Positions 1 to 64,000 of a stretch of DNA of 64,000 bases are shown one piece after another (the first letter of the stretch is position 1; every line of letters begins with the position of its first letter). Location: assembly GCA_001767455.1 (NCBI GenBank), contig MELC01000073.1:1-64000 (forward strand), given 5' to 3'. This stretch comes from Acidobacteria bacterium RIFCSPLOWO2_12_FULL_66_21 (GTDB lineage: Bacteria; Acidobacteriota; Vicinamibacteria; Vicinamibacterales; 2-12-FULL-66-21). Both the position numbers and the translations under genes were made by a program. The notes beneath the pieces are model-generated. The model was not told the DNA's origin, did no database searches, and saw only the letters and a program-made list of their open reading frames with translations.

Positions 1-67
1 CCGGGTATTATTTCTGCATCAAGCGCGGTGTCCAATGGAGAGAGAGTTTCTCAGGGCACGGGTGATC

Positions 68-141
68 GCCCGATCATGTGGGGTTGCAGCCGACGGCGCG
101 CCAAAAACTGCACGCGCCGCGGCTGAAGCCGCGCGTTAGAC
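68..141 (+). other. attC-like integron recombination site
   Basis: The stretch ends in GTTAGAC (135-141), which fits the R' core consensus GTTRRRY. Inside it, CAGCCG (87-92) and CGGCGCG (94-100) pair exactly with CGCGCCG (113-119) and CGGCTG (120-125), leaving A93 as a single unpaired base. That gives a 13-bp stem with one extrahelical base, the hallmark of attC sites, with a 12-nt loop. The partner R'' core is degraded (GCCCGAT at 68-74 against GCCCAAC). It lies 61 nt upstream of the toxin start, as expected for the attC of the preceding cassette, whose gene would lie before the window. No integrase gene is visible. Confidence 0.6.
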
Positions 142-183
142 CGCCGCAAATACACCCTGCTGACTGGCGGTCCTTTTCAGATA

Positions 184-193
184 TGGCTATAAT
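184..193 (+). promoter_or_regulatory. Probable -10 element of the toxin-antitoxin pair
   Basis: A perfect TATAAT lies at 188-193, preceded by TG at 184-185, close to an extended -10. No good -35 is seen. Transcription would begin near 199-201, immediately before the toxin ATG at 203, so the message would be almost leaderless. A private promoter inside a cassette is common for toxin-antitoxin cassettes. Confidence 0.45.
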
Positions 194-202
194 GTAGCCA
201 GA

Positions 203-514
203 ATGCCGTTCGAGATCATCCTTGCGCCAGGGGCCGTGAGGTCGTTGCGCAGACTGCCCGCGCACATCAAAGCCGAGGTGAAGGACGCGCTCGAGGTGCA
301 CCTGAGACATGAACCCACGAAGGTCAGCAAGAGCCGGATCAAACGGTTGCGGGGCTTGAGTCAACCGCAGTTTCGGCTGAGGGTCGGCGACATCAGGGTG
401 TTTTATGACGTTACAGAAGCGGCGGTTGAGGTCCTCGCCATCATTGAAAAAGCCGAAGCGCAAGCCTGGCTCGGCGAGAAAGGCACGCGAGCCCAGGGCG
501 GTGGCATTGGCTGA
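203..514 (+). CDS. RelE/ParE-family toxin
   Basis: The 103-residue protein has the RelE/ParE layout: N-terminal PFEIILAPGAVRSLRRLP, a helical hairpin (residues 19-37), then the core strand motif FRLRVGDIRVFYDV (about 56-69), where the Arg residues match the conserved basic surface of RelE-type ribosome-dependent mRNA interferases. ParE-type gyrase poisons share this fold, so the target is not certain. It starts at ATG 203 next to a TATAAT box. Its stop overlaps the start of the Phd-like antitoxin by 14 bases, so the order is toxin first, as in RelE/Phd hybrids and higBA. The pair sits between two attC-like sites, which suggests cassette-borne acquisition and a stabilising role for the array. 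Confidence 0.8.
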   Translation: MPFEIILAPGAVRSLRRLPAHIKAEVKDALEVHLRHEPTKVSKSRIKRLRGLSQPQFRLRVGDIRVFYDVTEAAVEVLAIIEKAEAQAWLGEKGTRAQGGGIG

Positions 515-731
515 CGTCAAAGACGATCTATCGAAGTATCTCCGGCTCGCGGAACAGGAGGAGATCCTCATTACTCGGCACGGCCGTGCGGCGGGCGTGT
601 TGATCGGGTTCGAATCGGAAGACGCGTGGTTCGAGTATCGTCTTGAGCATCATCCTGAGTTCTTGCGCCGCATTGCGGAAGCGCGTGCAGCACTCCGTCA
701 AGGTGGAGGAGTCCAACTCGAAGATGTGTAG
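501..731 (+). CDS. Phd/YefM-type antitoxin
   Basis: The 76-residue product begins VALADVKDDLSKYLRLAE and contains ILITRHGRAAGVLIGFESE. This is the Phd/YefM signature in which the N-terminal part (S..R..L...v.....v.IT..G...avl) forms the dimeric DNA-binding fold, and the acidic C-terminal tail (WFEYRLEHHPEF onward) would wrap the toxin. GTG 501 is chosen because it starts exactly at the family N-terminus; an upstream ATG at 405 would add 32 residues entirely inside the toxin gene. It overlaps the toxin by 14 bases, implying translational coupling. An attC-like site begins directly after the stop. The role inferred is neutralisation of the toxin and autorepression of the pair. Confidence 0.75.
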   Translation: MALADVKDDLSKYLRLAEQEEILITRHGRAAGVLIGFESEDAWFEYRLEHHPEFLRRIAEARAALRQGGGVQLEDV

Positions 732-822
732 GGCGAGCGGCGTGCGCACGAATGGAGCCGTCGCGCCAACGGTCTTGTGCGATCATGTCGCGGCGGCGCG
801 CGGCTCATTCGGCACGTTAGGC
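732..822 (+). other. attC-like integron recombination site
   Basis: R' core GTTAGGC is at 816-822. The inner arms pair closely: GTGC (742-745) with GCAC (812-815), CGAATG (749-754) with CATTCG (806-811), AGCCG (756-760) with CGGCT (801-805), and CGCGCC (762-767) with GGCGCG (795-800). G755 and T761 remain unpaired on the 5' arm. The R'' core (GGCGAGC, 732-738) is degraded. The site starts one base after the antitoxin stop, exactly where a cassette attC belongs. Together with the site at 68-141 it delimits a 681-bp cassette. Confidence 0.6.
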
Positions 823-950
823 CGTCAACGGAGCGTTAGCCAATTGGCACACCTAAGATTAGGACGAATCGGGATCGACGGCACGACGGTGAGCCCGAGC
901 GAGTCGTTCGTCGCCTTCTCCGTGGGATTAATCGTCGGGACACCGAGTCA

Positions 951-1298
951 TTGATGCAACTCATGACGAATGATCATGTGCTCATCGATTCGCTCGGCCA
1001 TCGACTGTCAGGAGGGCCTGGGGCGCTGCGAGCGGCTTGGGCGGGGTACTTCGGAATGGTGCCGGACTATCAGATCAAGGCGAAAGCAATTTTCGCTCAG
1101 GGTAATAGTGTCATCATTGTTGGCGTCGCTTCCGGGTGCTACCTGCCGTCCACGAACATGGAGTCTCTGGGCACGTGGGAGACTCCTGGCGCATGGCGCG
1201 CGGTCGTTCGGCGCGGGCGGGTTGCCGAGTGGCAAGTGTATGCCGACAACGAGCCGATTCGAGAGCTCATGCGACACGCTAGTACGAGAAGAGTCTGA
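951..1298 (+). CDS. SnoaL-like / NTF2-like protein, start uncertain
   Basis: The product carries TNDHVLIDSLGHRLSGGPGALRAAW and a WAGYFGMVPDYQIKAKAIFAQGNSVIIVGVASG core, matching the cone-shaped SnoaL/NTF2 fold (polyketide cyclase-like or unassigned small-molecule-binding proteins). About 115 residues are encoded from TTG 951 or ATG 954. The reading frame stays open upstream to 840 and encodes PERVVRLLRGINRRDTES, which looks like the missing first helix of the fold, but that stretch has no ATG, GTG or TTG. Either a rare ATT start (843 or 858) is used or the gene has lost its start. It directly follows an attC-like site; NTF2-like proteins are frequent cassette cargo. The function is unknown. 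Confidence 0.6.
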   Translation: MMQLMTNDHVLIDSLGHRLSGGPGALRAAWAGYFGMVPDYQIKAKAIFAQGNSVIIVGVASGCYLPSTNMESLGTWETPGAWRAVVRRGRVAEWQVYADNEPIRELMRHASTRRV

Positions 1299-1376
1299 AA
1301 GCGACTGCGCCTGGCGTCCCGCACGGACGGCGGTACTGTCACGTTCTAGCCACAGCGCGTCGTCCACAACTACGCA

Positions 1377-1901
1377 ATGGGTGATATCGCAGCGCGGCCA
1401 TCGTCAATTGAAGGAGTGGGCATCTTCGCGGTCCGGGCTTTCCGGGTTGGAGACCGCATCACGCCAGTGCACATCGTGCGGGAGATCACACCGGAGGCGC
1501 CGATCCGCGAAGATCTCGGGGAGCGGATCGACCACTGCGCCTATCCGGATGGGAAGGTGGTTCTCATTGCCTTCCCTGAACGGCACGTGAATCACTCGTG
1601 TGATCCGAATGCTTTTGAGTACTTTGAAGGACACACCTCCTATCTTGTTGCCCGCCGCCACATCTCAGTCGATGAGGAGATAACGATCGACTACAACATC
1701 AACATCAGCAATGGCAGCACATGGCCGTGCCACTGCCGCGCGAAGCGGTGTGGCGGTCAAGTCGTGGGAGACTTCTTCCGGCTTCCAGTGGAGCGGCAAC
1801 GCGAGTATCGACCGTTGCTGGCCGAGTGGTTCATTCACCGACACCGCCGCCGGGTCGAAGCCCTGGATTCTTCGCGCGAAAGTCGAGGGGCGCCGCCATG
1901 A
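1377..1901 (+). CDS. SET-domain protein lysine methyltransferase
   Basis: The 174-residue protein is nearly all SET domain: N-terminal IEGVGIFAVRAFRVGDRI (SET-N), the cofactor/lysine channel motif RHVNHSCDPNAFEY (about residues 69-82), and DEEITIDYN (about 100-108) with the catalytic Tyr. CHCRAKRCGG follows, which together with the Cys of NHSCDPN forms the post-SET zinc site. This predicts SAM-dependent lysine methylation of a protein. Stand-alone bacterial SET proteins of this length occur sporadically and their targets are mostly unknown. It lies in the accessory patch after the SnoaL-like gene and a decayed attC-like site begins ten bases after its stop, which hints that it too is cassette cargo. 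Confidence 0.8.
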   Translation: MGDIAARPSSIEGVGIFAVRAFRVGDRITPVHIVREITPEAPIREDLGERIDHCAYPDGKVVLIAFPERHVNHSCDPNAFEYFEGHTSYLVARRHISVDEEITIDYNINISNGSTWPCHCRAKRCGGQVVGDFFRLPVERQREYRPLLAEWFIHRHRRRVEALDSSRESRGAPP

Positions 1902-1910
1902 GCCACGACG

Positions 1911-2009
1911 GCGTAACACGCGTATCTGGACTCCTCCGTTCGTTGCCAGGATGATCGACGGGAAGTCGGTGCTCCTGAACCGATCGACGGAGTCCTTCGA
2001 TAGTGTCGC
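1911..2009 (+). other. Decayed attC-like site (tentative)
   Basis: Directly after the SET gene, GCGTAAC (1911-1917) resembles an R'' core, TATC..GGACTCC (1922-1933) pairs with GGAGTCC..GATA (1989-2002), and GTGTCGC (2003-2009) matches the inverted core at five of seven positions. Spacing and placement fit an attC, but the R' does not meet GTTRRRY. If real, it marks the right edge of the cassette patch; core chromosomal genes start at 2038. Confidence 0.3.
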
Positions 2010-2037
2010 GGCCGGCTGCGTTTACCTTCTGAACGAC

Positions 2038-3729
2038 TCAATACCCGATCGCGAGCCCGTCCTTGCGCGGATCGGAGCCGCCCATCATCACGCCTGTTTT
2101 CTGATCGAACAGGATCCCCTGGAAGCCTCCGAAGGTGCCGATCGTGCTGATGATCCTGTGGCCGCGCAGATCGAGGCCGAACCTCGCCTCCGGTGAAATC
2201 GCGGACTCGAGCGCCAGCCCCGCGGCGGAATGACGAAACCGGGGCGCCTCGCCGGCCTCCTGCACGTTCATGCCGAAGTCGATGAGGTTGAGCAGCACCT
2301 GCACGTGTCCCTGGGGCTGCATGTCGCCTCCCATGACGCCGAACGACAGCCACGGGCGCTTGTCCTTCAGCACCATCGCCGGCACGAGCGTATGAAACGG
2401 GCGTTTGCCCGGCGCGAGCAGGTTCGGGTGCCCGGGGTTCAGCGAGAACAGACTGCCGCGATTGTGCAACGTGATGCCGGTATCTCCCGCGACGATGCCG
2501 GACCCGAATGCTTCGTAGATCGATTGAATCAGCGACACGACGTTCCCGTCGCGATCCGCGGCCGTCAGGTAGATCGTGTCGCCGTGCGCCTCCGGATGGT
2601 CTTCGGGGCGCGGCCGGGCGTCCAGCCGAAGCGGCTCGTACGCGCGCGCCGCATGCTGCGGATCGATTGACTTCGCGCGCGCGGCGCCGTACGCCTTCGA
2701 CAGCATGCGCGCGAGCGCGTCGGGCGGAACGGACCGCGGATCCGCCAGCCATGCGTCGCGATCCGCAAACGCGATCCGCTTGGCTTCGACGAGCAGGTGA
2801 AGGTACTCGGCCGAGTTCTGCCGCATCGACCTGATGTCGAAGTTCTCGAGGATATTGAGCATCTCGAGCGCAACGACGCCGTGCGTGTTGGGCGGAAGCT
2901 CGAGCACCTCGTAACCGCGGTACGTCGTCGAGATCGGGTCAATCCAGTCGGAGGCGTGCGCGGCGAGGTCCGCCTCGGTGATCAGTCCGTTCCGGCGGCG
3001 CATGTCGGCGGCGATCGCTTTCGCGATCGTCCCTTTGTAGAAGGCGTCCCGGCCCCCGGCCGCAATCTCCTGGAGCGTCGCGGCCAGGCGTGGATTGCGG
3101 AAGACGTCTCCGGGTGCGGGCGCATGGCCGCCCGGCAGGAACGTGGCGGCCGCGGCGGCGTCGCGCGCGAGGACCGTCTCCTGGTCGCGCCATTGGTACG
3201 CGATGATCTCGCTCACCGCGAAGCCGTCGCGCGCGTAGCCGATGGCCGGCTGCACCGCCTGCGCCAGCGTGCGGGTGCCGAAACGCGACAGCAGCGTGTT
3301 CCAGCCGTCGACCACGCCGGGCACGCTGACCGACAGCTCGCCGCGGTAGGGAATCGCGTCGAGACCACGGCGTCTGAATTCCTCCGGCGTCGCCGCCGCC
3401 GGCGCGCGTCCGCTCGCATTCAACGCGTGCACGCTCTTCGTCTTCGCGTCGTAGACGATGGCGAACAGGTCGCCGCCGACGCCGTTCATCGTGGGCTCGA
3501 CGACCGAGAGGACCGCGGCCGCGGTCACCGCGGCATCGATGGCGTTCCCGCCGGCCTGGAGGACCTTGAGGCCCGCGGCCGACGCCAGCGGCTGGCTCGT
3601 CGCGATGATGCCGTTCCTCGCGAGCACCACCGACCGCGTCGCGCGCGGATTCGCCGCCGGGCGGTCCCCGGGCGACTGCTGCTCAGGTACGAGAGCCATC
3701 AGGATCACCGCCGCTGCCGGAAGTCGCAT
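2038..3729 (-). CDS. ggt: Gamma-glutamyltransferase
   Basis: A 563-residue Ntn-hydrolase precursor. It would cleave the gamma-glutamyl bond of glutathione and gamma-glutamyl peptides and transfer or hydrolyse the glutamyl group in the periplasm. The N-terminus (MRLPAAAVILMALVPEQQ) resembles a signal peptide. The large-subunit hallmarks ASAAGLKVLQAGGNAIDAA (residues about 49-67) and MNGVGGDLF (81-89) are present. The self-processing site is HGDT/IYLTAADRDGNVVS, with Thr385 as the predicted nucleophile of the small subunit, followed by the glycine-rich FGVMGGDMQPQGH. The length is typical. It is transcribed leftward and alone. It fits the peptide- and glutamate-scavenging theme of the window (PxpA, M19, M20). 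Confidence 0.93.
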   Translation of the reverse strand: MRLPAAAVILMALVPEQQSPGDRPAANPRATRSVVLARNGIIATSQPLASAAGLKVLQAGGNAIDAAVTAAAVLSVVEPTMNGVGGDLFAIVYDAKTKSVHALNASGRAPAAATPEEFRRRGLDAIPYRGELSVSVPGVVDGWNTLLSRFGTRTLAQAVQPAIGYARDGFAVSEIIAYQWRDQETVLARDAAAAATFLPGGHAPAPGDVFRNPRLAATLQEIAAGGRDAFYKGTIAKAIAADMRRRNGLITEADLAAHASDWIDPISTTYRGYEVLELPPNTHGVVALEMLNILENFDIRSMRQNSAEYLHLLVEAKRIAFADRDAWLADPRSVPPDALARMLSKAYGAARAKSIDPQHAARAYEPLRLDARPRPEDHPEAHGDTIYLTAADRDGNVVSLIQSIYEAFGSGIVAGDTGITLHNRGSLFSLNPGHPNLLAPGKRPFHTLVPAMVLKDKRPWLSFGVMGGDMQPQGHVQVLLNLIDFGMNVQEAGEAPRFRHSAAGLALESAISPEARFGLDLRGHRIISTIGTFGGFQGILFDQKTGVMMGGSDPRKDGLAIGY

Positions 3730-3746
3730 CGATCGACACCTCAGAT

Positions 3747-3803
3747 GAACCTTTTGGAACCTCTTAGAACCTCAGAACCCTGGAACCCTGGAACCTTGAG
3801 AAC
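3747..3803. repeat. Short tandem repeat, GAACC words
   Basis: Between the divergent ggt and AOR genes the word GAACC recurs about every 8-10 bases (GAACCTTTTG, GAACCTCTTA, GAACCTCA, GAACCCTG twice, GAACCTT). It is a direct tandem array without a clear inverted partner, and it occupies most of the space where the ggt promoter should be. It belongs with the other word-repeat loci of the window. Confidence 0.6.
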
Positions 3804-3846
3804 AAGAACTCTTCCTGGGCCCGCATCTTATCCGATCCCCAAACGT

Positions 3847-3852
3847 TATACT
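3847..3852 (+). promoter_or_regulatory. Candidate -10 box of the AOR gene
   Basis: TATACT ends seven bases before the ATG of the AOR gene, so transcription would start at or next to the A of the start codon, giving a leaderless message. There is no Shine-Dalgarno sequence in the intervening ACTTTCCCC, which agrees with this. No convincing -35 is visible. Confidence 0.35.
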
Positions 3853-3858
3853 TTCCCC

Positions 3859-5820
3859 ATGGGCGTCCGCGACCGTGTGGGACGGCTGCTCTCGGAGCTG
3901 CCGCCGGAGCCGCAGTTTCCCACGCAGGGAGCCACGGTGTTCGTCGATCTCGAGCGGCGTGAGGTGCGCCGCGCGTACACACCTCTGCGCATCGTCAAGA
4001 CCTTCCTCACCGGCCGCGGCGCGAACATGTTCTACCTGCACCGCCTGATCGACGAATCGCTCGAGCCGCTGCATCCCGACATCCCGCTGATCTTCGGGTC
4101 GGGGATCCTGACGGGCATCGTCCCGAGCGCCGCGCGGGGCAACGCGACCTCCTGGTCCCCTGAATCGGGCGTGATCATGGACTGCAACGCCGGGGACTAT
4201 TTTCCGTCGTTCATGCGGATGAACGGGATCGATCACCTCGTCCTGTACGGGCGCGCGCCGCAGTGGACGCTCGTTCACCTCCGCGAGGGCCGCATCGAGT
4301 TCCTCGACGCCGCCCCGTATGTCGGTCTCGACAACATCGACCTGAGAGATCGCATTCCGGCGGATTTCGGCGGGGCATGGACGCGCGACCTCGCGATGGC
4401 GAACATCACGCGCGCCGGCGAGCACCTCGTCCTCACCAGCGCGATCATGGCGGGACCGAAGGCGTGTTACGCGCGCGGCGGGCCCGGGGCGAAGATGGGC
4501 GCGCTCGGTCTGAAGGCCATCCTCGTGCAGGGGCAGACACGGGACTTCGAGACGGCGCAGCCCTACAAAGGCTACAACCGGACCATCGCGCAGCAACTGC
4601 TCGACACGTCCGTCGTCAAGCACGCGCTGAGAACCATGGGGACGCCGTTCCTCTACAAGCCGAGCCGGCTGCTCGGAGCGATGGGGACGAAGAACAACCA
4701 GGACACGACGTGGACGGAGCGCCTCGACGCCGAGCACATCACGCCGTACCGCCCGGGGATGGCGGGCTGCTTCCGCTGCCCGGTGAACTGTCGTCCCCTG
4801 AACGACATGCGCACCGACCCGTCGGACAGGTACGGCCGCGGCGACGGGCCCGAGTACGTGACGCTTGGCAAGTTCGGCCCGAATGTCGGAGTCGATCGCG
4901 TCGAATCGGTCATCAGGCTGAACAACATCTGCAACGATCTCGGCCTCGATACCGCCTCGACCGGCTCGGCCATCGCGTGGGCGATGGAGCTGTTCCAGCG
5001 CGGCATCATCACCACGAGCGACACCGGCGGGATCGTGCTTGCCTGGGGAGACGCCGCGACGATCGAGCGGCTGCTGTTCATGATCGCGGCGCGCGAGGGG
5101 TTCGGCGACGTGCTGGCCGACAGTACGCGGGCGGTGGAAAAGGGCCACTACCCGGCCGAAGCGCTGAAGTACCGGATGGCCGTCAAGGGGCTCATGCAGA
5201 GCGACCCGCACGACGCGCGGATCCTCAAGGCGTTCGCGCTGGGCCTGGCGGTCGCCACACGGGGCATGGATCACCTGCGCAACCGCGTGACCCTGGAGAT
5301 CAACGCGCGCATCAACGACGATCCGGCGTTCAAGGAGCGGCTGTACGGCGGGCCCGTGAGCGCGGCGCCGAACAGTTACGAGAACAAGGAGCGCGCCGTC
5401 CGGCAGTGCGAGAACATCTTCGGCGTCGGCGACGCGGTCGGCATGTGCCGTTTCACGACGAAGCTCTTCAACAGCCCGTCGCTCCCGGGACTCGAGGAGT
5501 TCGCGGCGCAGATCGCCAATGTCACCGGCCTCGAGTTCTCCGGCGGCGAGCTCGATCGGATCGGCCTGAACATCATGGGGGTCGAACGCTTGGTCAACCA
5601 CCGTCTCGGCGTGCGCCGGGCCGACGACACCTTGCCCGAGCGCTGGTTCGAGGAGCCGATCAAGGTCGGCGGCTACACAGGAGAGAAGATAGATCGCGGC
5701 GAGTTCGACGCGATGCTGTCGCGCTTCTACGCGATCTCGCAGCTCGACGCCGAGGGCGTCCCGATGGCCGGGTGGCGTAAAGAGCTCGAAGCCACGATTG
5801 GCTCACGCCAAGCGGGATAA
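3859..5820 (+). CDS. Aldehyde ferredoxin oxidoreductase (tungsten/molybdopterin type)
   Basis: A 653-residue AOR-family enzyme, predicted to oxidise aldehydes (or reduce acids) with ferredoxin using a bis-molybdopterin tungsten or molybdenum centre and one [4Fe-4S] cluster. The N-terminal domain shows FLTGRGANMFYLHRLID and the pterin-binding run GSGILTG. The cluster ligands are the C-x2-C-x3-C motif GCFRCPVNC (Cys304, 307, 311), and a fourth Cys is available near residue 517 or 530. ATG 3859 is chosen because the AOR homology starts there; the open frame upstream to 2797 is only antisense ggt. It is followed 37 bases later by a MoaD/ThiS-like gene. The substrate is not predictable, and it sits outside the usual anaerobic context. 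Confidence 0.88.
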   Translation: MGVRDRVGRLLSELPPEPQFPTQGATVFVDLERREVRRAYTPLRIVKTFLTGRGANMFYLHRLIDESLEPLHPDIPLIFGSGILTGIVPSAARGNATSWSPESGVIMDCNAGDYFPSFMRMNGIDHLVLYGRAPQWTLVHLREGRIEFLDAAPYVGLDNIDLRDRIPADFGGAWTRDLAMANITRAGEHLVLTSAIMAGPKACYARGGPGAKMGALGLKAILVQGQTRDFETAQPYKGYNRTIAQQLLDTSVVKHALRTMGTPFLYKPSRLLGAMGTKNNQDTTWTERLDAEHITPYRPGMAGCFRCPVNCRPLNDMRTDPSDRYGRGDGPEYVTLGKFGPNVGVDRVESVIRLNNICNDLGLDTASTGSAIAWAMELFQRGIITTSDTGGIVLAWGDAATIERLLFMIAAREGFGDVLADSTRAVEKGHYPAEALKYRMAVKGLMQSDPHDARILKAFALGLAVATRGMDHLRNRVTLEINARINDDPAFKERLYGGPVSAAPNSYENKERAVRQCENIFGVGDAVGMCRFTTKLFNSPSLPGLEEFAAQIANVTGLEFSGGELDRIGLNIMGVERLVNHRLGVRRADDTLPERWFEEPIKVGGYTGEKIDRGEFDAMLSRFYAISQLDAEGVPMAGWRKELEATIGSRQAG

Positions 5821-5857
5821 CGCCAAACCTCAAACTTCAAAGGAGTTTGGAGTTGTC

Positions 5858-6109
5858 GTGATCACAGTTAGAGTCCCCACGACCCTGCGCGTTGACCAGG
5901 GCGACACGCTCGTCATCGAGGAGCCCGTCGCGGACGTCGCGGAGCTCGTGGACGCGCTCGACAGGCGCATCCCCGGATTTCGCGATCAGCTGTCCGACGG
6001 CGTGTTCAACTTCGCCGTGAACGACGAGGTGTTGCTCTATCGCGCGCGTGAGCGGGTGTTGAAGACCGGGGATGTGGTGGAAGTCATCCCCGCGATTTCA
6101 GGCGGGTGA
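5858..6109 (+). CDS. MoaD/ThiS-family sulfur carrier
   Basis: A small beta-grasp protein (83 residues from GTG 5858) ending VVEVIPAISGG. The C-terminal Gly-Gly is the residue pair that is adenylated and thiocarboxylated in MoaD and ThiS. The core LRVDQGDTLVIEEPVADVAELVDALDRRIPGFRDQL is MoaD-like, reading into the loop FNFAVNDEVL. GTG 5858 is preferred because AGGAG and TTGGAG lie just upstream; an ATG at 5798 would overlap the AOR gene by 23 bases. Position right behind AOR suggests it supplies the dithiolene sulfur for this enzyme's pterin cofactor, as in other AOR gene clusters. An activating E1-like partner could be the ThiF-rhodanese protein at 51442. Confidence 0.8.
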   Translation: MITVRVPTTLRVDQGDTLVIEEPVADVAELVDALDRRIPGFRDQLSDGVFNFAVNDEVLLYRARERVLKTGDVVEVIPAISGG

Positions 6110-6135
6110 CGCGCGCCGGGCGCGCCCGCCGCTCG

Positions 6136-6228
6136 TTAGAGGAGAACGACGACGATCGCGAGTGTCAGCAGGATTCCGACGATCGCGTCCGCGTGGGTCG
6201 AGAGATCCCAGTCGTGCATGGTCTGCAT
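6136..6228 (-). CDS. Small 30-residue single-span membrane protein
   Basis: A short reading frame on the minus strand encodes MQTMHDWDLSTHADAIVG followed by ILLTLAIVVVLL and a stop. The C-terminal stretch is a continuous hydrophobic helix of about 14 residues after a polar N-terminus with two His and two Asp. A purine-rich AAGGAAGG lies nine or so bases before the ATG, a good ribosome-binding site. It lies in the 183-bp gap between the MoaD-like gene and the VWFA gene and is below the usual length limit of gene callers. Coding status is inferred from the ribosome site and hydrophobicity only; function unknown. Confidence 0.45.
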   Translation of the reverse strand: MQTMHDWDLSTHADAIVGILLTLAIVVVLL

Positions 6229-6292
6229 GGTGTCCGTCCTTCCTTCTGAGAGTTAGACGGCCCGCCTCCCGCAAAGGTTTAGTGCGTCGCGA

Positions 6293-7201
6293 TTAGTGTC
6301 CGATCGTCCCACGAGCGGCCACATAACTCTTGCGCGCCCGCGCCACCATCCCCGGTTTCTTCACACGGACCTCGAGTTTGTGCAGTTCGCCGTCGAGCAC
6401 CTGAGGCGAGAACCCGAGCACGTACTGGCTGTGCAGCTCCTGCGCGATCCGGGTGAACGTCGGCCCCAGCTCGTCCGTCCGCTTCAACAGGAAGAACCCG
6501 CCGCCCGTTTCCTCCGAGAGACCCTTCAGGCCGCGGTCGGGGGTGGACCGCACCCGCTGCGCGCCGTTGAAATAATCGTTCTGCAGCCCGATCGAGTAGA
6601 TCATCACGTCCTCGAGGCGCGCCCGGTTCGTCACGCCTCCCGATCCGATGTGACTGGCGTTGTCGTCGCCGTCGGTGAATGCGAGCACCACCTTGCGGCC
6701 CTGCACGCCCAGCAGCTTCGAGAGGCTCTCGTCTATGGCGTCGTACAAGCGTGTCGGGTTACCGAAATCCAGATCCTTCAGCGCGCCGATCAGCCGATCG
6801 CGGCTCCCGATGAACTCGTGCTCCGGGTGGAACTCGATCTTGTCGTTGAAGGCGCCAACCATCCCTCGGTCCTCAGGCAGGAGCCGCATCAGGAATTCCT
6901 CGGCACCCTGCTTCACGCGGTCGAGCGCCAGCGTCATGCTGCCGCTCGTGTCGAGCATGACGATCACCGTGATCGGCAGCGGCTTGTTGTCGAATTGCGT
7001 AATCACCTGCAGCCTGCCGTTGTCGTAGATCTCGAAATCGTCCTGGACCAGATCGGGCACCAGCCGCTTGGACGAGTCCATGACCGTGGCGTACATCGCC
7101 ACGCTCTCCGTTGAAACCTTGAATTTCTGCTGGTCCTGGGCGGCAAGCGTCGCGAGCGACAGGACTGCGGCGATGAGGGCTGCGGATGTTCGTCTGGGCA
7201 T
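6293..7201 (-). CDS. Exported VWFA-domain protein (acidobacterial type)
   Basis: A 302-residue protein starting MPRRTSAALIAAVLSLATLAA, a clear signal peptide. It is followed by an Ig-like N-part (FKVSTESVAMYATVMDSSKRLVPDL..DDFEIYDNG) typical of the acidobacterial VWFA-related family, then the von Willebrand A domain. The metal-ion-dependent adhesion site is intact: DTSGSM (about residues 84-89), the Thr of NPTRLYDA and the Asp of FTDGDDN. Such proteins are exported and thought to bind ligands or partner proteins through Mg2+; their exact job is unknown. ATG 7201 is used because the signal peptide starts there; an upstream ATG (7291) would run 44 bases into the SGNH gene. It is the last gene of a leftward run of exported hydrolases. 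Confidence 0.85.
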   Translation of the reverse strand: MPRRTSAALIAAVLSLATLAAQDQQKFKVSTESVAMYATVMDSSKRLVPDLVQDDFEIYDNGRLQVITQFDNKPLPITVIVMLDTSGSMTLALDRVKQGAEEFLMRLLPEDRGMVGAFNDKIEFHPEHEFIGSRDRLIGALKDLDFGNPTRLYDAIDESLSKLLGVQGRKVVLAFTDGDDNASHIGSGGVTNRARLEDVMIYSIGLQNDYFNGAQRVRSTPDRGLKGLSEETGGGFFLLKRTDELGPTFTRIAQELHSQYVLGFSPQVLDGELHKLEVRVKKPGMVARARKSYVAARGTIGH

Positions 7202-7247
7202 CTGTGGATCAACCAATCTTGCACGAAGCGTTCCCGGTTCGGGGCCG

Positions 7248-7859
7248 CTACGGACGACGAAGGACGTTCTCGAGCGCGGGTCGAATCGCATCGGCCATTC
7301 GCCGGTAACCGGCGGCCGAGGGGTGCAAGCCGTCCGGCGATTCGATCAGTCGATCGCCGTCGTCGGCACCCGCCACGGCCGCGCGAGTGTCCACGAACGC
7401 AATCCGCCTGTCCTTGTCGGAGGTCTCCCGGATCCAGCGGTTGACCTCGTGCATGCGGGCGTTCTGGTCGGCCGTGGCGGAATCGTACGGAAGGATCGTG
7501 CCCGCGACGACGCGGATACCGGCCCGCGCGGCGCGGTCGTACATCCACGACAGGTTGCCGGTGACGTCCCGCGCGGGACGTCCCTGGTAGATGTCGTTGA
7601 CGCCTGCCACGATCACGACGGCCGCCGGCCTGGCCTCGACGACGTCGCGGTCGAACCGCGCGCGAATCTGGTCGGTGCGCTCGCCATTGACGCCGCGGTT
7701 CAGCACCTCCCAGTCGGGATGCGCCTTCATCAGCCAGTAGGCATACTGGCTGGTCTCGTCCCCCGCACCCGCGGGCGGCGACTCGACAGGCGATTTCCAC
7801 CCCGGCGTCCCGGCCGTCGTCGAATCGCCCATCGCGACAATGCGTGTCGTGGAAGGCAT
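7248..7859 (-). CDS. SGNH/GDSL-type esterase
   Basis: The 203-residue protein shows all four SGNH blocks: GDST (residues 11-14, nucleophile Ser13), the Gly of NRGVNGE (block II), GVND (86-89, block III) and DGLHPS (Asp176, His179, block V). It probably hydrolyses an ester, thioester or acyl group, such as a lysophospholipid or acetylated sugar. No signal peptide is apparent, unlike its neighbours. The closest relatives by motif style are the TesA/rhamnogalacturonan acetylesterase-like single-domain hydrolases. It is separated from the M19 peptidase gene upstream by 75 bases that contain a run of AGAA words. The substrate is not predictable. Confidence 0.85.
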   Translation of the reverse strand: MPSTTRIVAMGDSTTAGTPGWKSPVESPPAGAGDETSQYAYWLMKAHPDWEVLNRGVNGERTDQIRARFDRDVVEARPAAVVIVAGVNDIYQGRPARDVTGNLSWMYDRAARAGIRVVAGTILPYDSATADQNARMHEVNRWIRETSDKDRRIAFVDTRAAVAGADDGDRLIESPDGLHPSAAGYRRMADAIRPALENVLRRP

Positions 7860-7934
7860 GAAACTCAGAACGCAGAATGTAGAACCTAGAAAACAAAGCC
7901 GAAACGAAGATGCCGGGATCGAGCATTCTACGTT

Positions 7935-9185
7935 CTACTTTTCCGCGAAGAGGAGCGTAGACGGCCCTCGTTCCGCCTGCAGCCGCTTCGACACCTTCTC
8001 GGCCTCGCGCATGACGCGCAGGATGTTGAGGCCGAGGATCTTCTTCACGTCCTCGTCCTTGTACCCGCGGCGGAGCAGCTCGGCCGTCAGCGCCGGATAG
8101 GTGGACACGTCCTCGAGCCCCTGCACGACGGTCTCGATGCCGTCGAAGTCTCCACCGAGGCCGACGTGGTCGATCCCGGCGACCCGGCGGAGGTGATCGA
8201 TGTGACCCGCCGCGTCCGCGATGGTCGCGCGGGGTGCCGGGTTCGCCCTGGTCCATGCCTCGACACCGCTCTTCACCGCCGCGTCGTCGTTCGGGTGCCG
8301 CTTCTTCAGCCGATCCTGCTCGGCCGTCTGCAGCTTGTTCCACGCGACGACCTTCGGCGAGAGGAACCCGGGGACGAAGGTGACCATCACGATGCCCCCG
8401 TTCTTCGGAAGCGACCGGAGGATGTTGTCGGGCACGTTGCGCGGCACGTCGTTCACCGCGCGCGCCGACGAGTGCGAGAAGATCACCGGCGCCTGGCTGA
8501 CACGGATCGCGTCCTCCATCGTGTCGGGCGAGACGTGGGAGAGATCGACCAGCATGCCGAGCCAGTTCATCTCGCGGACGACTTCCTCGCCAAACGGCGA
8601 AAGGCCTCCGAGCTGTGGTTCGTCGGTCGCCGAATCCGCCCACGGCACGTTCTTCGAGTGCGTGAGCGTCATGTAGCGGGCGCCGAGCCGGTGGAACATG
8701 CGGAGCGCGGCGAGCGACTTGTCGATCGAGTGGCCGCCCTCCATGCCGATGAAGGAGGCGATCCGGCCGTTCTTGAAAATCCGTTCGGCATCATCGGCGG
8801 TCAGCGCCAGCTCGAACGTATCCGGGTACCGGCGCACCATCTGGTGGACGGTGTCGATTTCCTCCATGGTCGCGGTGACGGCGGTCTGTCCCGCCAGATC
8901 CGCGGGGACGTAGACGGACCAAAACTGCCCGCCGACGCCCCCCGCGCGCAGGCGCGCGATATCCGTCATGATTGACGGCTGCGGCTTCGAGATGTCCAGC
9001 TTCTCGAGATCGCGCTGCGCCTTCTCGCGCAGCGCCCATGGATAGTCGTTGTGCCCGTCGATGAGCGGCACCTGCTTGTGCAGCGCGCGCGCGCGTTGGA
9101 GCAACGCGCTGTCGGCGGACTGCTGTGAGTGGAGTGTCGTCATAGGCAGAAGAACCAGTACGGCCAGCGTCAGTTTCTTGAGCAT
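7935..9185 (-). CDS. Membrane-type dipeptidase (peptidase M19)
   Basis: A 416-residue exported zinc dipeptidase of the renal dipeptidase/M19 family, cleaving dipeptides including those with a C-terminal D-amino acid. The start MLKKLTLAVLVLLPMTTLHS is a signal peptide. The metal ligands appear in PLIDGHNDYPW (His-x-Asp), the bridging Glu in IGMEGGHSID, and the His of LVDLSHVS and IFSHSSAR. GGDFDGIE near the end is also family-typical. ATG 9185 is preferred, with GAGGG eight bases upstream; ATG 9206 would add seven residues before the signal peptide. It follows the amidase gene with a 20-base gap, so the two are likely co-transcribed for periplasmic breakdown of peptides and amides. Confidence 0.92.
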   Translation of the reverse strand: MLKKLTLAVLVLLPMTTLHSQQSADSALLQRARALHKQVPLIDGHNDYPWALREKAQRDLEKLDISKPQPSIMTDIARLRAGGVGGQFWSVYVPADLAGQTAVTATMEEIDTVHQMVRRYPDTFELALTADDAERIFKNGRIASFIGMEGGHSIDKSLAALRMFHRLGARYMTLTHSKNVPWADSATDEPQLGGLSPFGEEVVREMNWLGMLVDLSHVSPDTMEDAIRVSQAPVIFSHSSARAVNDVPRNVPDNILRSLPKNGGIVMVTFVPGFLSPKVVAWNKLQTAEQDRLKKRHPNDDAAVKSGVEAWTRANPAPRATIADAAGHIDHLRRVAGIDHVGLGGDFDGIETVVQGLEDVSTYPALTAELLRRGYKDEDVKKILGLNILRVMREAEKVSKRLQAERGPSTLLFAEK

Positions 9186-9205
9186 GGAACCCTCATAGTA
9201 ATCCA

Positions 9206-11137
9206 CTACTTCGGCAACACCTGCACCCTCGCCTCACCGCGGGGACTGGCCCGTGTGTAGAGCGCGAGGTAGAACCGCCCTTCGCGGAGCGTGGCGTGCT
9301 CGGCCGGCGGGAGCATGACCGTCCCGGCGCCGAGCAGCTCTCCGCGCGCGAGCACCTGATAGAGGGCCGGGCCGCGCTCGCCGGCGCCGCCGCGCTGGAG
9401 CCACGCGGCGCGGACCTCATCGGCTGCCAGCCCCGCAACCGCCGCACGGTACTGCAAAGCCCCCGTCAGGGGATCGAAGATGAACCTGACCACGAAGGAC
9501 GCAGGGCGGGCGGAGGCCTGTCCGGGGATGGCGGCCGTGGACTCGAACTCGATCGGCGACGGCGGCTTTCGGCCGCTGAGCGCGGGCGTGCTGAACGGCG
9601 GCCGTCTCACGTGCGCGGCCCGTTCGAAGGAGTACGCCAGGGCCAGCAGCCGGGCCTCCGCGAACGCCCGGCCGAGAAGCTCGACGCCGGCCGGCAGCAG
9701 GTCGCGTGTGAAGCCCGCGGGCACGGTCAGCGCCGGCAGCCCCGCCGTCGCGCTGAGCTGGCACGTGCTGCCCGCCTGCGACTCGCCTATCCGCGCCGCC
9801 TTGCGCCGCACCGTCGGATACGCGAGCGCGTCGAGACGCCGTTCGTCCATCGCCGCCGTCACCGCCTGCCGCACGGTCTCCCGTTTGATGAGCGCCCGCC
9901 TGTAGGAGTCCGTGTCGCGGCTCGCGACGGCGTTGCGCCGCCGCATCGACGCCTCGATCGCCGAATGATAGAGGCCCAGATCGAGGATCTCGGCGAGCGA
10001 GTGAAACGGCGCGTCGGGGATCTTCGCGAGATAGTCGGCGAGGTCGAACTTGAACTCCGCATCGATGACGCTGCTTCCAGACAGCAGCTCGTCGAGTCCA
10101 GGGACGCTGACGTCAACGACTTCCGCCCCTTGCTTCTTCATCTCATCGAGCGCCCGCCGGACGATGGCGCCCATCTCGTTGTCTTCCGGCGCCGTGCCGA
10201 ACAGCGACGTCAGCACGCCGATGCGGGCGCCTTTCAGCGCGTCGGCGTTCAGCAAATCGCGGTAGCTCCGGGGACGACGGCCCTCGCCGCGTTTCGTGAC
10301 CTCGTCGGCGGGATCGACGCCGGCCGTCGCGTCGAGCAGGATGGCCACGTCGGTGACCGTGCGCGCGAGCGGCCCCGCGATGTCCTGCGAATGCGACAGC
10401 GGCACGACGCCGTTCCGGCTCGACAGGCCGAGCGTGCTGCGCAGCCCGACGAGCGCGTTGTGGGACGAGGGAATGCGGATGGACCCGCACGTGTCGCTGC
10501 CCATGCCCGCCGCGGCGAGATTGGCGGCCACCGCCGCACCGGTGCCGCCGCTGGATCCCCCCGGATTACGCGTCAGGTCGTACGGGTTGCGTGTCTGCCC
10601 GCCCATGGAGCTGATGGTCGTGATTCCAGAGGCGAGCTCGTGCAGGTTGGTCTTGCCGAGGATCACCGCGCCCGCCTCGCGCAGTTTCCTGACCTGCGTC
10701 GCGTCGTCGGCGGGATAGATGCCGGCGAAGGCGAGCGTGCCGGCGGTGGTGGGCAGCCCGCGGACGTCGAAGTTGTCCTTCACGACGACGGGGATCCCGT
10801 GCAGCGGGCCACGCGGCCCGCGCGATGCGCGCTCGCGGTCGAGTGCGGCGGCGTCTTCCGGCGCGTGCGGGTTCAGCGTGATGAACGCGTTGATTCGTGG
10901 ACCGCCGCGATCGTAGGCATCTATACGCGCGAGATAGACGTCCACGAGGTCGCGCGATGTGATCGCGCCGCTGGTCATCGCGTCCTGCAGCTCGGGAATC
11001 GTCTTCTCCATCACGTCGAAGCGATCGCCGGCCCACGGAGCGGACCGCGGGGGCCGATCCTGTCCGGCGGCAGCGACGATGACGGGCGCGGCAAGGGCGA
11101 CGAGGGCGGCGCGCGCGAGGCGTAAGGGTGCGTTCAT
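9206..11137 (-). CDS. Exported amidase, amidase-signature family
   Basis: A 643-residue enzyme with signal peptide (MNAPLRLARAALVALAAPVIVAAAG) and a full amidase-signature domain. The Ser-cisSer-Lys triad is visible: Lys120 in PVVVKDNFDVRGLPTTAG, Ser195 in NPGGSSGGTGAA and Ser219 in GSDTCGSIRIPSS. It would hydrolyse carboxylic amides; the substrate is unknown and could be a peptide amide or N-acyl compound. The last 130 residues (after about 500) form an extra C-terminal beta-rich domain (FVVRFIFDPLTGALQYRAAV..) not needed for catalysis, making it longer than the usual 450-500. It is the first gene of the leftward hydrolase run. Confidence 0.9.
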   Translation of the reverse strand: MNAPLRLARAALVALAAPVIVAAAGQDRPPRSAPWAGDRFDVMEKTIPELQDAMTSGAITSRDLVDVYLARIDAYDRGGPRINAFITLNPHAPEDAAALDRERASRGPRGPLHGIPVVVKDNFDVRGLPTTAGTLAFAGIYPADDATQVRKLREAGAVILGKTNLHELASGITTISSMGGQTRNPYDLTRNPGGSSGGTGAAVAANLAAAGMGSDTCGSIRIPSSHNALVGLRSTLGLSSRNGVVPLSHSQDIAGPLARTVTDVAILLDATAGVDPADEVTKRGEGRRPRSYRDLLNADALKGARIGVLTSLFGTAPEDNEMGAIVRRALDEMKKQGAEVVDVSVPGLDELLSGSSVIDAEFKFDLADYLAKIPDAPFHSLAEILDLGLYHSAIEASMRRRNAVASRDTDSYRRALIKRETVRQAVTAAMDERRLDALAYPTVRRKAARIGESQAGSTCQLSATAGLPALTVPAGFTRDLLPAGVELLGRAFAEARLLALAYSFERAAHVRRPPFSTPALSGRKPPSPIEFESTAAIPGQASARPASFVVRFIFDPLTGALQYRAAVAGLAADEVRAAWLQRGGAGERGPALYQVLARGELLGAGTVMLPPAEHATLREGRFYLALYTRASPRGEARVQVLPK

Positions 11138-11162
11138 GACCTCTCCTGTGGCGGGAGGCCCA

Positions 11163-11582
11163 TCATACGGCGAGATCGCGCGGGAAGAGCTTCGGGGCGC
11201 CGGGAATCCTGACGGCGCCGAAATGACGCAGATCGAGCGTGGCGATGGCGGTGGCCCGCCGGCGGATGGCGATCGCCATCACGACGGCGTCGACCAGGCC
11301 CATGCGGAGCGCACGGTACTGGCGCGTGAGCCGTGCGGCCATCTCGAGGTCGCCGTCGTTGCCCCATTCAACGCTGTACGATCCGTCGGCGAGGTCGGCG
11401 AGAAAGGCCCCTTGCGCGGACACGCTGACGTGGGCGCCGAGCAGGTAGTCGACTTCGGGGAGGATCGCCCAGGGCAGCAGCCAGTCATCGGGCGCTGCCG
11501 TGAATGCGGCGCGAAGCGCGGCGTGGTGGCGGTCGTTTCGATCGACGAGGGCGATGACGGCGCCGGTGTCGGCGACGATCAC
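11163..11582 (-). CDS. vapC: VapC-type PIN-domain toxin
   Basis: A 139-residue PIN endoribonuclease. The four acidic metal ligands are in place: Asp5 in MIVADTGAVIAL, Glu43 in ILPEVDYLL, Asp98 in MGLVDAVVMAIA and Asp116 in ATLDLRHF. VapC toxins typically cut tRNA anticodon or rRNA loops. The start is GTG 11582, which shares the bases GTGA with the stop of the upstream antitoxin, so the pair is translationally coupled. It lies leftward behind a ribbon-helix-helix antitoxin and 25 bases before the amidase gene. Unlike the pair at 203-731, it is not flanked by attC-like sites. Confidence 0.88.
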   Translation of the reverse strand: MIVADTGAVIALVDRNDRHHAALRAAFTAAPDDWLLPWAILPEVDYLLGAHVSVSAQGAFLADLADGSYSVEWGNDGDLEMAARLTRQYRALRMGLVDAVVMAIAIRRRATAIATLDLRHFGAVRIPGAPKLFPRDLAV

Positions 11583-11815
11583 TGTCGGTCACCGAAGCCG
11601 CCGAGCAGATCTTCGGCGCGTTCGCTGATGTCTCCGCGCCGGCTGCGACCGGCGCCAAGGCTGCGGGGCTGTCGGCTCGGCCGCTCCCGCGCGGCGTACT
11701 CGGCGACGGCTTCGCGCACGAGCGAGGCGGTGCTGCGGCCGGCGGCGCGGGCGAGCGCCTTGAGCCGGCGGTAGTCGGCGGCGTCGAGGTAGACCGTGGT
11801 CTTCTGGGGGCTCAT
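11579..11815 (-). CDS. vapB: Ribbon-helix-helix antitoxin of the VapC pair
   Basis: The 78-residue protein begins MSPQKTTVYLDAADYRRLKALARAAGRSTASLVREAVAEY, a CopG/RHH fold in which KTTVYL is the DNA-contacting strand and the two helices follow. The C-terminal half is basic and Arg-rich (RERPSRQPRSLGAGRSRRGDISERAEDLLGG) and would hold the toxin. ATG 11815 is chosen because the RHH strand begins there; the longer open frame upstream to 12013 covers the divergent promoter region. Its stop overlaps the VapC start by four bases. The role is to neutralise VapC and repress the operon at a site likely within CATATATGG just upstream. Confidence 0.82.
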   Translation of the reverse strand: MSPQKTTVYLDAADYRRLKALARAAGRSTASLVREAVAEYAARERPSRQPRSLGAGRSRRGDISERAEDLLGGFGDRQ

Positions 11816-11881
11816 GCCATATATGGTAACACCCCTGGATGCCCTTCCGCGGTGCAGGATGGGGGCGGGCCGATATCGGAC

Positions 11882-11910
11882 TTGACCGGTCGGACATCGC
11901 CGGATAGGCT
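11882..11910 (+). promoter_or_regulatory. Candidate sigma-70 promoter for the FTR1-type permease
   Basis: TTGACC (11882-11887) and TAGGCT (11905-11910) are spaced by exactly 17 bases. Transcription would start near 11917, giving a leader of about 35 bases before the ATG at 11952. The -35 is embedded in the 8-bp palindrome GACCGGTC (11884-11891), a possible operator. GAAGGG at 11934 may serve as the ribosome site. Confidence 0.45.
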
Positions 11911-11951
11911 TGAAAACGCGATTGGTCTCACTTTGAAGGGATGTCGGGTTC

Positions 11952-12716
11952 ATGCTCCAGGCGTTTGTCATCACCCTCCGGGAAGGGCTCGAGGCGTTCC
12001 TCATCGTCGCCATCAGCCTGGCCTATCTGAAGAAGACCGGGCGGCGCGCGCTGCTGGCGGCCGTCCACTGGGGAATCGCCGCGTCGGTCGTGTTGAGCGC
12101 GGCCGCCGGGATCCTGCTGGCGCAGGCCAACAACCAGGCCCTGTGGGAGGCGGTGCTGGCCGTGACCGCGGCCGTGCTCGTCGCCTCGCTGACGGTGCAC
12201 ATGTGGCGCGCGGGCAGGCGAATGAAGCGTGAAATCGAAGGGCGCCTCGAGGCTTCCTCGATCAAGGCGGGACGCGCCGCGTTCCTCGGTGTGTTTGCCT
12301 TCACGCTCCTGATGATCACGCGCGAAGGCATGGAGACGGCCCTGCTGATGAACTCGCTCCTCTTCCAGGTGCGGTCGATGCAGATCGTGAGCGGCGCCGC
12401 CGCCGGCACGCTCGCCGCCGCGTTCGTCGCGTGGCTCTGGTCCCGCTACGGGTACCGCGTCGACCTGTCGCGCTTCTTCCAGGTCACCGCCGTGTTTCTG
12501 CTGGTCTTCGTCGTCCAGCTTCTGATCTACGGCTTTCACGAACTGACCGAGGCCAACATCCTTCCGAACAGCCGGCCTCTGCACGACGCCACCGAGCCGT
12601 TCGGCCCGGACGGCGTCTACGGCCAGTACCTCACGTATCTGCTGATCGCGCTGCCGGTCGGCTGGCTCGCGATCTCGAGTCTCTTCCGCCGCACTCACCT
12701 GTCCAAGGCGGCATGA
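11952..12716 (+). CDS. FTR1-family high-affinity iron permease
   Basis: A 254-residue integral membrane protein with about seven spans. The two REGxE iron-binding motifs that define the FTR1/OfeT family are present: REGLEAF near residue 10 in the first helix and REGMETALL near residue 117 in the fourth. In yeast Ftr1p and bacterial EfeU these Glu residues ferry Fe3+ across the membrane. No EfeO or EfeB partner gene is adjacent, so it may act alone or with distant partners. A good 17-spaced promoter lies upstream and it is divergent from vapBC. A hairpin of tandem words follows the gene. Confidence 0.88.
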   Translation: MLQAFVITLREGLEAFLIVAISLAYLKKTGRRALLAAVHWGIAASVVLSAAAGILLAQANNQALWEAVLAVTAAVLVASLTVHMWRAGRRMKREIEGRLEASSIKAGRAAFLGVFAFTLLMITREGMETALLMNSLLFQVRSMQIVSGAAAGTLAAAFVAWLWSRYGYRVDLSRFFQVTAVFLLVFVVQLLIYGFHELTEANILPNSRPLHDATEPFGPDGVYGQYLTYLLIALPVGWLAISSLFRRTHLSKAA

Positions 12717-12721
12717 ACAGA

Positions 12722-12784
12722 AAGTTTCCAGTTTCCAGTTTCCAGTTCGCAGCGCTGGAAGCTGGAAACCGGGAACTGGAAGCT
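12722..12784. repeat. Inverted tandem-word repeat, CCAGTTT words
   Basis: The 5' arm has three copies of the 7-base word TTTCCAG (12724-12745). The 3' arm (12755-12784) has CTGGAAGCTGGAAACC and GGGAACTGGAAGC, the reverse complement with changes. Paper folding gives a stem of about 25 pairs with a GC-rich loop around CGCAGCG. It lies in the 78-bp gap between the FTR1 gene and osmC. The same words recur at 53127-53232. Confidence 0.7.
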
Positions 12785-12794
12785 TGCGAGTAGA

Positions 12795-13235
12795 ATGTCC
12801 GCAATGGCGGACTCATCCACACCCGCGAAGCCTCCCACCGACGTCGAGCTGATCTGGGAGCACGACCTCGTGTTCTCCGGCAAGTCGGGCGACGTCCGCA
12901 TGACCCTTGACAGCGCGTCGGCCGCGGGACCCTCGCCGATGCAGGCGCTGGCCTTCGGCCTCGCGGCCTGCATGGCGATGGACGTCGTCCACATCCTCAG
13001 GAAGGGCCGCCACGACCTGCGCGGATTGCGCGCGGATCTGAAGGGCACCCGTGCGGACGGGGAACCTCGGCGATTCACTGCCGTGACCCTGCACTACACG
13101 ATCACCGGACAGATCCCGCCCGAGCAGGTGGAACGTGCCATCGCGCTCTCGCGCGAGAAGTACTGCTCCGTGTGGCACTCGCTGCGGCAGGACATCGCGT
13201 TCACGGTCACGTCGTCCATCAGCAACGGTGTCTGA
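12795..13235 (+). CDS. OsmC-family protein
   Basis: A 146-residue OsmC/Ohr-fold protein. The two redox Cys of the family are visible in LAFGLAACMAMDVVHILRKGR (about residue 57) and SREKYCSVWHSL (about 122), with Arg and Glu residues around them. OsmC proteins reduce organic hydroperoxides with a Cys-based mechanism; the YhfA-like branch to which this spacing is closer is less well characterised. Either ATG 12795 or ATG 12804 could start it; both precede the conserved region. Its stop overlaps the GTG start of the acyltransferase gene, suggesting coupling, though no functional link is obvious. Confidence 0.85.
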   Translation: MSAMADSSTPAKPPTDVELIWEHDLVFSGKSGDVRMTLDSASAAGPSPMQALAFGLAACMAMDVVHILRKGRHDLRGLRADLKGTRADGEPRRFTAVTLHYTITGQIPPEQVERAIALSREKYCSVWHSLRQDIAFTVTSSISNGV

Positions 13236-14349
13236 GGTGAGCGCTCCTGGTCCGGCCGAGGGGACGCGCCGCGCGCGCCGCGGCTACCTCGATTGGATGC
13301 GCGGCCTTGCCGTGCTCATCATGATCGAGGCGCACGTTGTCGACAGCTGGACGCGTGCCGCGGACCGCGACTCCTGGAAGTACGGCTGGTCGACCATCCT
13401 CGGCGGCTTTGGCGCGCCGCTGTTCCTGTTTCTGGCCGGATTGTCGGTGGTGCTGTCCGCCAGCGCGAAATTCAGGAAGAGCGGCGACCGCGATGCGGCG
13501 TGGGCCGCGGTGATGCGGCGCGGCTTCCAGATCTTCGTGCTGGCGTTTGTCTTCAGGGTCCAGGCCTGGGTCCTGGGGATGGCGCCGCCATGGACGCTCT
13601 TGCGCGTCGACATCCTGAACATCATGGGGCCGGCGATCATGGTGACGGCGGCGATGTGGGGGATGGCCCGGACCACGCGTGGCAGGTACTTCACGTTCGC
13701 CCTCGCGGCGCTCGCGATGACGTTCTTCACGCCGATCGTGCGCGCCACGGCGCTGCTCGCCGCGCTGCCCGATCCCATTGAAGCCTATATTCGGCCGATC
13801 AAGGGGCTCACCAACTTCGTGTTCTTCCCCTGGGCGGGGTTCGTGTTCGGCGGCGCCGTGATCGGGCTTGCCATCGACGGCGTGCGGACGGCGGCGTCCG
13901 AGGCGCGGCTGAACACGCGGCTGTTCCTGACGGGGGCCGCACTTGCTGCCGGCGCGTGCGTCGCGTCGTTCCTGCCGTCGCCGTACCCGCGCTCCGATTT
14001 CTGGACGAGCTCTCCTGCCTTCTTTCTGCTTCGCACCGGGCTGATGACCGCGGCGATTGGCGCGGCGTACGCCTGGGAATCCTGGGTCAAGCTCCCGCGA
14101 TGGAGTCCGATGCAGCAGCTCGGGCGCACATCTCTATTCGTGTACTGGATCCACGTGGAGATGGTGTACGGCCTCATCACCTTGCCGATTCACAGGGCCC
14201 TGTCTCTCGGTCAAGCATGGATGGCGTTCGCCGCCTTCTGCGTCCTCATGCTCGTCTGCTCGATCGCGAAGAGCCGCGCGGTCGAGTGGTGGCGCTGGCG
14301 CCGGACGATCGCTCCCGCCGAGGCCGGCGCCGCCAGCCAGTCCGGCTGA
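13228..14349 (+). CDS. Membrane acyltransferase-like protein (HGSNAT/DUF1624-like)
   Basis: About 373 residues with roughly ten membrane spans. The start region RGYLDWMRGLAVLIMIEAHVVDSWTR, followed by GGFGAPLFLFLAGLSVVLSAS, matches the DUF1624/acyltransferase-3 superfamily, which includes heparan-alpha-glucosaminide N-acetyltransferase; the His in the first span is the expected catalytic residue. It probably moves acetyl or acyl groups across the inner membrane onto a glycan or lipid. The start is taken as GTG 13228, eight bases inside osmC; GTG 13237 is the alternative. The protein ends in a basic cytoplasmic tail (WWRWRRT). The substrate is unknown. Confidence 0.72.
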   Translation: MSEVSAPGPAEGTRRARRGYLDWMRGLAVLIMIEAHVVDSWTRAADRDSWKYGWSTILGGFGAPLFLFLAGLSVVLSASAKFRKSGDRDAAWAAVMRRGFQIFVLAFVFRVQAWVLGMAPPWTLLRVDILNIMGPAIMVTAAMWGMARTTRGRYFTFALAALAMTFFTPIVRATALLAALPDPIEAYIRPIKGLTNFVFFPWAGFVFGGAVIGLAIDGVRTAASEARLNTRLFLTGAALAAGACVASFLPSPYPRSDFWTSSPAFFLLRTGLMTAAIGAAYAWESWVKLPRWSPMQQLGRTSLFVYWIHVEMVYGLITLPIHRALSLGQAWMAFAAFCVLMLVCSIAKSRAVEWWRWRRTIAPAEAGAASQSG

Positions 14350-14384
14350 TTTCACGAATGCGCTTCTCACACCGGTGGCGTGTG

Positions 14385-14558
14385 ATGCCCCGCGACGGTC
14401 TCACGCACTCGAGGACCTGCAAGTCGTTGGCAACTACTTTGGCGTCGATCGACGCGGTCGCGCTGCCGACCTCGTGGGTGCTCGTCGGGATGGCGGTCGT
14501 CCTGGTCGCCGGCGTGCTGGTCGATGGTCTTCTGCGCCGCGCGACGGGCTGGCGCTAA
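14385..14558 (+). CDS. Possible small single-span membrane protein
   Basis: The 349-bp gap between the acyltransferase and DGQHR genes holds a frame that encodes ALPTSWVLVGMAVVLVAGVLVDGLLRRATGWR at its C-terminus: a clean transmembrane helix followed by a positively charged end, which fits an N-out anchor. ATG 14385 gives 57 residues; a TTG at about 14430, with GAGGA upstream, would give about 43. Only hydrophobicity and topology support it. The function is unknown and it could be a chance frame. Confidence 0.35.
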   Translation: MPRDGLTHSRTCKSLATTLASIDAVALPTSWVLVGMAVVLVAGVLVDGLLRRATGWR

Positions 14559-14698
14559 CATTAGTCCCTGCAGCGAGTTACGAGCAATCATCAGATCCAC
14601 GTGCAAAGCAGTGGGATTCTGCTGCCGACACAATATAAAATCGGCGCGGTACTCCCGCCTTTTCGCGGGGACCGATTGCCCTAACTCCTGATACGCCT

Positions 14699-15832
14699 AT
14701 GATTAGCGTCGCCGCGATTCGAATGCAGCAGTTCGGCGTCCAGTTCTACCAGGCCTCGCTGACGGCGAACGACATCGACAAGCTCGTCCGGTTCGAGGTC
14801 CTCAGCTACGGCGAGCAGGGTCAGCCGGTCCGCGGCAAGAACAAGGAGCCCGCACCCACAAAGGTGAACTGGGATCTGCTGGAGCGGCGCATCGCGGCGT
14901 CCGAGCGGGCCTATCAGCGGCAAATCATCCGCAAGAAGATCGACGAGCTCGTGCAGTACTACGAGCAGTGCCGTCAGGCGCGCGATCTGCCGTCGATTCC
15001 CGGCGCGGTGATCATCTCGTGCGACGAGCCGCTGCGTTTCGAGCCGGCGTTCGAGGGCGCATCGATCGGCACGTTGAAGGTTCCCGAGCGCGAGGGGATC
15101 CTGCGCGCGATCGACGGACAGCACCGGCTGCTCGCGCTGCACGCCGACATCGATCGCTTCGGGGGAGAGATGTTCACCGTGCCCGCCGTGATCTTCGATC
15201 GGCTGCCGGACGATCACGTCGTGCAGATGTTCGTCACGATCAACGCGAAGCACACCCGGCTGAATCCGTCGCATCTCGTGTCGCTCTCCGGCCGTCAGTT
15301 GTACAGCGACGAAAGCCTGGCCGCCGCCCACGACATCGTCCGGGCGCTGAACGATCGGGAGGATTCGCCGCTGTACGGTGAGATCAAGCTGCTCGGCGTG
15401 GGCAAGGGACGCGTCGCGCAGGCGCCGCTCGCGCAGGAGCTGAAGAAGCTGTTCGCGTCCGATGCGTTCGGCCCCGGGCGCAAAGGCGAGGCGTTCCGCG
15501 AGGAATCGAAGCGCTTTTTCGTGAACTACCTCAAGCAGGCCGCCCAGGTGTTTGGAGCGGCGTGGAACGGCCGCAAGTACAGCATCAAGAGCGCGACGGC
15601 GCTGCGGGCGTTCATCCGGGTCTCGCCCGACGTCGTGCGCCGGCTGGATCAGGAGCACGCGGACCGCACCGACTTTCGCGCCATCGGCCGCGTCATCGCG
15701 CCGTGGGGGCGGCGGATCGGCGATCTCCGGTTCGAGACGGAAGGGGCGTGGAAGCGGAGCGGCACCACCGTCGAGTCGCTCGCGAAAGAACTGCGGCTCG
15801 CGCTGCAGTATCCCGAAGGCGCTGTCGTCTGA
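14699..15832 (+). CDS. DGQHR-domain protein (DndB-like), solitary
   Basis: A 377-residue protein whose core contains REGILRAIDGQHRLLALHAD (about residues 131-150): the DGQHR signature of the DndB/DGQHR family. MFVTINAKHTRLNPSHLVSL follows, also typical. DndB regulates or modulates phosphorothioate DNA modification, and the wider family is related to the tRNA-guanine transglycosylase fold and is common in defence islands. No dnd, dpt, ssp or dpd genes lie within this window, so its role here is open. A TATAAA box lies about 60 bases upstream and CCCGC/GCGGG forms a small leader hairpin. It is followed by a dispersed GC-rich repeat and a terminator hairpin. It could be a defence remnant or a housekeeping relative. 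Confidence 0.8.
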   Translation: MISVAAIRMQQFGVQFYQASLTANDIDKLVRFEVLSYGEQGQPVRGKNKEPAPTKVNWDLLERRIAASERAYQRQIIRKKIDELVQYYEQCRQARDLPSIPGAVIISCDEPLRFEPAFEGASIGTLKVPEREGILRAIDGQHRLLALHADIDRFGGEMFTVPAVIFDRLPDDHVVQMFVTINAKHTRLNPSHLVSLSGRQLYSDESLAAAHDIVRALNDREDSPLYGEIKLLGVGKGRVAQAPLAQELKKLFASDAFGPGRKGEAFREESKRFFVNYLKQAAQVFGAAWNGRKYSIKSATALRAFIRVSPDVVRRLDQEHADRTDFRAIGRVIAPWGRRIGDLRFETEGAWKRSGTTVESLAKELRLALQYPEGAVV

Positions 15833-15891
15833 AGCCCGGGGTTCGAGGCAGAGCCCGAGCCGGGGTCCGGGGCAGAGCCCCGGTTAAGGTT

Positions 15892-15959
15892 GGAGCGGCG
15901 CGGGGGCGGAGGGGCCCCCGCAAGCGACCGAGCCGGGGTCCGGGGCGGAGCCCCGATAA
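15892..15959. repeat. Dispersed GC-rich repeat, copy 1
   Basis: A 68-base block starting GGAGCGGCGCGGGG and ending GGAGCCCCGATAAA is repeated almost exactly at 61744-61811; differences are confined to a few positions. It contains two hairpins (around GGGGCCCC and GGGGCGGAGCCCC). A degenerate extra copy of the second hairpin precedes it at 15838-15884, and a related one lies at 40905-40938. Both full copies sit just 3' of a rightward gene. Confidence 0.75.
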
Positions 15960-15967
15960 AAAAAGAG

Positions 15968-16002
15968 GGCATCGCCACGGATGACGATGCCCATTGGGTT
16001 TT
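15968..16002 (+). terminator. Probable intrinsic terminator after the DGQHR gene
   Basis: GGGCATCG (15968-15975) and CGATGCCC (15985-15992) form a perfect 8-bp stem with a 9-base loop, followed by ATTGGGTTTT. An A-rich run (15957-15965) precedes the stem, so it could also stop leftward transcription. It separates the DGQHR gene from the TonB receptor. Confidence 0.55.
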
Positions 16003-16121
16003 GCGGGCGACCCGGCTCCCCAGCAACTCACGGCTCCCTGCCGCAAATATTCAGGCCGCCTGCACCCATGAATAGAGCAAGCGGTGTACCGCGCGTTTTC
16101 CTTGAAAATCCCTTCACTCGC

Positions 16122-18416
16122 ATGCCGCCGAGCCAACGAAAACGTGCCGCGGATTACAGATTTGATCTGGTTGTCTGTTGTCTTTTTCTACTGCACGCCG
16201 CTGTTGCGTCCGCCTGGCCGTCGGCGCAGTCGGGTGCGGGATCGATCAAGGGGCGCGTCGTCGACGCGCGGACGGGCGCGGGCCTCGAGGACGTCCTCGT
16301 TTCGGTCGAAGACGGCGGGCCGTCCACGGTCACTGACAGCACCGGCACGTTTCAACTGGATCGCGTGACCTCAGGTGTACGCCATTTGTACGTGTCGGTC
16401 ATTGGCTACATCCTGGTGCGGCGCGATGTCCGGGTGGTCGCGGGCGCGGCCGTCGAGCTGACCATTCCGTTGAGCGAAGGCACGGGCACCTACACGGAAA
16501 CCGTGACCGTCACGGCCGACAGATTCCGTCAGACGGAGCCCGGCGTGGCGACTCAGCAGGTTCTCGGCAGCGCCGACATCCAGAACCTGCGGGGAGTGCT
16601 GGCCGACGATCCGCTGCGCGCCGTCCAGGTGCTTCCCGGCGTCGCCACGACCGACGATCTGCGCAGCGAATTCAGCGTCCGCGGGAGCGACTTCGCGCAC
16701 ATGGGCTTCACCGTGGACGGGTTCTCGACCCCGCATCTCCTCCACACCGTCCGAGCCGTAGAAGACAAATCCGGAGCCGGCTCGGTCGCGATGATCAACA
16801 GCGACATCCTCGACGACGTCACGTTGCTGAACGGCGGATACGCGCAGCATTCCGGCGATCGGACCGGCGCGGAAGTGGACTTCCGCCTGCGCGAAGGGTC
16901 GCGCGAGCGGCGTCAGGCGCGGGTGGCAGTGAGCGGCACGAACGCGTCCCTGGTGGCTGAAGGGCCGCTCGGCCGCGTCCATCGCGGCTCGTGGCTGCTG
17001 TCCGCGCGGCAAAGCTACCTGCAGCTCCTGATCGAACGCATGTACCCGGACGAGCAGGGCATCGATTTCAGTTTCACCGATGCGCAAGCGAAGCTGGTCT
17101 ACGACGTGACGCCGTCGCAGCGTGCGGAACTGACGCTGATCGGCGGCCGCTCGAAGCTCCACGAGCAGGACCCGGACACCGCGGATTTCTTCACCGGCCG
17201 CAACGCGTCGGCGATCGCCATTCTATCGTGGCGCCTGACCACCTCGCGCGGCGTGCTCACCGCGCGATCGCTGACGGCGCTGAACAAGTACAGCAATGTG
17301 ACGACCGACGACGTCACCCTGGATCGCGGGCACGATACGCAGGCCGCCGTCCGCGCCGATGCGAGTGTGCGGCTGTCGGCCACCGTGCAGCTCGATGCGG
17401 GCGCGCAAGCCGAACAGATCGGCCAGACGCGGATGCGGCAGCGGTTTTCCGCCGGCCGGTACAGGCCCGTCAACGACTTTTCCGGCGACGGCGTCCGGTC
17501 CGGGGGATTCGCGGCGGTCCGCTGGACGGCGGGCCCGATCGCGCTGCTGCCCGGTGCGCGGGCGGATCACTGGAGCGTGACCGGAGAGACCACCGGCTCC
17601 CCGTGGCTGCAGGCGGAGTGGAAGATCGTTCCGTCGCTGGCGGTCCGCGGCGGTGCGGGCATCTACCGGCAGTTCCCGGATTTCGAGCAGACGATCGGGG
17701 CGCTCGCGGCCGCCGATCCGAGGGCACAGCGCGCGGCGCAGTACGACCTCGGGATCGAGAAGCGGATCGGCGACTCGCTGCGATGGCAGGTCACGGTTTA
17801 CGATCGCGAGGAGGACGGCTTCTTCAGGCGTCCCGCGTCGGAGACGCGGCTCGTCAACGGGCGAGTCGTCCGCGGTTCGGCGACGGCGGAGTACCGGCAG
17901 ACCGTGGAAGGCTACGCGCGGGGTGTCGAGCTGCTCGTCCAGCGAAAGAGCACGCGCGGCGTGTCGGGATGGTTGTCGTACTCGTTCGCGCGGAGCCACT
18001 ACACGGACACGGCCAGCCACGAATCCTACTGGGGGGATCTCGATCAGCGCCACACGGTCAATCTGTACCTGTTCTACCGGCTGTCGGATCGCACGAGCGT
18101 CAGCGCCAAGGTGCGCGCCGGCAGCAACGTCCCCGCGCCGGGATACTACACGCAGCGCGGCGGGGACCATTTCGTGTCAGGGGTACGCAACGACCTGCGG
18201 TTGCCGAGGTACTCGCGGGTGGACCTGCGCGGCAACCGGACGTTCAACTGGTCGCGCAAGCGGCTGACGCTGTTCGTGGAGGTCATGAACGTGCTGAACC
18301 GCGACAACGTCCGCTTCAATCCGCCGGGCATCAATTCCTCCACGCAGCGCGCCTCTGGTATCTTCGAGCGGATGATTCCCATCGTGCCGTCGGCCGGCAT
18401 GCTGATCGAGTTCTGA
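16122..18416 (+). CDS. TonB-dependent outer-membrane receptor
   Basis: About 764 residues. A signal peptide (LVVCCLFLLHAAVASAWPSA) is followed by a carboxypeptidase-regulatory-like domain (GSIKGRVVDARTGAGLEDVLVSVEDG..), then a plug (ETVTVTADRFRQTEPGVATQQVLGSADIQNL.. FSVRGSDFAHMGFTVDGF) and a 22-strand-type barrel ending in the aromatic terminal motif (SAGMLIEF). This architecture is the common nutrient receptor of Acidobacteriota and Bacteroidota; the ligand may be a peptide, glycan or siderophore. ATG 16122 is chosen because the signal peptide starts a few residues later; the frame is open to 15981. An M20 peptidase gene follows after 11 bases, so a peptide ligand is plausible. Confidence 0.88.
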   Translation: MPPSQRKRAADYRFDLVVCCLFLLHAAVASAWPSAQSGAGSIKGRVVDARTGAGLEDVLVSVEDGGPSTVTDSTGTFQLDRVTSGVRHLYVSVIGYILVRRDVRVVAGAAVELTIPLSEGTGTYTETVTVTADRFRQTEPGVATQQVLGSADIQNLRGVLADDPLRAVQVLPGVATTDDLRSEFSVRGSDFAHMGFTVDGFSTPHLLHTVRAVEDKSGAGSVAMINSDILDDVTLLNGGYAQHSGDRTGAEVDFRLREGSRERRQARVAVSGTNASLVAEGPLGRVHRGSWLLSARQSYLQLLIERMYPDEQGIDFSFTDAQAKLVYDVTPSQRAELTLIGGRSKLHEQDPDTADFFTGRNASAIAILSWRLTTSRGVLTARSLTALNKYSNVTTDDVTLDRGHDTQAAVRADASVRLSATVQLDAGAQAEQIGQTRMRQRFSAGRYRPVNDFSGDGVRSGGFAAVRWTAGPIALLPGARADHWSVTGETTGSPWLQAEWKIVPSLAVRGGAGIYRQFPDFEQTIGALAAADPRAQRAAQYDLGIEKRIGDSLRWQVTVYDREEDGFFRRPASETRLVNGRVVRGSATAEYRQTVEGYARGVELLVQRKSTRGVSGWLSYSFARSHYTDTASHESYWGDLDQRHTVNLYLFYRLSDRTSVSAKVRAGSNVPAPGYYTQRGGDHFVSGVRNDLRLPRYSRVDLRGNRTFNWSRKRLTLFVEVMNVLNRDNVRFNPPGINSSTQRASGIFERMIPIVPSAGMLIEF

Positions 18417-18427
18417 CGGAGCGTCGT

Positions 18428-19957
18428 ATGCCCACGAGACAAGCGGGTCGGGCGGTGCTGGCGGCGTGGCTTGCCGCTTCGATCGTGAGCGCGCAGCCGA
18501 ATCTGCGCGCGGCCGTGCAGGCCTGGGTGGCGTCGCACCAGCGGCCGATCGTGACGGAGCTCGTCGAGCTCCTCGGGATCCCGAATTTCGCGCCCGATCG
18601 CGCGGGCATCCGGCGAAACGCCGGACATCTCCGCGGGATGCTCGAGCGGCGCGGGTTCGCCGCGGAGCTGCTCGAGACCCCTGGCAATCCGCTGGTGTAC
18701 GGCGAGTTGAAAGTGGAGGGCGCGTCGAGGACGCTGCTCCTCTACGCGCACTACGACGGGCAGGCGGTGGATCCGAAGCGATGGACGCAGCCGGACCCGT
18801 ACGTCCCCGTGCTTCGCACGGCGCGCGTCGATCGCGGCGGGCGCGACATGCCGCTCGGCGGCGTCACGAAGTTCGAGGACGAATGGCGGTTGTACGCGCG
18901 ATCGGCCTCCGACGACAAGTCTCCCATCGTGGCGTTGTGCGCCGCGATGGACGCCCTGAAGGCAGCCGGCCTCGCTCCGACGTCGAACATCCGCGTGATC
19001 CTCGACGGCGAGGAAGAGGCGAGCTCGCCGAGTCTCGTGCCGGCCATCGGCCGGTACCGCGACCGGCTGCGCGCGGACCTCATGGTGATTCTCGACGGCC
19101 CCACGCACAGCAGCGGGCGTCCGACGGTCGTGTTCGGCGCGCGCGGGATCGCGACGTTCGACCTCACCGTGTTCGGCCCGCGGACCGGCGTGCACAGCGG
19201 CAACTACGGCAACTGGATCCCGAATCCGGCGCAGCGGCTCGCGTCCCTCCTCGCGTCGATGAAGTCCGACGACGGCCGCGTGCTCGTCGCGGGCTTCTAT
19301 GACGGCGTGGCGCCGCCCGGCCGGGAGGAGCGGCACCTGCTCGACGCCGTGCCGGACGATTCCGGACGAATCCTCGAGGCGTTCGGGGTGGCGGCGCCCG
19401 AGCGCGCGTTCCCGAAACTGCAGGACGCGCTCCAGGCGCCGACGCTCAACGTCCGCGGCCTGGCGGGCGCGCATGTCGGCCCGACGGCCAGGACGATCAT
19501 CCCGGACAGCGCCACGGCGGCCATGGACATCCGGCTCGTCAAGGAGACGCGCGCCGATGCCCTGCTCGAGAAAGTGAAGGCGCACATCCGCGCGCAGGGC
19601 TACCATCTCGTCGACGGCGAGCCGGACGACGCGGCGCGGGCCGCGTACTCGAAGCTGGCGCGCGTGGCGGTGTCGGAGACCGCGATCAACGCGTTTCGCA
19701 CCCCGCCGTCCGACCCGCTGGCAGGCGGTGTGGTGGCGGCAATCCAGCGCACGTACGGGGCGGCGCCGGTGCAGCTGCGCACGCTGGGCGGCACCGTTCC
19801 CATCGCGCCATTCATCGACGCGCTCGGGTTCCCGGCCGTGATCGTGCCCGTCGTCAACTTCGACAACAACCAGCACGAAGAGAACGAGAATCTGAGGCTG
19901 GGGAACCTGTTCGACGCGATCGTCACGTTCGCGGCGATCCTGAGGATGCAGGTGTGA
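18428..19957 (+). CDS. Exported M20-family metallopeptidase
   Basis: A 509-residue di-zinc peptidase with signal peptide MPTRQAGRAVLAAWLAASIVSAQ. The metal-binding motifs are LYAHYDGQAVD (His108, Asp110), ARSASDDKSP with the bridging Asp, DGEEEASSP with the general-base and ligand Glu, and NNQHEENE with the C-terminal His. An inserted dimerisation domain shows RTGVHSGNYGNWIPNP. The family includes dipeptidases and carboxypeptidases of the PepV/CNDP type. GGAG precedes ATG 18428 by seven bases. It is 11 bases behind the TonB receptor and probably co-transcribed with it, suggesting uptake and cleavage of the same peptide class. Confidence 0.9.
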   Translation: MPTRQAGRAVLAAWLAASIVSAQPNLRAAVQAWVASHQRPIVTELVELLGIPNFAPDRAGIRRNAGHLRGMLERRGFAAELLETPGNPLVYGELKVEGASRTLLLYAHYDGQAVDPKRWTQPDPYVPVLRTARVDRGGRDMPLGGVTKFEDEWRLYARSASDDKSPIVALCAAMDALKAAGLAPTSNIRVILDGEEEASSPSLVPAIGRYRDRLRADLMVILDGPTHSSGRPTVVFGARGIATFDLTVFGPRTGVHSGNYGNWIPNPAQRLASLLASMKSDDGRVLVAGFYDGVAPPGREERHLLDAVPDDSGRILEAFGVAAPERAFPKLQDALQAPTLNVRGLAGAHVGPTARTIIPDSATAAMDIRLVKETRADALLEKVKAHIRAQGYHLVDGEPDDAARAAYSKLARVAVSETAINAFRTPPSDPLAGGVVAAIQRTYGAAPVQLRTLGGTVPIAPFIDALGFPAVIVPVVNFDNNQHEENENLRLGNLFDAIVTFAAILRMQV

Positions 19958-20021
19958 ACGGAGAGGCGTCGCTTAGAATGTCGGTCTTCGTCGGGCGTGT
20001 CCCGCTGCACGCGCTGACGGC

Positions 20022-20320
20022 TTTTCCGCACGAAGACCACGAAGGCCACGAAGGACACGAAGACAGTCGCGACGAGGCTGTGCCGTCGAGCCGCGCGCAG
20101 CGCGGCAAGGACAGTCGGAACCCGCACACGCAAGCAGCATGCGATCCCGAGCTGTTTGCGTGTGCCGGTTCCGGCTGTCCTGCACCGCCGGCCTCGCATG
20201 TCATGCGGCCGGCGCTCGACGGCGCAGCCGCGTTTGACGTTCCGTCGAACGACCGCACCTGAGGGTCTTTCGTCGTGGCAGTCTTCGTGAACTTCGTGTG
20301 CTTCGTGATCTTCGTGAAAC
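20022..20320. repeat. Large nested inverted-repeat element (cloverleaf-like)
   Basis: Outer arms: CACGAAG words in tandem (20029-20064, period 9) face CTTCGTG words (20281-20317), with flanking sequence also partly complementary. Inside, GCTGTGCCGTCGAGC (20077-20091) pairs with GCTCGACGGCGCAGC (20214-20228), 14 of 15. Within that lie three hairpins: 20090-20106 (7-bp stem, loop GCA), 20109-20138 with 20151-20180 (30-base arms, three mismatches), and 20186-20214 (GC-rich stem of 13 pairs). The result is a four-way junction about 300 bases long filling the gap between the M20 and pxpA genes. No protein-coding frame is convincing. A solo arm resembling its right half lies at 41761-41830. Confidence 0.75.
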
Positions 20321-20362
20321 GCCGTGGGCCCGTCTCAGCGCGGTTTGCTAAGAGATCATGTC

Positions 20363-21133
20363 ATGTCCACCATCGATTTGAACTGCGACATGGGGGAATC
20401 GTTCGGCGCGTACACCATCGGCGCCGACACCGAGGTGATGCGGGCCATCACGTCCGCGAACGTGGCGTGCGGATACCACGGCGGCGATCCCGGTGTCATG
20501 CGGCGGACGGTGCGGCTCGCGCGCGAGTCGCGCGTGGCCGTCGGGGCGCATCCCGGGCTGCCCGACCTGGTGGGATTCGGGCGGCGCGACATGAAGGTGA
20601 CGCCGCGCGACGTGGAAGACATGGTGCTGTACCAAATAGGCGCCCTGGCCGCGATCGCCGCCAGCGAAGGGGTGCGCCTCCAGCACGTCAAGGCGCACGG
20701 CGCCCTGTACAACATGGCCGTGCGCGATGCCGCGCTGGCCGATGCCATTGCGCGCGCGACGCATGGCTTCGACCCGTCGCTGATCCTGTTCGGGCTGCCC
20801 GGGTCGGAGATCGTCCGCGCGGGACGCGCGCTCGGGCTGACGGTCGCGTCCGAGGGATTCGCCGATCGCGCGTACGAGCCCGACGGATCGCTGACGCCGC
20901 GTTCGCGAGCCGGAGCCGTCATCCATGACGCCGACGCGGTCGTCCGCCGCGTGCTTCGCATGGTCACCGCGGGGACCGTGACCGCCACGGACGGGACGGA
21001 GATCGCCATGCGGGTCGACACGCTGTGCACGCACGGCGACACGCCGGGCGCGCACCAGCTCACACGCCTGCTGCACGACGGCCTCGAGCGGGCGGGGGTG
21101 ACGGTGGAAGCGATCGGGGGACGCCCGCGATGA
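20363..21133 (+). CDS. pxpA: 5-oxoprolinase subunit A (LamB/YcsF family)
   Basis: A 256-residue LamB/YcsF protein beginning STIDLNCDMGESFGAY, the hallmark start, with SANVACGYHGGDPGVMRRTV, AHPGLPDLVGFGRRDM and QHVKAHGALYNMA. PxpA with PxpB and PxpC hydrolyses 5-oxoproline to glutamate using ATP. pxpB and pxpC are not adjacent here; instead a transporter gene overlaps its stop by four bases (ATGA). It would act on pyroglutamate released by gamma-glutamyl and peptide turnover, consistent with the ggt gene. ATG 20363 is chosen at the family N-terminus; an ATG 39 bases upstream lies in the flank of the repeat element. Confidence 0.9.
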   Translation: MSTIDLNCDMGESFGAYTIGADTEVMRAITSANVACGYHGGDPGVMRRTVRLARESRVAVGAHPGLPDLVGFGRRDMKVTPRDVEDMVLYQIGALAAIAASEGVRLQHVKAHGALYNMAVRDAALADAIARATHGFDPSLILFGLPGSEIVRAGRALGLTVASEGFADRAYEPDGSLTPRSRAGAVIHDADAVVRRVLRMVTAGTVTATDGTEIAMRVDTLCTHGDTPGAHQLTRLLHDGLERAGVTVEAIGGRPR

Positions 21134-22362
21134 ACGCGCTCTTCGGCTGGTGGCGCGAGGGGACGCCCGACGCGCGGCGCGCGCTCGTCGCCGCGTCGCT
21201 CGGCTGGATGCTCGATTCGTTCGACGTCATGTTGTACGCGCTGGTGCTCGCGTCCATCATGGTCGATCTCGGCATGTCCAACCGGGTGGCGGGGGCGCTC
21301 GGATCCGTGACGCTGCTCGCCTCGGCGGCGGGCGGTCTCCTCTTCGGCATCCTGGCCGACCGGTACGGCCGCACGCGCGCCCTCATGGCGAGCGTGATCA
21401 TCTACTCGATCTTCACGGCCGCCTGCGGCACCGCGCAGACGGTCCTTCAGCTCGCGGTCTTCCGGGTGCTGCTCGGTATCGGCATGGGAGGGGAGTGGGC
21501 GAGCGGTGCGGCCCTCGTATCCGAGACCTGGCCCGCGGACCATCGCGGCAAGGCGCTCGGCCTGATGCAAAGCGCGTGGGCCGTCGGCTACGGCGCGGCG
21601 GCCATCGTCACCGCGCTCGTGCTGCCGCGATGGGGCTGGCGCGCGGTGTTCTTCATCGGCATCCTTCCGGCGTTCTTCGCGCTCTGGGTGCGGCGCACAG
21701 TGGCGGAACCGCCGCTGTGGCAGGCCAGCCGACGGCGTCCCGCGTCCGCCCGCGGTGGATTCTCCGACATCTTCCGCCGGGGCCTGCTGGGCCTGACCGT
21801 CGCCGTCACGCTGATGAACGCTTTCACCATGTTCGCCTGGTGGGGATTCAACCTCTGGCTTCCGCGGTACCTGTCGCTCGCGGCGGACTCGGGCGGCGTC
21901 GGATTGACCACCACCCAGATGTCCTGGTTCGTCGTCCTGATGCAGGTCGGGATGTGGTTCGGATACGTGACGTTCGGGTTCATCAGCGACGCCATGGGCC
22001 GGAAGCGCGCGTACGTCCTCTACCTGGTGACCGCGGCGATCCTGATCTTCATCTATATCTCCATTCGCGTGCCGATCGCGGTACTGCTGCTCGGGCCGTT
22101 CGTCGCGTTCTTCGCGACCGGGTACTTCAGCGGCTTTGGCGCGGTGACCGCCGAGATCTACTCGACCGGCATCCGCGCCACGGCGCAGGGGTTCACGTAC
22201 AACATCGGCCGGATCGCCAGCGCCGTCGCGCCCTACGCGGTTGGTTCGCTCGCCGACACGCGGGGCTTCCACGTCGCGCTCCGGCTCACGTCGGTCGCGT
22301 TCCTCCTCGCGGCCATCACCTGGTTCTGGATCCCCGAGACGAAGGGACGGGAGCTCACTTGA
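21130..22362 (+). CDS. MFS transporter, metabolite:H+ symporter type
   Basis: A 410-residue major facilitator with twelve spans. Motif A is GLLFGILADRYGRTRAL between helices 2 and 3, repeated in degenerate form as GFISDAMGRKRAYVL in the second half. SLGWMLDSFDVMLYALVL in helix 1 carries the Asp residue typical of the AAHS and sialate/metabolite symporter group, and FRVLLGIGMGGEWASGAALVSETWP fits the same group. It overlaps the pxpA stop (ATGA), so pyroglutamate or another carboxylate is a reasonable guess for the substrate, but this rests on context only. A palindromic word repeat follows the stop directly. Confidence 0.85.
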   Translation: MNALFGWWREGTPDARRALVAASLGWMLDSFDVMLYALVLASIMVDLGMSNRVAGALGSVTLLASAAGGLLFGILADRYGRTRALMASVIIYSIFTAACGTAQTVLQLAVFRVLLGIGMGGEWASGAALVSETWPADHRGKALGLMQSAWAVGYGAAAIVTALVLPRWGWRAVFFIGILPAFFALWVRRTVAEPPLWQASRRRPASARGGFSDIFRRGLLGLTVAVTLMNAFTMFAWWGFNLWLPRYLSLAADSGGVGLTTTQMSWFVVLMQVGMWFGYVTFGFISDAMGRKRAYVLYLVTAAILIFIYISIRVPIAVLLLGPFVAFFATGYFSGFGAVTAEIYSTGIRATAQGFTYNIGRIASAVAPYAVGSLADTRGFHVALRLTSVAFLLAAITWFWIPETKGRELT

Positions 22363-22407
22363 GTTCAGAAGTTCTGTAGGTTCTAGAACCTCTAGAACCC
22401 CCAGAAC
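22363..22407. repeat. Palindromic TTCTAGAA word repeat
   Basis: The words GTTCT and AGAAC alternate around the perfect 12-base palindrome GGTTCTAGAACC (22379-22390): leftward GTTCAG, AGTTCTGTA; rightward TCTAGAAC, CCCCAGAAC. It can form a stem of about 18 pairs with mismatches. It starts right after the transporter stop and could serve as an end-of-transcript hairpin. Confidence 0.6.
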
Positions 22408-22446
22408 GACGGGTGTACACTTGATCTTGTGCTGAAGGGGACCCGC

Positions 22447-22653
22447 GTGGCGATCGTGAAAAAGATCCAGCCGGTCAGCATCCACGGCCAGATCTCCCTC
22501 GACGTATACGTCGTCGATCCCGACGATCCTGACGGGCAGGTCAGCCTGGCGCGGGTCGGTCCGGAAGCCGTGCCGGGCGATCTGGAGGCCGGCGATCGCG
22601 TGGAACTGCACTACCTGCTCGGTGCGGTGACCGGTATCACCCGAGCGGCCTAA
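22447..22653 (+). CDS. Conserved small hypothetical protein
   Basis: The 68-residue product VAIVKKIQPVSIHGQISLDVYVVDPDDPDGQVSLARVG..VELHYLLGAVTGITRAA is rich in beta-branched residues and acidic in the middle, suggesting a compact all-beta fold; no family is recognised. GTG 22447 is chosen because AAGGGG lies six bases upstream; GTG 22429 would add six residues. It stands alone between the transporter and a secreted lipoprotein-sorting-like protein. There are no Cys residues and no membrane segment. Confidence 0.6.
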   Translation: MAIVKKIQPVSIHGQISLDVYVVDPDDPDGQVSLARVGPEAVPGDLEAGDRVELHYLLGAVTGITRAA

Positions 22654-22722
22654 TCGCTTGCAATCCCGTCCGTCTTTGCACAAGATGATGGGGCCCCCGC
22701 CTGAACTGAGGAGTCTCCCTGA

Positions 22723-23553
22723 ATGCGCAAGATGAATCCTGTGCGCGGTCGTGCCTTTCCGTCCGCCGTCGCGGCGACGCTCGCCGCCGCGGTGCTTGTT
22801 GCCGGTCACGTGTCCGCCGCCGGACAGGCGACTGAGACACGCCCGCGTCCCGCAGCTCAGGCCGCGGAGGCGAAGATCAGTTTGCCGTCCGCGCGGTCGG
22901 TGATCGACAAGCACGTCAACGCGGTGGGCGGAAGGAAGGCCGTGCTCGGCCACAGGTCCAGCCACGCAACCGGCACGATCGAAATCACCGGCAGCGGCAT
23001 GTCCGGCACCTTCGAGATCTCCGCGGCAGCCCCGAACCGGGCGCTGCTGCGCCTGACCATCGGCGGGATCGGAGAGATCGTGGACGGGTTCGACGGGACG
23101 ATCGGCTGGAGCATCTCCGCGCTCCAGGGCGCTTCGCTCACACAAGGCAAGGAGCTCGAGCAGAAGCGCTTCGATGCCGACTTCTACAGCGACCTGCACG
23201 ACCCCGCCCGCTACAAGTCGATGACGACCGTCGAGAAGACGACCTTCGAGGGCCGGCCGTGCTATAAGCTCAGCCTCGTCAAGACGGACGGTACCGAGGA
23301 CTTCGAGTACTTCGACGTCGAAACCGGGTTGAAGGCGGGAATGACCGGGACGCGCGAGACGCCGATGGGGTCCATCACGGCAACCCAGATGCAGTCGGAC
23401 TACAGGAAGTTCGGCGATCTGCTGCAACCGACGACCCTCAAGCAGCGTGCGATGGGCGTCGAGCACGTGTTCTCGATCACGTCCGTCGAGTACGACAAGG
23501 TCGATTCCTCGACGTTCCAGCCGCCGCCGGAAATAAAGGCGCTCATCAAGTGA
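22723..23553 (+). CDS. Exported LolA-like (outer-membrane lipoprotein sorting type) protein
   Basis: A 276-residue protein with signal peptide (AVAATLAAAVLVAGHVSAAGQA). The mature part, SARSVIDKHVNAVGGRKAVLGHRSSHATGTIEITGSGMSGTFEISAAAPNRALLRL, is typical of acidobacterial proteins with an unclosed beta-barrel resembling LolA/LolB. EDFEYFDVETGLKAG and FSITSVEYDKVDSSTFQPP close the fold, as in outer-membrane lipoprotein-sorting relatives. These may bind a lipid or lipoprotein acyl chain in the periplasm. The stop overlaps the start of the S41 peptidase gene (GTGA), so the two are translationally coupled and may act together. Confidence 0.7.
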   Translation: MRKMNPVRGRAFPSAVAATLAAAVLVAGHVSAAGQATETRPRPAAQAAEAKISLPSARSVIDKHVNAVGGRKAVLGHRSSHATGTIEITGSGMSGTFEISAAAPNRALLRLTIGGIGEIVDGFDGTIGWSISALQGASLTQGKELEQKRFDADFYSDLHDPARYKSMTTVEKTTFEGRPCYKLSLVKTDGTEDFEYFDVETGLKAGMTGTRETPMGSITATQMQSDYRKFGDLLQPTTLKQRAMGVEHVFSITSVEYDKVDSSTFQPPPEIKALIK

Positions 23554-24977
23554 TCCGACGCCTCCAGGCGATTGCCGCGCTCGGTCTTCTTGCGGGCCCG
23601 CTCGTCTTCGCGCAGGCGCCTCGCGGCGCCGAGACCTTCGACGCGGCGTGGACGATCATCCGGGACACGCATTTCGACAAGTCGTTCAACGGCCTGGACT
23701 GGAACGCCGTCCGTGCCGAGCTCGCGCCCCGCGCCGCCGCGGCCCAGACGCCCGGTGAGCTGCGTGCGGTCATTCGCGGCATGCTCGAGCGGCTCGGCCA
23801 GTCGCATTTTGCGTTGGTTCCGGCGACCGCCGATTCTCCCGCGGCGGCCGCGACCGAGAAGGACGGGCGCGTCGGTTTCGACGTAAGGCTGGCCGGGCGC
23901 GATCTGCTTGTGACGCACGTCGCGGCCGGCAGCACCGCTGAGAAGGCGGGCGTGCACGCCGGGTGGCATCTCGTCGAGATCGACGGGGCGAGCGTCGCGG
24001 CCGTGCTCAAGGCCCTTTCCGATGGAGCGAACGACCGCCTGCGGAACGTCGAAGCGTGGCGGCTCGCCGAAACGCGGCTGCGCGGACCCGCCGGGTCGAC
24101 GGCGAAGCTGTCGTTCGAGGACGGCCGCGGCCGGACGGTGAAGTTGGAGGTCGAGCGCCGGCACGAGACCGGCGAACCCGTCAAGGTCGGCAGTCTACCG
24201 ACGATGTACGTCCGGGTGGGGAGCGAGCGGCGGCGCACGCCCGCGGGCGCCACTGTCGGGGTGATTGGCTTCAACGTGTGGATGACCGCCGTCGATCTGC
24301 CGTTCCAGAAGGCGGTGGACGAGTTCCGGAACGCCGACGGCGTCGTCCTCGACCTTCGGGGAAATCCGGGCGGCCTGGCCGTGATGGTCATGGGCATCTC
24401 CGGCCACTTCGTCGCCGAGCGCAAGGCGCTTGGCGTGATGAAGACGCGCGACAACGAGCTGCGCTTCGTCGCGAACCCACGCCTCGTCAATCCCGCCGGC
24501 GAACGCGTGTCGGTGTACGGCGGACCGGTGGCGATACTCGTGGACTCGATGACCGGAAGCGCGTCGGAGTGCTTCGCCGGGGGCATGCAGTCACTCGGGC
24601 GCGCGCGCGTCTTCGGGCAGACTTCCATGGGCCAGGCGCTGCCTGCCTTGTTCGACCGCCTGCCGAACGGCGACGTGCTGATCCACGCGTACGGAGATTT
24701 CGTCACGGCCGACGGCACGAGGCTCGAAGGCCGGGGCGTCGTCCCCGACGAGATCGTGCCTCTCGGCCGCGAAGCGCTCCTCGCCGGAAAGGATCCGACG
24801 CTCGATGCCGCGCTGGCCTGGATCGACTCGGCGCGGCGGCCGGCTGTTCGCAACCTGCCGCCGGAGTGGGACTTGCGGGAATTACTGTTGCGCTTCGCCG
24901 GGCCGTCTGGTAAACTCGCAAGACCTACGCCGACGGCCTCTTTCCAGCCACATCACGGACAATCGGGAGAGTTTTGA
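23550..24977 (+). CDS. Exported S41-family peptidase with PDZ domain
   Basis: A 475-residue protein: signal peptide (IAALGLLAGPLVFAQA), helical N-domain (ETFDAAWTIIRDTHFDKSFNGLDW, as in tail-specific proteases), a PDZ-like domain (VAAGSTAEKAGVHAGWHLVEIDG, about residues 130-155), then the S41 catalytic fold with VVLDLRGNPGG and DSMTGSASECFAGGMQ (Ser339 region). The Lys of the CtpA-type dyad, normally in a GKG motif, is replaced: the sequence reads GQTSMGQALP, as in S41 branches that rely on other residues. It therefore may use a tricorn-like mechanism or be weak. It is coupled to the LolA-like gene and overlaps the next gene by one base. Confidence 0.85.
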   Translation: MIRRLQAIAALGLLAGPLVFAQAPRGAETFDAAWTIIRDTHFDKSFNGLDWNAVRAELAPRAAAAQTPGELRAVIRGMLERLGQSHFALVPATADSPAAAATEKDGRVGFDVRLAGRDLLVTHVAAGSTAEKAGVHAGWHLVEIDGASVAAVLKALSDGANDRLRNVEAWRLAETRLRGPAGSTAKLSFEDGRGRTVKLEVERRHETGEPVKVGSLPTMYVRVGSERRRTPAGATVGVIGFNVWMTAVDLPFQKAVDEFRNADGVVLDLRGNPGGLAVMVMGISGHFVAERKALGVMKTRDNELRFVANPRLVNPAGERVSVYGGPVAILVDSMTGSASECFAGGMQSLGRARVFGQTSMGQALPALFDRLPNGDVLIHAYGDFVTADGTRLEGRGVVPDEIVPLGREALLAGKDPTLDAALAWIDSARRPAVRNLPPEWDLRELLLRFAGPSGKLARPTPTASFQPHHGQSGEF

Positions 24978-25630
24978 TGGAGCAGCGCAGGCTGCGTCTC
25001 GGTGACACATTGGACGACTACTGTCCGCGCGAGCGGCGCGTGACCAACCATGCGATCGTTGCGATGATCGAAGACGCCATCAAGCAGACGCGTTGCACGA
25101 CCTGCGACGCCGAGCACGCCTACAAGGGCGGCAAGCTGCCACGCCGTCGAAAGAAGGAAACCATCCCCGGCGCGCCCGTGCTCGCGCCCTCCGCTCCTGA
25201 AACCGACACCGAGATCGACGAGCCCATGCCCCATCAAGAAGAACCCGCGCTCGAAGCGGCGCAGCGCGACGGCGACACCGCGCCCGCTGACGACCGCGCG
25301 AGCGGCGAGGACGACGTCTATCCCGAGCTGGCGCCGGATCCTGTCGAAGAAGGTCCCGTGCACCGGCCGCTCATTCGTGCCACGCTGCCGAGGCCCGAGG
25401 GGCAGAAGGAAGAGCGCCGGGCGCCCGAGTTCACCATCCGGCAGCCCGGCGGCCGGGGCGGACACTTCCGGGGCGCCGGCATGAAGCGGCAGGGCCAGGC
25501 CGGCGGCAACGGCAACACGGCACGGCCGCACGGCGGCCCCCGCTTCGCGGGCGCGCGTCCTGCGCCGCCGGGACGCGGCGCGTTTCGCGGCGGTCCGCCG
25601 CGTCACGGCGGCAAGAAGCGGTCGCGCTAA
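24977..25630 (+). CDS. Uncharacterised protein with CxxC motif and RG-rich tail
   Basis: The 217-residue protein has a structured N-terminus (RRLRLGDTLDDYCPRERRVTNHAIVAMIEDAI) followed by RCTTCDAEHAYKGGKLPRRRKKE (Cys40 and Cys43). Next comes a long acidic low-complexity stretch (about 60-115), then a C-terminal 75 residues full of Arg-Gly and Arg-Pro words (GGRGGHFRGAGMKRQGQAGG, GRGAFRGGPPRHGGKKRSR). The layout suggests nucleic-acid binding: a possible small zinc or redox site plus an RGG-like disordered tail. No family with known function is recognised, although similar proteins may be conserved in acidobacteria. It starts at ATG 24977 inside the stop of the S41 gene, preceded by GGGAG. Confidence 0.7.
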   Translation: MEQRRLRLGDTLDDYCPRERRVTNHAIVAMIEDAIKQTRCTTCDAEHAYKGGKLPRRRKKETIPGAPVLAPSAPETDTEIDEPMPHQEEPALEAAQRDGDTAPADDRASGEDDVYPELAPDPVEEGPVHRPLIRATLPRPEGQKEERRAPEFTIRQPGGRGGHFRGAGMKRQGQAGGNGNTARPHGGPRFAGARPAPPGRGAFRGGPPRHGGKKRSR

Positions 25631-25716
25631 GGTCTCCTCATTCAATTCCCCGCCAGGTTTCGTGATTAAATCGGCAGGATGCGCGCGGCTGCGCGCGTAT
25701 CAGGGAAGGTGGAGGA

Positions 25717-26490
25717 ATGACCGATCTCCAGGGGAAGACCGGCCTGATCGTGGGCGTGGCCAACAAACGATCGATTGCGTGGGCAATCGCGCAGGCGGCC
25801 GCTGAAGCAGGTGCGCGCCTGGCCATCACCTACCAAGGGGAGCGGCTCGAGGAGAACGTCCGCGAGCTCGCCGCGACCCTCGTCAACCCGCTCATCCTCC
25901 CGTGCGACGTCACCGACGATGCGCAGATCGCGCATCTGTACGAGGCCATCGACGGGGAGTTCGGCGGGCTCGATTTCCTCGTGCATGGCGCGGCCTTCGC
26001 GCCGCGCGAAGAGCTTTCGGGGCCCTTCGTCCAGACCAGCCGCGAAGGATTCCGGCTGTCGCTCGACATCAGCGCGTACTCGCTGGTGGCGCTGGCGCGC
26101 GGCGCGCTGCCGCTCATGGAGCGCCGGGGCGGCGGCAGCATCCTCACCCTGACGTATCTCGGCAGCCAGCGGGTCTTCGACAACTACAACGTGATGGGAG
26201 TGGCGAAAGCGGCGCTGGAGGCCTGCGTCCGCTATCTGGCGGCGGACCTGGGCCCGAAGGGCATCCGCGTGAACGCCATCTCGGCCGGTCCCATCAAGAC
26301 GCTCGCTGCGTCCGGCATCTCGGGCTTCTCGGCCATCCTCCAGCACTACCGCGATCGTGCGCCGCTGCATCGCACCGTTGAAACGGCTGAGGTTGCGGAT
26401 GCCGCGATGTTCCTGCTGGGTCCCGCCGGACGCGCCGTCACCGCTGAAATCCTGATGGTCGACGGCGGCTATCACGCGACCGGCATGTGA
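25717..26490 (+). CDS. fabI: Enoyl-[acyl-carrier-protein] reductase (NADH)
   Basis: A 257-residue short-chain dehydrogenase of the FabI type, carrying out the last reduction of each fatty-acid elongation cycle. The FabI-specific nucleotide motif GLIVGVANKRSIAWAIAQ (residues 10-27) differs from the classic Rossmann TGxxxGIG. ITYQGERLEENVRELA and LDFLVHGAAFAPREELSG follow. The catalytic Tyr and Lys lie in FDNYNVMGVAKAALEA (Y-x6-K), and the substrate-binding loop is SAGPIKTLAASGI. Length is normal. A GGTGGAGGA ribosome site precedes the ATG. It stands alone, followed by a small BON-domain lipoprotein. Confidence 0.95.
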   Translation: MTDLQGKTGLIVGVANKRSIAWAIAQAAAEAGARLAITYQGERLEENVRELAATLVNPLILPCDVTDDAQIAHLYEAIDGEFGGLDFLVHGAAFAPREELSGPFVQTSREGFRLSLDISAYSLVALARGALPLMERRGGGSILTLTYLGSQRVFDNYNVMGVAKAALEACVRYLAADLGPKGIRVNAISAGPIKTLAASGISGFSAILQHYRDRAPLHRTVETAEVADAAMFLLGPAGRAVTAEILMVDGGYHATGM

Positions 26491-26537
26491 CCGACCGGCA
26501 CACGGCTTGCTAAAGGCTGAGGCGGAGGCGTTCCATC

Positions 26538-26846
26538 ATGAAGAGATTCTCGAAGTCTTCGTCACTGTTGATCGTCATCGCGCTCGTCGCGCCGCTGCTC
26601 CTTGCGGCGTGCGGCAAGACGATCGGCGAAACGATCGACGACGCGACCATCACCACCCGTGTGAAGACCGCGTTCATCAACGACCCGACCGTGGGCGCGT
26701 TGCGCATCGACGTCGATACGTTCAAGGGCGTCGTCACCTTGTCCGGACGCGTCAAGAGCAAGGACGAGGAAGCGAAGGCGATTCAGCTCGCGCGCGCCAT
26801 CAAGGGCGTCACGGACGTGAAATCCACGCTCCAGATCCAGCCCTGA
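26538..26846 (+). CDS. BON-domain lipoprotein
   Basis: The 102-residue protein has a lipoprotein signal peptide ending LLLAAC (lipidation at Cys26) followed by one BON domain: TIDDATITTRVKTAFINDPTVGALRIDVDTFKGVVTLSGRVKSKDEEAKAIQLARAIKGVTDVKSTLQI. The alternating beta-alpha pattern and the central GVVTLSGRV are diagnostic. BON domains bind phospholipid or stabilise envelope structures (OsmY, DolP). A periplasmic, membrane-tethered role in envelope maintenance is likely. AGGCGGAGG upstream is a good ribosome site. It is followed by a copy of the ACTGCCT word repeat. Confidence 0.88.
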   Translation: MKRFSKSSSLLIVIALVAPLLLAACGKTIGETIDDATITTRVKTAFINDPTVGALRIDVDTFKGVVTLSGRVKSKDEEAKAIQLARAIKGVTDVKSTLQIQP

Positions 26847-26849
26847 ACA

Positions 26850-26905
26850 CGTGCAGCGGGACAGCGGGATCCACTGCCTACTGCCTACTGCCCGCTGCCT
26901 GCTGC
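26850..26905 (+). repeat. Intergenic repeat, ACTGCC words, copy 1
   Basis: A conserved head (GTGCAGCG.GACAGCGGG, continuing ATCCACTGC) is followed by tandem 7-base words CTACTGC, CTACTGC, CCGCTGC, CTGCTGC. The same head with one change, followed by the same kind of words, occurs in the same orientation at 27699-27752. The two copies flank the ferredoxin-reductase-like gene as direct repeats about 850 bases apart. Confidence 0.75.
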
Positions 26906-26913
26906 CGAGCGGG

Positions 26914-27627
26914 TTACGCGAACCACCATTCCTCCACTCTGACTCGCGCGGCTTCGACCCCGAGGCTGCGCAGCATCGGCGGGACATCGTCTATCATGGC
27001 GGCGGGCCCGCACACGAAATACAGCGTAGCGGGATCGCCCAGGAGTGGTGCGAGATGGCTCGTGCCAATCCGTCCCCTGGCGCCGCTCCACCGCGGCGTT
27101 CGCTCGCGCGTCGCGGTCAGAATGAGCTGGATTTCGCCTCTCCGCGCAAGCGCGCGCAACTCTGAGAGGTAGGCGAAATCGCTCGGCGATCTTGCGCTGT
27201 AGAGAAGATGCCGAGTGCCGGGCGGGTGGCCGGTGAGAATCGCGTGCTGAATCATGGCACGCAGCGGCGCGATACCCGTGCCGCCGGCGATGAACACGAA
27301 GCGTCGCTCTCGCGGATGTTCCGGCAGCACGAACGATCCATACGGGCCGTCGACCACCATCGAGGATCCGCGCGCCAGCGGACCAAAGTGCTCGCCCCAA
27401 CGTGCGCTGCTGTCCACCTTGATCAGGAATTCGAGCTGGCCGCTCTCTGAGGCTTCCTTCGGCGCACCTGAGATCGAGTACGGCACGCGCACGTCCGTGC
27501 CGCCGGGCCCGATGAGGACCGACTGTCCCGCCTTATACTTGAAATCTGCACCGAGGAGATCAACACGGACGATCCGCGCTGACGGCGTCGCGCGTCTCAC
27601 GCTGACGATACGGCCCGTCACCTCCAC
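26914..27627 (-). CDS. Ferredoxin-reductase-like FAD/NAD(P) oxidoreductase
   Basis: A compact 237-residue flavin reductase module. The FAD-binding barrel carries KAGQSVLIGPGGTDVRVPYSISG, where RVPYS is the family R-x-Y-S motif. The nucleotide-binding domain has FIAGGTGIAPLRAMIQ and ends with YFVCGPAAMIDDVPPMLRSLGV, the C-G-P motif. It lacks any [2Fe-2S] domain and any Cys cluster, so it needs an external electron partner such as a ferredoxin or cytochrome. The C-terminal Trp pair (EEWWFA) is close to the typical terminal aromatic. It is the only leftward gene between two directly repeated intergenic elements, which raises the possibility of mobilisation or duplication in this interval. Confidence 0.85.
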   Translation of the reverse strand: MEVTGRIVSVRRATPSARIVRVDLLGADFKYKAGQSVLIGPGGTDVRVPYSISGAPKEASESGQLEFLIKVDSSARWGEHFGPLARGSSMVVDGPYGSFVLPEHPRERRFVFIAGGTGIAPLRAMIQHAILTGHPPGTRHLLYSARSPSDFAYLSELRALARRGEIQLILTATRERTPRWSGARGRIGTSHLAPLLGDPATLYFVCGPAAMIDDVPPMLRSLGVEAARVRVEEWWFA

Positions 27628-27698
27628 AGTCGGATCTTACTCCGCGGCTCGGGGCTCGGCGCCGGGACTCGGGGTTCGGCGCTCGCCGAGTGACGGCG

Positions 27699-27752
27699 TG
27701 CAGCGCGACAGCGGGATCCACTGCGTGCTGCCTGCTGCCTACTGCCTGCTTC
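27699..27752 (+). repeat. Intergenic repeat, ACTGCC words, copy 2
   Basis: Same head as copy 1 (one substitution in 27 bases) followed by GTGCTGC, CTGCTGC, CTACTGC, CTGCTTC words. It ends at the stop codon of the HD-GYP/GGDEF gene. An imperfect CTCGGCGCCGGGACTCGG stretch (27654-27675) precedes it. Confidence 0.75.
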
Positions 27753-30243
27753 AGATGACCCCGGCCGCCGCCCGCTGGATGTCGCTCTCGGTGATGTGGG
27801 GGAATTCCGAGGCGGCGATGACATCGTTGCGCATCGCCGGCTCGCGCGAGCTGCGCCGCTTGCGCGTCGCCTTGTCCTGATACATGCGGCTGTCGGCCGT
27901 CGCCAGCAGCGACTCGTAGGATTCGCCGTCCTGCGGGAAGACCGCCGCGCCGACGCTGATCCCGAGCTGCACGCGTTTGCCCGGCCGCGCCTCGAAGTAG
28001 ACCTCGTCGATGTTCTTCTGCAGCTCCTGGCGCTTGTGCTCCGCCTCGTCGGCGCCGCAGCCCGACAGCACGACGATGAACTCGTCGCCGGCGTACCGGA
28101 CGCAGATGTCGTACGGCCGGATCGCGGTACGGAGCACGCGCGCGACCTCGCACAGCGCGCGGTCGCCGACGTGGTGGCCGTGGCTGTCGTTGATGTCCTT
28201 GAAGTTGTCGAGGTCCATCACCAGCAGCGACACCTCGGACTTCAGGCGCTCGGCGCGCGCGAGCTCGCGCGTCAGGTGCATGAACAGGAAGCGCGTGTTG
28301 GGCAGGCCCGTCAGCGGATCGGTCAGGGAATCCTCCTGCGTCTGCTCGAAGAGCATCGAGTTGTTGATGACGGCGGCGGCCTGCTCCGACACGCGGTCGA
28401 GCAGCCGCCGGTGGTCGTCGCGGTAGAACGCGGCATCCACGTGGTACACCGAGAGCGTGCCGATGAAGCGATCGTTGAACAGCAGCGGACAGACGAGCGC
28501 GGACTGGAGGTGCGTGTAGAGCGACACCAGGCCGGCCGCCTCGAGATCCGCGCTCGGCCGCGCGTTCACGAGCGCGCGGCGGTTGCGCGCGACCCATCCG
28601 GTCAGCCCCTCGCCCGAGTGCACGGCAATCTGCTGGATCACCTCGGCGTCCACGCCGGTGGCGAACCGGCAGCGGAGCGTCTCGGTCTCCTCGTCGAACA
28701 GGAACAGTGCCGCGCACGAGAACGGGACCAGGTTGCTCAACTTCGCCGTGATGAGCGCCATCGTGTCGGACACGCCGAGGCTGGTGCCCATGGCCTGCGC
28801 GATCTCGTACAACGCGTAGATCTCGCGGTGGGCGAGCGCGATGTCGTCGAAGACGTTCTTCTTCTGCGCGTCCGGCAGCAGGCCGGTCGCGGGCTGCCCG
28901 ACGACCGGGCCGGTGTCGGGCACCGGCCGCCGGATGACCTGCTCCAGTTTCGCCGCCTCGATCTGCAGCGAGGGCAGCGAGTCGATGAACTTCTCGACCA
29001 CCGCCGGATCGAGAGCCTTGCCCGCTTCCTGCTGCAGCAGGCCGATGGCCGCCTCGAAGCTCATGGCCTTGTGGTACGGCCGCTCCGCCATCAGCGCGTC
29101 GAAGTAATCGACGACCGACAGGATGCGCGCGCCGAGGGGGATCTCCTCCCCTTTCAAGCCGGCCGGGTATCCCTTGCCGTCCCATCGTTCGTGATGGCTC
29201 AGGATGAGCGGCGACACGGGATACGGGAACGGCACGGCGCTGATGATGTCGGCGCCGACCTTCGGATGCGCCCGGATCTTCTGGAACTCTTCGGGCGTCA
29301 GCGGCCCCGGTTTCGACAGGATGTGCTCCGGCACCGCCAGCTTGCCGATGTCGTGCAGCAGCGCGGCGGTCTTGACGCCCTGGATGTGGTTCTCGCTCAT
29401 GCCGAGCCCGCGCGCGAGCGCGGCGGCGTACAACTGGACGCGGCGGATGTGCGACTGCGACGTCTGATCCTTGGCGTCGATCGCGAGCGCCAGCGCCTCG
29501 ATCGTCGCCAGGTGCAGGTCGGCCATCTCCCGCACGTGCCGCTGCTCGTCGTCGATGCGCCCGAGATAGACCTTGTAGCTGCGATAGGTCGCGTAGAGCG
29601 GCGCGGCGAGAAGCGGCACGAGCCACTTCAGCGAGATCGTCGTCACCCAGACCGCGCCCGCGGCGACGAGCGCGCCGACGAAATAGCTCGGCGCGCTCCA
29701 CAGGAAGTTCTCGTTCCAGACCTTGAGGATCTTCTGGCGCGTTGACAGCGCGATCGCCGCCGCGACCATCGCCGTGTTGATGACGTAGTAGGTCGTCGCC
29801 GCGCCGACCAGCGGCTTCGGCAGCGTCCAGATGTCGAAGTGCCCCGGATTTCCGCCGAGCGCGATGTACACCGCGCCGGCCGCCTGGACGGTGATGACCA
29901 GGCACATCATGCTGAACAGCGTGCGGTAGACGGGGTTCCGTTCCTTGATCCGGAACGTGCACTGGCTCCACGCGCTGATCGCCGCGACCACCATCGTCTC
30001 GTGCGGCCCGAGCAGCAGCAGCGACGCGAAATCCACGGCGTAGGACACGGACATCGTCGACCCGCTGCGCGCCAGCGGCAGGTTGACCTTGAATACCGAG
30101 GTCACCGACGACAGCGCCATCAGCAGCAGGAAGAGCCAGGGCGAAGCCGGCGAGGGAAACGGGAAGAACTTGACGAAGAGAGTCAGGCCGAGCCCTATCA
30201 CCGCGCAGACAACAAGGCGCGCGCCGATGGGGAGGGTCTTCAT
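27751..30243 (-). CDS. Membrane HD-GYP/GAF/GGDEF bifunctional c-di-GMP enzyme
   Basis: An 830-residue protein with about seven N-terminal membrane spans (MASE-like sensor, residues 1-210). An HD-GYP phosphodiesterase follows (LLHDIGKLAVP near 295, HHERWDGKGYPAG near 360, all metal ligands present), then a GAF domain (about 460-610) and a C-terminal GGDEF cyclase whose signature is AGDEF (about 716-720), a variant usually still active. An inhibitory I-site RPYD sits five residues before it, so feedback by c-di-GMP is likely. Having both synthesis and breakdown domains of these types is uncommon. It starts four bases after the stop of the subtilase gene, in one transcription unit, so it may respond to or accompany its secretion. 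Confidence 0.92.
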   Translation of the reverse strand: MKTLPIGARLVVCAVIGLGLTLFVKFFPFPSPASPWLFLLLMALSSVTSVFKVNLPLARSGSTMSVSYAVDFASLLLLGPHETMVVAAISAWSQCTFRIKERNPVYRTLFSMMCLVITVQAAGAVYIALGGNPGHFDIWTLPKPLVGAATTYYVINTAMVAAAIALSTRQKILKVWNENFLWSAPSYFVGALVAAGAVWVTTISLKWLVPLLAAPLYATYRSYKVYLGRIDDEQRHVREMADLHLATIEALALAIDAKDQTSQSHIRRVQLYAAALARGLGMSENHIQGVKTAALLHDIGKLAVPEHILSKPGPLTPEEFQKIRAHPKVGADIISAVPFPYPVSPLILSHHERWDGKGYPAGLKGEEIPLGARILSVVDYFDALMAERPYHKAMSFEAAIGLLQQEAGKALDPAVVEKFIDSLPSLQIEAAKLEQVIRRPVPDTGPVVGQPATGLLPDAQKKNVFDDIALAHREIYALYEIAQAMGTSLGVSDTMALITAKLSNLVPFSCAALFLFDEETETLRCRFATGVDAEVIQQIAVHSGEGLTGWVARNRRALVNARPSADLEAAGLVSLYTHLQSALVCPLLFNDRFIGTLSVYHVDAAFYRDDHRRLLDRVSEQAAAVINNSMLFEQTQEDSLTDPLTGLPNTRFLFMHLTRELARAERLKSEVSLLVMDLDNFKDINDSHGHHVGDRALCEVARVLRTAIRPYDICVRYAGDEFIVVLSGCGADEAEHKRQELQKNIDEVYFEARPGKRVQLGISVGAAVFPQDGESYESLLATADSRMYQDKATRKRRSSREPAMRNDVIAASEFPHITESDIQRAAAGVI

Positions 30244-30247
30244 GCGA

Positions 30248-32056
30248 TCAGAGGTCCCTCAGCCTCAGGAGGACCTGGCGACGCCTGGACCGCGGCCAGA
30301 CGATCTCCTCGCACGTCGGCGTGCGCGCTTCGCAGCTCGACGCCTCCACGCCCGCCGCGTCGAAGGGCATCGCGGTGAATCCCCAGAACGTGTTGCCGCA
30401 ATCGCCGCCGTCGCACGTGGCGCCCCAGACGATGTTCACGTCTTCGCTGGTGCCCCACGCGACGCTCTGGCAGGCGTCGTCCGCGCAGGTGGTGCCCCAC
30501 ACGTCCTCGCGGCTCCCTTCAGGAGCCCAGATGACGTCGGTGCAGTCCGCGCCGGAGCAGACCGACCCCCACGTCACGCGGTCGCCGGTCGCCGTTGTCG
30601 CCGCGCCCCACGTCACGTCCGTGCGCCAGGCGGTCGCGCCGGACTTGAGCATGCCGCCCCCCAGGCGATGGTTCCCCCAGTTGATGTGGCGGTTCCACTT
30701 CGTCGGATCGGCAGGCACGGGGGAGGCCGTGCGGTCGCCGAGGACGCGGGCGAGCTGCACGGCGCCGCGCGCGTTCAGGAAGCCGGCCCCCTGCGTGAGA
30801 TCGTCGAGGCCCGCGTGATGTTCCGCCGTGTACTGGAGGATGGCCTTGACCAGGTTCGGCGACAGCGCGGGATTGGCCTCCAGCATCAGCGCCACCGTCC
30901 CCGCGACGACAGGCGCCGCCATGCTCGAGCCCGTGAGGCTCAGGTACGGCTGCGTTGCCGTCTGCACCGTGCCCGACAGACGCGCGGACGCGTGGACGGT
31001 GAAGAGCAGCGTCGAGGCGTCGGTGAGCGACTCGATGCCGACGCCAGGCGCGACCAGATCGGGCTTGGCCGCGTAGTCGATGGCCGCGGGGCCGCGGGAA
31101 CTGAACGGGGCGATGATGTCGTCGGCGCGCGACACCGTGCCGTTGTGGCTGTTGGCGCCGACGGTGAGCACCCACGGGGCATTGCCGGGCGCCGTGATGC
31201 CGCCGTACTGCGGATGTCCGGCGGCATTGCGTCCGAAATTGCCGGAGGCGCAGACCACGACGATGCCCGCCTCGACGGCGCGCTTCGCCGCGAGGGTGAG
31301 CGGGTCCGTGTCGTACGATTCGTACACGCCGGCGGCAACCGAGAGGTTGACAACGCGGATCTTGAGCTCCGCACGATGCTGCACCGCGTAGTCGAGCGCC
31401 GCGATGACGTTGCTGATGTACCCGTCGCCGGCGCCGTCGAGCACCTTGAGCACGACGAGGCTCGCGGCAGGGGCAATCCCGCGCCGCGCGCCGCCCGAAT
31501 CGTACCCGGTGCCGCCGATAATCCCCGCCACGTGCGTGCCGTGCCCGTAGTCGTCGTACGGCATCGGCAGGAAATCCACGAAATCAACGAAGCGCGCCAC
31601 GCGGTCGGGCCCGAGGTCGTCGTGCCACGACGCGACGCCGGAATCGATGAGCGCGACGCCGACGCCGGTGCCGTCGAGACCGAGCGTCTCGCGGACCCAG
31701 GACGCTCCGACCGTGGCACCCGTCCGCTCCATCGTCCCGCTCACCCGGCGGTCCAGGCTGACACCGAGAACGGACGGGGACGCGGCGAGATTCTCGAGCG
31801 AGGCGTCGGGCATCAGCGCCACGCGCGCGTGGAGCGCCGGCAGGTCCCGTCCGGGCTTGCCGTGCAGCGAGCGGATCAGCGCGCTGGCGTCCGATCCCTC
31901 GCGCGTGCGGACGATGACGCGAGACCACCCGCGCGCCGCGTGCGCGCGCTGGCGCACGACGCCGTCGAACTTGTCGTCAGCGGCATGGCTCGCCGCCCAG
32001 GCGGGTGCCGCCGTGACGACCAGTAACGTGAGCGCGGCAAAAAACCGTTGGACCAT
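30248..32056 (-). CDS. Exported S8 subtilisin-like protease with Trp-Gly/Cys repeat tail
   Basis: About 602 residues: signal peptide (VQRFFAALTLLVVTAAPAWAA), an I9-like propeptide, and a subtilase domain with catalytic Asp in GVALIDSGVASW, His in YGHGTHVAGI and Ser in LTGSSMAAPVV. The last 140 residues are an unusual tail of Trp-Gly units (INWGN, VTWGAA, VTWGSVC, VIWAPEG, DVWGTTC, VAWGTSE, IVWGATC, FWGF), three of which carry a C-x4-C pair (CSGADC, CADDAC, CDGGDC). This could form a disulfide-stapled beta structure at the cell surface or a secretion/adhesion module. ATG 32056 is used for the signal peptide. The gene runs into the c-di-GMP enzyme with a four-base gap. A TAGAAT candidate -10 lies at 32141-32146 on the minus strand. 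Confidence 0.9.
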   Translation of the reverse strand: MVQRFFAALTLLVVTAAPAWAASHAADDKFDGVVRQRAHAARGWSRVIVRTREGSDASALIRSLHGKPGRDLPALHARVALMPDASLENLAASPSVLGVSLDRRVSGTMERTGATVGASWVRETLGLDGTGVGVALIDSGVASWHDDLGPDRVARFVDFVDFLPMPYDDYGHGTHVAGIIGGTGYDSGGARRGIAPAASLVVLKVLDGAGDGYISNVIAALDYAVQHRAELKIRVVNLSVAAGVYESYDTDPLTLAAKRAVEAGIVVVCASGNFGRNAAGHPQYGGITAPGNAPWVLTVGANSHNGTVSRADDIIAPFSSRGPAAIDYAAKPDLVAPGVGIESLTDASTLLFTVHASARLSGTVQTATQPYLSLTGSSMAAPVVAGTVALMLEANPALSPNLVKAILQYTAEHHAGLDDLTQGAGFLNARGAVQLARVLGDRTASPVPADPTKWNRHINWGNHRLGGGMLKSGATAWRTDVTWGAATTATGDRVTWGSVCSGADCTDVIWAPEGSREDVWGTTCADDACQSVAWGTSEDVNIVWGATCDGGDCGNTFWGFTAMPFDAAGVEASSCEARTPTCEEIVWPRSRRRQVLLRLRDL

Positions 32057-32288
32057 GAACGCAGGTGTCGCCAAAGCGCCGAATGGACGCACCTGTGCAA
32101 AGGCACTGCCCATCCATTCCGGCATGCGGGAAACGTGCGTATTCTACTGTGTTACAGCCAGTTAGTGCGCACCGTTATCGACGGGGAATCCGCCCGTATG
32201 TCAGATTCTTGCACAGGGCCGTGTGCCGTTTTGGGACACTAATTACCAAAGAGGGCACTAAGTCGTTACGTTTGAACGATATAGCTCG

Positions 32289-33635
32289 TCAGTTAGCGTG
32301 GCTGCCCGAGGGGGTGGAAGTGCCGCCAGCAGGCCGGGGCTCGAGGCCATATTCGAGGATCTTGCGATACAGGGTGCCGCGGCTGATTTCGAGCACGCCG
32401 GCCGCCTGTTTCTTGTTCCACCGCACCGCTTCCAGGACCCGGAGGATATGCGCGCGCTCGGCTTCCGCCAGCGACGGCAGCCGCTGATTGCCCGGATCGG
32501 AGGGCTGTTCGCTCGCGTGCAGGAACTGGACGTCGGCGGCGTTGATGATCCGCGACGACGACGAGAGGGCGGCCCTCGAGACGGTGCTTTCGAGCTCGCG
32601 GATGTTTCCCGGCCAGTGGTACTGCATCAGCGCATCGGTGGTTTCTTTCGCGAAGGCCTTGCCGTCGAGCGGCAGGCCGTTGGCGGCGCAGTACCGGGCG
32701 AGGAAGCGCTGCGCGAGGACGGGGATGTCGCTCGCGCGCTCGCGAAGGGAAGGCAGGCGGATTGAGAACGCGTTGACGCGGTAGTACAGATCCTCGCGGA
32801 AGCGCGCGTCGCGCACGAACTGATCGAGCGGCCGGTTGGTCGCGGAAATCAGCCGGAAGTTCACTTCGATCGACTCGTTGCCGCCGAGCCGCTCGAAGCG
32901 GCGCTCTTCGAGCGCGCGCAGCAGCTTGGCCTGCGCGACGAGGGCCAGATCGCCGATCTCGTCGAGGAACAGCGTGCCGTTGTTCGCCATCTCGAGCCGG
33001 CCGGGCTTGCGGTCGTGCGCGCCGGTGAACGCCCCCTTTTCGTAGCCGAACAGCTCGGACTCGAAGAGTGTATCCGGCAGCGCCGCGCAGTTCACCGCCT
33101 GGAAGCGGTTCGTTCCGCGGCGGCTCAGCTCGTGGATCATCCGCGCGACGACTTCCTTGCCCGAGCCGGTCGGACCGAGGATGAGAACCGAGATGTCCGA
33201 CTTGGCCGCGGTCCGGATCCATTCGAAGACGACGAGCATCTTCTCGTCGCGCCCGATCATCTCGCGGAAGCGCTGGACGGCGGGGGAGCGGTCCTCGTGC
33301 GTGACCGTCGCGCGCAGCTCCAGGAATTCGTCGAGCAGCTCGCGCACCGGTTCGACCGTCGGCTGCCGGAACTTGTAGCGTGGGATCCCGGGGCCGGTGA
33401 CTGGTTCGGCCAGGCCGAAGCCGACGAGCTCTCGCAGGCAGTTCTCGATGTCGAGCCGCATCCGGCCGAACGTCTGCATCAGCGCTTCGACGTCGAACGA
33501 TTCGTCGGGCCGCGCGCAGAGGAAGCGCAGGAGACCGGCGCGCAGCGGCGACTGCACGAGCGCCAGGAACCGTCCCTGGATGTCGTCGGGAGCGAGCCGC
33601 CGCGGCGTGACGGCGCGGTCGGCGTTCGCGCTCAT
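32289..33635 (-). CDS. Sigma-54-dependent transcriptional activator
   Basis: A 448-residue AAA+ enhancer-binding protein. Residues 1-115 form an N-terminal domain with a winged-helix flavour ([38 protein letters not shown]) instead of a receiver, GAF or PAS domain. The ATPase has [12 protein letters not shown] (154-165), [19 protein letters not shown] with the intact sigma-54-contacting GAFTGA (201-206), and [10 protein letters not shown] (Walker B). The C-terminus has a Fis-type helix-turn-helix ([20 protein letters not shown]). ATG 33635 overlaps the stop of the upstream membrane-protein gene (ATGA), so the true start is here and not the longer open frame. Targets are unknown; its coupling with the membrane protein suggests signal input from it. 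Confidence 0.92.
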
Positions 33636-34072
33636 GAGGCCTGCGACCCGCCCGGTCCGCGCTGACGGTAGTAGTCCGACTGGAACTGCTCGATGAGCCG
33701 CTTCATCTCCACGGCGTCCCGCTTGCGATGGCCGTGGCACCGGACCGGTTCCGCGCCGCCGGAGCTCTCGATCATGACGTCGGAGAAGAACAGGTTCCGA
33801 TCGACGAGGACCGAGGCGATGTGCGCCACGTGGATCGACTGCTCGCGCCCGCCGAAGAACTCCGGCGTGTAGTGCACGACGCTCGTCGGGGTGACGCCCA
33901 CCTGCGTCGGAAACAGCAGGTTGCCGCGGCTCAGTCGACTCGCGCGGAAGACGTGCTCGCCGGGCATGCGCCGGCCCTTGTGCCAGAAGAACACGAGGAT
34001 CAGCACGACCACCGCGGCGACGGCCACGATCCACACGGTGGGGTTGCCGGGACTGAATCCGGACTCAGACAT
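33632..34072 (-). CDS. Small membrane protein with PH-like cytoplasmic domain
   Basis: The 146-residue product has one N-terminal transmembrane helix (TVWIVAVAAVVVLILVFFW) and a soluble part (FRASRLSRGNLLFPTQVGVTPTSVVHYTPEFFGGREQSIHVAHIASVLVDRNLFFSDVMIESSGG) whose strand pattern resembles bacterial pleckstrin-homology domains, including the IHVAHIASV turn. It overlaps by four bases with the sigma-54 activator gene, indicating tight co-expression. A role as membrane anchor or sensor for that activator is an inference from coupling. No enzyme motif is visible. Confidence 0.68.
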   Translation of the reverse strand: MSESGFSPGNPTVWIVAVAAVVVLILVFFWHKGRRMPGEHVFRASRLSRGNLLFPTQVGVTPTSVVHYTPEFFGGREQSIHVAHIASVLVDRNLFFSDVMIESSGGAEPVRCHGHRKRDAVEMKRLIEQFQSDYYRQRGPGGSQAS

Positions 34073-34236
34073 GTTCGGGCTCGAATTGACTGGGAGGCAG
34101 CCTACGTTCGCTCCGGAAGGCGTCAGGTGTCAAGGCATTTCCCGTGTCCGGGCGCGGAACTGATGCTAATCTTAGCGGAGTTGCGGACCGCCCGGATCGT
34201 CCACAGGTCCGCTTGCAGAACGCCGGAGGTCCGTCA

Positions 34237-35394
34237 GTGCCCCACCGCGCGCCCGGCTCTTCGGGCAAGAGCGCCAGTCAGTATCTCGGCGGGAAACCCA
34301 TCAAGTATTACAGGCCGCGGGGGAGCGCCGAGGTCCGGCACCTGATCGACGGCGGATTCCAGGCCTTCAACGCCGGCCGGCTGTCCGAAGCCTGCCACAT
34401 CTTCAGCGACAAGATGCTGGCGCCGGACAACGACACGACGATCGGCCTGACCCTGGCCGGGGCGCTCACGCCGGCGGGGCTGGGCGGCTGCGTCATCGAG
34501 CTGATGGACCGCGGCCTCGTCGACTTCATCATCAGCACCGGCGCGAACCTCTATCACGATCTCCATTACGCGCTGAATTTCACGCTGCACCGCGGCTCGC
34601 CGTTCCTCGACGACGTGGACCTGTACGACCAGGGCATCATCCGGATCTACGACGTACTGTTCCCGGCGACGGTGCTGCTCGAGACCGACGCGTACATCCG
34701 GGATTTCCTGGCGCGCTCGAAGCTGGCCGGGCCGATGCCCACCTCCGAGTTCCACTACCGCCTGGGCGTCGATCTGCTGGAGCGGCACCCCGGCTGTGAC
34801 GAGTACTCCGTCGTCGCCCGCGCGGCGAAGGACGGCGTGCCGATCTACACGTCGTCGCCCGGCGACAGCTCGATTGGGATGAACATCGCGTACCACGAGC
34901 TGATGAACGGCGGCACGCTGATGATCGATCCGAACCGCGACGTCAACGAGGTCTGCGCGATCATCCTTGCCGGGAAGAAGAACGGCTGCGTGATTCTCGG
35001 CGGCGGGTCGCCGAAGAACTTCTACCTCCAGGGGCAGCCGACCCTGTGGGAGGTCTATGGGATCCCCAAAGGGGGCAACGACTATTTCATCCAGATCACC
35101 ACCGACCAGGTCGTCTGGGGCGGGTTGTCCGGGGCGACGCCGGCCGAAGCGGTGAGCTGGGGCAAGGTGAACCCGGGTGTGCTGCCCGACACGGTCGTCG
35201 CCTACTGCGATTCGACCATCGCCTTCCCGCTCTTCTGCGAATACGCGGTCGGTTCGCCGCACGGCCGGCGGGCGCGCCGGGAGCTCGTGCACAAGCGCGA
35301 CGCGCTCGTCGCGGACCTCCGCCGGCAGGCCGTGGAGAAGCGGCCGCCGCCGGACCCCGTGCAGGAGCCCGCCGGGATCGACCGCCACCGGTGA
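34237..35394 (+). CDS. Deoxyhypusine synthase-like protein
   Basis: A 385-residue member of the deoxyhypusine synthase family. It has MLAPDNDTTIGLTLAGALTPAGLGG, IISTGANLYHDLHYALNFTLHRG, GCVILGGGSPKNF (NAD site) and GGLSGATPAEAVSWGKVNP. The last holds the Lys that in the eukaryotic enzyme forms the covalent aminobutyl intermediate. Bacteria lack eIF5A, so bacterial homologues are thought to make homospermidine or modify another acceptor using spermidine and NAD. GTG 34237 is chosen because CGGAGG lies eight bases upstream; ATG 34144 would add 31 residues without homology. It is followed one base after the stop by a DUF5615-type gene. Confidence 0.88.
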   Translation: MPHRAPGSSGKSASQYLGGKPIKYYRPRGSAEVRHLIDGGFQAFNAGRLSEACHIFSDKMLAPDNDTTIGLTLAGALTPAGLGGCVIELMDRGLVDFIISTGANLYHDLHYALNFTLHRGSPFLDDVDLYDQGIIRIYDVLFPATVLLETDAYIRDFLARSKLAGPMPTSEFHYRLGVDLLERHPGCDEYSVVARAAKDGVPIYTSSPGDSSIGMNIAYHELMNGGTLMIDPNRDVNEVCAIILAGKKNGCVILGGGSPKNFYLQGQPTLWEVYGIPKGGNDYFIQITTDQVVWGGLSGATPAEAVSWGKVNPGVLPDTVVAYCDSTIAFPLFCEYAVGSPHGRRARRELVHKRDALVADLRRQAVEKRPPPDPVQEPAGIDRHR

Positions 35395-35395
35395 G

Positions 35396-35806
35396 ATGGG
35401 CACGTTGTCGTCGGAGTTGAGCGCATTCGCCGGGCGGCTGGTGGAAGGGCCGCGCATCTATGCGGACGCGAACATGCCGAACGGCCTCGTCACGTTCATG
35501 CGGACGCGCCTCGGCTGGGATGTCCTGTTCGTCCTCGAGCACGACGATCTGCGGCGGGCGCGGGACATCGAGCACTACCGGCTGGCGCGGCAGCTCGGGC
35601 GCACGCTCGTGACGCTCGATCACGACTACATCGACGATCGCGAGTTTCCTCCCGCGGAAGGGGCCGGCGTGATCGTGTTTTCCGCGCCCGACGAGACACG
35701 GCTGCGCGGACTTCTCGAGAAGGCGGACGAGACGGTGTTCCGCGCCGAAGGGGCGACGGCCTTGCCGCTTGAAGGGCGCAAGCTCCTGTGGCAGATAGGC
35801 GAGTAG
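35396..35806 (+). CDS. DUF5615-type PIN-like protein
   Basis: The 136-residue protein contains YADANMPNGLVTFMRTRLGWDVLFVLEHDDLRRARDIEHYRLARQLGRTLVTLDHDYID. This is the DUF5615/Mut7-C-type PIN-like pattern, with the acidic residues Asp (ADANMP), Glu (LEHDD), Asp (ARDIEH) and the LVTLDHDY motif that would bind metal. Members are often paired with DUF433 antitoxin-like genes, but no such partner is next to it here. It sits one base behind the deoxyhypusine-synthase-like gene and five bases before the ROK gene. It may be an RNase-like enzyme; function unproven. Confidence 0.75.
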   Translation: MGTLSSELSAFAGRLVEGPRIYADANMPNGLVTFMRTRLGWDVLFVLEHDDLRRARDIEHYRLARQLGRTLVTLDHDYIDDREFPPAEGAGVIVFSAPDETRLRGLLEKADETVFRAEGATALPLEGRKLLWQIGE

Positions 35807-35811
35807 AGCCA

Positions 35812-36663
35812 ATGCACGCACTCGGTCTGGATGTGGCCGGCCCCGCGGTGACGGCGGTGGTCGTTGACGCGCGGGGACAAATCGTTCGCCGCGGCGCGAC
35901 CTCCACGGGCGCGCCCCGTGCCCTCATCGCGGAGCTGACGCGCGGCCTGTCGATCGGGGCGATCGGCATGGCGCTGGAAACCGGCGTGAACGAGCTCGCA
36001 GGCGCCATCCCTGAAGGGATGCCCGCTCCGGTGATGTGCACGCCGGGCGTGGCCGCCGTGACGGCCGAAACGTGGACCGGCACGGCATCCGGCGCGCGCC
36101 ACGTCGTGTGCCTCGCGATCGGGGAGCGCGTGCTGGCCGGCATCCTGCTCGACGGCCGTCCCTGGAACGGGGCGCACGGGCTGGCCGGATCGGCCGCGTG
36201 GCTCGCGCTCAATCCCGTGGAGCGCCAGGACTACCGCAAGTTCGGCAGCCTCGCCGCGGAGGTGAGCAACAAGGGGATCGCGCGGCGCCTCTCGTGGCGC
36301 ATTCAGGCCGGCGATCATTCCGCCGTGCTCGAACGGGCGGGGGATCTCGAGTCGATTACCGCGGCGCACGTGTTCGCCGGCGCCCGAAGCGGGGATGGAG
36401 TCTCCATCTCGGTCGTCCGCGACACGGCCAAGTACATCGGCATGGCGATCGCGAATCTCGCGACGACACTCGATCCCGAAATCGTCGTGCTGGGCGGCGC
36501 GATCGCGGACGCGGGCGACCTCCTGCTCGAGCCCGTCCGCCAGGAAGCCGCGCGCCGCATGCCGTCGGGCATGATCGACCGCGTCCGCATCGAGATGTCA
36601 CCGCTCGGCGTGGACGCCATCGCGATCGGCGCCGCGCGCATCGCGTTGCTGGCGCAGACATGA
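35812..36663 (+). CDS. ROK-family protein with degenerate kinase motifs
   Basis: A 283-residue ROK fold: an N-terminal ATPase-like strand (MHALGLDVAGPAVTAVVVDARGQIV), CLAIGERVLAGILLDGRPWNGAHGLAGSAAW in the middle and LATTLDPEIVVLGGAIADAGDLLLEPV near the end. Two hallmarks are missing: the N-D catalytic pair is replaced (the segment reads CTPGVAAVTAETW) and the Cys-rich zinc motif C-x-C-G-x2-G-C is absent. The usual D-x-G-G-T phosphate motif is also only DVAGPA. It may therefore bind a sugar without phosphorylating it or be a divergent kinase. Its stop overlaps the nagA start (ATGA), pointing to N-acetylglucosamine metabolism. Confidence 0.75.
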   Translation: MHALGLDVAGPAVTAVVVDARGQIVRRGATSTGAPRALIAELTRGLSIGAIGMALETGVNELAGAIPEGMPAPVMCTPGVAAVTAETWTGTASGARHVVCLAIGERVLAGILLDGRPWNGAHGLAGSAAWLALNPVERQDYRKFGSLAAEVSNKGIARRLSWRIQAGDHSAVLERAGDLESITAAHVFAGARSGDGVSISVVRDTAKYIGMAIANLATTLDPEIVVLGGAIADAGDLLLEPVRQEAARRMPSGMIDRVRIEMSPLGVDAIAIGAARIALLAQT

Positions 36664-37844
36664 TCCTGCTCTCGGGCGGCGACATTGTGCTTCCCGATCG
36701 CGTGCTCGGCGGCGGAACGCTCGTCCTCGACGGCGATCGCATTGTCGAGGTCGACCGTGCGACGCGGTCCCCCGGCGGAACGGATCCCCACTTCGATCTC
36801 CGCCGCCACTACATCCTGCCCGGCTTCATCGACGTTCACGTGCATGGCGTCGAGGGCATCGACGCGCTCGACGGCGGCGACGCCATCGGCCGACTGGCCG
36901 AACGGCTGCCGCGATTCGGGGTCACCGCCTTCTGTCCGACGTCGATCGCGTGCGCTCCGCCGGCCTTGCGCGTGATGCTCTCGGCAGTGCGGGCCGCGAG
37001 GACGTCCGCCCCGGCCGGGGCGCGGGTCCTGCCCGCGCACCTCGAGAGCAACTTCATCAGCGCGGAGTACAGAGGGGCGCAGCCGCTCGAGTGCATCCGG
37101 ACGCCGCGAGCGGCCGGCCGGCAGGGGGACTTCTCCGGCGATCAGATCCTGGCGGAGATCGCCGCGGCGCGGCCTGACGTGGGCATCGTCACGCTCGCTT
37201 CCGAACTCGAGGGCGCGCTGGATCTCATCCGCGATCTGACGGCGCAGGGCCATCACGTCTCGCTCGGACACTCCGCGGCCACCTACGAACAGGCGATGGC
37301 CGGCTTCGACGCCGGCGCGCGCCAGGCGACGCACCTGTTCAACCGCATGCCGCCCCTCGGGCACCGGGCGCCCGGACTGGCCGGCGCGGCGCTCGAGCAC
37401 GACGACGTGATTGCCGAGCTCATCTGCGACGGCGTGCACGTGCATCCGGCGATGGTGCGGGTGGCGCTCTCGGCCAAACAGCCGTCGGGCGTGATGGCGA
37501 TCACCGACGGGACCGCCGGATCGGGACTTCCGCCTGGCACGCGTACCCTGCTCGGCGGCCGGCCGATCACGGTCCGCGATACCGCGCGGCTCGACGATGG
37601 CACGATTGCAGGCAGCGTCCTCACGATGGATCGCGCGTTCGCGAAGCTGGTGACCGTCATGGGGTTAGGCCTCGTCGACGCGGCCACAATCTGCGCGACC
37701 ACGGCGGCTCGGGCGCTCCGGCTGCAGGGTTTCGGCGCGATCGCGCCTGGCGCGGCCGCCGACCTGGTCGTGCTCGACGCGGATTTCGGGGTCGTTCACA
37801 CGTTCGTCGCAGGCTCGCCGGTATGGTCCAGGCCACGGCGGTAA
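36660..37844 (+). CDS. nagA: N-acetylglucosamine-6-phosphate deacetylase
   Basis: A 394-residue amidohydrolase of the NagA type, removing acetate from GlcNAc-6-phosphate. Metal and catalytic residues are in ILPGFIDVHVHGVEGID (H-x-H), LPAHLESNFISAEYRGAQ (Glu ligand), SLGHSAATYEQ and ATHLFNRMPPLGHRAPG (His ligands) and MAITDGTAGSGL (catalytic Asp). Length is typical. It is the last gene of a tightly spaced set (deoxyhypusine-synthase-like, DUF5615, ROK, nagA) with 1-5-base gaps and one overlap. It feeds amino sugars to glycolysis or wall recycling, probably with the ROK protein. A tandem ATTCACC repeat follows directly. Confidence 0.93.
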   Translation: MILLSGGDIVLPDRVLGGGTLVLDGDRIVEVDRATRSPGGTDPHFDLRRHYILPGFIDVHVHGVEGIDALDGGDAIGRLAERLPRFGVTAFCPTSIACAPPALRVMLSAVRAARTSAPAGARVLPAHLESNFISAEYRGAQPLECIRTPRAAGRQGDFSGDQILAEIAAARPDVGIVTLASELEGALDLIRDLTAQGHHVSLGHSAATYEQAMAGFDAGARQATHLFNRMPPLGHRAPGLAGAALEHDDVIAELICDGVHVHPAMVRVALSAKQPSGVMAITDGTAGSGLPPGTRTLLGGRPITVRDTARLDDGTIAGSVLTMDRAFAKLVTVMGLGLVDAATICATTAARALRLQGFGAIAPGAAADLVVLDADFGVVHTFVAGSPVWSRPRR

Positions 37845-37876
37845 TTCACCAATTCACCAATTCACTAATTTGGTGG
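37843..37876. repeat. Tandem ATTCACCA repeat
   Basis: Three copies of the 8-base word AATTCACC/T starting at 37843 (overlapping the last base or two of nagA), ending in ATTTGGTGGG, which pairs back with CACCAAT. The same words build the long inverted repeat at 38797-38913, so the DUF4097 gene is bracketed by this word family. Confidence 0.7.
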
Positions 37877-37910
37877 GAACGGAGCCCTCCAGGCGGCCGT
37901 CTATGGGGGT

Positions 37911-38798
37911 ATGAAGTTCACGTACGCGGCTGGCCTGGTCGTGTCGGCGCTCGCCGCCGGCTGCGTCACCGTCGATTCGCAGGGCCAGATCGTCCACGAC
38001 GAACGGCGCTACACGGTCACCGGCATCCCCGATGTACGGGTCACGACCTTCGACGGCTCCATTCAAGTCCGGTCGTGGGACAAGCCCGAGGTCCTCGTGG
38101 AAATCGAAAAGCGCGGCGCGACCCGCGAGGCGGTCGAGGCGCTCGAGATCACGAGCCGGCAGCACGGCAACACCATCGATTTGGAGGTACGCCGGCCGCG
38201 GAAGGAAACGCTGGAGATCGGCGTCTTCGGAACACACCGAAACGCCACGGCGAGACTCATCGTCACCGTGCCACAGCGCGCGAACCTTCGCGCGCGCAGC
38301 GGCGACGGCTCGATCCGTGTCGAGCGCGTCGAAGGCGGCATCGATCTGCGTTCAGGCGACGGCGGCATCCGTGCGATTGACGTCACCGGCGAGCTGACGA
38401 TCGATACAGGGGACGGGTCCGTTGTTGTCGACGGACTGGCAGGCAGTCTCGCGCTGCAGACCGGCGACGGCGGCATCGACGTGACCGGCAGGCCGACGGC
38501 GATTCGGCTGCACACCGGCGACGGATCGATTGTCGTGCGCGCGCAGCCGGGCACGGAAATGACCGGCGACTGGGATATCTCGTCGGGTGATGGTGGCGTC
38601 TCGGTGTATCTGCCGTCGGATTTCGGCGCCGACCTCGACGCGCACACCGGCGACGGCGTCATTCACAACGACCTTGGCCTGTCCGCCGAAAAGGGTGGCG
38701 AGGAGAGCCGGCGCACCCTGCGCGGCCGGCTCGGGACCGGCGGCCGCTCGCTGCGCATCCGCACCGGCGACGGCTCCATCAGGCTGCGCGCCTCGTGA
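37911..38798 (+). CDS. DUF4097-type beta-solenoid lipoprotein
   Basis: A 295-residue protein with a lipoprotein-type start (MKFTYAAGLVVSALAAGC). After a linker it has a repeated strand unit marked by GDGSI or GDGGI at about 20-residue spacing: SGDGSIRV, SGDGGIRA, TGDGSVVV, TGDGGIDV, TGDGSIVV, SGDGGVSV, TGDGVIHN, TGDGSIRL. The turns would stack into a right-handed beta-solenoid, as in DUF4097 and related adhesin-like proteins. It probably acts at the outer or inner membrane surface; the role is unknown. It is flanked on both sides by ATTCACC word repeats, and its last base lies in the 3' one. Confidence 0.85.
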   Translation: MKFTYAAGLVVSALAAGCVTVDSQGQIVHDERRYTVTGIPDVRVTTFDGSIQVRSWDKPEVLVEIEKRGATREAVEALEITSRQHGNTIDLEVRRPRKETLEIGVFGTHRNATARLIVTVPQRANLRARSGDGSIRVERVEGGIDLRSGDGGIRAIDVTGELTIDTGDGSVVVDGLAGSLALQTGDGGIDVTGRPTAIRLHTGDGSIVVRAQPGTEMTGDWDISSGDGGVSVYLPSDFGADLDAHTGDGVIHNDLGLSAEKGGEESRRTLRGRLGTGGRSLRIRTGDGSIRLRAS

Positions 38799-38913
38799 AT
38801 TGGTGAGTTGGTGAATTAGTGAATTGGTGAATTAGTGAGTTGGCTGGGACCGTCCGTCCGGACGATCCGAGCTGGTTGCCCTCAATTCACCAATTCACCA
38901 ATTCACCAATTAC
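38797..38913. repeat. Inverted tandem-word repeat, GAATTGGT words
   Basis: Left arm 38797-38843 consists of GAATTGGT/GAGTTGGT/GAATTAGT words (period 8). Right arm 38883-38913 consists of CAATTCAC/CAATTCAC words, the reverse complement. The loop holds the palindrome GTCCGGAC (38855-38862). The arms can pair over about 30 bases. It lies between the convergent DUF4097 and queC genes and may act as a two-way transcript end. Confidence 0.75.
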
Positions 38914-38919
38914 AGACTC

Positions 38920-39609
38920 TCATCTCGCCGGCGTGTTCTGATAGCGCGTCGGATCCACGATCCCTGCCTCGAGAAACCCGTCGCGCCGTTCCCGGCACTT
39001 GCTGCAGCGGCCGCAGTGCAGTCCTTCGCGGGGCTGCATGCACGACAGCGTCGCGTCGAAGGGAACCTCCAGCGAGCGGCCGAGGCGAATGACGTCGGCC
39101 TTGCGCATGCCGGCGAGCGGCGTCTCGACGCGAATGGTCCACGCCAATCCGAGGGACAACGCGCGCTCGATCGCGCGGAAGAACGCGTCGCTGGCATCCG
39201 GAAACGGGTTGCCGGCGAGCGGGCCGAGCATCACGCGCGAGATCTTCGCGCGCGCCATGTACACCGCCGCCTTCGAGAGCAGGACGATGTTGCGCCCCTC
39301 GAGATAGACATCTTCGTCCGGCGTGTCAAAGCCGGGGGCCTCGCCGCGGATGGCCCAGTGGTCGGCCGGATAGACGTCCTGCATGTCGAGCCGCAGCGGA
39401 ACGAGCGGGCGCACCCGGCTGCCGAACGCGCCGCGGGCGAAGAGGCGCATCGCCGCGGCAAGCTCTTCGCGTTCCCACGCCAGCCCGACGCTGACGTAAA
39501 TAGGCTGCACCGCCGACTGCGTCGCCGCGTGCGCGACGAGCACCGCGCTGTCGAGCCCGCCGGAATACATCACGGCAACGGCCGGATCGCCGGCGGCGTC
39601 CTGGGTCAT
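38920..39609 (-). CDS. queC: 7-cyano-7-deazaguanine synthase
   Basis: A 229-residue PP-loop ATPase that turns 7-carboxy-7-deazaguanine into preQ0 with ATP and ammonia. VMYSGGLDSAVLVAHA is the ATP pyrophosphatase loop. VYLEGRNIVLLSKAAVYMA and GNPFPDASDAFFRAIERAL are family motifs, and the C-terminal zinc site C-x8-C-x2-C-x2-C is in SCMQPREGLHCGRCSKCRERR. It is divergent from queD with 47 bases between, so both are probably controlled from one small promoter region. queE, folE and the later queuosine genes are not in the window. preQ0 may also feed 7-deazaguanine DNA modification, but no such genes are seen. Confidence 0.93.
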   Translation of the reverse strand: MTQDAAGDPAVAVMYSGGLDSAVLVAHAATQSAVQPIYVSVGLAWEREELAAAMRLFARGAFGSRVRPLVPLRLDMQDVYPADHWAIRGEAPGFDTPDEDVYLEGRNIVLLSKAAVYMARAKISRVMLGPLAGNPFPDASDAFFRAIERALSLGLAWTIRVETPLAGMRKADVIRLGRSLEVPFDATLSCMQPREGLHCGRCSKCRERRDGFLEAGIVDPTRYQNTPAR

Positions 39610-39656
39610 CGCGGGTCGTTCCTCATCGCGCGCGGCTCGGGGTAATATCGGTGGAC

Positions 39657-40061
39657 ATGTATGTCGTCACCAAACGCATCGATTTCTGCTACGGCCACCG
39701 GCTGCTCGACTACGACGGGATCTGCAAGCATCCGCACGGCCACAACGCCGTGGTCGAAGTCGACGTGCGCACCGACCACCTCGACAAGCGCAACATGGTC
39801 GCCGACTTCAGCGACATCAAGCGCATCGTCAAAGGCTGGATCGACCGCGAGCTGGATCACAAGATGATCCTGCGGCAGGACGATCCCCTCGTGGCGCCGT
39901 TGAAGACGCTCGGCGAGCCGATGTTCCTGCTCGAGAGCAACCCCACCGTCGAGCGCATCGCGCGGCTGATCTTCGACAAGGCGCGCGAGCACGGCCTCGA
40001 CATCGTGAGCGTCCGCGTCTGGGAGACGCCCACGTCGGTCGCCACGTACAACGGCGAATAA
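39657..40061 (+). CDS. queD: 6-carboxytetrahydropterin synthase-like
   Basis: A 134-residue member of the PTPS/QueD family. The zinc-binding His triad is in FCYGHRLLDYDGICKHPHGHNAVVEV: FxxGHR and H-P-H-G-H, with the catalytic Cys in GICKHPHGH. WIDRELDHKMIL supplies the Asp/His relay and NPTVERIARLIF is the usual PTE-like helix. It would make 6-carboxy-5,6,7,8-tetrahydropterin for queuosine or preQ0 synthesis together with the divergent queC. ATG 39657 is chosen, with GGTGG upstream; a GTG two codons earlier is possible. Confidence 0.92.
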   Translation: MYVVTKRIDFCYGHRLLDYDGICKHPHGHNAVVEVDVRTDHLDKRNMVADFSDIKRIVKGWIDRELDHKMILRQDDPLVAPLKTLGEPMFLLESNPTVERIARLIFDKAREHGLDIVSVRVWETPTSVATYNGE

Positions 40062-40068
40062 CGCCGCC

Positions 40069-40884
40069 TCAGCGATCGAACGGCAGCTCGTAGGACGCGT
40101 ACAGGAACGCGCCCGCCCCGCGTCCGTCCTGCCACGTGACCGGCACGGCAAACCCGAGCACCACCTGCCGGTCGCCGATGGTCCATCCGCCCCGCAGACC
40201 CGGCGACATCGTCACCGCGCGATCCCGGGCCGTCCCCGCCGCGGCGATTGACTCGTCGAACGAGACGACGGTTTCGAGCATCAGGTGGAGCATCGGGCGG
40301 ACGCGCACGATGGCGCTGCCGGCGACGAACGGCGTCACGAGATTCTCGCGGCGGGCGGCGGCGCCCTCCGCGCGGGCGCGGGGCAGCCACGTCAGGCCCG
40401 CATTCCAGTGCCAGTACCAGTCGCTCGTCCGCTTGCTGAACGGAAGGTTCACCTGAAGGCCCGCCGATCCGTCCCCCATCCCGCGGCTGGAGCTGCCGGT
40501 CGGCAGGATCAGGCTCGCGCGAGGAGAGAACGCGGGGCGCCCCGCACCTTCCATCATCGCCTGCCACCGGTAGTTGAGCAACGTGTCGCCGAAGCCGCGG
40601 CGCCCCGTCGCCGTCATCCACGCGAGCGTGTAGGAAAACTGGTGGCGCTGCGACACGACGGGCCATTCCTGGGTGAAGGTCGCGGCCCAATCGCCGTTCA
40701 TGCGCGTGGCGCCGAAGATGTTCTGGAAGACGCCCTTCTCCTGGTTGAAGGCTTCCTCCACCAGGAAGGAGTTGTCCGAGATCCTGAAGGGTCCTGGCGC
40801 GGGCGCGGACTGCGCCGCCGCTTCCGCGGACACCAGCAGGGTCGTGGCGAGGGTTCCGGCCGCCAGGCGTGAGGCGATGTGCAC
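40069..40884 (-). CDS. Outer-membrane beta-barrel protein, transporter-like
   Basis: A 271-residue exported protein (signal peptide VHIASRLAAGTLATTLLVSAEAAAQ). The mature part alternates hydrophobic and polar residues and contains FLVEEAFNQEKGVFQNIFGATRMNGDWAATFTQEWPVVSQRHQFSYTLAW and GFGDTLLNYRWQAM, followed by RASLILPTG. This motif set is common in uncharacterised outer-membrane barrel families of soil bacteria (often annotated as transporter). The C-terminal residues YASYELPFDR form a plausible last strand. The GTG start at 40884 has GGAGA nine bases upstream. It converges with queD and is divergent from menG. The ligand is unknown. Confidence 0.7.
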   Translation of the reverse strand: MHIASRLAAGTLATTLLVSAEAAAQSAPAPGPFRISDNSFLVEEAFNQEKGVFQNIFGATRMNGDWAATFTQEWPVVSQRHQFSYTLAWMTATGRRGFGDTLLNYRWQAMMEGAGRPAFSPRASLILPTGSSSRGMGDGSAGLQVNLPFSKRTSDWYWHWNAGLTWLPRARAEGAAARRENLVTPFVAGSAIVRVRPMLHLMLETVVSFDESIAAAGTARDRAVTMSPGLRGGWTIGDRQVVLGFAVPVTWQDGRGAGAFLYASYELPFDR

Positions 40885-40904
40885 GGGTGCTGTCTCCTGG
40901 TCCG

Positions 40905-40938
40905 GCCGAGCCGGAATCCGGGGGCAGAGCCCCCGTCC
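40905..40938. repeat. Fragment of the dispersed GC-rich repeat
   Basis: The hairpin CGGGGGCAGAGCCCCCG (about 40919-40935), preceded by GCCGAGCCGG, resembles the second half of the block at 15892-15959 and 61744-61811. It occupies the divergent promoter region between the barrel gene and menG. Confidence 0.5.
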
Positions 40939-40942
40939 GATT

Positions 40943-41689
40943 ATGATTGCAGAGAATACGATGATCTCGCGCGTTCGTTTACCGCAGGCGCTGAGTTCTC
41001 CCGAGACCAAACGGTCGTACGTCCGCCGGCTGTTCTCTACTATCGCCGGCCGGTACGATTTCATCACGGTGCTCCTGTCGTACGGCCGGGACCGCCACTG
41101 GAAGAGAACCGTGGCGGACGCGACGAGCGCGACCGACGAGACGAAAGCGCTCGATCTCGCCTGCGGCACCGGCGACATCGCCTTTGCACTGGCCGCGCGC
41201 GGCGCGCGTGTGACCGGCCTCGACATCACGCTTCGGATGCTCGAGCTGGCGCGGACCAAGCCGCACGAGCGAGACCGCGTCTCCTTCGTCCTGGGGGACA
41301 TGATGGCGCTCCCGTTCGGCGCTGCCGGATTCGACGTCGTCACCACCGGTTACGGGCTGCGGAACGTGCCGGACATCACGGCGTCGATCGCCGAAATCGC
41401 GCGCGTGCTCGGTCCCGGCGGCGTGTTCGTCTCGCTTGATTTCAACAAGCCGGCGAACCCCTTCGTTCGCGCGATCTATCTGACATACCTGACAGCGGTC
41501 GGATCGACGCTGGGATTCATCCTCCATCGGGACCCGGACACTTATCGCTACATCCCTGAATCCATTCGACGCTACCCCGGCGCCGAGGGAGTCGTCGCGC
41601 TTTTGCGGAACCACTTCGCGGAAGTCGAGTACCGGCCCGTCCTTGGCGGTCTCATGGCCATTCATGTCGCACGGAAACATAGAACGTAG
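40943..41689 (+). CDS. menG: Demethylmenaquinone methyltransferase
   Basis: A 248-residue SAM-dependent methyltransferase of the UbiE/MenG family, adding the C-methyl group in the last step of menaquinone synthesis. YVRRLFSTIAGRYDFITVLLSYGRDRHWKR is the UbiE N-terminal signature. LDLACGTGDIAFALAARG is the SAM-binding motif I, and VVTTGYGLRNVPDITASIAEIARVLGPGG is motif II of this family. With mqnD at 60808 it indicates menaquinone made by the futalosine route. ATG 40943 is used; ATG 40961, preceded by GCAGAGAA, is an equally good start. It lies behind a GC-rich repeat fragment and is followed by a repeat arm. Confidence 0.92.
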   Translation: MIAENTMISRVRLPQALSSPETKRSYVRRLFSTIAGRYDFITVLLSYGRDRHWKRTVADATSATDETKALDLACGTGDIAFALAARGARVTGLDITLRMLELARTKPHERDRVSFVLGDMMALPFGAAGFDVVTTGYGLRNVPDITASIAEIARVLGPGGVFVSLDFNKPANPFVRAIYLTYLTAVGSTLGFILHRDPDTYRYIPESIRRYPGAEGVVALLRNHFAEVEYRPVLGGLMAIHVARKHRT

Positions 41690-41760
41690 AAGCCAGGTTT
41701 TTGTCGACCGAGGTTCTCCCGGAACCACGTCAGGACTCGCGCCTGCTCTGGGCTGTTCCG

Positions 41761-41830
41761 TACAGTCTTCGTGAACTTCGCGAGCTTCGTGGTCTTCGTG
41801 CGTTGAGAGCCGTCGGCGCGCGCAGCGGGA
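41761..41830. repeat. Solo arm of the cloverleaf-like repeat
   Basis: Tandem CTTCGTG words with period 9 (41766-41801) are followed by GCGTTGAGAGCCGTCGG and a GCGCGCAGCGGGAC stretch. This parallels, in order and wording, the right arm of the element at 20022-20320. No left arm is present nearby. It lies in a 260-base gap between menG and the next gene; the rest of the gap holds CGAGCTGCGAACTGCGGG-type words at 41894-41911. Confidence 0.6.
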
Positions 41831-41949
41831 CACGACCGCTGGACATCTCGACACGCCAAACAGAGACGAAGGTAGAACGGGGAAGGCCCTGAGCCGCGAG
41901 CTGCGAACTGCGGGCTGCGTCACGTTCGAGCGTCTGCTACGATCGCGCG

Positions 41950-42384
41950 ATGGAGGTCGATCGATCCGGATGGTCCGGCGACGGGGACTTCACCGCCCGG
42001 CTCATGGAGGTCATCGGCGCGCTTCCCTCCGTCCGCATGCTGAAGGTGGAGGATGCGCCCGCCTCGCGCGCGGATTCGGGGTTCAGCTTCATCAGCAACG
42101 AGCTGTTCGTGGTCTTCACCTCCAGCTCGCGTGTCGTCCGGACGCGGAAACTGGGCCTGATCCCCTCGTCCACGACCGTCGCGGAGCAATCGATGACCAT
42201 CGCCGGACTCGGATCGGTGCTGGCCGGGACACCGGATATCGGCGAGCCGGATTATGCCGACGAGGGAATGTTGCAGTACCTGCGCGCGGAGCGGATCATT
42301 CCGCCATACCAGACGCGCGGGTATAAGCTCGTAGAGCTGGTCCGTATCTACGAGGCCGGCACGGCACCGCGCCGCGACGGCTAA
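41950..42384 (+). CDS. Uncharacterised protein
   Basis: The 144-residue protein begins MEVDRSGWSGDGDFTARLMEVIGALPSVRMLKVEDAP. It contains SGFSFISNELFVVFTSSSRVVRTRKLGLIPSSTTVAEQSMTIAGLGSVL and ends LVELVRIYEAGTAPRRDG. The pattern suggests a soluble alpha/beta fold without signal peptide, Cys residues or membrane segment. No family is recognised. It is 58 bases upstream of the PilT-like gene and in the same direction, so a shared function in surface motility or pilus control is conceivable but unsupported by motif. Confidence 0.65.
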   Translation: MEVDRSGWSGDGDFTARLMEVIGALPSVRMLKVEDAPASRADSGFSFISNELFVVFTSSSRVVRTRKLGLIPSSTTVAEQSMTIAGLGSVLAGTPDIGEPDYADEGMLQYLRAERIIPPYQTRGYKLVELVRIYEAGTAPRRDG

Positions 42385-42442
42385 AGCCTGAGCCTCGAGG
42401 AACCGAAAGATCAGCGGATACCTGCATTCAGCCATAACGCCT

Positions 42443-44581
42443 GTGACCCTGCTCGACACCCTGCTCGACGCGATCGTCCGCCTGGAAGGCGAGGCGCTCG
42501 TCATGCATGTCGGCGAGAAGCCGTATGTCGTGACGTCCGGCTCGATGAATTCGCTGCGGGGGCCGCTCTCGTGGGGGCAGGTCGAGCTCTCGTCCCGAGC
42601 GCTGACCTCGGACGCCGTGCTCGGCATGCTCGGGCAGATGCTGCCGGCTGACCAGTGGCGGCTGCTCGACGAGATCGGTGCCATCGAGCACGAGATCGAC
42701 GCCCCGGGCCAGGGGGGCGAGCGTTTCGTCGTCACGGCCGCAAGGGGCGGCGAGGATGTGTGGGTGGAGGTTCGGCGCAAGGTCGAGCGCCCCGCCGTCG
42801 AAGCGCAGCCCGTTCCAACCGACGAACCGGCTGTCGTCGTCCAGCCCGAGCCGATTGCGCCGGAGCCCGAAGTCATCGCCGCCGCCGAGGCCGAACCAGT
42901 CGCGGCGGAGCCTGCGGTCATCGACTCCACCGAACCCGAGTCAGTCGCGCCTGTCGCTGAAATCGTCGTCGCGGAATCCGAGGCGGAGCCGCCGGTCGAA
43001 TTCGAGACGCCCGTGTTGCTCGAGCCGGAACCCGCGGCCTTCGAGGAGCCCGAGCGCATCACCCTGGTCGACCCGGAAGCCATCACGATTATCGAACCGG
43101 AGGCGCAGGCATTCGCCGGCCCGGATCCGATCGCGCTCGCCGAAGCGCAGCCGATTTCGGTCGTGCCCCCGGAGCCGGTCGCGGAAACCGACGGGGACAT
43201 CGTGTTCGAGCTGCGGGCCGACGCGGTCGAGAACTTTACGTGGACGCCGGAGTTCGACGAGGACGAAACGGCGGATTCAGCGAATGTCGCCGCCAGGTCC
43301 TGGGAGCAGGGGCACACGCTGCCGGCCGGCGACACGTGGGACGAGATTCCGCTGCCGGATGCGCCGGCCCCGGCCGCGCCGGTGGCCGCAGCGCCCGCGG
43401 CGAGCCCGATATCCCCGCCGGAGACAACCGCGGCGGTGCTGCCGATCAGCCGGCCCGCGCTCAAGCTGCAGCCCCCGCCGCTCGCCGCTCCCGTGAGCGA
43501 GGGCTCGCTCGTCGAACTGGTGCGCGCCGCGGCAGCGCGCGGAGCTTCGGCGCTGTACGCTGTTGCGGATTCGCGGCCGATGGTCCGTGTCGACGGAGGC
43601 ATCGAGCTGCTCGGAACCGAGCCATCGGTGGCGACCGGGGACGTCGAACGGTTCGCTTTCGAGTACGCGCCGCGCGATCACGTCGAGGAGGCGCCGGCCG
43701 AGTGGACGTGTTCCATTCGCGGCGTCGGCCGCGTGCGGTGTGTCGCGTTTCACGACGATTCGGGCGCCGGGCTGATCGTCCACCTGCCGTCCGCGGACGT
43801 CAGCACGGCGGACGAGCTGGGACTGAGCGAGCGCGTGCAGGCGCTCTCCGCGGAGGCGGACGGCCTGGTCGTGGTTGCCGGTCCGCGCGCGAGCGGGAAG
43901 TCGACGCTGCTCGACGCGTTCGTCGATCTGATCGACCGCACCCGCAACGATCATGTCATCACGATCGAGTCGCAGGTCCGGACGGTGCACGAGAAGCGGC
44001 ACTCGTTCATCAGCCAGCGGCAGGTTCGCGGCGATGGCGAGGCGGTCGCGACCGCAGTCCGCGCGGCGCTGCGCGAAGGCCCCGACGTCATCGTCATCGA
44101 GGACCTGAGCGCGCCCGAGGCCATTGCGGCCGCGCTCGACGCGGCGCGCGCCGGGCGGCTGGTGTTTGGATCGATTGCCGCTCCGTCGGCGCCCGTCGCG
44201 GTCGAGCGCCTCATCGGCGCGTTCCCAGCCGATCGGCGGGCACAGGTGCGGGCGCTGCTGGCAGGATCGCTGCGCGCGGTGCTCGCGCAGACGCTCGTCA
44301 GGAAGGCAGCGGGGGGCCGCGCCGCCGCGCGCGAGCTGCTGCTCGGCACCCCCGGCGTCGCGAACCTGATCCTGGATGGCGCGACCGCCCAGCTGGCCAT
44401 TGCCATCGAGGGAGGCCGTCGCCTCGGCATGAACACGCTGATCGATTCGCTGGGCGCGCTCGTGCGCGAAGGCTCCGTGCAGGTGAGCGAAGCGTGCCGC
44501 GTCGCGCCGGATCGCGCAGCGCTCGTGGCCGCGCTGGAACGCGACGGCATCCAGGTATCCGACGCGGAGAGGCGCGCCTGA
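42443..44581 (+). CDS. Divergent PilT-like secretion ATPase with long Pro/Glu linker
   Basis: A 712-residue protein. The N-terminus (LLDAIVRLEGEALVMHVGEKPYVVTSGSM, 1-110) resembles a PilT N-domain. It is followed by about 230 residues of Pro/Glu/Ala-rich linker (PEPIAPEPEVIAA.., about 120-350), then a second N-domain (VELVRAAAARGASALYAVADSRPMVRVDGG) and the ATPase. Walker A is GPRASGKST (about 480-488), Walker B REGPDVIVIEDL, and the C-terminus RRLGMNTLIDSLGALVREGSVQVSEA matches PilT. The usual Asp-box and His-box motifs are weak. It probably belongs to a type IV pilus-like machine, possibly regulatory. The start is GTG 42443. No other pilus genes are in the window. Confidence 0.75.
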   Translation: MTLLDTLLDAIVRLEGEALVMHVGEKPYVVTSGSMNSLRGPLSWGQVELSSRALTSDAVLGMLGQMLPADQWRLLDEIGAIEHEIDAPGQGGERFVVTAARGGEDVWVEVRRKVERPAVEAQPVPTDEPAVVVQPEPIAPEPEVIAAAEAEPVAAEPAVIDSTEPESVAPVAEIVVAESEAEPPVEFETPVLLEPEPAAFEEPERITLVDPEAITIIEPEAQAFAGPDPIALAEAQPISVVPPEPVAETDGDIVFELRADAVENFTWTPEFDEDETADSANVAARSWEQGHTLPAGDTWDEIPLPDAPAPAAPVAAAPAASPISPPETTAAVLPISRPALKLQPPPLAAPVSEGSLVELVRAAAARGASALYAVADSRPMVRVDGGIELLGTEPSVATGDVERFAFEYAPRDHVEEAPAEWTCSIRGVGRVRCVAFHDDSGAGLIVHLPSADVSTADELGLSERVQALSAEADGLVVVAGPRASGKSTLLDAFVDLIDRTRNDHVITIESQVRTVHEKRHSFISQRQVRGDGEAVATAVRAALREGPDVIVIEDLSAPEAIAAALDAARAGRLVFGSIAAPSAPVAVERLIGAFPADRRAQVRALLAGSLRAVLAQTLVRKAAGGRAAARELLLGTPGVANLILDGATAQLAIAIEGGRRLGMNTLIDSLGALVREGSVQVSEACRVAPDRAALVAALERDGIQVSDAERRA

Positions 44582-44585
44582 TCTG

Positions 44586-45014
44586 ATGGAGATCTCGGGC
44601 ATCCGCCGCCGGCTTCGCGCGGCAATCGACCACGCGAAGGTCCAGGCCGCCGAACGCCGTGCCCGCGTGGACACCGCGGCGCGCGATTACGAGGAGTTCC
44701 TGGCCCAGCGCGCGGTGCCGCTCTTCCACCAGTTCGCGACCGCGCTCGGCGCGGAGGGCCACCTGTTCAAGGTCTTCACGCCCGCCGGATCCGTCCGGCT
44801 CGCCTCGGAGCGGTCGCCGGATGAGTTCATCGAGCTCTTTCTCGACGACAGCGCCGATCCCCCGGAGGTTCTCGGGCGCACCAGCCGCGGCCGCGGCCGC
44901 CGCATGGTCACGTCCGAGCGCCCCGTCCGCGAGCACACGCCCGTCGTCGCGCTGTCCGAGGACGACGTCCTCTCGTTCCTGACAACCGAGATCCTGCTGC
45001 TTCTCGAGCGCTGA
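44586..45014 (+). CDS. Uncharacterised protein, coupled to the PilT-like ATPase
   Basis: The 142-residue protein starts four bases after the PilT-like stop. It has a helical, charged N-terminus (GIRRRLRAAIDHAKVQAAERRARVDTAARDYEEFL), a central LFHQFATALGAEGHLFKVFTPAGSVRLASE that looks like a mixed alpha/beta domain, and a C-terminal hydrophobic helix (VLSFLTTEILLLLER). There are no Cys residues and no signal peptide. The close spacing suggests joint expression with the ATPase. The family is unknown. Confidence 0.65.
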   Translation: MEISGIRRRLRAAIDHAKVQAAERRARVDTAARDYEEFLAQRAVPLFHQFATALGAEGHLFKVFTPAGSVRLASERSPDEFIELFLDDSADPPEVLGRTSRGRGRRMVTSERPVREHTPVVALSEDDVLSFLTTEILLLLER

Positions 45015-45019
45015 AGGCG

Positions 45020-45042
45020 GCAGCCCTGAAGGGCTGCGCTAC
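45020..45042. repeat. REP-like hairpin (GCAGCCC/GGGCTGC)
   Basis: GCAGCCC-TGAA-GGGCTGC (45020-45037) followed by GCTAC. The same motif with small changes occurs twice in opposite orientation at 54693-54758. It lies in the 55-base gap between convergent genes. Confidence 0.65.
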
Positions 45043-45069
45043 CGCGATCTTCGAGCCGCGAGCTGCGGT

Positions 45070-46287
45070 CTATCGGCTGCCGCCAACGACACCCTGATCG
45101 CGAAGCGTCGCGATCTGATCGGCGGACAAGCCAAGATCATGAAGGACTGCGCCGGTGTGCTGCCCGAGCGTGGGCGGGGCGTGGCGCACGGCGCCGGGGG
45201 TGCGTGAGAGCTTGACAGGAACGCCGAGCAGCCGGATCGTGCCCGCGACTGCGTGTTCGACTTCCGCAATCATGTCGCGCTCGTGCAGGTGCTCGTCCTG
45301 CAGCACTTCGCCGATGTCGCGGACCGAACCGCAGGGGACGCCGGCGTCCTTGAGGCGCCGCACCCACTCGTCGCGCGTGCGTCTGGCCAGCCGCTCCACA
45401 ATGAGCGGCCGCAGCCCGTCGTAATTGCGCACGCGATCGCGGTTGGTGAGGAACCGCGCATCGTCGCCGAGCGCGCCCGCCTCGATGACCTCGCAGAACC
45501 GCCGCCACATCTCGTCGTTGCCGACGGCAACCACGAATTCCCCGTCGGAAGCCGGAAGCGTCTCGTACGGCACGATCGTCGGGTGCCGGTTGCCCATGCG
45601 CCGCGGCGTCTCGCCCGTCGCGAAATAGATGCCCGCCTGGTAGGTGAGGAGCGCGACGGTCGCGTCGAGCATCCCGATGTCGACGCGCTGTCCGGCGCCC
45701 GACCGCTCCCGCGCGAGCAGGGCCATCGCGATCCCCTGCGCGGCGAACAGGCCGCTGACGATGTCCGAGATGGCGACGCCCAGCCGGAACGGCGATCCGC
45801 CGGCCGCGCCGGTGATGCTCATCAGTCCGCCTTCTCCCTGCATGACCGCGTCGTATCCCGGTTCGTCGCGCCGGGGCCCCGTCTGTCCGAACCCCGAGAT
45901 CGAACAGTAGACGATCCGCGGCCACCGCGCGGCCACCGCGTCGTAGCCGAGTCCGAGCCGCTCCATCGTGCCGGGACGGAAGTTCTCGACGAGCACATCC
46001 GCGCGATCGAGCAGTGCGTCGAGAATCGGCCGCGACTCCGGGCGCTGGAGATCGAGCGCGAGGCTTTCCTTGTTGCGATTGATGCTGAGGAAGTACGCGC
46101 TTTCTCCTCCGGTGAACGGCGGGCCCCACGCGCGCGTGTCGTCCCCGTGGCCTGGATGCTCGATCTTGATGACGCGCGCCCCCATGTCGGCGAGCTGCAT
46201 CGTGCAGTAGGGGCCCGACAGCACGCGGGTGAAATCGATCACGGTAAGTCCGCTGAGCGGTGCGTCCATCGAATCGGTTGCCATCAT
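45070..46287 (-). CDS. CaiB/BaiF-family CoA-transferase
   Basis: A 405-residue class III CoA-transferase. LSGLTVIDFTRVLSGPYCTMQLADMGARVIKIEHPGHGDDTRAWGPPF is the diagnostic start. NRNKESLALDLQRPESRPILDALLDRADVLVENFRPGTMERLGLGYD follows, with Asp in the catalytic position (about residue 170, in RRDEPGYDAVMQGEGGLMSITG). It moves CoA between carboxylic acids. The acid cannot be named, but relatives handle succinate, carnitine-type or itaconate-type substrates. Its ATG overlaps the homoserine dehydrogenase stop (ATGA). Together with that enzyme and an aminotransferase it forms one coupled leftward unit. Confidence 0.9.
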   Translation of the reverse strand: MMATDSMDAPLSGLTVIDFTRVLSGPYCTMQLADMGARVIKIEHPGHGDDTRAWGPPFTGGESAYFLSINRNKESLALDLQRPESRPILDALLDRADVLVENFRPGTMERLGLGYDAVAARWPRIVYCSISGFGQTGPRRDEPGYDAVMQGEGGLMSITGAAGGSPFRLGVAISDIVSGLFAAQGIAMALLARERSGAGQRVDIGMLDATVALLTYQAGIYFATGETPRRMGNRHPTIVPYETLPASDGEFVVAVGNDEMWRRFCEVIEAGALGDDARFLTNRDRVRNYDGLRPLIVERLARRTRDEWVRRLKDAGVPCGSVRDIGEVLQDEHLHERDMIAEVEHAVAGTIRLLGVPVKLSRTPGAVRHAPPTLGQHTGAVLHDLGLSADQIATLRDQGVVGGSR

Positions 46288-47324
46288 GTGCTGCGGGATC
46301 TGCTGCTTCCCTTCTCCCGTTGCCGCCTGCGTATCGTGACGACGTCGCTCAGGAGCGCGTACGCCGTCTGTGTGAGGCTGCCGTCGAGTTGACAGATGGC
46401 GATCTCGCCCAGAAGGTCCGTCTGCAGCACCAGCGCGTTGGCCTGGCCGCGAAGCCCCGCCAGCAGATCGTCCGCGGAAAGTTCCACCGGCCCGACGCGC
46501 GCCTCGATGCGTCCATCGGCAAGACGCCGCGCGGCCGCGACGAGGCGCAGCCGTTTGCCGCGCTCGACGGCTGAAAGCGCCGCGGCTCCCGACGCCTCTG
46601 TCAGGCCGGTACGCTCGACCGTCTGCGGTGTGATGCGCGCGTCCATCAGCACGTTGGCGAGCGCCGCGGTCTTCGCCGCAGCGTCCCAGCCGTCCACGTC
46701 CAGCGACGGATCCGCCTCGGCGATGCCGAGCGCCTGCATGCGCGCCAGCGCCGGCCCGAACGCCTCGCCATCCTCGAGCGCTGACAGGATGTGATTGGTG
46801 GTCGCGTTGACGACCCCGCGAAACCCCAGGACGTTCACGGCCGGCAGCGTCTCGCGCACGAGGTTGAAGATGGGAACGCCGTCCATGACGGCCCCTTCGA
46901 ACAGGAACGACACGCCGGCCCGCTCCGCCTCGGCGTGCAAGGGCGCATACGCGAACGCCGCCGGGCCCTTGTTGGCGGTCACGACATGGCACCCCGCCGA
47001 GATGGCGGCGCGCACGTGGTCGATCGCCGGCTGTCCGGCGGCGATGTCGAGCGTGGTCGTCTCGACGACGACACGCAGGTCCGCGGTCGAGGCGCGAAGG
47101 CGATCGATGAGGTCGATGGCCGATCCACCACCGTCGGCGAGCGCCACGACCGCGCCGTCGATCCCCTCGGGCCGCCACAGGGAGCCGTGGCGGCGTGTCG
47201 AGATCCCGACCGCGCGGCACACGAGATCATGGTCGGCGGCGAGCCTGGCGCCGTGCTCCTCGAGGAGCCGCAGGAATCGCCGCCCGACATGGCCGAATCC
47301 AATCAGAACGAGATCAGCCCGCAT
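46284..47324 (-). CDS. Homoserine dehydrogenase-like
   Basis: A 346-residue NAD(P)-dependent enzyme: Rossmann start LVLIGFGHVGRRFLRLLEEHG, then ISAGCHVVTANKGPAAFAYAPLHAEAERAGV, FRGVVNATTNHILSALEDG and EADPSLDVDGWDAAAKTAALANVLM. In the last stretch Asp and Lys correspond to the proton-relay residues. It lacks the C-terminal ACT domain of the biosynthetic, feedback-inhibited form, so it may be unregulated by threonine or act in another pathway. It overlaps the aminotransferase gene (11 bases) and the CoA-transferase gene (four bases). Confidence 0.85.
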   Translation of the reverse strand: MRADLVLIGFGHVGRRFLRLLEEHGARLAADHDLVCRAVGISTRRHGSLWRPEGIDGAVVALADGGGSAIDLIDRLRASTADLRVVVETTTLDIAAGQPAIDHVRAAISAGCHVVTANKGPAAFAYAPLHAEAERAGVSFLFEGAVMDGVPIFNLVRETLPAVNVLGFRGVVNATTNHILSALEDGEAFGPALARMQALGIAEADPSLDVDGWDAAAKTAALANVLMDARITPQTVERTGLTEASGAAALSAVERGKRLRLVAAARRLADGRIEARVGPVELSADDLLAGLRGQANALVLQTDLLGEIAICQLDGSLTQTAYALLSDVVTIRRRQREKGSSRSRST

Positions 47325-48441
47325 CGCCAATCCCGTCCAGCACCTCTCCGACGAGCGCGAGCGCCGCGCCGACGTGCGCGGGATTCGACCCGAACCCAAT
47401 CCGCAGGTAGCCGTCCATGTCGAAGTGATCCCCGGGGACGACCAGCACACTTCGCTCGTCGCGCAGCCGCTCGGCGAGCGCGGTGGAGTTGATCGCGTGG
47501 CGATACCGAACGAAGGCGATCGCGCCGGCTTCCGGCGCGACGTTCGCCAGCCGCGGCGACCGCTTGTCGATCCAGCGGCGGACGACCGGGTAGTTGGCGC
47601 GGACGATGCCTCGCGTCCGCGCGAGCAGCCGGTCGCGCCTCGAGGGCGCGAGCGCGACGCGCGCGAGGCAGTCGCTCAGCGCGCCAGGCGCGATCGTCGT
47701 GTAGTCGTGCACGCCCCACAGCGATTCGATGGTCTCCGGCGGACCCGCGACCCAGCCGATGCGCAAGCCGGGCAGCCCATACGCCTTCGACAAACCGCTG
47801 GTGACAAGGACGCGCTCGTACCGTCCCCAGGCGCTGGGCGACTCGACGCCGTCCAGCTCCGCGCCGCGGTAAATCTCGTCGGAGACGACCCACGCGCCCG
47901 ACGCCGCGGCGACGCGGCAGATGGCATCGAGCTCGTCCCCGGTCAGCCGCGCGCCGGTCGGATTGTTGGGCGTGCAGATGAATACGACCTTCGTCCTGTC
48001 CGTCACGAGCGTCTGGAGCGCGGCAAGATCGGGGCGCCATCGAGTATCCCCGGCCACCAGCGGCCACGCGCGAACCGTTGCCCCGAGCGCCCGAAGCAGT
48101 CCCGGCGCCTGCATGTAGTTCGGCACCATCACGACAGCCTCGTCGCCCGGCTCGATGAGGTGCCAGAGCACGATGCAGTTGGCCTCCGAGCCCCCGTTGG
48201 TGACCTGGATGTGAGCGGCCGACGCGCCGGGATACGACGCGGCAATCAGTCCTCGCAGCTCGCCGCTGCCGTTGGTCTGCGTGTAGCCGAGCGGCTGCGT
48301 AAGCAGCGCCGTGCGGTCCTCCGCCGTGTCCGCCAGCTCCTCCAGCCGGAGCGGTTCGACGCCGCTCTCCGACAGATTCCACGCGACCCGGTGTTCCCAG
48401 GTGGATTGGAGACGCTCCATCGCAAACGGGTCGAGCCTCAT
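47314..48441 (-). CDS. PLP-dependent class I/II aminotransferase
   Basis: A 375-residue fold-type I aminotransferase. The cofactor-binding Asn/Asp/Tyr are in FICTPNNPTGARL and WVVSDEIYRG, and the PLP Lys is in VTSGLSKAYGLPGLRIGW. A GGSEANCIVL phosphate-binding loop and a C-terminal RIGFGSNPAHV (Arg for the substrate carboxylate) complete it. Its first residues MRLDPFAMERLQSTWE are typical of acidobacterial copies. The substrate is unknown. The genomic coupling with homoserine dehydrogenase and a CaiB-type transferase suggests an amino-acid route of four to five carbons. A 57-base gap separates it from the divergent SUMF1-fold gene. Confidence 0.9.
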   Translation of the reverse strand: MRLDPFAMERLQSTWEHRVAWNLSESGVEPLRLEELADTAEDRTALLTQPLGYTQTNGSGELRGLIAASYPGASAAHIQVTNGGSEANCIVLWHLIEPGDEAVVMVPNYMQAPGLLRALGATVRAWPLVAGDTRWRPDLAALQTLVTDRTKVVFICTPNNPTGARLTGDELDAICRVAAASGAWVVSDEIYRGAELDGVESPSAWGRYERVLVTSGLSKAYGLPGLRIGWVAGPPETIESLWGVHDYTTIAPGALSDCLARVALAPSRRDRLLARTRGIVRANYPVVRRWIDKRSPRLANVAPEAGAIAFVRYRHAINSTALAERLRDERSVLVVPGDHFDMDGYLRIGFGSNPAHVGAALALVGEVLDGIGDAG

Positions 48442-48498
48442 GCCAGGGAAGTGTACCCCGAAAAAAGTGCGCTATCCTGTTGCCTGTTACATGCGCGC

Positions 48499-49290
48499 AT
48501 GAGTGACCTGCTCCCGGAACTGGCGCTCGTCCCAGCGGGCGAGTTCGTGATGGGCTCGGATGATGCCGACGACGACGAACGCCCGGCGCACCGCGTGTTC
48601 GTGGACCTGTTTTCAATCGGGGTGCATCCGGTCACCGAGCGCGAGTACGCGCGCTTCGTGCGGGCGACGGGGCACCGCGTTCCCGCCGTATACGAGCTCC
48701 CTCTGGTCGTGACCGCGGGCGGTCGCGAGCGCGAGCGCAACTTCCGATCGATGGGCCACCCATATGTCTGGATGGACTCCGAGCCCCCCGCAGCCCGCCT
48801 CGATCACCCCGTAACGCTCGTGCGCTGGGACGACGCGTTCGCCTACTGCGCGTGGCTGTCGAACGAGACCGGCCGGCTCGTCCGTCTGCCGACGGAAGCG
48901 GAGTGGGAAAAGGCCGCGCGGGGCGGATTGGAGGGCAAACGCTACCCGTGGGGCGATCGCCTCGACCGGAACATGGCGAATTTCCTCACGGATCCCTCGC
49001 AGAAGAACTCGCAGGGGACCACGCAGTGCCGCACGTACCCGCCCAACGGGTACGGCCTGTTCGACATGGCGGGCAACGTCTGGGAGTGGATCTCGGACTG
49101 GTACGATCCGCACTACTACGACATCTCGCCCCTCACCTCGCCCGCGGGCCCGCGCGAGGGCAACCTCAGGCTGCTCCGAGGGGGAAGCTGGCTGGTGGCC
49201 GACGTGCGGATGCTCGCCTGCAGCCATCGCCACAAGGTCCCGCCGGATACATACTCGTACGGGATAGGCTTCCGGATCGTCTGCGGGTAG
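48499..49290 (+). CDS. SUMF1/FGE-fold protein lacking the catalytic Cys pair
   Basis: The 263-residue protein is all sulfatase-modifying-factor fold: LVPAGEFVMGSDDADDDERPAHRVFVDLFSIGVHPVTEREYARFV, LPTEAEWEKAARGGLEGKRYPWGD, NGYGLFDMAGNVWEWISDWYD and LLRGGSWL..GIGFRIVCG. In true formylglycine-generating enzymes two Cys sit six residues apart in the R-x-x-C region. Here that segment reads VADVRMLACSHRH, with only the second Cys (position of Cys341) kept. It is therefore more likely an ergothioneine-, Pvd- or NirV-like relative, or a binding module. ATG 48499 is chosen; the long open frame upstream is antisense to other genes. Cytoplasmic, no signal peptide. Confidence 0.8.
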   Translation: MSDLLPELALVPAGEFVMGSDDADDDERPAHRVFVDLFSIGVHPVTEREYARFVRATGHRVPAVYELPLVVTAGGRERERNFRSMGHPYVWMDSEPPAARLDHPVTLVRWDDAFAYCAWLSNETGRLVRLPTEAEWEKAARGGLEGKRYPWGDRLDRNMANFLTDPSQKNSQGTTQCRTYPPNGYGLFDMAGNVWEWISDWYDPHYYDISPLTSPAGPREGNLRLLRGGSWLVADVRMLACSHRHKVPPDTYSYGIGFRIVCG

Positions 49291-49326
49291 GCGACCGGCC
49301 GTCAAGCCAGGAATCGGAGGGTCACC

Positions 49327-50034
49327 GTGAAAGCTCGTGTCAACGCGCTCCTTATGGCGCTCGCCGTCACCGCGGTTCCCGCCGCGGCGCAGCCCGCATC
49401 GCCCGTGAACCTGCCGGTGGTGGTGACGACCGGACAGGGCGTGGTCAAGCACGCGCCCGACCGCGCGTGGGTGAGGATTCTGGCGGAGTCGCGTGCCCGC
49501 AGCCCGCGCGACGCGCAGCGCGCCAACGCGGACGCGATGTCCGCGGTCATGCAGAAACTGAAAGGCGCGGGACTGCCTGGCGATGCGATCAAGACGACGA
49601 CTTACGATCTGCAGCCGGAATTCGACTACAACAACGGGCGCCAGACGCTGCGTGGCTACGTCGCGCGCAACGGCGTCGAGGTGCGGCTCGACGACATCGC
49701 GCGCGTGGGAGAGATCGTGGACATGGCGGTGGGCTCCGGGGCGACCTCCGTCGGTGGCGTGAGGTTCGATCTCAAGGACCGCGCCGGAGCGGAGCGCGAG
49801 GCGCTGCGGCTTGCCGTGGCGGACGCGAAGGCGCGGGCGGAAGCCGCGGCCTCCGGGGCGGGCGGGCGGATCGAGCAGGTCATCCGCATCGAAGAGCAGC
49901 GCGTGTTCGGCCCCGAGCCGCGTCCGATGGCGATGATGCGGACGGAAGGGGGGATGGCGGAACAGGTCACGCCGATCGCGCCCGGGGAGGTCGAGATCAG
50001 GGCGACCGTTACGCTGACGGCGGCCCTCAGGTAG
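49327..50034 (+). CDS. Exported SIMPL-domain protein (DUF541)
   Basis: A 235-residue periplasmic protein with signal peptide (VNALLMALAVTAVPAAAQ). It has the SIMPL fold: VTTGQGVVKHAPDRAWVRILAESRARSPRDAQRANADAMSAVMQKLKGAG, then QPEFDYNNGRQTLRGYVARNGVEVRLDDIARVGEIVDMAVGSGAT. The C-terminal IAPGEVEIRATVTLTAAL closes the domain. Relatives include the YggE/Bp26 group linked to oxidative-stress tolerance; the mechanism is unknown. GTG 49327 is preceded by GGAGG. The stop overlaps the end of the convergent rmuC gene by eight bases. Confidence 0.85.
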   Translation: MKARVNALLMALAVTAVPAAAQPASPVNLPVVVTTGQGVVKHAPDRAWVRILAESRARSPRDAQRANADAMSAVMQKLKGAGLPGDAIKTTTYDLQPEFDYNNGRQTLRGYVARNGVEVRLDDIARVGEIVDMAVGSGATSVGGVRFDLKDRAGAEREALRLAVADAKARAEAAASGAGGRIEQVIRIEEQRVFGPEPRPMAMMRTEGGMAEQVTPIAPGEVEIRATVTLTAALR

Positions 50035-51382
50035 GTTCGGCGCCCGGCGGATCGGCGGGCACGAGCACCTCGGCGTCGATGAGCGACTCCTGCGTCGGCA
50101 CCTGCAACTCCGGCGCCCGGGGCTCGCGCACCTCCAGGTGAATCGGCGAGAGGTCGGGCAGCTCTTTCGTGGCGCTGACGCCAAGCTCGCGGAAGCGGCG
50201 CGCCGACACGAGCACGCGCGCGTCGAGCGAGCCGACGAACTGATCGTAGGCGGCCCCGGCCCGTCGCAGCGACGTCCCCACGTCCGCCACGTAGTCCGCC
50301 ATCGTCACGAGGCGGTCGTACAGCTCCATTCCGAGCGTGTGGATCACTTCCGCGTTCTGTGCGAGCCGCTGCTGCTGCCAGGCCATGGCGACCGTGCGAA
50401 GCAGCGCGACCAGCGTCAACGGCGAGGCCGGGATGACGCGCTGCTCGACGGCGTATTCGAACAGCGTGGGATCCATCTGGAGGGCCGTGCCGAGCAGCGG
50501 ATCGCCCGGCAGGAACATGACGACGAGTTCCGGCGCCGGGGAGAATCGCGCCCAGTAGCTCTTGGCGCCGAGGGCCCTGATGTGATCGCGCACCTGCCTC
50601 GCGTGGTCGCGAAGCAGCCCCTCGCGTACCGTGTCGTCCGCGGTATCCGCCGCATTCAGGTAGGCGTCAATCGGGACCTTCGAGTCGATCACGATACAGG
50701 AGCCATTCGGGAGCCGCACGATCATGTCCGGCGTGAGACGCCGTCCGTCCGCTTCCGTGGATTCCTTCTCCACGTAATCGCAGTACGCGATCATCCCGGC
50801 GCGCTCCAGCACGTTGGCGAGCTGAACTTCGCCCCACCGGCCGCGCTGGTTCGGCGAGCGGAGGGCGCGCACGAGCTTGTTCGTTTCCTGCTGGAGCGAG
50901 TCGTGCGTCCGCGCGAGCGCGCGAAGCTGCTCTTCGAGCTTCGCGTGCGAGCCGGCGCGCACTCTCTCCACTTCATCCAGCGATTTCCTGAGCGGCTGCA
51001 CGAGCTGTTCGATGGCCTGCTGGCGGCCCGCCAGATCGACTTTTGCGGTCTCCTGGAATTCGGCGAGCTTCGTGCTGGCGAGCTCGAGAAACGACTGGTT
51101 GTTCTGCCGCAGCGCGTCCGACGAGAGCGCGGCGAACGCCTCGCGCAGCTTGGCTTCGGCGTCGGTGAGCATCGCGAGCTTGTCGGCCGCCGCGCCGCGC
51201 TCGGCCGCGAGCTCCGCGCCGAGCCGGGCGCGTTCCTGCTGAGCCTGTGACAGCTCCTCCTGCAGTCGGGCGTTGTCGGCCTTCCGCTCCGCGGCCGTGC
51301 GGGCGAGCGCCCATGCCAGGGCGCCGAGCGCCGCGCTCAGGCCGAGGCCCGCGCCGAGGACCACCAGGGAGGCTGAATCCAC
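50027..51382 (-). CDS. rmuC: DNA recombination protein RmuC
   Basis: A 451-residue protein: an N-terminal membrane helix (LVVLGAGLGLSAALGALAWALA), about 120 residues of coiled coil (KADNARLQEELSQAQQERARLGAELAAERGAAAD..), then the RmuC nuclease-like core with LRSPNQRGRWGEVQLANVLERAGM, GRRLTPDMIVRLPNGSCIVIDSKVPIDAYL and RFSPAPELVVMFLPGDPLLGTAL. The D-x-V-V-D-SK pattern (VIDSKVP) is the PD-(D/E)xK catalytic core. RmuC limits inversions at short inverted repeats in E. coli, notable in a genome rich in such repeats. It converges with the SIMPL gene and is divergent from the ThiF-rhodanese gene. Confidence 0.92.
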   Translation of the reverse strand: MDSASLVVLGAGLGLSAALGALAWALARTAAERKADNARLQEELSQAQQERARLGAELAAERGAAADKLAMLTDAEAKLREAFAALSSDALRQNNQSFLELASTKLAEFQETAKVDLAGRQQAIEQLVQPLRKSLDEVERVRAGSHAKLEEQLRALARTHDSLQQETNKLVRALRSPNQRGRWGEVQLANVLERAGMIAYCDYVEKESTEADGRRLTPDMIVRLPNGSCIVIDSKVPIDAYLNAADTADDTVREGLLRDHARQVRDHIRALGAKSYWARFSPAPELVVMFLPGDPLLGTALQMDPTLFEYAVEQRVIPASPLTLVALLRTVAMAWQQQRLAQNAEVIHTLGMELYDRLVTMADYVADVGTSLRRAGAAYDQFVGSLDARVLVSARRFRELGVSATKELPDLSPIHLEVREPRAPELQVPTQESLIDAEVLVPADPPGAEPT

Positions 51383-51441
51383 GATGCACGAAGTTTAGGC
51401 GAAAGGTCGGGAGACCTCAAGGTTTATGATGGCGATTGGCC

Positions 51442-52587
51442 ATGTCCCTGCCCGAGCTCACGCGCGACGAGGTCCTCCGCTACTCGCGCCACCTGTCCCT
51501 GCCGGAAGTCGGCGTGGATGGACAGCGCCGTCTCAAAGCCGCGCGCGTGCTGCTCGTGGGCGCTGGAGGACTCGGTTCACCCGCGGCGCTGTACCTCGCC
51601 GCTGCCGGCGTCGGCACGCTCGGCCTCGTCGATTTCGACAACGTGGATGTCACCAACCTGCAGCGTCAGATCCTGCACGGCACGCCCGACGTGGGCCGGC
51701 CCAAGCTGGATTCCGCGTGCGACCGGCTTCACGCGCTCAACCCCGCGGTCACGATCGAGCCGCATGCGAAGGCGCTCGACGCGAACAACGCCCGCGATCT
51801 CGTCGCCGCCTACGACGTCGTCGTGGACGGCACCGACAATTTTCCCACGCGGTACCTGGTGAACGACGCCTGTGTGCTCGTCGGCCGCCCGGACGTCTAC
51901 GGCAGCATCTTCCGGTTCGAAGGGCAGGCGTCGGTGTTTGCCACCGAGAATGGCCCCTGCTACCGCTGCCTCCATCCGGAGCCGCCGCCGCCTGGACTGA
52001 TTCCCAACTGCGCGGAAGGAGGCGTCCTGGGCGTGCTGCCGGGGATCATCGGCACGATCCAGGCGACCGAAGCGATCAAGCTGATTCTCGGTGTCGGCGA
52101 GCCGCTCGTCGGCCGCTTCCTCGTGTACGACGCCCTCGCCATGCGCTTCCGAGAACTGAAGCTGCGCAAGGATGCCGGCTGCCCCGTGTGCGGCGCGCAT
52201 CCCACGATCCGTGACCTGCGCGCGTACGAGCAGTACTGCGCGCCGGCCGCGCCCCCGGAGGACCCGCGCGACATGGACATGACCGTCGTCGAATTGAAGG
52301 AACGAGTGGATCGCGGAGAAGCGCCGCTGCTGATTGACGTGCGCGAACCGCACGAGCATGCCATCTGCCGCATTCCGGGCGCGACGCTCATTCCGATGGG
52401 TGAGCTCCCGGGTCGGCTCGCCGAGTTCAATCCGCGGCGGGAGGTCGTGGTCCTCTGCCGCTCCGGCGCCCGCAGCGCCAGCGCGGTCGCCATGATGCGG
52501 CGGCAGGGGTTCGAGCGCGCGCGCAACCTCAAGGGGGGCATCCTCGCCTGGATCGATCAAATAGACCCGTCCCAGCCTAAATACTGA
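51442..52587 (+). CDS. ThiF/MoeB-type adenylyltransferase fused to rhodanese
   Basis: A 381-residue E1-like enzyme (MoeZ-type). The adenylation domain has LLVGAGGLGSPAALYLAAAG (nucleotide motif), NLQRQILHG, and the catalytic Cys in IPNCAEGGVLG. Four zinc ligands are in CYRCLHP and CPVCGAH. The C-terminal rhodanese domain (about 280-381) shows LLIDVREPHEH and the active-site loop VVVLCRSGARSASA with its Cys. Such proteins activate the Gly-Gly tail of MoaD/ThiS-like carriers and load sulfur from a persulfide. Position just ahead of the SUF operon, and the MoaD-like protein at 5858, support sulfur transfer for pterin or thiamine synthesis. ATG 51442 is chosen. Confidence 0.9.
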   Translation: MSLPELTRDEVLRYSRHLSLPEVGVDGQRRLKAARVLLVGAGGLGSPAALYLAAAGVGTLGLVDFDNVDVTNLQRQILHGTPDVGRPKLDSACDRLHALNPAVTIEPHAKALDANNARDLVAAYDVVVDGTDNFPTRYLVNDACVLVGRPDVYGSIFRFEGQASVFATENGPCYRCLHPEPPPPGLIPNCAEGGVLGVLPGIIGTIQATEAIKLILGVGEPLVGRFLVYDALAMRFRELKLRKDAGCPVCGAHPTIRDLRAYEQYCAPAAPPEDPRDMDMTVVELKERVDRGEAPLLIDVREPHEHAICRIPGATLIPMGELPGRLAEFNPRREVVVLCRSGARSASAVAMMRRQGFERARNLKGGILAWIDQIDPSQPKY

Positions 52588-52597
52588 ACACTCGGCC

Positions 52598-52684
52598 GTG
52601 GCTCGTTGCTCGCTGCTCGTTGCTCGCAGTTCCCGAGCCCCGAGCCCCGAGCCCCGAGCCCCGAGCCACGAGCCACGAGCCACG
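52598..52684. repeat. Inverted tandem-word repeat, CGAGCC/GGCTCG words
   Basis: Left arm 52598-52626 has GCTCG words (GTGGCTCGTTGCTCGCTGCT and on). Right arm 52634-52684 has four CGAGCCC and three CGAGCCA words of period 7. The arms are reverse complements and can form a stem of up to 28 pairs. It lies in the 209-base gap before the sufA-like gene. The rest of the gap (52685-52796) shows TAATATAGGACT (52731-52742) as a possible -10 region. Confidence 0.7.
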
Positions 52685-52796
52685 ACTCCCCGTCGGGCCA
52701 AAGCTTGATTCGTGGCGGCGCTGCGCGGTAATATAGGACTCTTCTGGTCGTAGATAGGCGCCGTGAACTCGGCAGCTCATCCGCAGGCGCAGGAAT

Positions 52797-53123
52797 ATGG
52801 TGCAAATCAGCGAAAACGCGGCCCGGCTCATCAGGAAGATGACCCAGAAAAACGGCATTCCTGACGGCGGACTGCGCATCGGCATCAAAGCCGGCGGCTG
52901 CTCCGGGTTGAGCTACACCTTCGCCTGGGAAGCCGAGCCGAAAACCGGAGACCACGTGTTCGAAGGGGCCGAAGGATCCCGGATCTTCATCGATCCGAAG
53001 AGCTTCAGGTTCATCGACGGCACCACGCTCGATTACGACACGAGCCTCGTCAGCAAGGGGTTCATCTTCAGCAACCCGAACGCGAAGTCGACGTGCGGGT
53101 GCGGGACATCGTTTAGCGTGTAG
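52797..53123 (+). CDS. sufA: A-type iron-sulfur carrier (SufA/IscA/HesB)
   Basis: The 108-residue protein has the three conserved Cys of A-type carriers: Cys35 in IKAGGCSGLSYTF and the C-terminal pair Cys100 and Cys102 in KSTCGCGTSFSV. IRKMTQKNGIPDGGLRIGIKAGGC and FIDGTTLDYDTSLVSKGFIFSNPNAKSTCGCG are typical. It would receive clusters from the SufBCD scaffold and pass them to apo-proteins. It is the first gene of the SUF run (the symbol is chosen by context). ATG 52797 is preceded by AGGAAT. An unusual repeat separates it from sufB. Confidence 0.92.
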   Translation: MVQISENAARLIRKMTQKNGIPDGGLRIGIKAGGCSGLSYTFAWEAEPKTGDHVFEGAEGSRIFIDPKSFRFIDGTTLDYDTSLVSKGFIFSNPNAKSTCGCGTSFSV

Positions 53124-53126
53124 TGT

Positions 53127-53232
<106 letters not shown>

Positions 53233-53240
53233 AAACTTCA

Positions 53241-54686
<1,446 letters not shown>

Positions 54687-54692
54687 AAAAAG

Positions 54693-54758
54693 GCAGGCCT
54701 GAAGGCCTGCGCTACGGGCGACACCCGTGGCGTCTGTAGCGCAGCCCTTTAGGGCTGC
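54693..54758. repeat. Paired REP-like hairpins between sufB and sufC
   Basis: GCAGGCC-TGAA-GGCCTGC (54693-54710) and GCAGCCC-TTTA-GGGCTGC (54741-54758) flank GCTAC (54711-54715) and GTAGC (54736-54740), which pair with each other. The two units are thus in inverted orientation, as in BIME-type elements. A single related unit lies at 45020-45042. Confidence 0.75.
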
Positions 54759-54770
54759 TTACAAGGAAAC

Positions 54771-55532
<762 letters not shown>

Positions 55533-55536
55533 GGGC

Positions 55537-56862
55537 ATGCCGCAACTCGCCGAGCGAATTCGGCCCTGGCTCACGGCGGTCGACGAGCGTCCCCAGGGGG
55601 CGCCGCGCTGGCTCCAGGATCTGCGCGATCGTGCCGCGTCGCGCTTCGGGGCGCTCGGCTTCCCGACGGTCCGCGATGAGGACTGGCGGTTCACGAACAT
55701 CTCGCCGATCGTGGCGGGGGAGTTTCGTCCCGCGGGTCCCGCGCCGGCGGCCGCGGGGGATCTCGCCTCCATTCCGCACGCCGGCGTCGGCCATCGCATC
55801 GTGCTCGTCAACGGGCGGTTCGCGCCGGAGTTGTCGCGGCTCGGGTCGCTGCCCCGCGGCGTCCGTGTCGCGTCGCTCGCCTCGGCGGTGACCGAGCAGG
55901 CGGACGTCGTCCAGCGCTATTTCGGCCAGCTCGCGGATTTCGGGAGCCGCTCGTTCGCCGCGCTGAATTCCGCGCTCGCCTCGGACGGCGCGTTCGTGCA
56001 CATCGCGGACGGCCTCATCCTCGAGGAGGCGCTGCAGATCATCTTCGTCGCGGCCCCCTCGGGAGACGCGCGGCCCATGACGAGCGCGCGGGTGCTCGTC
56101 GTCGCCGGCGAGCGCGTCCAGGCCCGCATCGTCGAGACCTATGCCGGACCGGCCGACATGGCGTACTTCACGAACGCCGTCACCGAGATCTTCGCCGGCG
56201 AGAACGCCGTCGTCGATCACTACAAGGTGCAGCAGGAGGGGGCGCGCGGTTTCCACGTGGCGAGCATGCACGTCCACGCTGCCCGCGCGGCCTCGTTCAC
56301 ATCCCACTCCTTCTCGCTCGGCGCTCGCATCGCGAGGAACGACGCGATCGTGCTGCTCGACGGGGAAGGGGCGGAGTGCACGCTGAACGGGCTGTACCTC
56401 GCGGACGGCGAGCGGCTGGTCGACAACCACACGATGATCGATCACGCCAGGCCGCACTGTCCCAGCCACGAGATCTACAAGGGGATCCTCGGCGGCAGCG
56501 CCCGCGCGGTGTTCAACGGCAAGATCGTCGTCCGGCCGGACGCGCAGAAGACCGACGCCAAGCAGACCAACCGGGCGCTGCTGCTGTCGGACAACGCGTC
56601 CATCAACACCAAACCGCAGCTCGAGATCTTCGCCGACGACGTCAAGTGCACGCACGGGGCGGCGATCGGCCAGCTCGACGACGACGCGATCTTCTACCTG
56701 CGGTCGCGCGGGCTGCCGTACTTCGAGGCGCGCGACATGCTGATCCGCGCGTTCGCCGGCGACATCCTCGACCGCGTGAAGATCCCGGAACTGCGTGCGG
56801 GGCTCGAGCAGGAGCTGTACTCGCAGCTTGCGAAGGACCTGGAGGAGATCGACCGCCAGTGA
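55537..56862 (+). CDS. sufD: Fe-S cluster assembly protein SufD
   Basis: A 441-residue SufD-type beta-helix protein. It has an N-terminal helical part (RIRPWLTAVDERPQGAPRWLQDLRDRAASRFGALGFPTVRDEDWRFTNISPI), the repeat-rich helix (AALNSALASDGAFVHIADGLILEEALQI) and the C-terminal block ARPHCPSHEIYKGILGGSARAVFNGKIVVRPDAQKTDAKQTNRALLLSDNASINTKPQLEIFADDVKCTHGAAIGQLDDDAIFYLRSRGL. It forms the heterodimer with SufB; the His in CTHGAAIG is the conserved interface residue. The stop overlaps the sufS GTG start by four bases, so the genes are coupled. Confidence 0.95.
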   Translation: MPQLAERIRPWLTAVDERPQGAPRWLQDLRDRAASRFGALGFPTVRDEDWRFTNISPIVAGEFRPAGPAPAAAGDLASIPHAGVGHRIVLVNGRFAPELSRLGSLPRGVRVASLASAVTEQADVVQRYFGQLADFGSRSFAALNSALASDGAFVHIADGLILEEALQIIFVAAPSGDARPMTSARVLVVAGERVQARIVETYAGPADMAYFTNAVTEIFAGENAVVDHYKVQQEGARGFHVASMHVHAARAASFTSHSFSLGARIARNDAIVLLDGEGAECTLNGLYLADGERLVDNHTMIDHARPHCPSHEIYKGILGGSARAVFNGKIVVRPDAQKTDAKQTNRALLLSDNASINTKPQLEIFADDVKCTHGAAIGQLDDDAIFYLRSRGLPYFEARDMLIRAFAGDILDRVKIPELRAGLEQELYSQLAKDLEEIDRQ

Positions 56863-58151
56863 CGACCACCACGCCGCTCCGATCCGCGTCCGCCTCCATG
56901 ACGCCTCCCCGTGGGGAGGCCGCGGTCCGGCGTGCGTTCGACGTGGAGCGCGTGCGCGCGGATTTTCCCATCCTCCGGCGCCAGGTCCACGGCCATCCGC
57001 TGGTGTATCTCGACAACGCCGCCACGCCGCAGAAGCCGCAGGCGGTGCTGGACGCGATCGTCTCCTATTACACGGAAATCAACGCGAACGTGCACCGCGG
57101 CGTGCACGATCTCAGCGAGCGGGCGACCACCGCGTTCGAGGCGGCCCGCGAGAAGGTGCGCGGCTTCTTCAACGCGCGCGAGGCGCGCGAGATCGTCTTC
57201 ACGCGCAACGCCACGGAGAGCATCAACCTGGTCGCCTGGACGTTCGGCCGCACGAATGTCGGCAGGGACGACGAGGTCGTGGTCACGGCGATGGAGCACC
57301 ATTCGAACCTGGTGCCCTGGCAGATGCTGTGCGAGGCGGCCGGCGCACGGCTGCGGGTCGCGCCGATTGACGATCGCGGCGAGCTTCTGGTCGACGAGCT
57401 CGAACGGCTGCTCGGGCCGAGGACGAAGCTGCTCGCCGTCACCCACATGTCCAACGCGCTCGGGACGGTGAACGCGGTCGAGGACATCGTGCGGATCGCC
57501 CACGCGCACGGCGTGCCGGTGCTCATCGACGGCTCGCAGGCGGCGTATCACATGAAGGTCGACGTGCAGGCGCTCGACTGCGACTTCTACGCGGCCACCG
57601 GTCACAAGCTGTACGGGCCGACCGGCATCGGCGTGCTCTACGGCAAGGCGGCGCTGCTCGAGTCGATGCCGCCGTTCATGGGCGGCGGCGACATGATCGC
57701 GTCGGTGACGCTCGAGAAGTCGACGTGGAACGTGCTGCCGTACAAGTTCGAGGCGGGCACGCCGCACATCGCCGGGGCGATCGGCCTGGGCGCGGCCATC
57801 GACTACATCACGGGCATCGGCTTCGACGCCATCGGCGCGCACGAGGCGGCGCTGCTGGCGTACGGCACCGAGGCGCTGTCGTCGGTGCCCGGTGTGCGGC
57901 TGATCGGGACCGCGAGGCGAAAGGCGAGCGTGCTCTCGTTCGTGATGGAAGGCGTGCACCCGCACGACATCGGCACCATCGTCGATCGCGAGGGTGTCGC
58001 GATTCGGACGGGCCATCACTGCGCGCAGCCCGTGATGGCGCGGTTCTCGGTGCCGGCGACCGCGCGCGCGTCGCTCGCGATGTACAACACGCGCGGAGAG
58101 ATCGACACGCTGGTGCGGGCGCTCGAGCGCGTCCGCGAGGTGTTCGCCTGA
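56859..58151 (+). CDS. sufS: Cysteine desulfurase SufS
   Basis: A class II PLP cysteine desulfurase of about 430 residues. YLDNAATPQKPQAVLDAIVSYYTEINANVHRGVH is the SufS start, the PLP Lys is in FYAATGHKLYGPTGIG and the active-site Cys is in VAIRTGHHCAQPVMARF. It mobilises sulfur from cysteine, activated by SufU or SufE. GTG 56859 overlaps the sufD stop (GTGA) and has GGAGGAG eleven bases upstream; ATG 56898 is an alternative start. An N-terminal extension of about 25 residues before the family start is unusually Ser/Thr/Pro-rich. The stop overlaps the sufU ATG by one base. Confidence 0.94.
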   Translation: MTTTTPLRSASASMTPPRGEAAVRRAFDVERVRADFPILRRQVHGHPLVYLDNAATPQKPQAVLDAIVSYYTEINANVHRGVHDLSERATTAFEAAREKVRGFFNAREAREIVFTRNATESINLVAWTFGRTNVGRDDEVVVTAMEHHSNLVPWQMLCEAAGARLRVAPIDDRGELLVDELERLLGPRTKLLAVTHMSNALGTVNAVEDIVRIAHAHGVPVLIDGSQAAYHMKVDVQALDCDFYAATGHKLYGPTGIGVLYGKAALLESMPPFMGGGDMIASVTLEKSTWNVLPYKFEAGTPHIAGAIGLGAAIDYITGIGFDAIGAHEAALLAYGTEALSSVPGVRLIGTARRKASVLSFVMEGVHPHDIGTIVDREGVAIRTGHHCAQPVMARFSVPATARASLAMYNTRGEIDTLVRALERVREVFA

Positions 58152-58594
58152 TGTCGGATCTGCGCGACCTGTACCAGGAAGTGATCCTCGACCACAACAA
58201 GCGGCCGAGGAACTTCCGCGCGATCGACGTGCCCACGCATTTCGCGGAAGGGTACAACCCGCTCTGCGGCGATCGCCTGAAGCTGTACGTCAAGGTCGAC
58301 GGCGACGTGATCACCGATTTGGCGTTCCTGGGATCCGGATGCGCCATCTCGAAGGCGTCCGCGTCGCTGATGACCGACGCGCTGAGGGGGCGCACGGTGG
58401 CCGAGGCGCAGGCGCTGTTCGAGCGGTTCCATCACGTGGTCACGACGCCGCCGGATCAGCCGGTCGAGGATCTCGGAAAGCTCTCGGCGCTCGCCGGCGT
58501 GCGCGAGTTTCCCGTCCGCGTGAAGTGCGCGAGCCTCGCGTGGCACACCCTCAAGGCGGCGCTGGACCGGACGACGCTGACGTCGACGGAATGA
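58151..58594 (+). CDS. sufU: SufU-type Fe-S assembly protein
   Basis: A 147-residue SufU/NifU-N protein. The three Cys of the zinc or sulfur-transfer site are in YNPLCGDRLKLYVKV, GSGCAISKASASLM and VRVKCASLAWHTLKAAL, with Asp43 (CGD) as fourth ligand. It accepts sulfur from SufS in a zinc-dependent way (SufU branch) or may serve as scaffold. DLRDLYQEVILDHNKRPRNFRAID is the diagnostic N-terminus. It is coupled with sufS (TGATG) and followed by a 28-base perfect palindrome. Confidence 0.94.
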   Translation: MSDLRDLYQEVILDHNKRPRNFRAIDVPTHFAEGYNPLCGDRLKLYVKVDGDVITDLAFLGSGCAISKASASLMTDALRGRTVAEAQALFERFHHVVTTPPDQPVEDLGKLSALAGVREFPVRVKCASLAWHTLKAALDRTTLTSTE

Positions 58595-58596
58595 CC

Positions 58597-58624
58597 GTAG
58601 GGGCCGTTCGCGAACGGCCCCTAC
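58597..58624. repeat. Perfect 28-base palindrome after sufU
   Basis: The 14-base arm GTAGGGGCCGTTCG at 58597-58610 is followed at once by its exact reverse complement, up to 58624. No loop bases are left, so a cruciform or RNA hairpin with a tight tip is possible. It begins two bases after the sufU stop and lies ten bases before the sufT start. GTAGGGGC-type palindromes are frequent intergenic elements in some bacteria. Confidence 0.85.
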
Positions 58625-58634
58625 ACAAATATCT

Positions 58635-59030
58635 ATGAAACCGTTACTTATGGTTCCCAACGATGTTCCCGAGCCGCCGATGCCCACGAACGCGACCGCG
58701 TCGGTCGTACCCGACGCGGCGAAGACGGAGGAGCTGAAGCCGGCCATCGTCCAGGCGCTGTCCACCGTGTTCGATCCCGAGATTCCCGTGAATATCTGGG
58801 AGCTCGGGCTCATCTACGACATCGCGGTGAGCGACGCCGGCGTGGCGGCGATCAGGATGACGCTGACCGCTCCGGGCTGTCCCGCAGCGCAGTCGCTCCC
58901 GGTCGAGGTCGCCGCGAAAGTCAAGGCGGTTCCCGGGATCGCCGACGCCGTCATCGACATCGTGTGGGAGCCGCCATGGGACAAGGATCGGATGTCGGAC
59001 GCGGCGAAGCTGCAGCTTGGAATGTGGTGA
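58635..59030 (+). CDS. sufT: SufT/MIP18-family (DUF59) Fe-S protein maturation factor
   Basis: The 131-residue protein contains ALSTVFDPEIPVNIWELGLIYDIAV and TAPGCPAAQSLPVEVAAKVKAVPGIADAVIDIVWEPPWDKDRMSDAAKLQLGMW. These are the DPE-x-P-x-N-I and T-x-P-x-C-P motifs of the SufT/PaaD/MIP18 family. The Cys in TAPGCP may hold a transient cluster. SufT helps deliver clusters to target proteins. The first about 35 residues are a Pro/Thr-rich leader. A start closer to the domain (MPTNATASVV, ATG 58680) is possible. It is part of the SUF operon between the palindrome and rrf2. Confidence 0.9.
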   Translation: MKPLLMVPNDVPEPPMPTNATASVVPDAAKTEELKPAIVQALSTVFDPEIPVNIWELGLIYDIAVSDAGVAAIRMTLTAPGCPAAQSLPVEVAAKVKAVPGIADAVIDIVWEPPWDKDRMSDAAKLQLGMW

Positions 59031-59064
59031 CGCGCGTGCACACCCGGCCCGCGCCTGAACGAAC

Positions 59065-59511
59065 ATGTTGAGACTCTCGAAAAAATCCGATTACGCGCTC
59101 ATCGCCATGAAGCACCTGGCGACGCGACCCGGCGCCGCCTCGGCGAGCGCCCGCGAGATCGCGGAGCAGTACGACATTCCCATCGAGCTGATGGCGAAGG
59201 TGCTCCAGCGGCTCGTGCGTCGCGGGCTGCTCGCGTCGCACCAGGGCACGCGCGGCGGGTACCGCCTCTCGAAACCCTCGCGCGACATCTCCGTGGCCGA
59301 CATCATCCAGGCGATCGACGGGCCCTTGACGGTCACGGCCTGTTCGACCGAGGCGGAGAACTGCGGCCAGTTCGCGAAGTGCAGCGTCCGCGATCCGCTG
59401 TGGCGCATCAAGGATCGCATCCTCGCGTCGCTCGCGACGTGCTCTCTCGCGGAGGTCGCGGCCGACGCGGTCGAGGTCCCGCCGGCGCCGCTCGCCTTTA
59501 CGCGCAAGTAG
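59065..59511 (+). CDS. Rrf2-family Fe-S-sensing regulator (IscR/SufR-like)
   Basis: A 148-residue Rrf2 regulator. The winged helix-turn-helix (LRLSKKSDYALIAMKHLA..IAEQYDIPIELMAKVLQRLVRRGLLASHQGTRGGYRLSK) is followed by the cluster-binding loop TACSTEAENCGQFAKCSVRDP, with three Cys in the C-x6-C-x5-C spacing of IscR-type [2Fe-2S] proteins. It likely senses Fe-S status and represses or activates the SUF genes it sits among. It is placed within the operon, upstream of the second desulfurase by five bases, so autoregulation is expected. Confidence 0.92.
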   Translation: MLRLSKKSDYALIAMKHLATRPGAASASAREIAEQYDIPIELMAKVLQRLVRRGLLASHQGTRGGYRLSKPSRDISVADIIQAIDGPLTVTACSTEAENCGQFAKCSVRDPLWRIKDRILASLATCSLAEVAADAVEVPPAPLAFTRK

Positions 59512-59515
59512 CCCC

Positions 59516-60736
59516 GTGGACCCACGCCGCCCCCTCTACCTCGACTACCACGCCACCACTCCGGTCGATCCGCGCGTTCTCGACGCGATGCTGCCGTTCT
59601 TCTCGGAGCGGTTCGGCAACGCGGCGAGCCGCCAGCACGCGTACGGCTGGGAGGCGCAGAAGGCCGTCGACGACGCGCGCGGGGAGGTCGCCGCGCTCAT
59701 CGGCGCCTCCCCCGGAGAAATCGTCTTCACGAGCGGCGCGACCGAATCGAACAACCTCGCCATCAAGGGGGCGGCGCAATGGCTGCGCGATCGCGGCGAT
59801 CACATCATCACCGTCGCGACCGAGCACAAGTCGGTGCTGGATTCGTGCAAGCGGCTCGAGAGCGAGGGCTGCCGCGTCACGGTGCTCGGCGTGAACGCCG
59901 AGGGCTTCATCGACCTCGATGAACTCCGCGCGGCCATCACCGATCGCACCGTCCTCGTGTCCGTGATGGCGGCCAACAACGAGATTGGCGTGATCCAGCC
60001 GCTCGCGGCGATCGGCGCCATCGCGCGCGAACGCGGCGTGCTGTTCCACACCGACGCGGCCCAGGCGGCCGGCAAGATCCCGATCGATGTCGCCGCGATG
60101 GGCGTCGACCTGTTGTCGCTGACCGGCCACAAGTATTACGGGCCGAAAGGGGCCGGCGCGCTGTACGTGCGCCGCGCGAAGCCGAAGTTGAAGCTCGCGT
60201 GTCAGATTGACGGCGGCGGCCATGAAAACGGCCTGCGCTCCGGCACCCTGAACGTTCCCGGCGTCGTCGGGCTCGGCCGCGCGGCCGCGATCTGCCGCGA
60301 GACGCTGCCGGAAGAGAGCGCCAGGCTCCGGCGCCTGCGCGATCGCCTCCTGGCGGGGCTGCGTCGGATGGATGGCGTCCGCGTCAACGGTCCCGAGGGC
60401 GATCGCCGCCTGCCGCACAACCTGCATGTCAGCGTCGACGCGATTGAAGGGGAAGCGCTGCTGATGGCGCTCGGCGATCTCGCGGTATCGACCGGCTCCG
60501 CGTGCAGCTCCGGCAGCCAGGCCCCGTCGCACGTGCTCCAGGCCATCGGTGCCGTCAACCCGCCTTCGCCGCCGGCTTCGGCGAGGCAGGGTGATGTCGC
60601 AGCGTCGATCCGCTTCGGTCTCGGCCGCACGACCACTGAAGAGGAGATCGACTACGCGATCGACCGCGTGACGACAGTCGTGCGCTCGCTTCGCTCACGC
60701 CGACGCCCTGACGAAAGAGCGAAGAGCGACGGGTGA
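59516..60736 (+). CDS. iscS: Cysteine desulfurase, IscS/NifS type
   Basis: A 406-residue class I cysteine desulfurase: LYLDYHATTPVDPRVLDAMLPFFSERFGNAASRQHAYGWEAQKAVDDAR, EIVFTSGATESNNLAIKG, the PLP Lys in LLSLTGHKYYGPKGAGALYV and the mobile active-site Cys in LAVSTGSACSSGSQAPSHVL. It starts at GTG 59516, five bases after the Rrf2 gene. It is the second desulfurase in this operon besides SufS. IscS-type enzymes also supply sulfur for tRNA thiolation and molybdopterin. A region of about 10 extra residues (NPPSPPASARQGDV) follows the Cys loop. The symbol is by subclass, not by orthology to a full isc operon. Confidence 0.93.
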   Translation: MDPRRPLYLDYHATTPVDPRVLDAMLPFFSERFGNAASRQHAYGWEAQKAVDDARGEVAALIGASPGEIVFTSGATESNNLAIKGAAQWLRDRGDHIITVATEHKSVLDSCKRLESEGCRVTVLGVNAEGFIDLDELRAAITDRTVLVSVMAANNEIGVIQPLAAIGAIARERGVLFHTDAAQAAGKIPIDVAAMGVDLLSLTGHKYYGPKGAGALYVRRAKPKLKLACQIDGGGHENGLRSGTLNVPGVVGLGRAAAICRETLPEESARLRRLRDRLLAGLRRMDGVRVNGPEGDRRLPHNLHVSVDAIEGEALLMALGDLAVSTGSACSSGSQAPSHVLQAIGAVNPPSPPASARQGDVAASIRFGLGRTTTEEEIDYAIDRVTTVVRSLRSRRRPDERAKSDG

Positions 60737-60807
60737 AGGTGGGGCCCTTCAGCCGCGCGAATCGGCTTTTCAGGTAGCATGAGCACTTCGGTCGAGGCAG
60801 ATCGCTC

Positions 60808-61647
60808 ATGAGTCACACCCGTATCACGGTCGCACACAGCCCGGACTCCGACGACGCCTTCATGTTCTACGGGCTGGCGAGCGGCAGCGTCGAAACCCAC
60901 GGCATCGGCGTCGATCAGGTCCTCGCGGACATCGAGACGCTGAACCGCGCGGCGTTCGAGGGACGCTACGAGGTGACGGCGGTGTCGTTCCACGCGTACG
61001 CACACCTGAGCGACAAGTACGCGCTGCTGCCGCACGGCGCGAGCATGGGCGACAAGTACGGACCAATCGTTGTCGCTCGTCATGACAGCGGCCCGTCGGC
61101 GGTGAAGGGCAGCCGCATCGCCATCCCCGGCACCCTGACCACGGCGTATCTGGCGCTGCGGATCTACGAACCGGAGTTCGAGTACGTGGTCGTTCCGTTC
61201 GACGAGATCCAGCGGGCGGTCCTCGACGGCAAGGCGGAAGCGGGCCTGCTCATCCACGAAGGGCAGCTCACGTATCAGGACGAAGGGCTGCGAAAGATCG
61301 TGGACCTCGGGGAATGGTGGGCGGAGCGCACGGGCGGCCTGCCGTTGCCGCTCGGCGGCAACATCATCAGGCGCGATCTCGGTCCGGAGATGATCGCGCG
61401 CGTGTCAAAGATGCTGCACGACAGCATCGCCTACGCGCTGTCGCACCGGAGGGAGGCCGTCGACTATGCGCTGCGGTTCGGGCGCGGCCTCGACCGCGCG
61501 AGGACGGACACGTTCGTCGGGATGTACGTGAACGACCTGACGCTCGGCTACGGCGAACGCGGCGTCCAGGCCGTGCAGCGGCTGTTCGACGAGGCCCGGG
61601 AGCGGCGGCTCATCCCGAAAGCGATCCAGGTGGAGTTCAGCGCCTGA
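60808..61647 (+). CDS. mqnD: 1,4-dihydroxy-6-naphthoate synthase (futalosine pathway)
   Basis: A 279-residue periplasmic-binding-protein-like enzyme: ITVAHSPDSDDAFMFYGLASG, VLADIETLNRAAFEGRYEVTAVSFHAYAHLSDKYALLPHGASMGDKYGPIVVA, GSRIAIPGTLTTAYLALRIYEPEF and AEAGLLIHEGQLTYQ with the catalytic His. MqnD cleaves cyclic de-hypoxanthine futalosine to 1,4-dihydroxy-6-naphthoate, a menaquinone precursor. With menG at 40943 it shows the alternative (futalosine) route; mqnA, B and C must be elsewhere. It is 71 bases behind iscS and followed by a dispersed repeat. Confidence 0.93.
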   Translation: MSHTRITVAHSPDSDDAFMFYGLASGSVETHGIGVDQVLADIETLNRAAFEGRYEVTAVSFHAYAHLSDKYALLPHGASMGDKYGPIVVARHDSGPSAVKGSRIAIPGTLTTAYLALRIYEPEFEYVVVPFDEIQRAVLDGKAEAGLLIHEGQLTYQDEGLRKIVDLGEWWAERTGGLPLPLGGNIIRRDLGPEMIARVSKMLHDSIAYALSHRREAVDYALRFGRGLDRARTDTFVGMYVNDLTLGYGERGVQAVQRLFDEARERRLIPKAIQVEFSA

Positions 61648-61743
61648 GTGGAAACAAGAGAAGGGGAGAAGAGCAGAGCGGGAGTCCGCCAGGAGCGGGT
61701 CCGAGTACGACCCGCTCCGAGGCGCGCACGGCGCGCCTGCGAG

Positions 61744-61811
61744 GGAGCGGCGCGGGGCTCAGGGGCCCCCGCAAGCGACCGAGCCGGGGTGTGGGGCGGA
61801 GCCCCACGTAA
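61744..61811. repeat. Dispersed GC-rich repeat, copy 2
   Basis: Near-identical to 15892-15959, including the central CCCCCGCAAGCGACCGAGCC block. Its second hairpin reads GTGGGGC-GGA-GCCCCAC. It occupies the gap between the convergent mqnD and alanine racemase genes; 61672-61740 also holds GC-rich partial palindromes (GAGCGGGTC/GACCCGCTC). Confidence 0.75.
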
Positions 61812-61813
61812 AC

Positions 61814-63028
61814 CTAGATCACGCGCCGCGGCAGGTCGGCGTGAAGGTGCATCAGGAGATCGTAGACGGAGCTCTTCGACGCCGCGGCGAAGTCGTCGGG
61901 CCGCGAGCCATCCCGCCCGTCGAAGATCGTGACCTCGTCGCCGATGTTGACGCGCGGCTCGCTGCCGATTTCGACGATGCAGTGGCTGGCCGATATCGAG
62001 GCGACGATCGGGTACGACGCGCCGCCGATCCGGACGCGGCCGCCCTGGGCCGCGCTTCGCGGCACGCCGTCCGCGTGGCCGACGGGAATCGTGGCGATCC
62101 ACACCGGCCGGTCCGTCCGGTACGCGCGCTCGTAACCGGCGCTGTCGCCCGCCTCGAGCTGTTTCACGTACGCCACGCGCGCTTTCAGGCTGACGGCCGG
62201 CGTCAACTTCATGATGCCCATCGTCCGGAACTGCGGCTCGGAGTACGCGCCGTAGATCGCCATGCCCGGCCGGACCATGTCGAGGAATCCGTCCGGATGC
62301 TGGAAGAGCGCAAAGCTCGAGGCCGCGTGACGGCGGCCCGGATTGATGCGGTTGGCTTTCAGCTCCTGTAACAACGCTTCGAACCGCCGCAACTGCTCCT
62401 CGTCGAACGCGGCGTCCTCGGTGAAGGTCATCATCGTCCCGGCGATCCGGACCGACCGGCGCGCCGCGAGATCGCGGAAGAGCGGCGCCGCCTTGCGCAC
62501 CGGGACGCCGACGCGGCCGATGCCGGTGTCCACGCAAACGTGCAGGGTGACCGGCCGTCCGGCACGCCCCGCGACAGCGTCCAGCGCGTCGCCAATCGGC
62601 GTGTAGACCATCGGCATGATCCGCCGCGCGGCGACGTCGCGGAGCTCGCGCACGTCGAAGGGACCCATCAGCAGGACCGGCTTCGTGATGCCGGCGTCGC
62701 GCAGCGTGACGGCCTCGTGCAGCTTCACGACCGCAAAGCCGTGAATGGCCTCGAGGCGCTCGAGCGCGCGAGCGATGTTCACGACTCCGGTTCCGTAGCC
62801 GTTGTTCTTGATGACCGCGAGGATCGGGCGGCCACTGACGCGCCGGTGAATCTCCGCCGCGTTGTCCCGCAGACGCGCCGTGTCGATCTCGATCCACGGG
62901 TCGACCGATGAATCGCGGATCTGAGGGGACACACGCTGCGCGGCTGCCGGCCGACCGGCCTCCCGAACCGAGCCGAGCGCGGGAACGGCGGACGCCGCCT
63001 TCAGAAAACCGCGGCGCGACGTGATCAC
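61814..63028 (-). CDS. Alanine racemase-like enzyme with Tat signal
   Basis: A 404-residue PLP racemase of fold type III. It begins with a twin-arginine leader, VITSRRGFLKAASAVPALGS (S-R-R-x-F-L-K). PLP Lys74 is in PILAVIKNNGYGTG, where the family norm is V-K-A-N-A-Y-G. The catalytic Tyr is in GDSAGYERAYRT, and the substrate-binding MVRPGMAIYG and C-terminal NIGDEVTIFDG are typical. Export of a folded PLP enzyme by Tat suggests production of D-alanine or another D-amino acid in the periplasm, as for broad-specificity racemases. GTG 63028 is chosen because the Tat motif begins there; the longer open frame to 63229 overlaps the next gene. Confidence 0.85.
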   Translation of the reverse strand: MITSRRGFLKAASAVPALGSVREAGRPAAAQRVSPQIRDSSVDPWIEIDTARLRDNAAEIHRRVSGRPILAVIKNNGYGTGVVNIARALERLEAIHGFAVVKLHEAVTLRDAGITKPVLLMGPFDVRELRDVAARRIMPMVYTPIGDALDAVAGRAGRPVTLHVCVDTGIGRVGVPVRKAAPLFRDLAARRSVRIAGTMMTFTEDAAFDEEQLRRFEALLQELKANRINPGRRHAASSFALFQHPDGFLDMVRPGMAIYGAYSEPQFRTMGIMKLTPAVSLKARVAYVKQLEAGDSAGYERAYRTDRPVWIATIPVGHADGVPRSAAQGGRVRIGGASYPIVASISASHCIVEIGSEPRVNIGDEVTIFDGRDGSRPDDFAAASKSSVYDLLMHLHADLPRRVI

Positions 63029-63068
63029 GCGGCTCAGTATACGCGAGGTATGGTCACGCGGATTGAGG

Positions 63069-63749
63069 TCAGCGAATGGACAGAGAATCGCCGGCGCAGG
63101 CGACGTCTCGCCAAACGAAGCCGTCGCGTGCGACGGTCTCGCCGGTCTCCAGGACGAGCGCGCGCCGGAACATCGGCCCGTCGTAGACACAGGTGTGGAA
63201 CTCGCCGTTCTCGCCGCAGGGATCGACACCGGCCGGCAGCTCGTCGAGCAGCGTGCGATCGAATTCCCGTCCGGCGAACTCCGCCGGGAGCGCGCGCGTA
63301 TCGACGCATGTGATGCGGGCGCGCAAGCCTGACGAGATCATCCGCGCGGCGAGCTCCGCCGTGGGTAGTCTCCACACAGGAAACAGCGGCGTGAGTCCGG
63401 TGCCGGCGAGCTGGCGCTCGCGGTATTGCCTAACATCTTCGAGGAACAGATCGCCGAACGCGACGTGGGTGAACCCTTCCGCGACCGCGCGCGTCGCGGC
63501 TGTCTTCATGCGGGCTTCGTAGACGTCGTTGGCGCACGGGTGAGGCAGCGGTATCGTCCACAGCGGCAGCCCCGCGGACGCCGCCTGGGCTTCGGCAATC
63601 GCCCGCCTGACGCCGTGCATCGCCACCCGATCGACGGTCTCGTTGATCGTGGTGAGCAGCGCCGACACCGCACGCGGATATTGCTGGTTCAGCAGATGAA
63701 ACGCCCAGGCGCTGTCCTTGCCGGTGCTCCAGGAGAGGAGGATCTTCAT
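63069..63749 (-). CDS. Dph6-like PP-loop ATP pyrophosphatase
   Basis: A 226-residue protein of the adenosine nucleotide alpha-hydrolase fold. MKILLSWSTGKDSAWAFHLL carries the PP-loop S-T-G-K-D-S. FTHVAFGDLFLEDVRQYRERQLAGTGLTPLFPVW and DPCGENGEFHTCVYDGPMF are the signature of the Dph6/MJ0570-like group. Dph6 makes diphthamide in archaea and eukaryotes; bacteria lack diphthamide, so bacterial members must adenylate and amidate another carboxylate. Linkage to a BtuF-like binding-protein gene by a four-base overlap (ATGA) suggests a link to cobinamide or corrinoid salvage, an inference from adjacency. Confidence 0.82.
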   Translation of the reverse strand: MKILLSWSTGKDSAWAFHLLNQQYPRAVSALLTTINETVDRVAMHGVRRAIAEAQAASAGLPLWTIPLPHPCANDVYEARMKTAATRAVAEGFTHVAFGDLFLEDVRQYRERQLAGTGLTPLFPVWRLPTAELAARMISSGLRARITCVDTRALPAEFAGREFDRTLLDELPAGVDPCGENGEFHTCVYDGPMFRRALVLETGETVARDGFVWRDVACAGDSLSIR

Positions 63750-64000
63750 CGGGCCTTGTCCAATCGGTTCGCGATGATCTCGACGCCTTCCGCGACGCGA
63801 GGGCCTGGCACCACTGTTCGGTCGTCCGCGATCAGGTGGACATGCCGGTTCTTCACCGCTGGGACGCTGTTCCAGGCGCTCCACACGTTCATTTCACGTT
63901 TCAGCATGTCGGGCGAGAGCGGATCGGCGCGGAGCTCGATGATCACGTCGGGCCTCCGCGACAGGATCAGCTCCGCCGTGGCCTGGACCGCTTCCTTCTT
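63746..64000 (-). CDS. Periplasmic BtuF-like binding protein, C-terminal part
   Basis: The last 84 residues of a protein that runs off the window: AVQATAELILSRRPDVIIEL, VWSAWNSVPAVKNRHVHLI and DDRTVVPGPRVAEGVEIIANRL. This is the end of a helical-backbone metal/corrinoid-binding protein: the PDVIIE strand, the N/R-x-V-x-x-I segment and the final P-G-PR-V-x-x-G-V-E helix are typical of BtuF/FecB-like proteins. The open frame continues to the window edge with KKEAVQAT and no start codon at its true N-terminus. It overlaps the Dph6-like gene by four bases. Confidence 0.8.
   Translation of the reverse strand, partial: KKEAVQATAELILSRRPDVIIELRADPLSPDMLKREMNVWSAWNSVPAVKNRHVHLIADDRTVVPGPRVAEGVEIIANRLDKAR

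Follow-up and report, generated by a model that had tools for sequence, protein, structure and literature searches.

REP/REPIN sequences with their RAYT transposases, and TIRYT/TIRtron elements, are intergenic, multi-copy palindromes thought to be moved by the enzyme of rare full elements (PMC3733652, PMC3116915). The element analysed here lies in a window of 64,000 nucleotides (the whole stretch of DNA analysed, positions 1 to 64,000 of contig MELC01000073.1 of Acidobacteria bacterium RIFCSPLOWO2_12_FULL_66_21), and is likewise intergenic, multi-copy, palindromic DNA. REPs, however, are palindromes of 20-40 bp with a GTAG/CGTC tag, whereas this element has a design of approximately 340 nt, with word arms and a cloverleaf; and, unlike in RAYT systems, the Y1 genes of this genome are unlinked to the element, the gene linked elsewhere being that of a PD-(D/E)XK nuclease. 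With MITEs it shares a short, gene-less sequence, terminal inverted repeats, many dispersed copies and absence from orthologous sites. It differs from them in the conserved four-way structure of its interior and in that no DDE transposase source was identified (the genes sought were GxxExxY and Y1_Tnp); no target-site duplication was seen by eye in a between-genera comparison. The double-hairpin elements of organelle DNA (cf. PMC5910586) are also mobile hairpin DNA without genes, whereas the window element is bacterial and chromosomal, has three hairpins on a closing stem and arms of iterated words, and is linked to a nuclease in relatives. Elements of the GxxExxY family (TIGR04256) have inverted arms of 7-bp words around an interior, and those of Acidobacteriota share the cloverleaf plan as well; the window copy, lacking a gene, is at most a gene-less relative of them. 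The terminal repeats of parvoviruses (AAV) have iterated recognition words in a hairpin-capped stem that occurs in two orientations; their likeness to the window element would be one of layout only.

We give a probability of roughly 55% to the window element being a gene-less, non-autonomous palindromic mobile DNA element related to the GxxExxY nuclease elements. The structure, the copy number, the covariation, the shorter orthologous gaps, the recurrent core inversion and the linkage to nuclease genes are observed, as described below, and support this reading.

The element is flanked on the left by a gene ending near 19957, which we take from its translation to be an M20-type peptidase, and on the right by a gene starting near 20363, presumably LamB/YcsF (pxpA), also named from its translation. 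The features are:

20000..20343, + strand: whole element (outer end, word arm, cloverleaf, word arm, outer end)
20000..20021, + strand: left outer end TCCCGCTGCACGCGCTGACGGC, alpha type; consensus common to most of 81 arms of the genome
20029..20062, + strand: left arm, four CACGAAG words with 2-nt spacers, period 9
20080..20225, + strand: cloverleaf core, 146 nt, scoring 162.8 bits with covariance model R1
20082..20089, + strand: closing stem, 5' side, paired with 20216-20223; two-sided changes in the non-redundant set
20090..20106, + strand: hairpin H1, GCCGCGC...GCGCGGC
20108..20181, + strand: hairpin H2, long, with a conserved distal motif CAAGC/GTTTG
20186..20214, + strand: hairpin H3, CGCCGGCC...GGCCGGCG
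20216..20223, + strand: closing stem, 3' side
20283..20316, - strand: right arm, four CTTCGTG words
20320..20343, - strand: right outer end, beta type
41720..41835, - strand: decayed half copy of the window element, with one arm and one outer end

In the arms, 7-bp words recur every 9 bp, and the inverted outer ends beyond them are imperfect. The initial annotation had placed the arms at 20029-20064 and 20281-20317, where they were found as CACGAAG words (20029-20062) and CTTCGTG words (20283-20316); the number of chance matches to the CACGAAGnn pattern expected in the window was 0. An extent of 20022-20320 had also been proposed: the element is there, but its ends lie further out, at about 20000 and 20343, because the end sequence recurs at most other arrays. 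The inner 15-bp stem reported earlier was present (20072-20091 with 20214-20233, 90%), as was the hairpin with 30-base arms and three mismatches (31-nt arms, 20108-20138 and 20151-20181, with three mismatches). The longest inverted repeat listed for the 64-kb window was 20029-20075 with 20270-20316 (47 nt, 83%). The locus was folded as RNA and as DNA, and both energies were far below those of shuffles: -233.7 kcal/mol vs. -147.0 +/- 5.4 for RNA (MFE of 20000-20343, z -15.9) and -136.6 vs. -80.2 +/- 3.8 for DNA (same coordinates, z -14.8). The layered complementarity is not due to chance, as had been argued, and the four-way, cloverleaf-like fold, a closing stem and three hairpins, is far better than that of shuffled sequence. 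The element had been said to match no known named element, and Rfam indeed gave no family at gathering score; at the E-value threshold almost only miRNA-type hairpins were matched, all below their cut-offs.

At least nine near-full-length copies (75-88% identity by DNA search) and many arm fragments were found elsewhere in the same genome, and at the inspected sites the element lies between genes. In no other genome was the close sequence family seen; the element was absent from the plasmid records searched, and the literature searched by sequence word gave nothing informative. Exactly four words were present in 71 of the 89 word arrays in the fetched regions, and one outer-end consensus was common to most of the 81 arrays with at least three words. 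Where successive arrays were less than 400 nt apart, 23 of 38 were convergent and the remainder tandem. Element interiors measured between 32 nt (C22:47863) and 322 nt, and those of the smallest size lacked a core; arrays of words recurred in layers outside the arms.

One arm type was tandemly amplified at C24:23-631 and C89:20192-20880 (L013 and L014), mostly in steps of 95-150 nt; these satellite-like arrays lie near contig ends and may break the assembly. Three hairpins of the window (38795-38911, 52597-52684 and 53119-53240) have arms of tandem 7- or 8-bp words (AATTGGTG, CGAGCCA, CTGGAAG) and resemble the smallest word-arm elements.

The initial annotation had proposed a covariance-model search of the genome; a model (R1) built from 15 cores detected 43 distinct cloverleaf places (E 0.001 or better), many of them with a different closing stem and among CACGGAG-type words at less regular steps. 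The model also found copies in seven other genomes of the same order (G002, G004 (7), G006, G011, G052, G090 and G129). Their stem sequences are different, and in several of these genomes the flanking words differ again. A phylum-wide search, strictly filtered and scoring few candidates in each genome, gave none outside the order. In a set of 29 cores with identities below 80%, standard pairs filled 1400 of 1455 pair cells (96%, vs. 68% in shuffles) and two-sided changes were seen at 50 of 52 pairs. These counts lean towards structure, because the alignment was made to fit the model and a few of its rows are second-strand readings; given the effect size, this bias is unimportant for the main point. 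The H2 column pair 106-162 (alignment A4) is a conserved wobble and perhaps a recognition point: all 15 type I cores have G.U there, the type II cores mostly A.C, and most other genomes G-C.

The arms behaved differently from the core: the words do pair, but the 2-nt spacers between the words of the 9-bp repeats are mostly unpaired. In 19 elements with two four-word arms, pairing was 95% at word positions and 17% at spacers. After removal of similar elements, spacer pairing was 12%, vs. 34% when arms were exchanged at random between elements (a value as low as 12% arose in 0 of 5000 shuffles), so the two arms of one element differ at spacers more than chance allows. The core passes both checks set by the initial annotation (copies exist, and changes are compensatory), but the arm spacers are less complementary than chance expects. 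The simplest explanation is that perfect palindromes are removed; another is selection for internal loops. In gene-bearing elements spacer identity was 62%, in loci that were picked by arm similarity.

The gap between the peptidase and pxpA genes, measured from the aligned gene parts, was 88, 43 and 38 nt in G003, G007 and G010 vs. 435-450 nt here, and the fetched gap sequences of these three genomes contained no element. At a second site (C15:18428) the gap was 126 nt in G010 vs. 657 nt here, and shorter too in G008 and G006. These comparisons span genera, so they neither place the junctions to the base nor allow a target duplication to be read; none was seen by eye in them, and a same-genus comparison (G004/G009) gave no clean insertion junction. 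The gap orthologous to that of the window element holds other short-word tandem arrays (AAAGCTG, CATCCGT) in G006 and G002 (L278 and L279), as if it often received word arrays. On the core tree, whose support values are moderate (0.6-0.99), alpha-beta and beta-alpha end arrangements (core frame) were interleaved, for example C64 and C24 within an alpha-beta group and C91 beside C79:97192; inversion of the core with respect to the ends, or an exchange of the ends, must therefore have happened repeatedly. A recombination site, one of the functions suggested earlier, is accordingly possible as a part of the mechanism, while the suggestion of a mobile palindromic element is supported by the many copies, the nearly empty orthologous sites and the compensatory changes.

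GxxExxY (TIGR04256/PF13366, PDDEXK_3) is a small PD-(D/E)XK nuclease, and in related genomes its genes sit between inverted arms of the same word kind. A scan of species genomes covered 77 GxxExxY loci from many phyla; flanking inverted repeats above the 95% control level were present at 29 of them (4% for mispaired controls), and most of these repeats were words such as CACAGAG, CACGGAG, CACGAAG and CGCCAAG. In L170 (same region as L151) and L171 the cloverleaf starts less than 10 nt past the GxxExxY stop codon, with the second arm after it, and in L155 a reduced two-hairpin form lies approximately 10 nt after the stop; in all three it is on the same strand as the nuclease gene, 3' of its stop codon. 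In L220 the gene has a cloverleaf on either side, and in L152 it is flanked by two arm-cloverleaf-arm units with the plan of the window element. The cloverleaf plan beside a GxxExxY gene was clear only in Acidobacteriota; loci outside this phylum had no clear R1-like cloverleaf, so the cloverleaf may be a passenger. Eight plasmid records also contained GxxExxY.

In three genomes (L150, L170, L171) GxxExxY elements lie just after an upstream gene end that seems to be shared; as the preceding gene looks alike in L170 and L171, these two may go back to a single insertion. The GxxExxY frames of L170, L171, L172 and L177 have N-terminal stretches such as HRDTEAQR, which are the translated word arm, and the annotated starts there may therefore be wrong.

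The predicted structure of GxxExxY was confident (pLDDT 93.4). Its best structural match was SSO0001 (4ic1; VIA-align Z 9.8), a Cas4 protein, and the next matches (Z below 8) were other restriction-endonuclease-like folds, including the Hjc resolvase (Z 6.9). The modelled fold is thus Cas4-like, with structural matches that do not separate Cas4-like from other PD-(D/E)XK enzymes. The nuclease profile gave no match among PDB sequences, and the literature searched held no described function for GxxExxY proteins.

We infer from the linkage that the nuclease recognises folded DNA, cuts it and drives movement, and we propose a route of copying. In what we consider the most likely mechanism, the GxxExxY nuclease would have as its DNA substrate the arm words together with the cloverleaf, either extruded or single-stranded; junction cleavage would free the element or copy it into gaps between genes, and resolution of the palindrome would invert the core relative to the ends. 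We put forward only tentatively the wider proposal that a single Cas4-like GxxExxY nuclease recognises both the 7-bp words and the four-way DNA cloverleaf and moves gene-bearing and gene-less copies in many phyla with no known transposase. Against the main reading, the elements are most abundant in a genome that lacks the proposed enzyme: the window's own genome had no GxxExxY match, and no GxxExxY gene was present at the fetched cloverleaf loci L107-L149. Activity here would therefore need a lost, divergent or foreign enzyme, and the family in this genome is probably stranded, since no GxxExxY gene is detectable there and the near-full-length copies show 75-88% identity to the window element.

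The cloverleaf might instead be transcribed and work as RNA, perhaps as an RNA-guided or RNA-binding pair with the adjacent nuclease. The very strong covariation, and the same-strand position after the nuclease stop codon in L170, L171 and L155, would suit such a function. RNA under selection should keep G.U pairs and avoid A.C mispairs; on the better strand of three core groups, however, G.U and A.C counts, leaving out one conserved wobble position, were 18 vs. 11, 21 vs. 13 and 20 vs. 21. As these are about equal, selection on the cloverleaf looks to be at the DNA level, by an indirect argument rather than a proof. The core is also found in either orientation with respect to the outer ends, and no Rfam family reached its gathering score. 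A structured RNA, also suggested in the initial annotation, is weakened by these results and we regard it as unlikely. Mobilisation of the hairpins as single-stranded DNA by a Y1 (HUH) tyrosine transposase of the RAYT or TIRYT type is slightly less probable still. Three Y1_Tnp matches are present in the genome, and RAYT-like genes flanked by inverted repeats (TIRYTs) have been reported in Acidobacteria (PMC3733652), but two of these Y1 genes have a different repeat, GCAGCCCTTTAGGGCTGC, on their flanks, the third has neither repeat, and the 3.7-4.5 kb stretches around them hold at most isolated arm words. A RAYT/Y1 transposase was thus set aside as the source of the element, its genes lacking linkage to it. 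At 54693-54758 the window has a palindromic GCAGCCCTTTAGGGCTGC-type repeat, of the kind flanking two Y1 genes (L291 and L292), which is probably an ordinary REP of the Y1 system.

The two remaining alternatives require no dedicated enzyme or no movement at all. Growth of the palindrome by template switching during replication, with recombination between word arrays, would account for the word-array layers outside the arms and for the tandem amplification of one arm type at the contig ends of C24 and C89; yet the three-hairpin plan is kept, with compensatory changes, over strongly diverged sequences and genomes, and 71 of 89 arrays have the four-word arm length, so that we find this origin improbable. 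A resident chromosomal structure of the host (a terminator, nucleoid or replication site) would agree with the intergenic position at inspected sites, but the element is absent from orthologous gaps in relatives and no other genome was seen to share its close sequence family; of all the explanations considered, a non-mobile structure seems to us the hardest to believe.

GxxExxY proteins occur in many bacterial phyla, and their linkage to arms and cloverleaf suggests a function for them: cutting folded DNA and moving a small selfish element. Palindromic non-autonomous mobile elements are an already known kind, but if the nuclease is the mover, these elements would together form a new class. That would also account for the word-repeat arms of a type common in bacterial genomes, and a nuclease-driven class would join the known ways in which short palindromic repeats spread.
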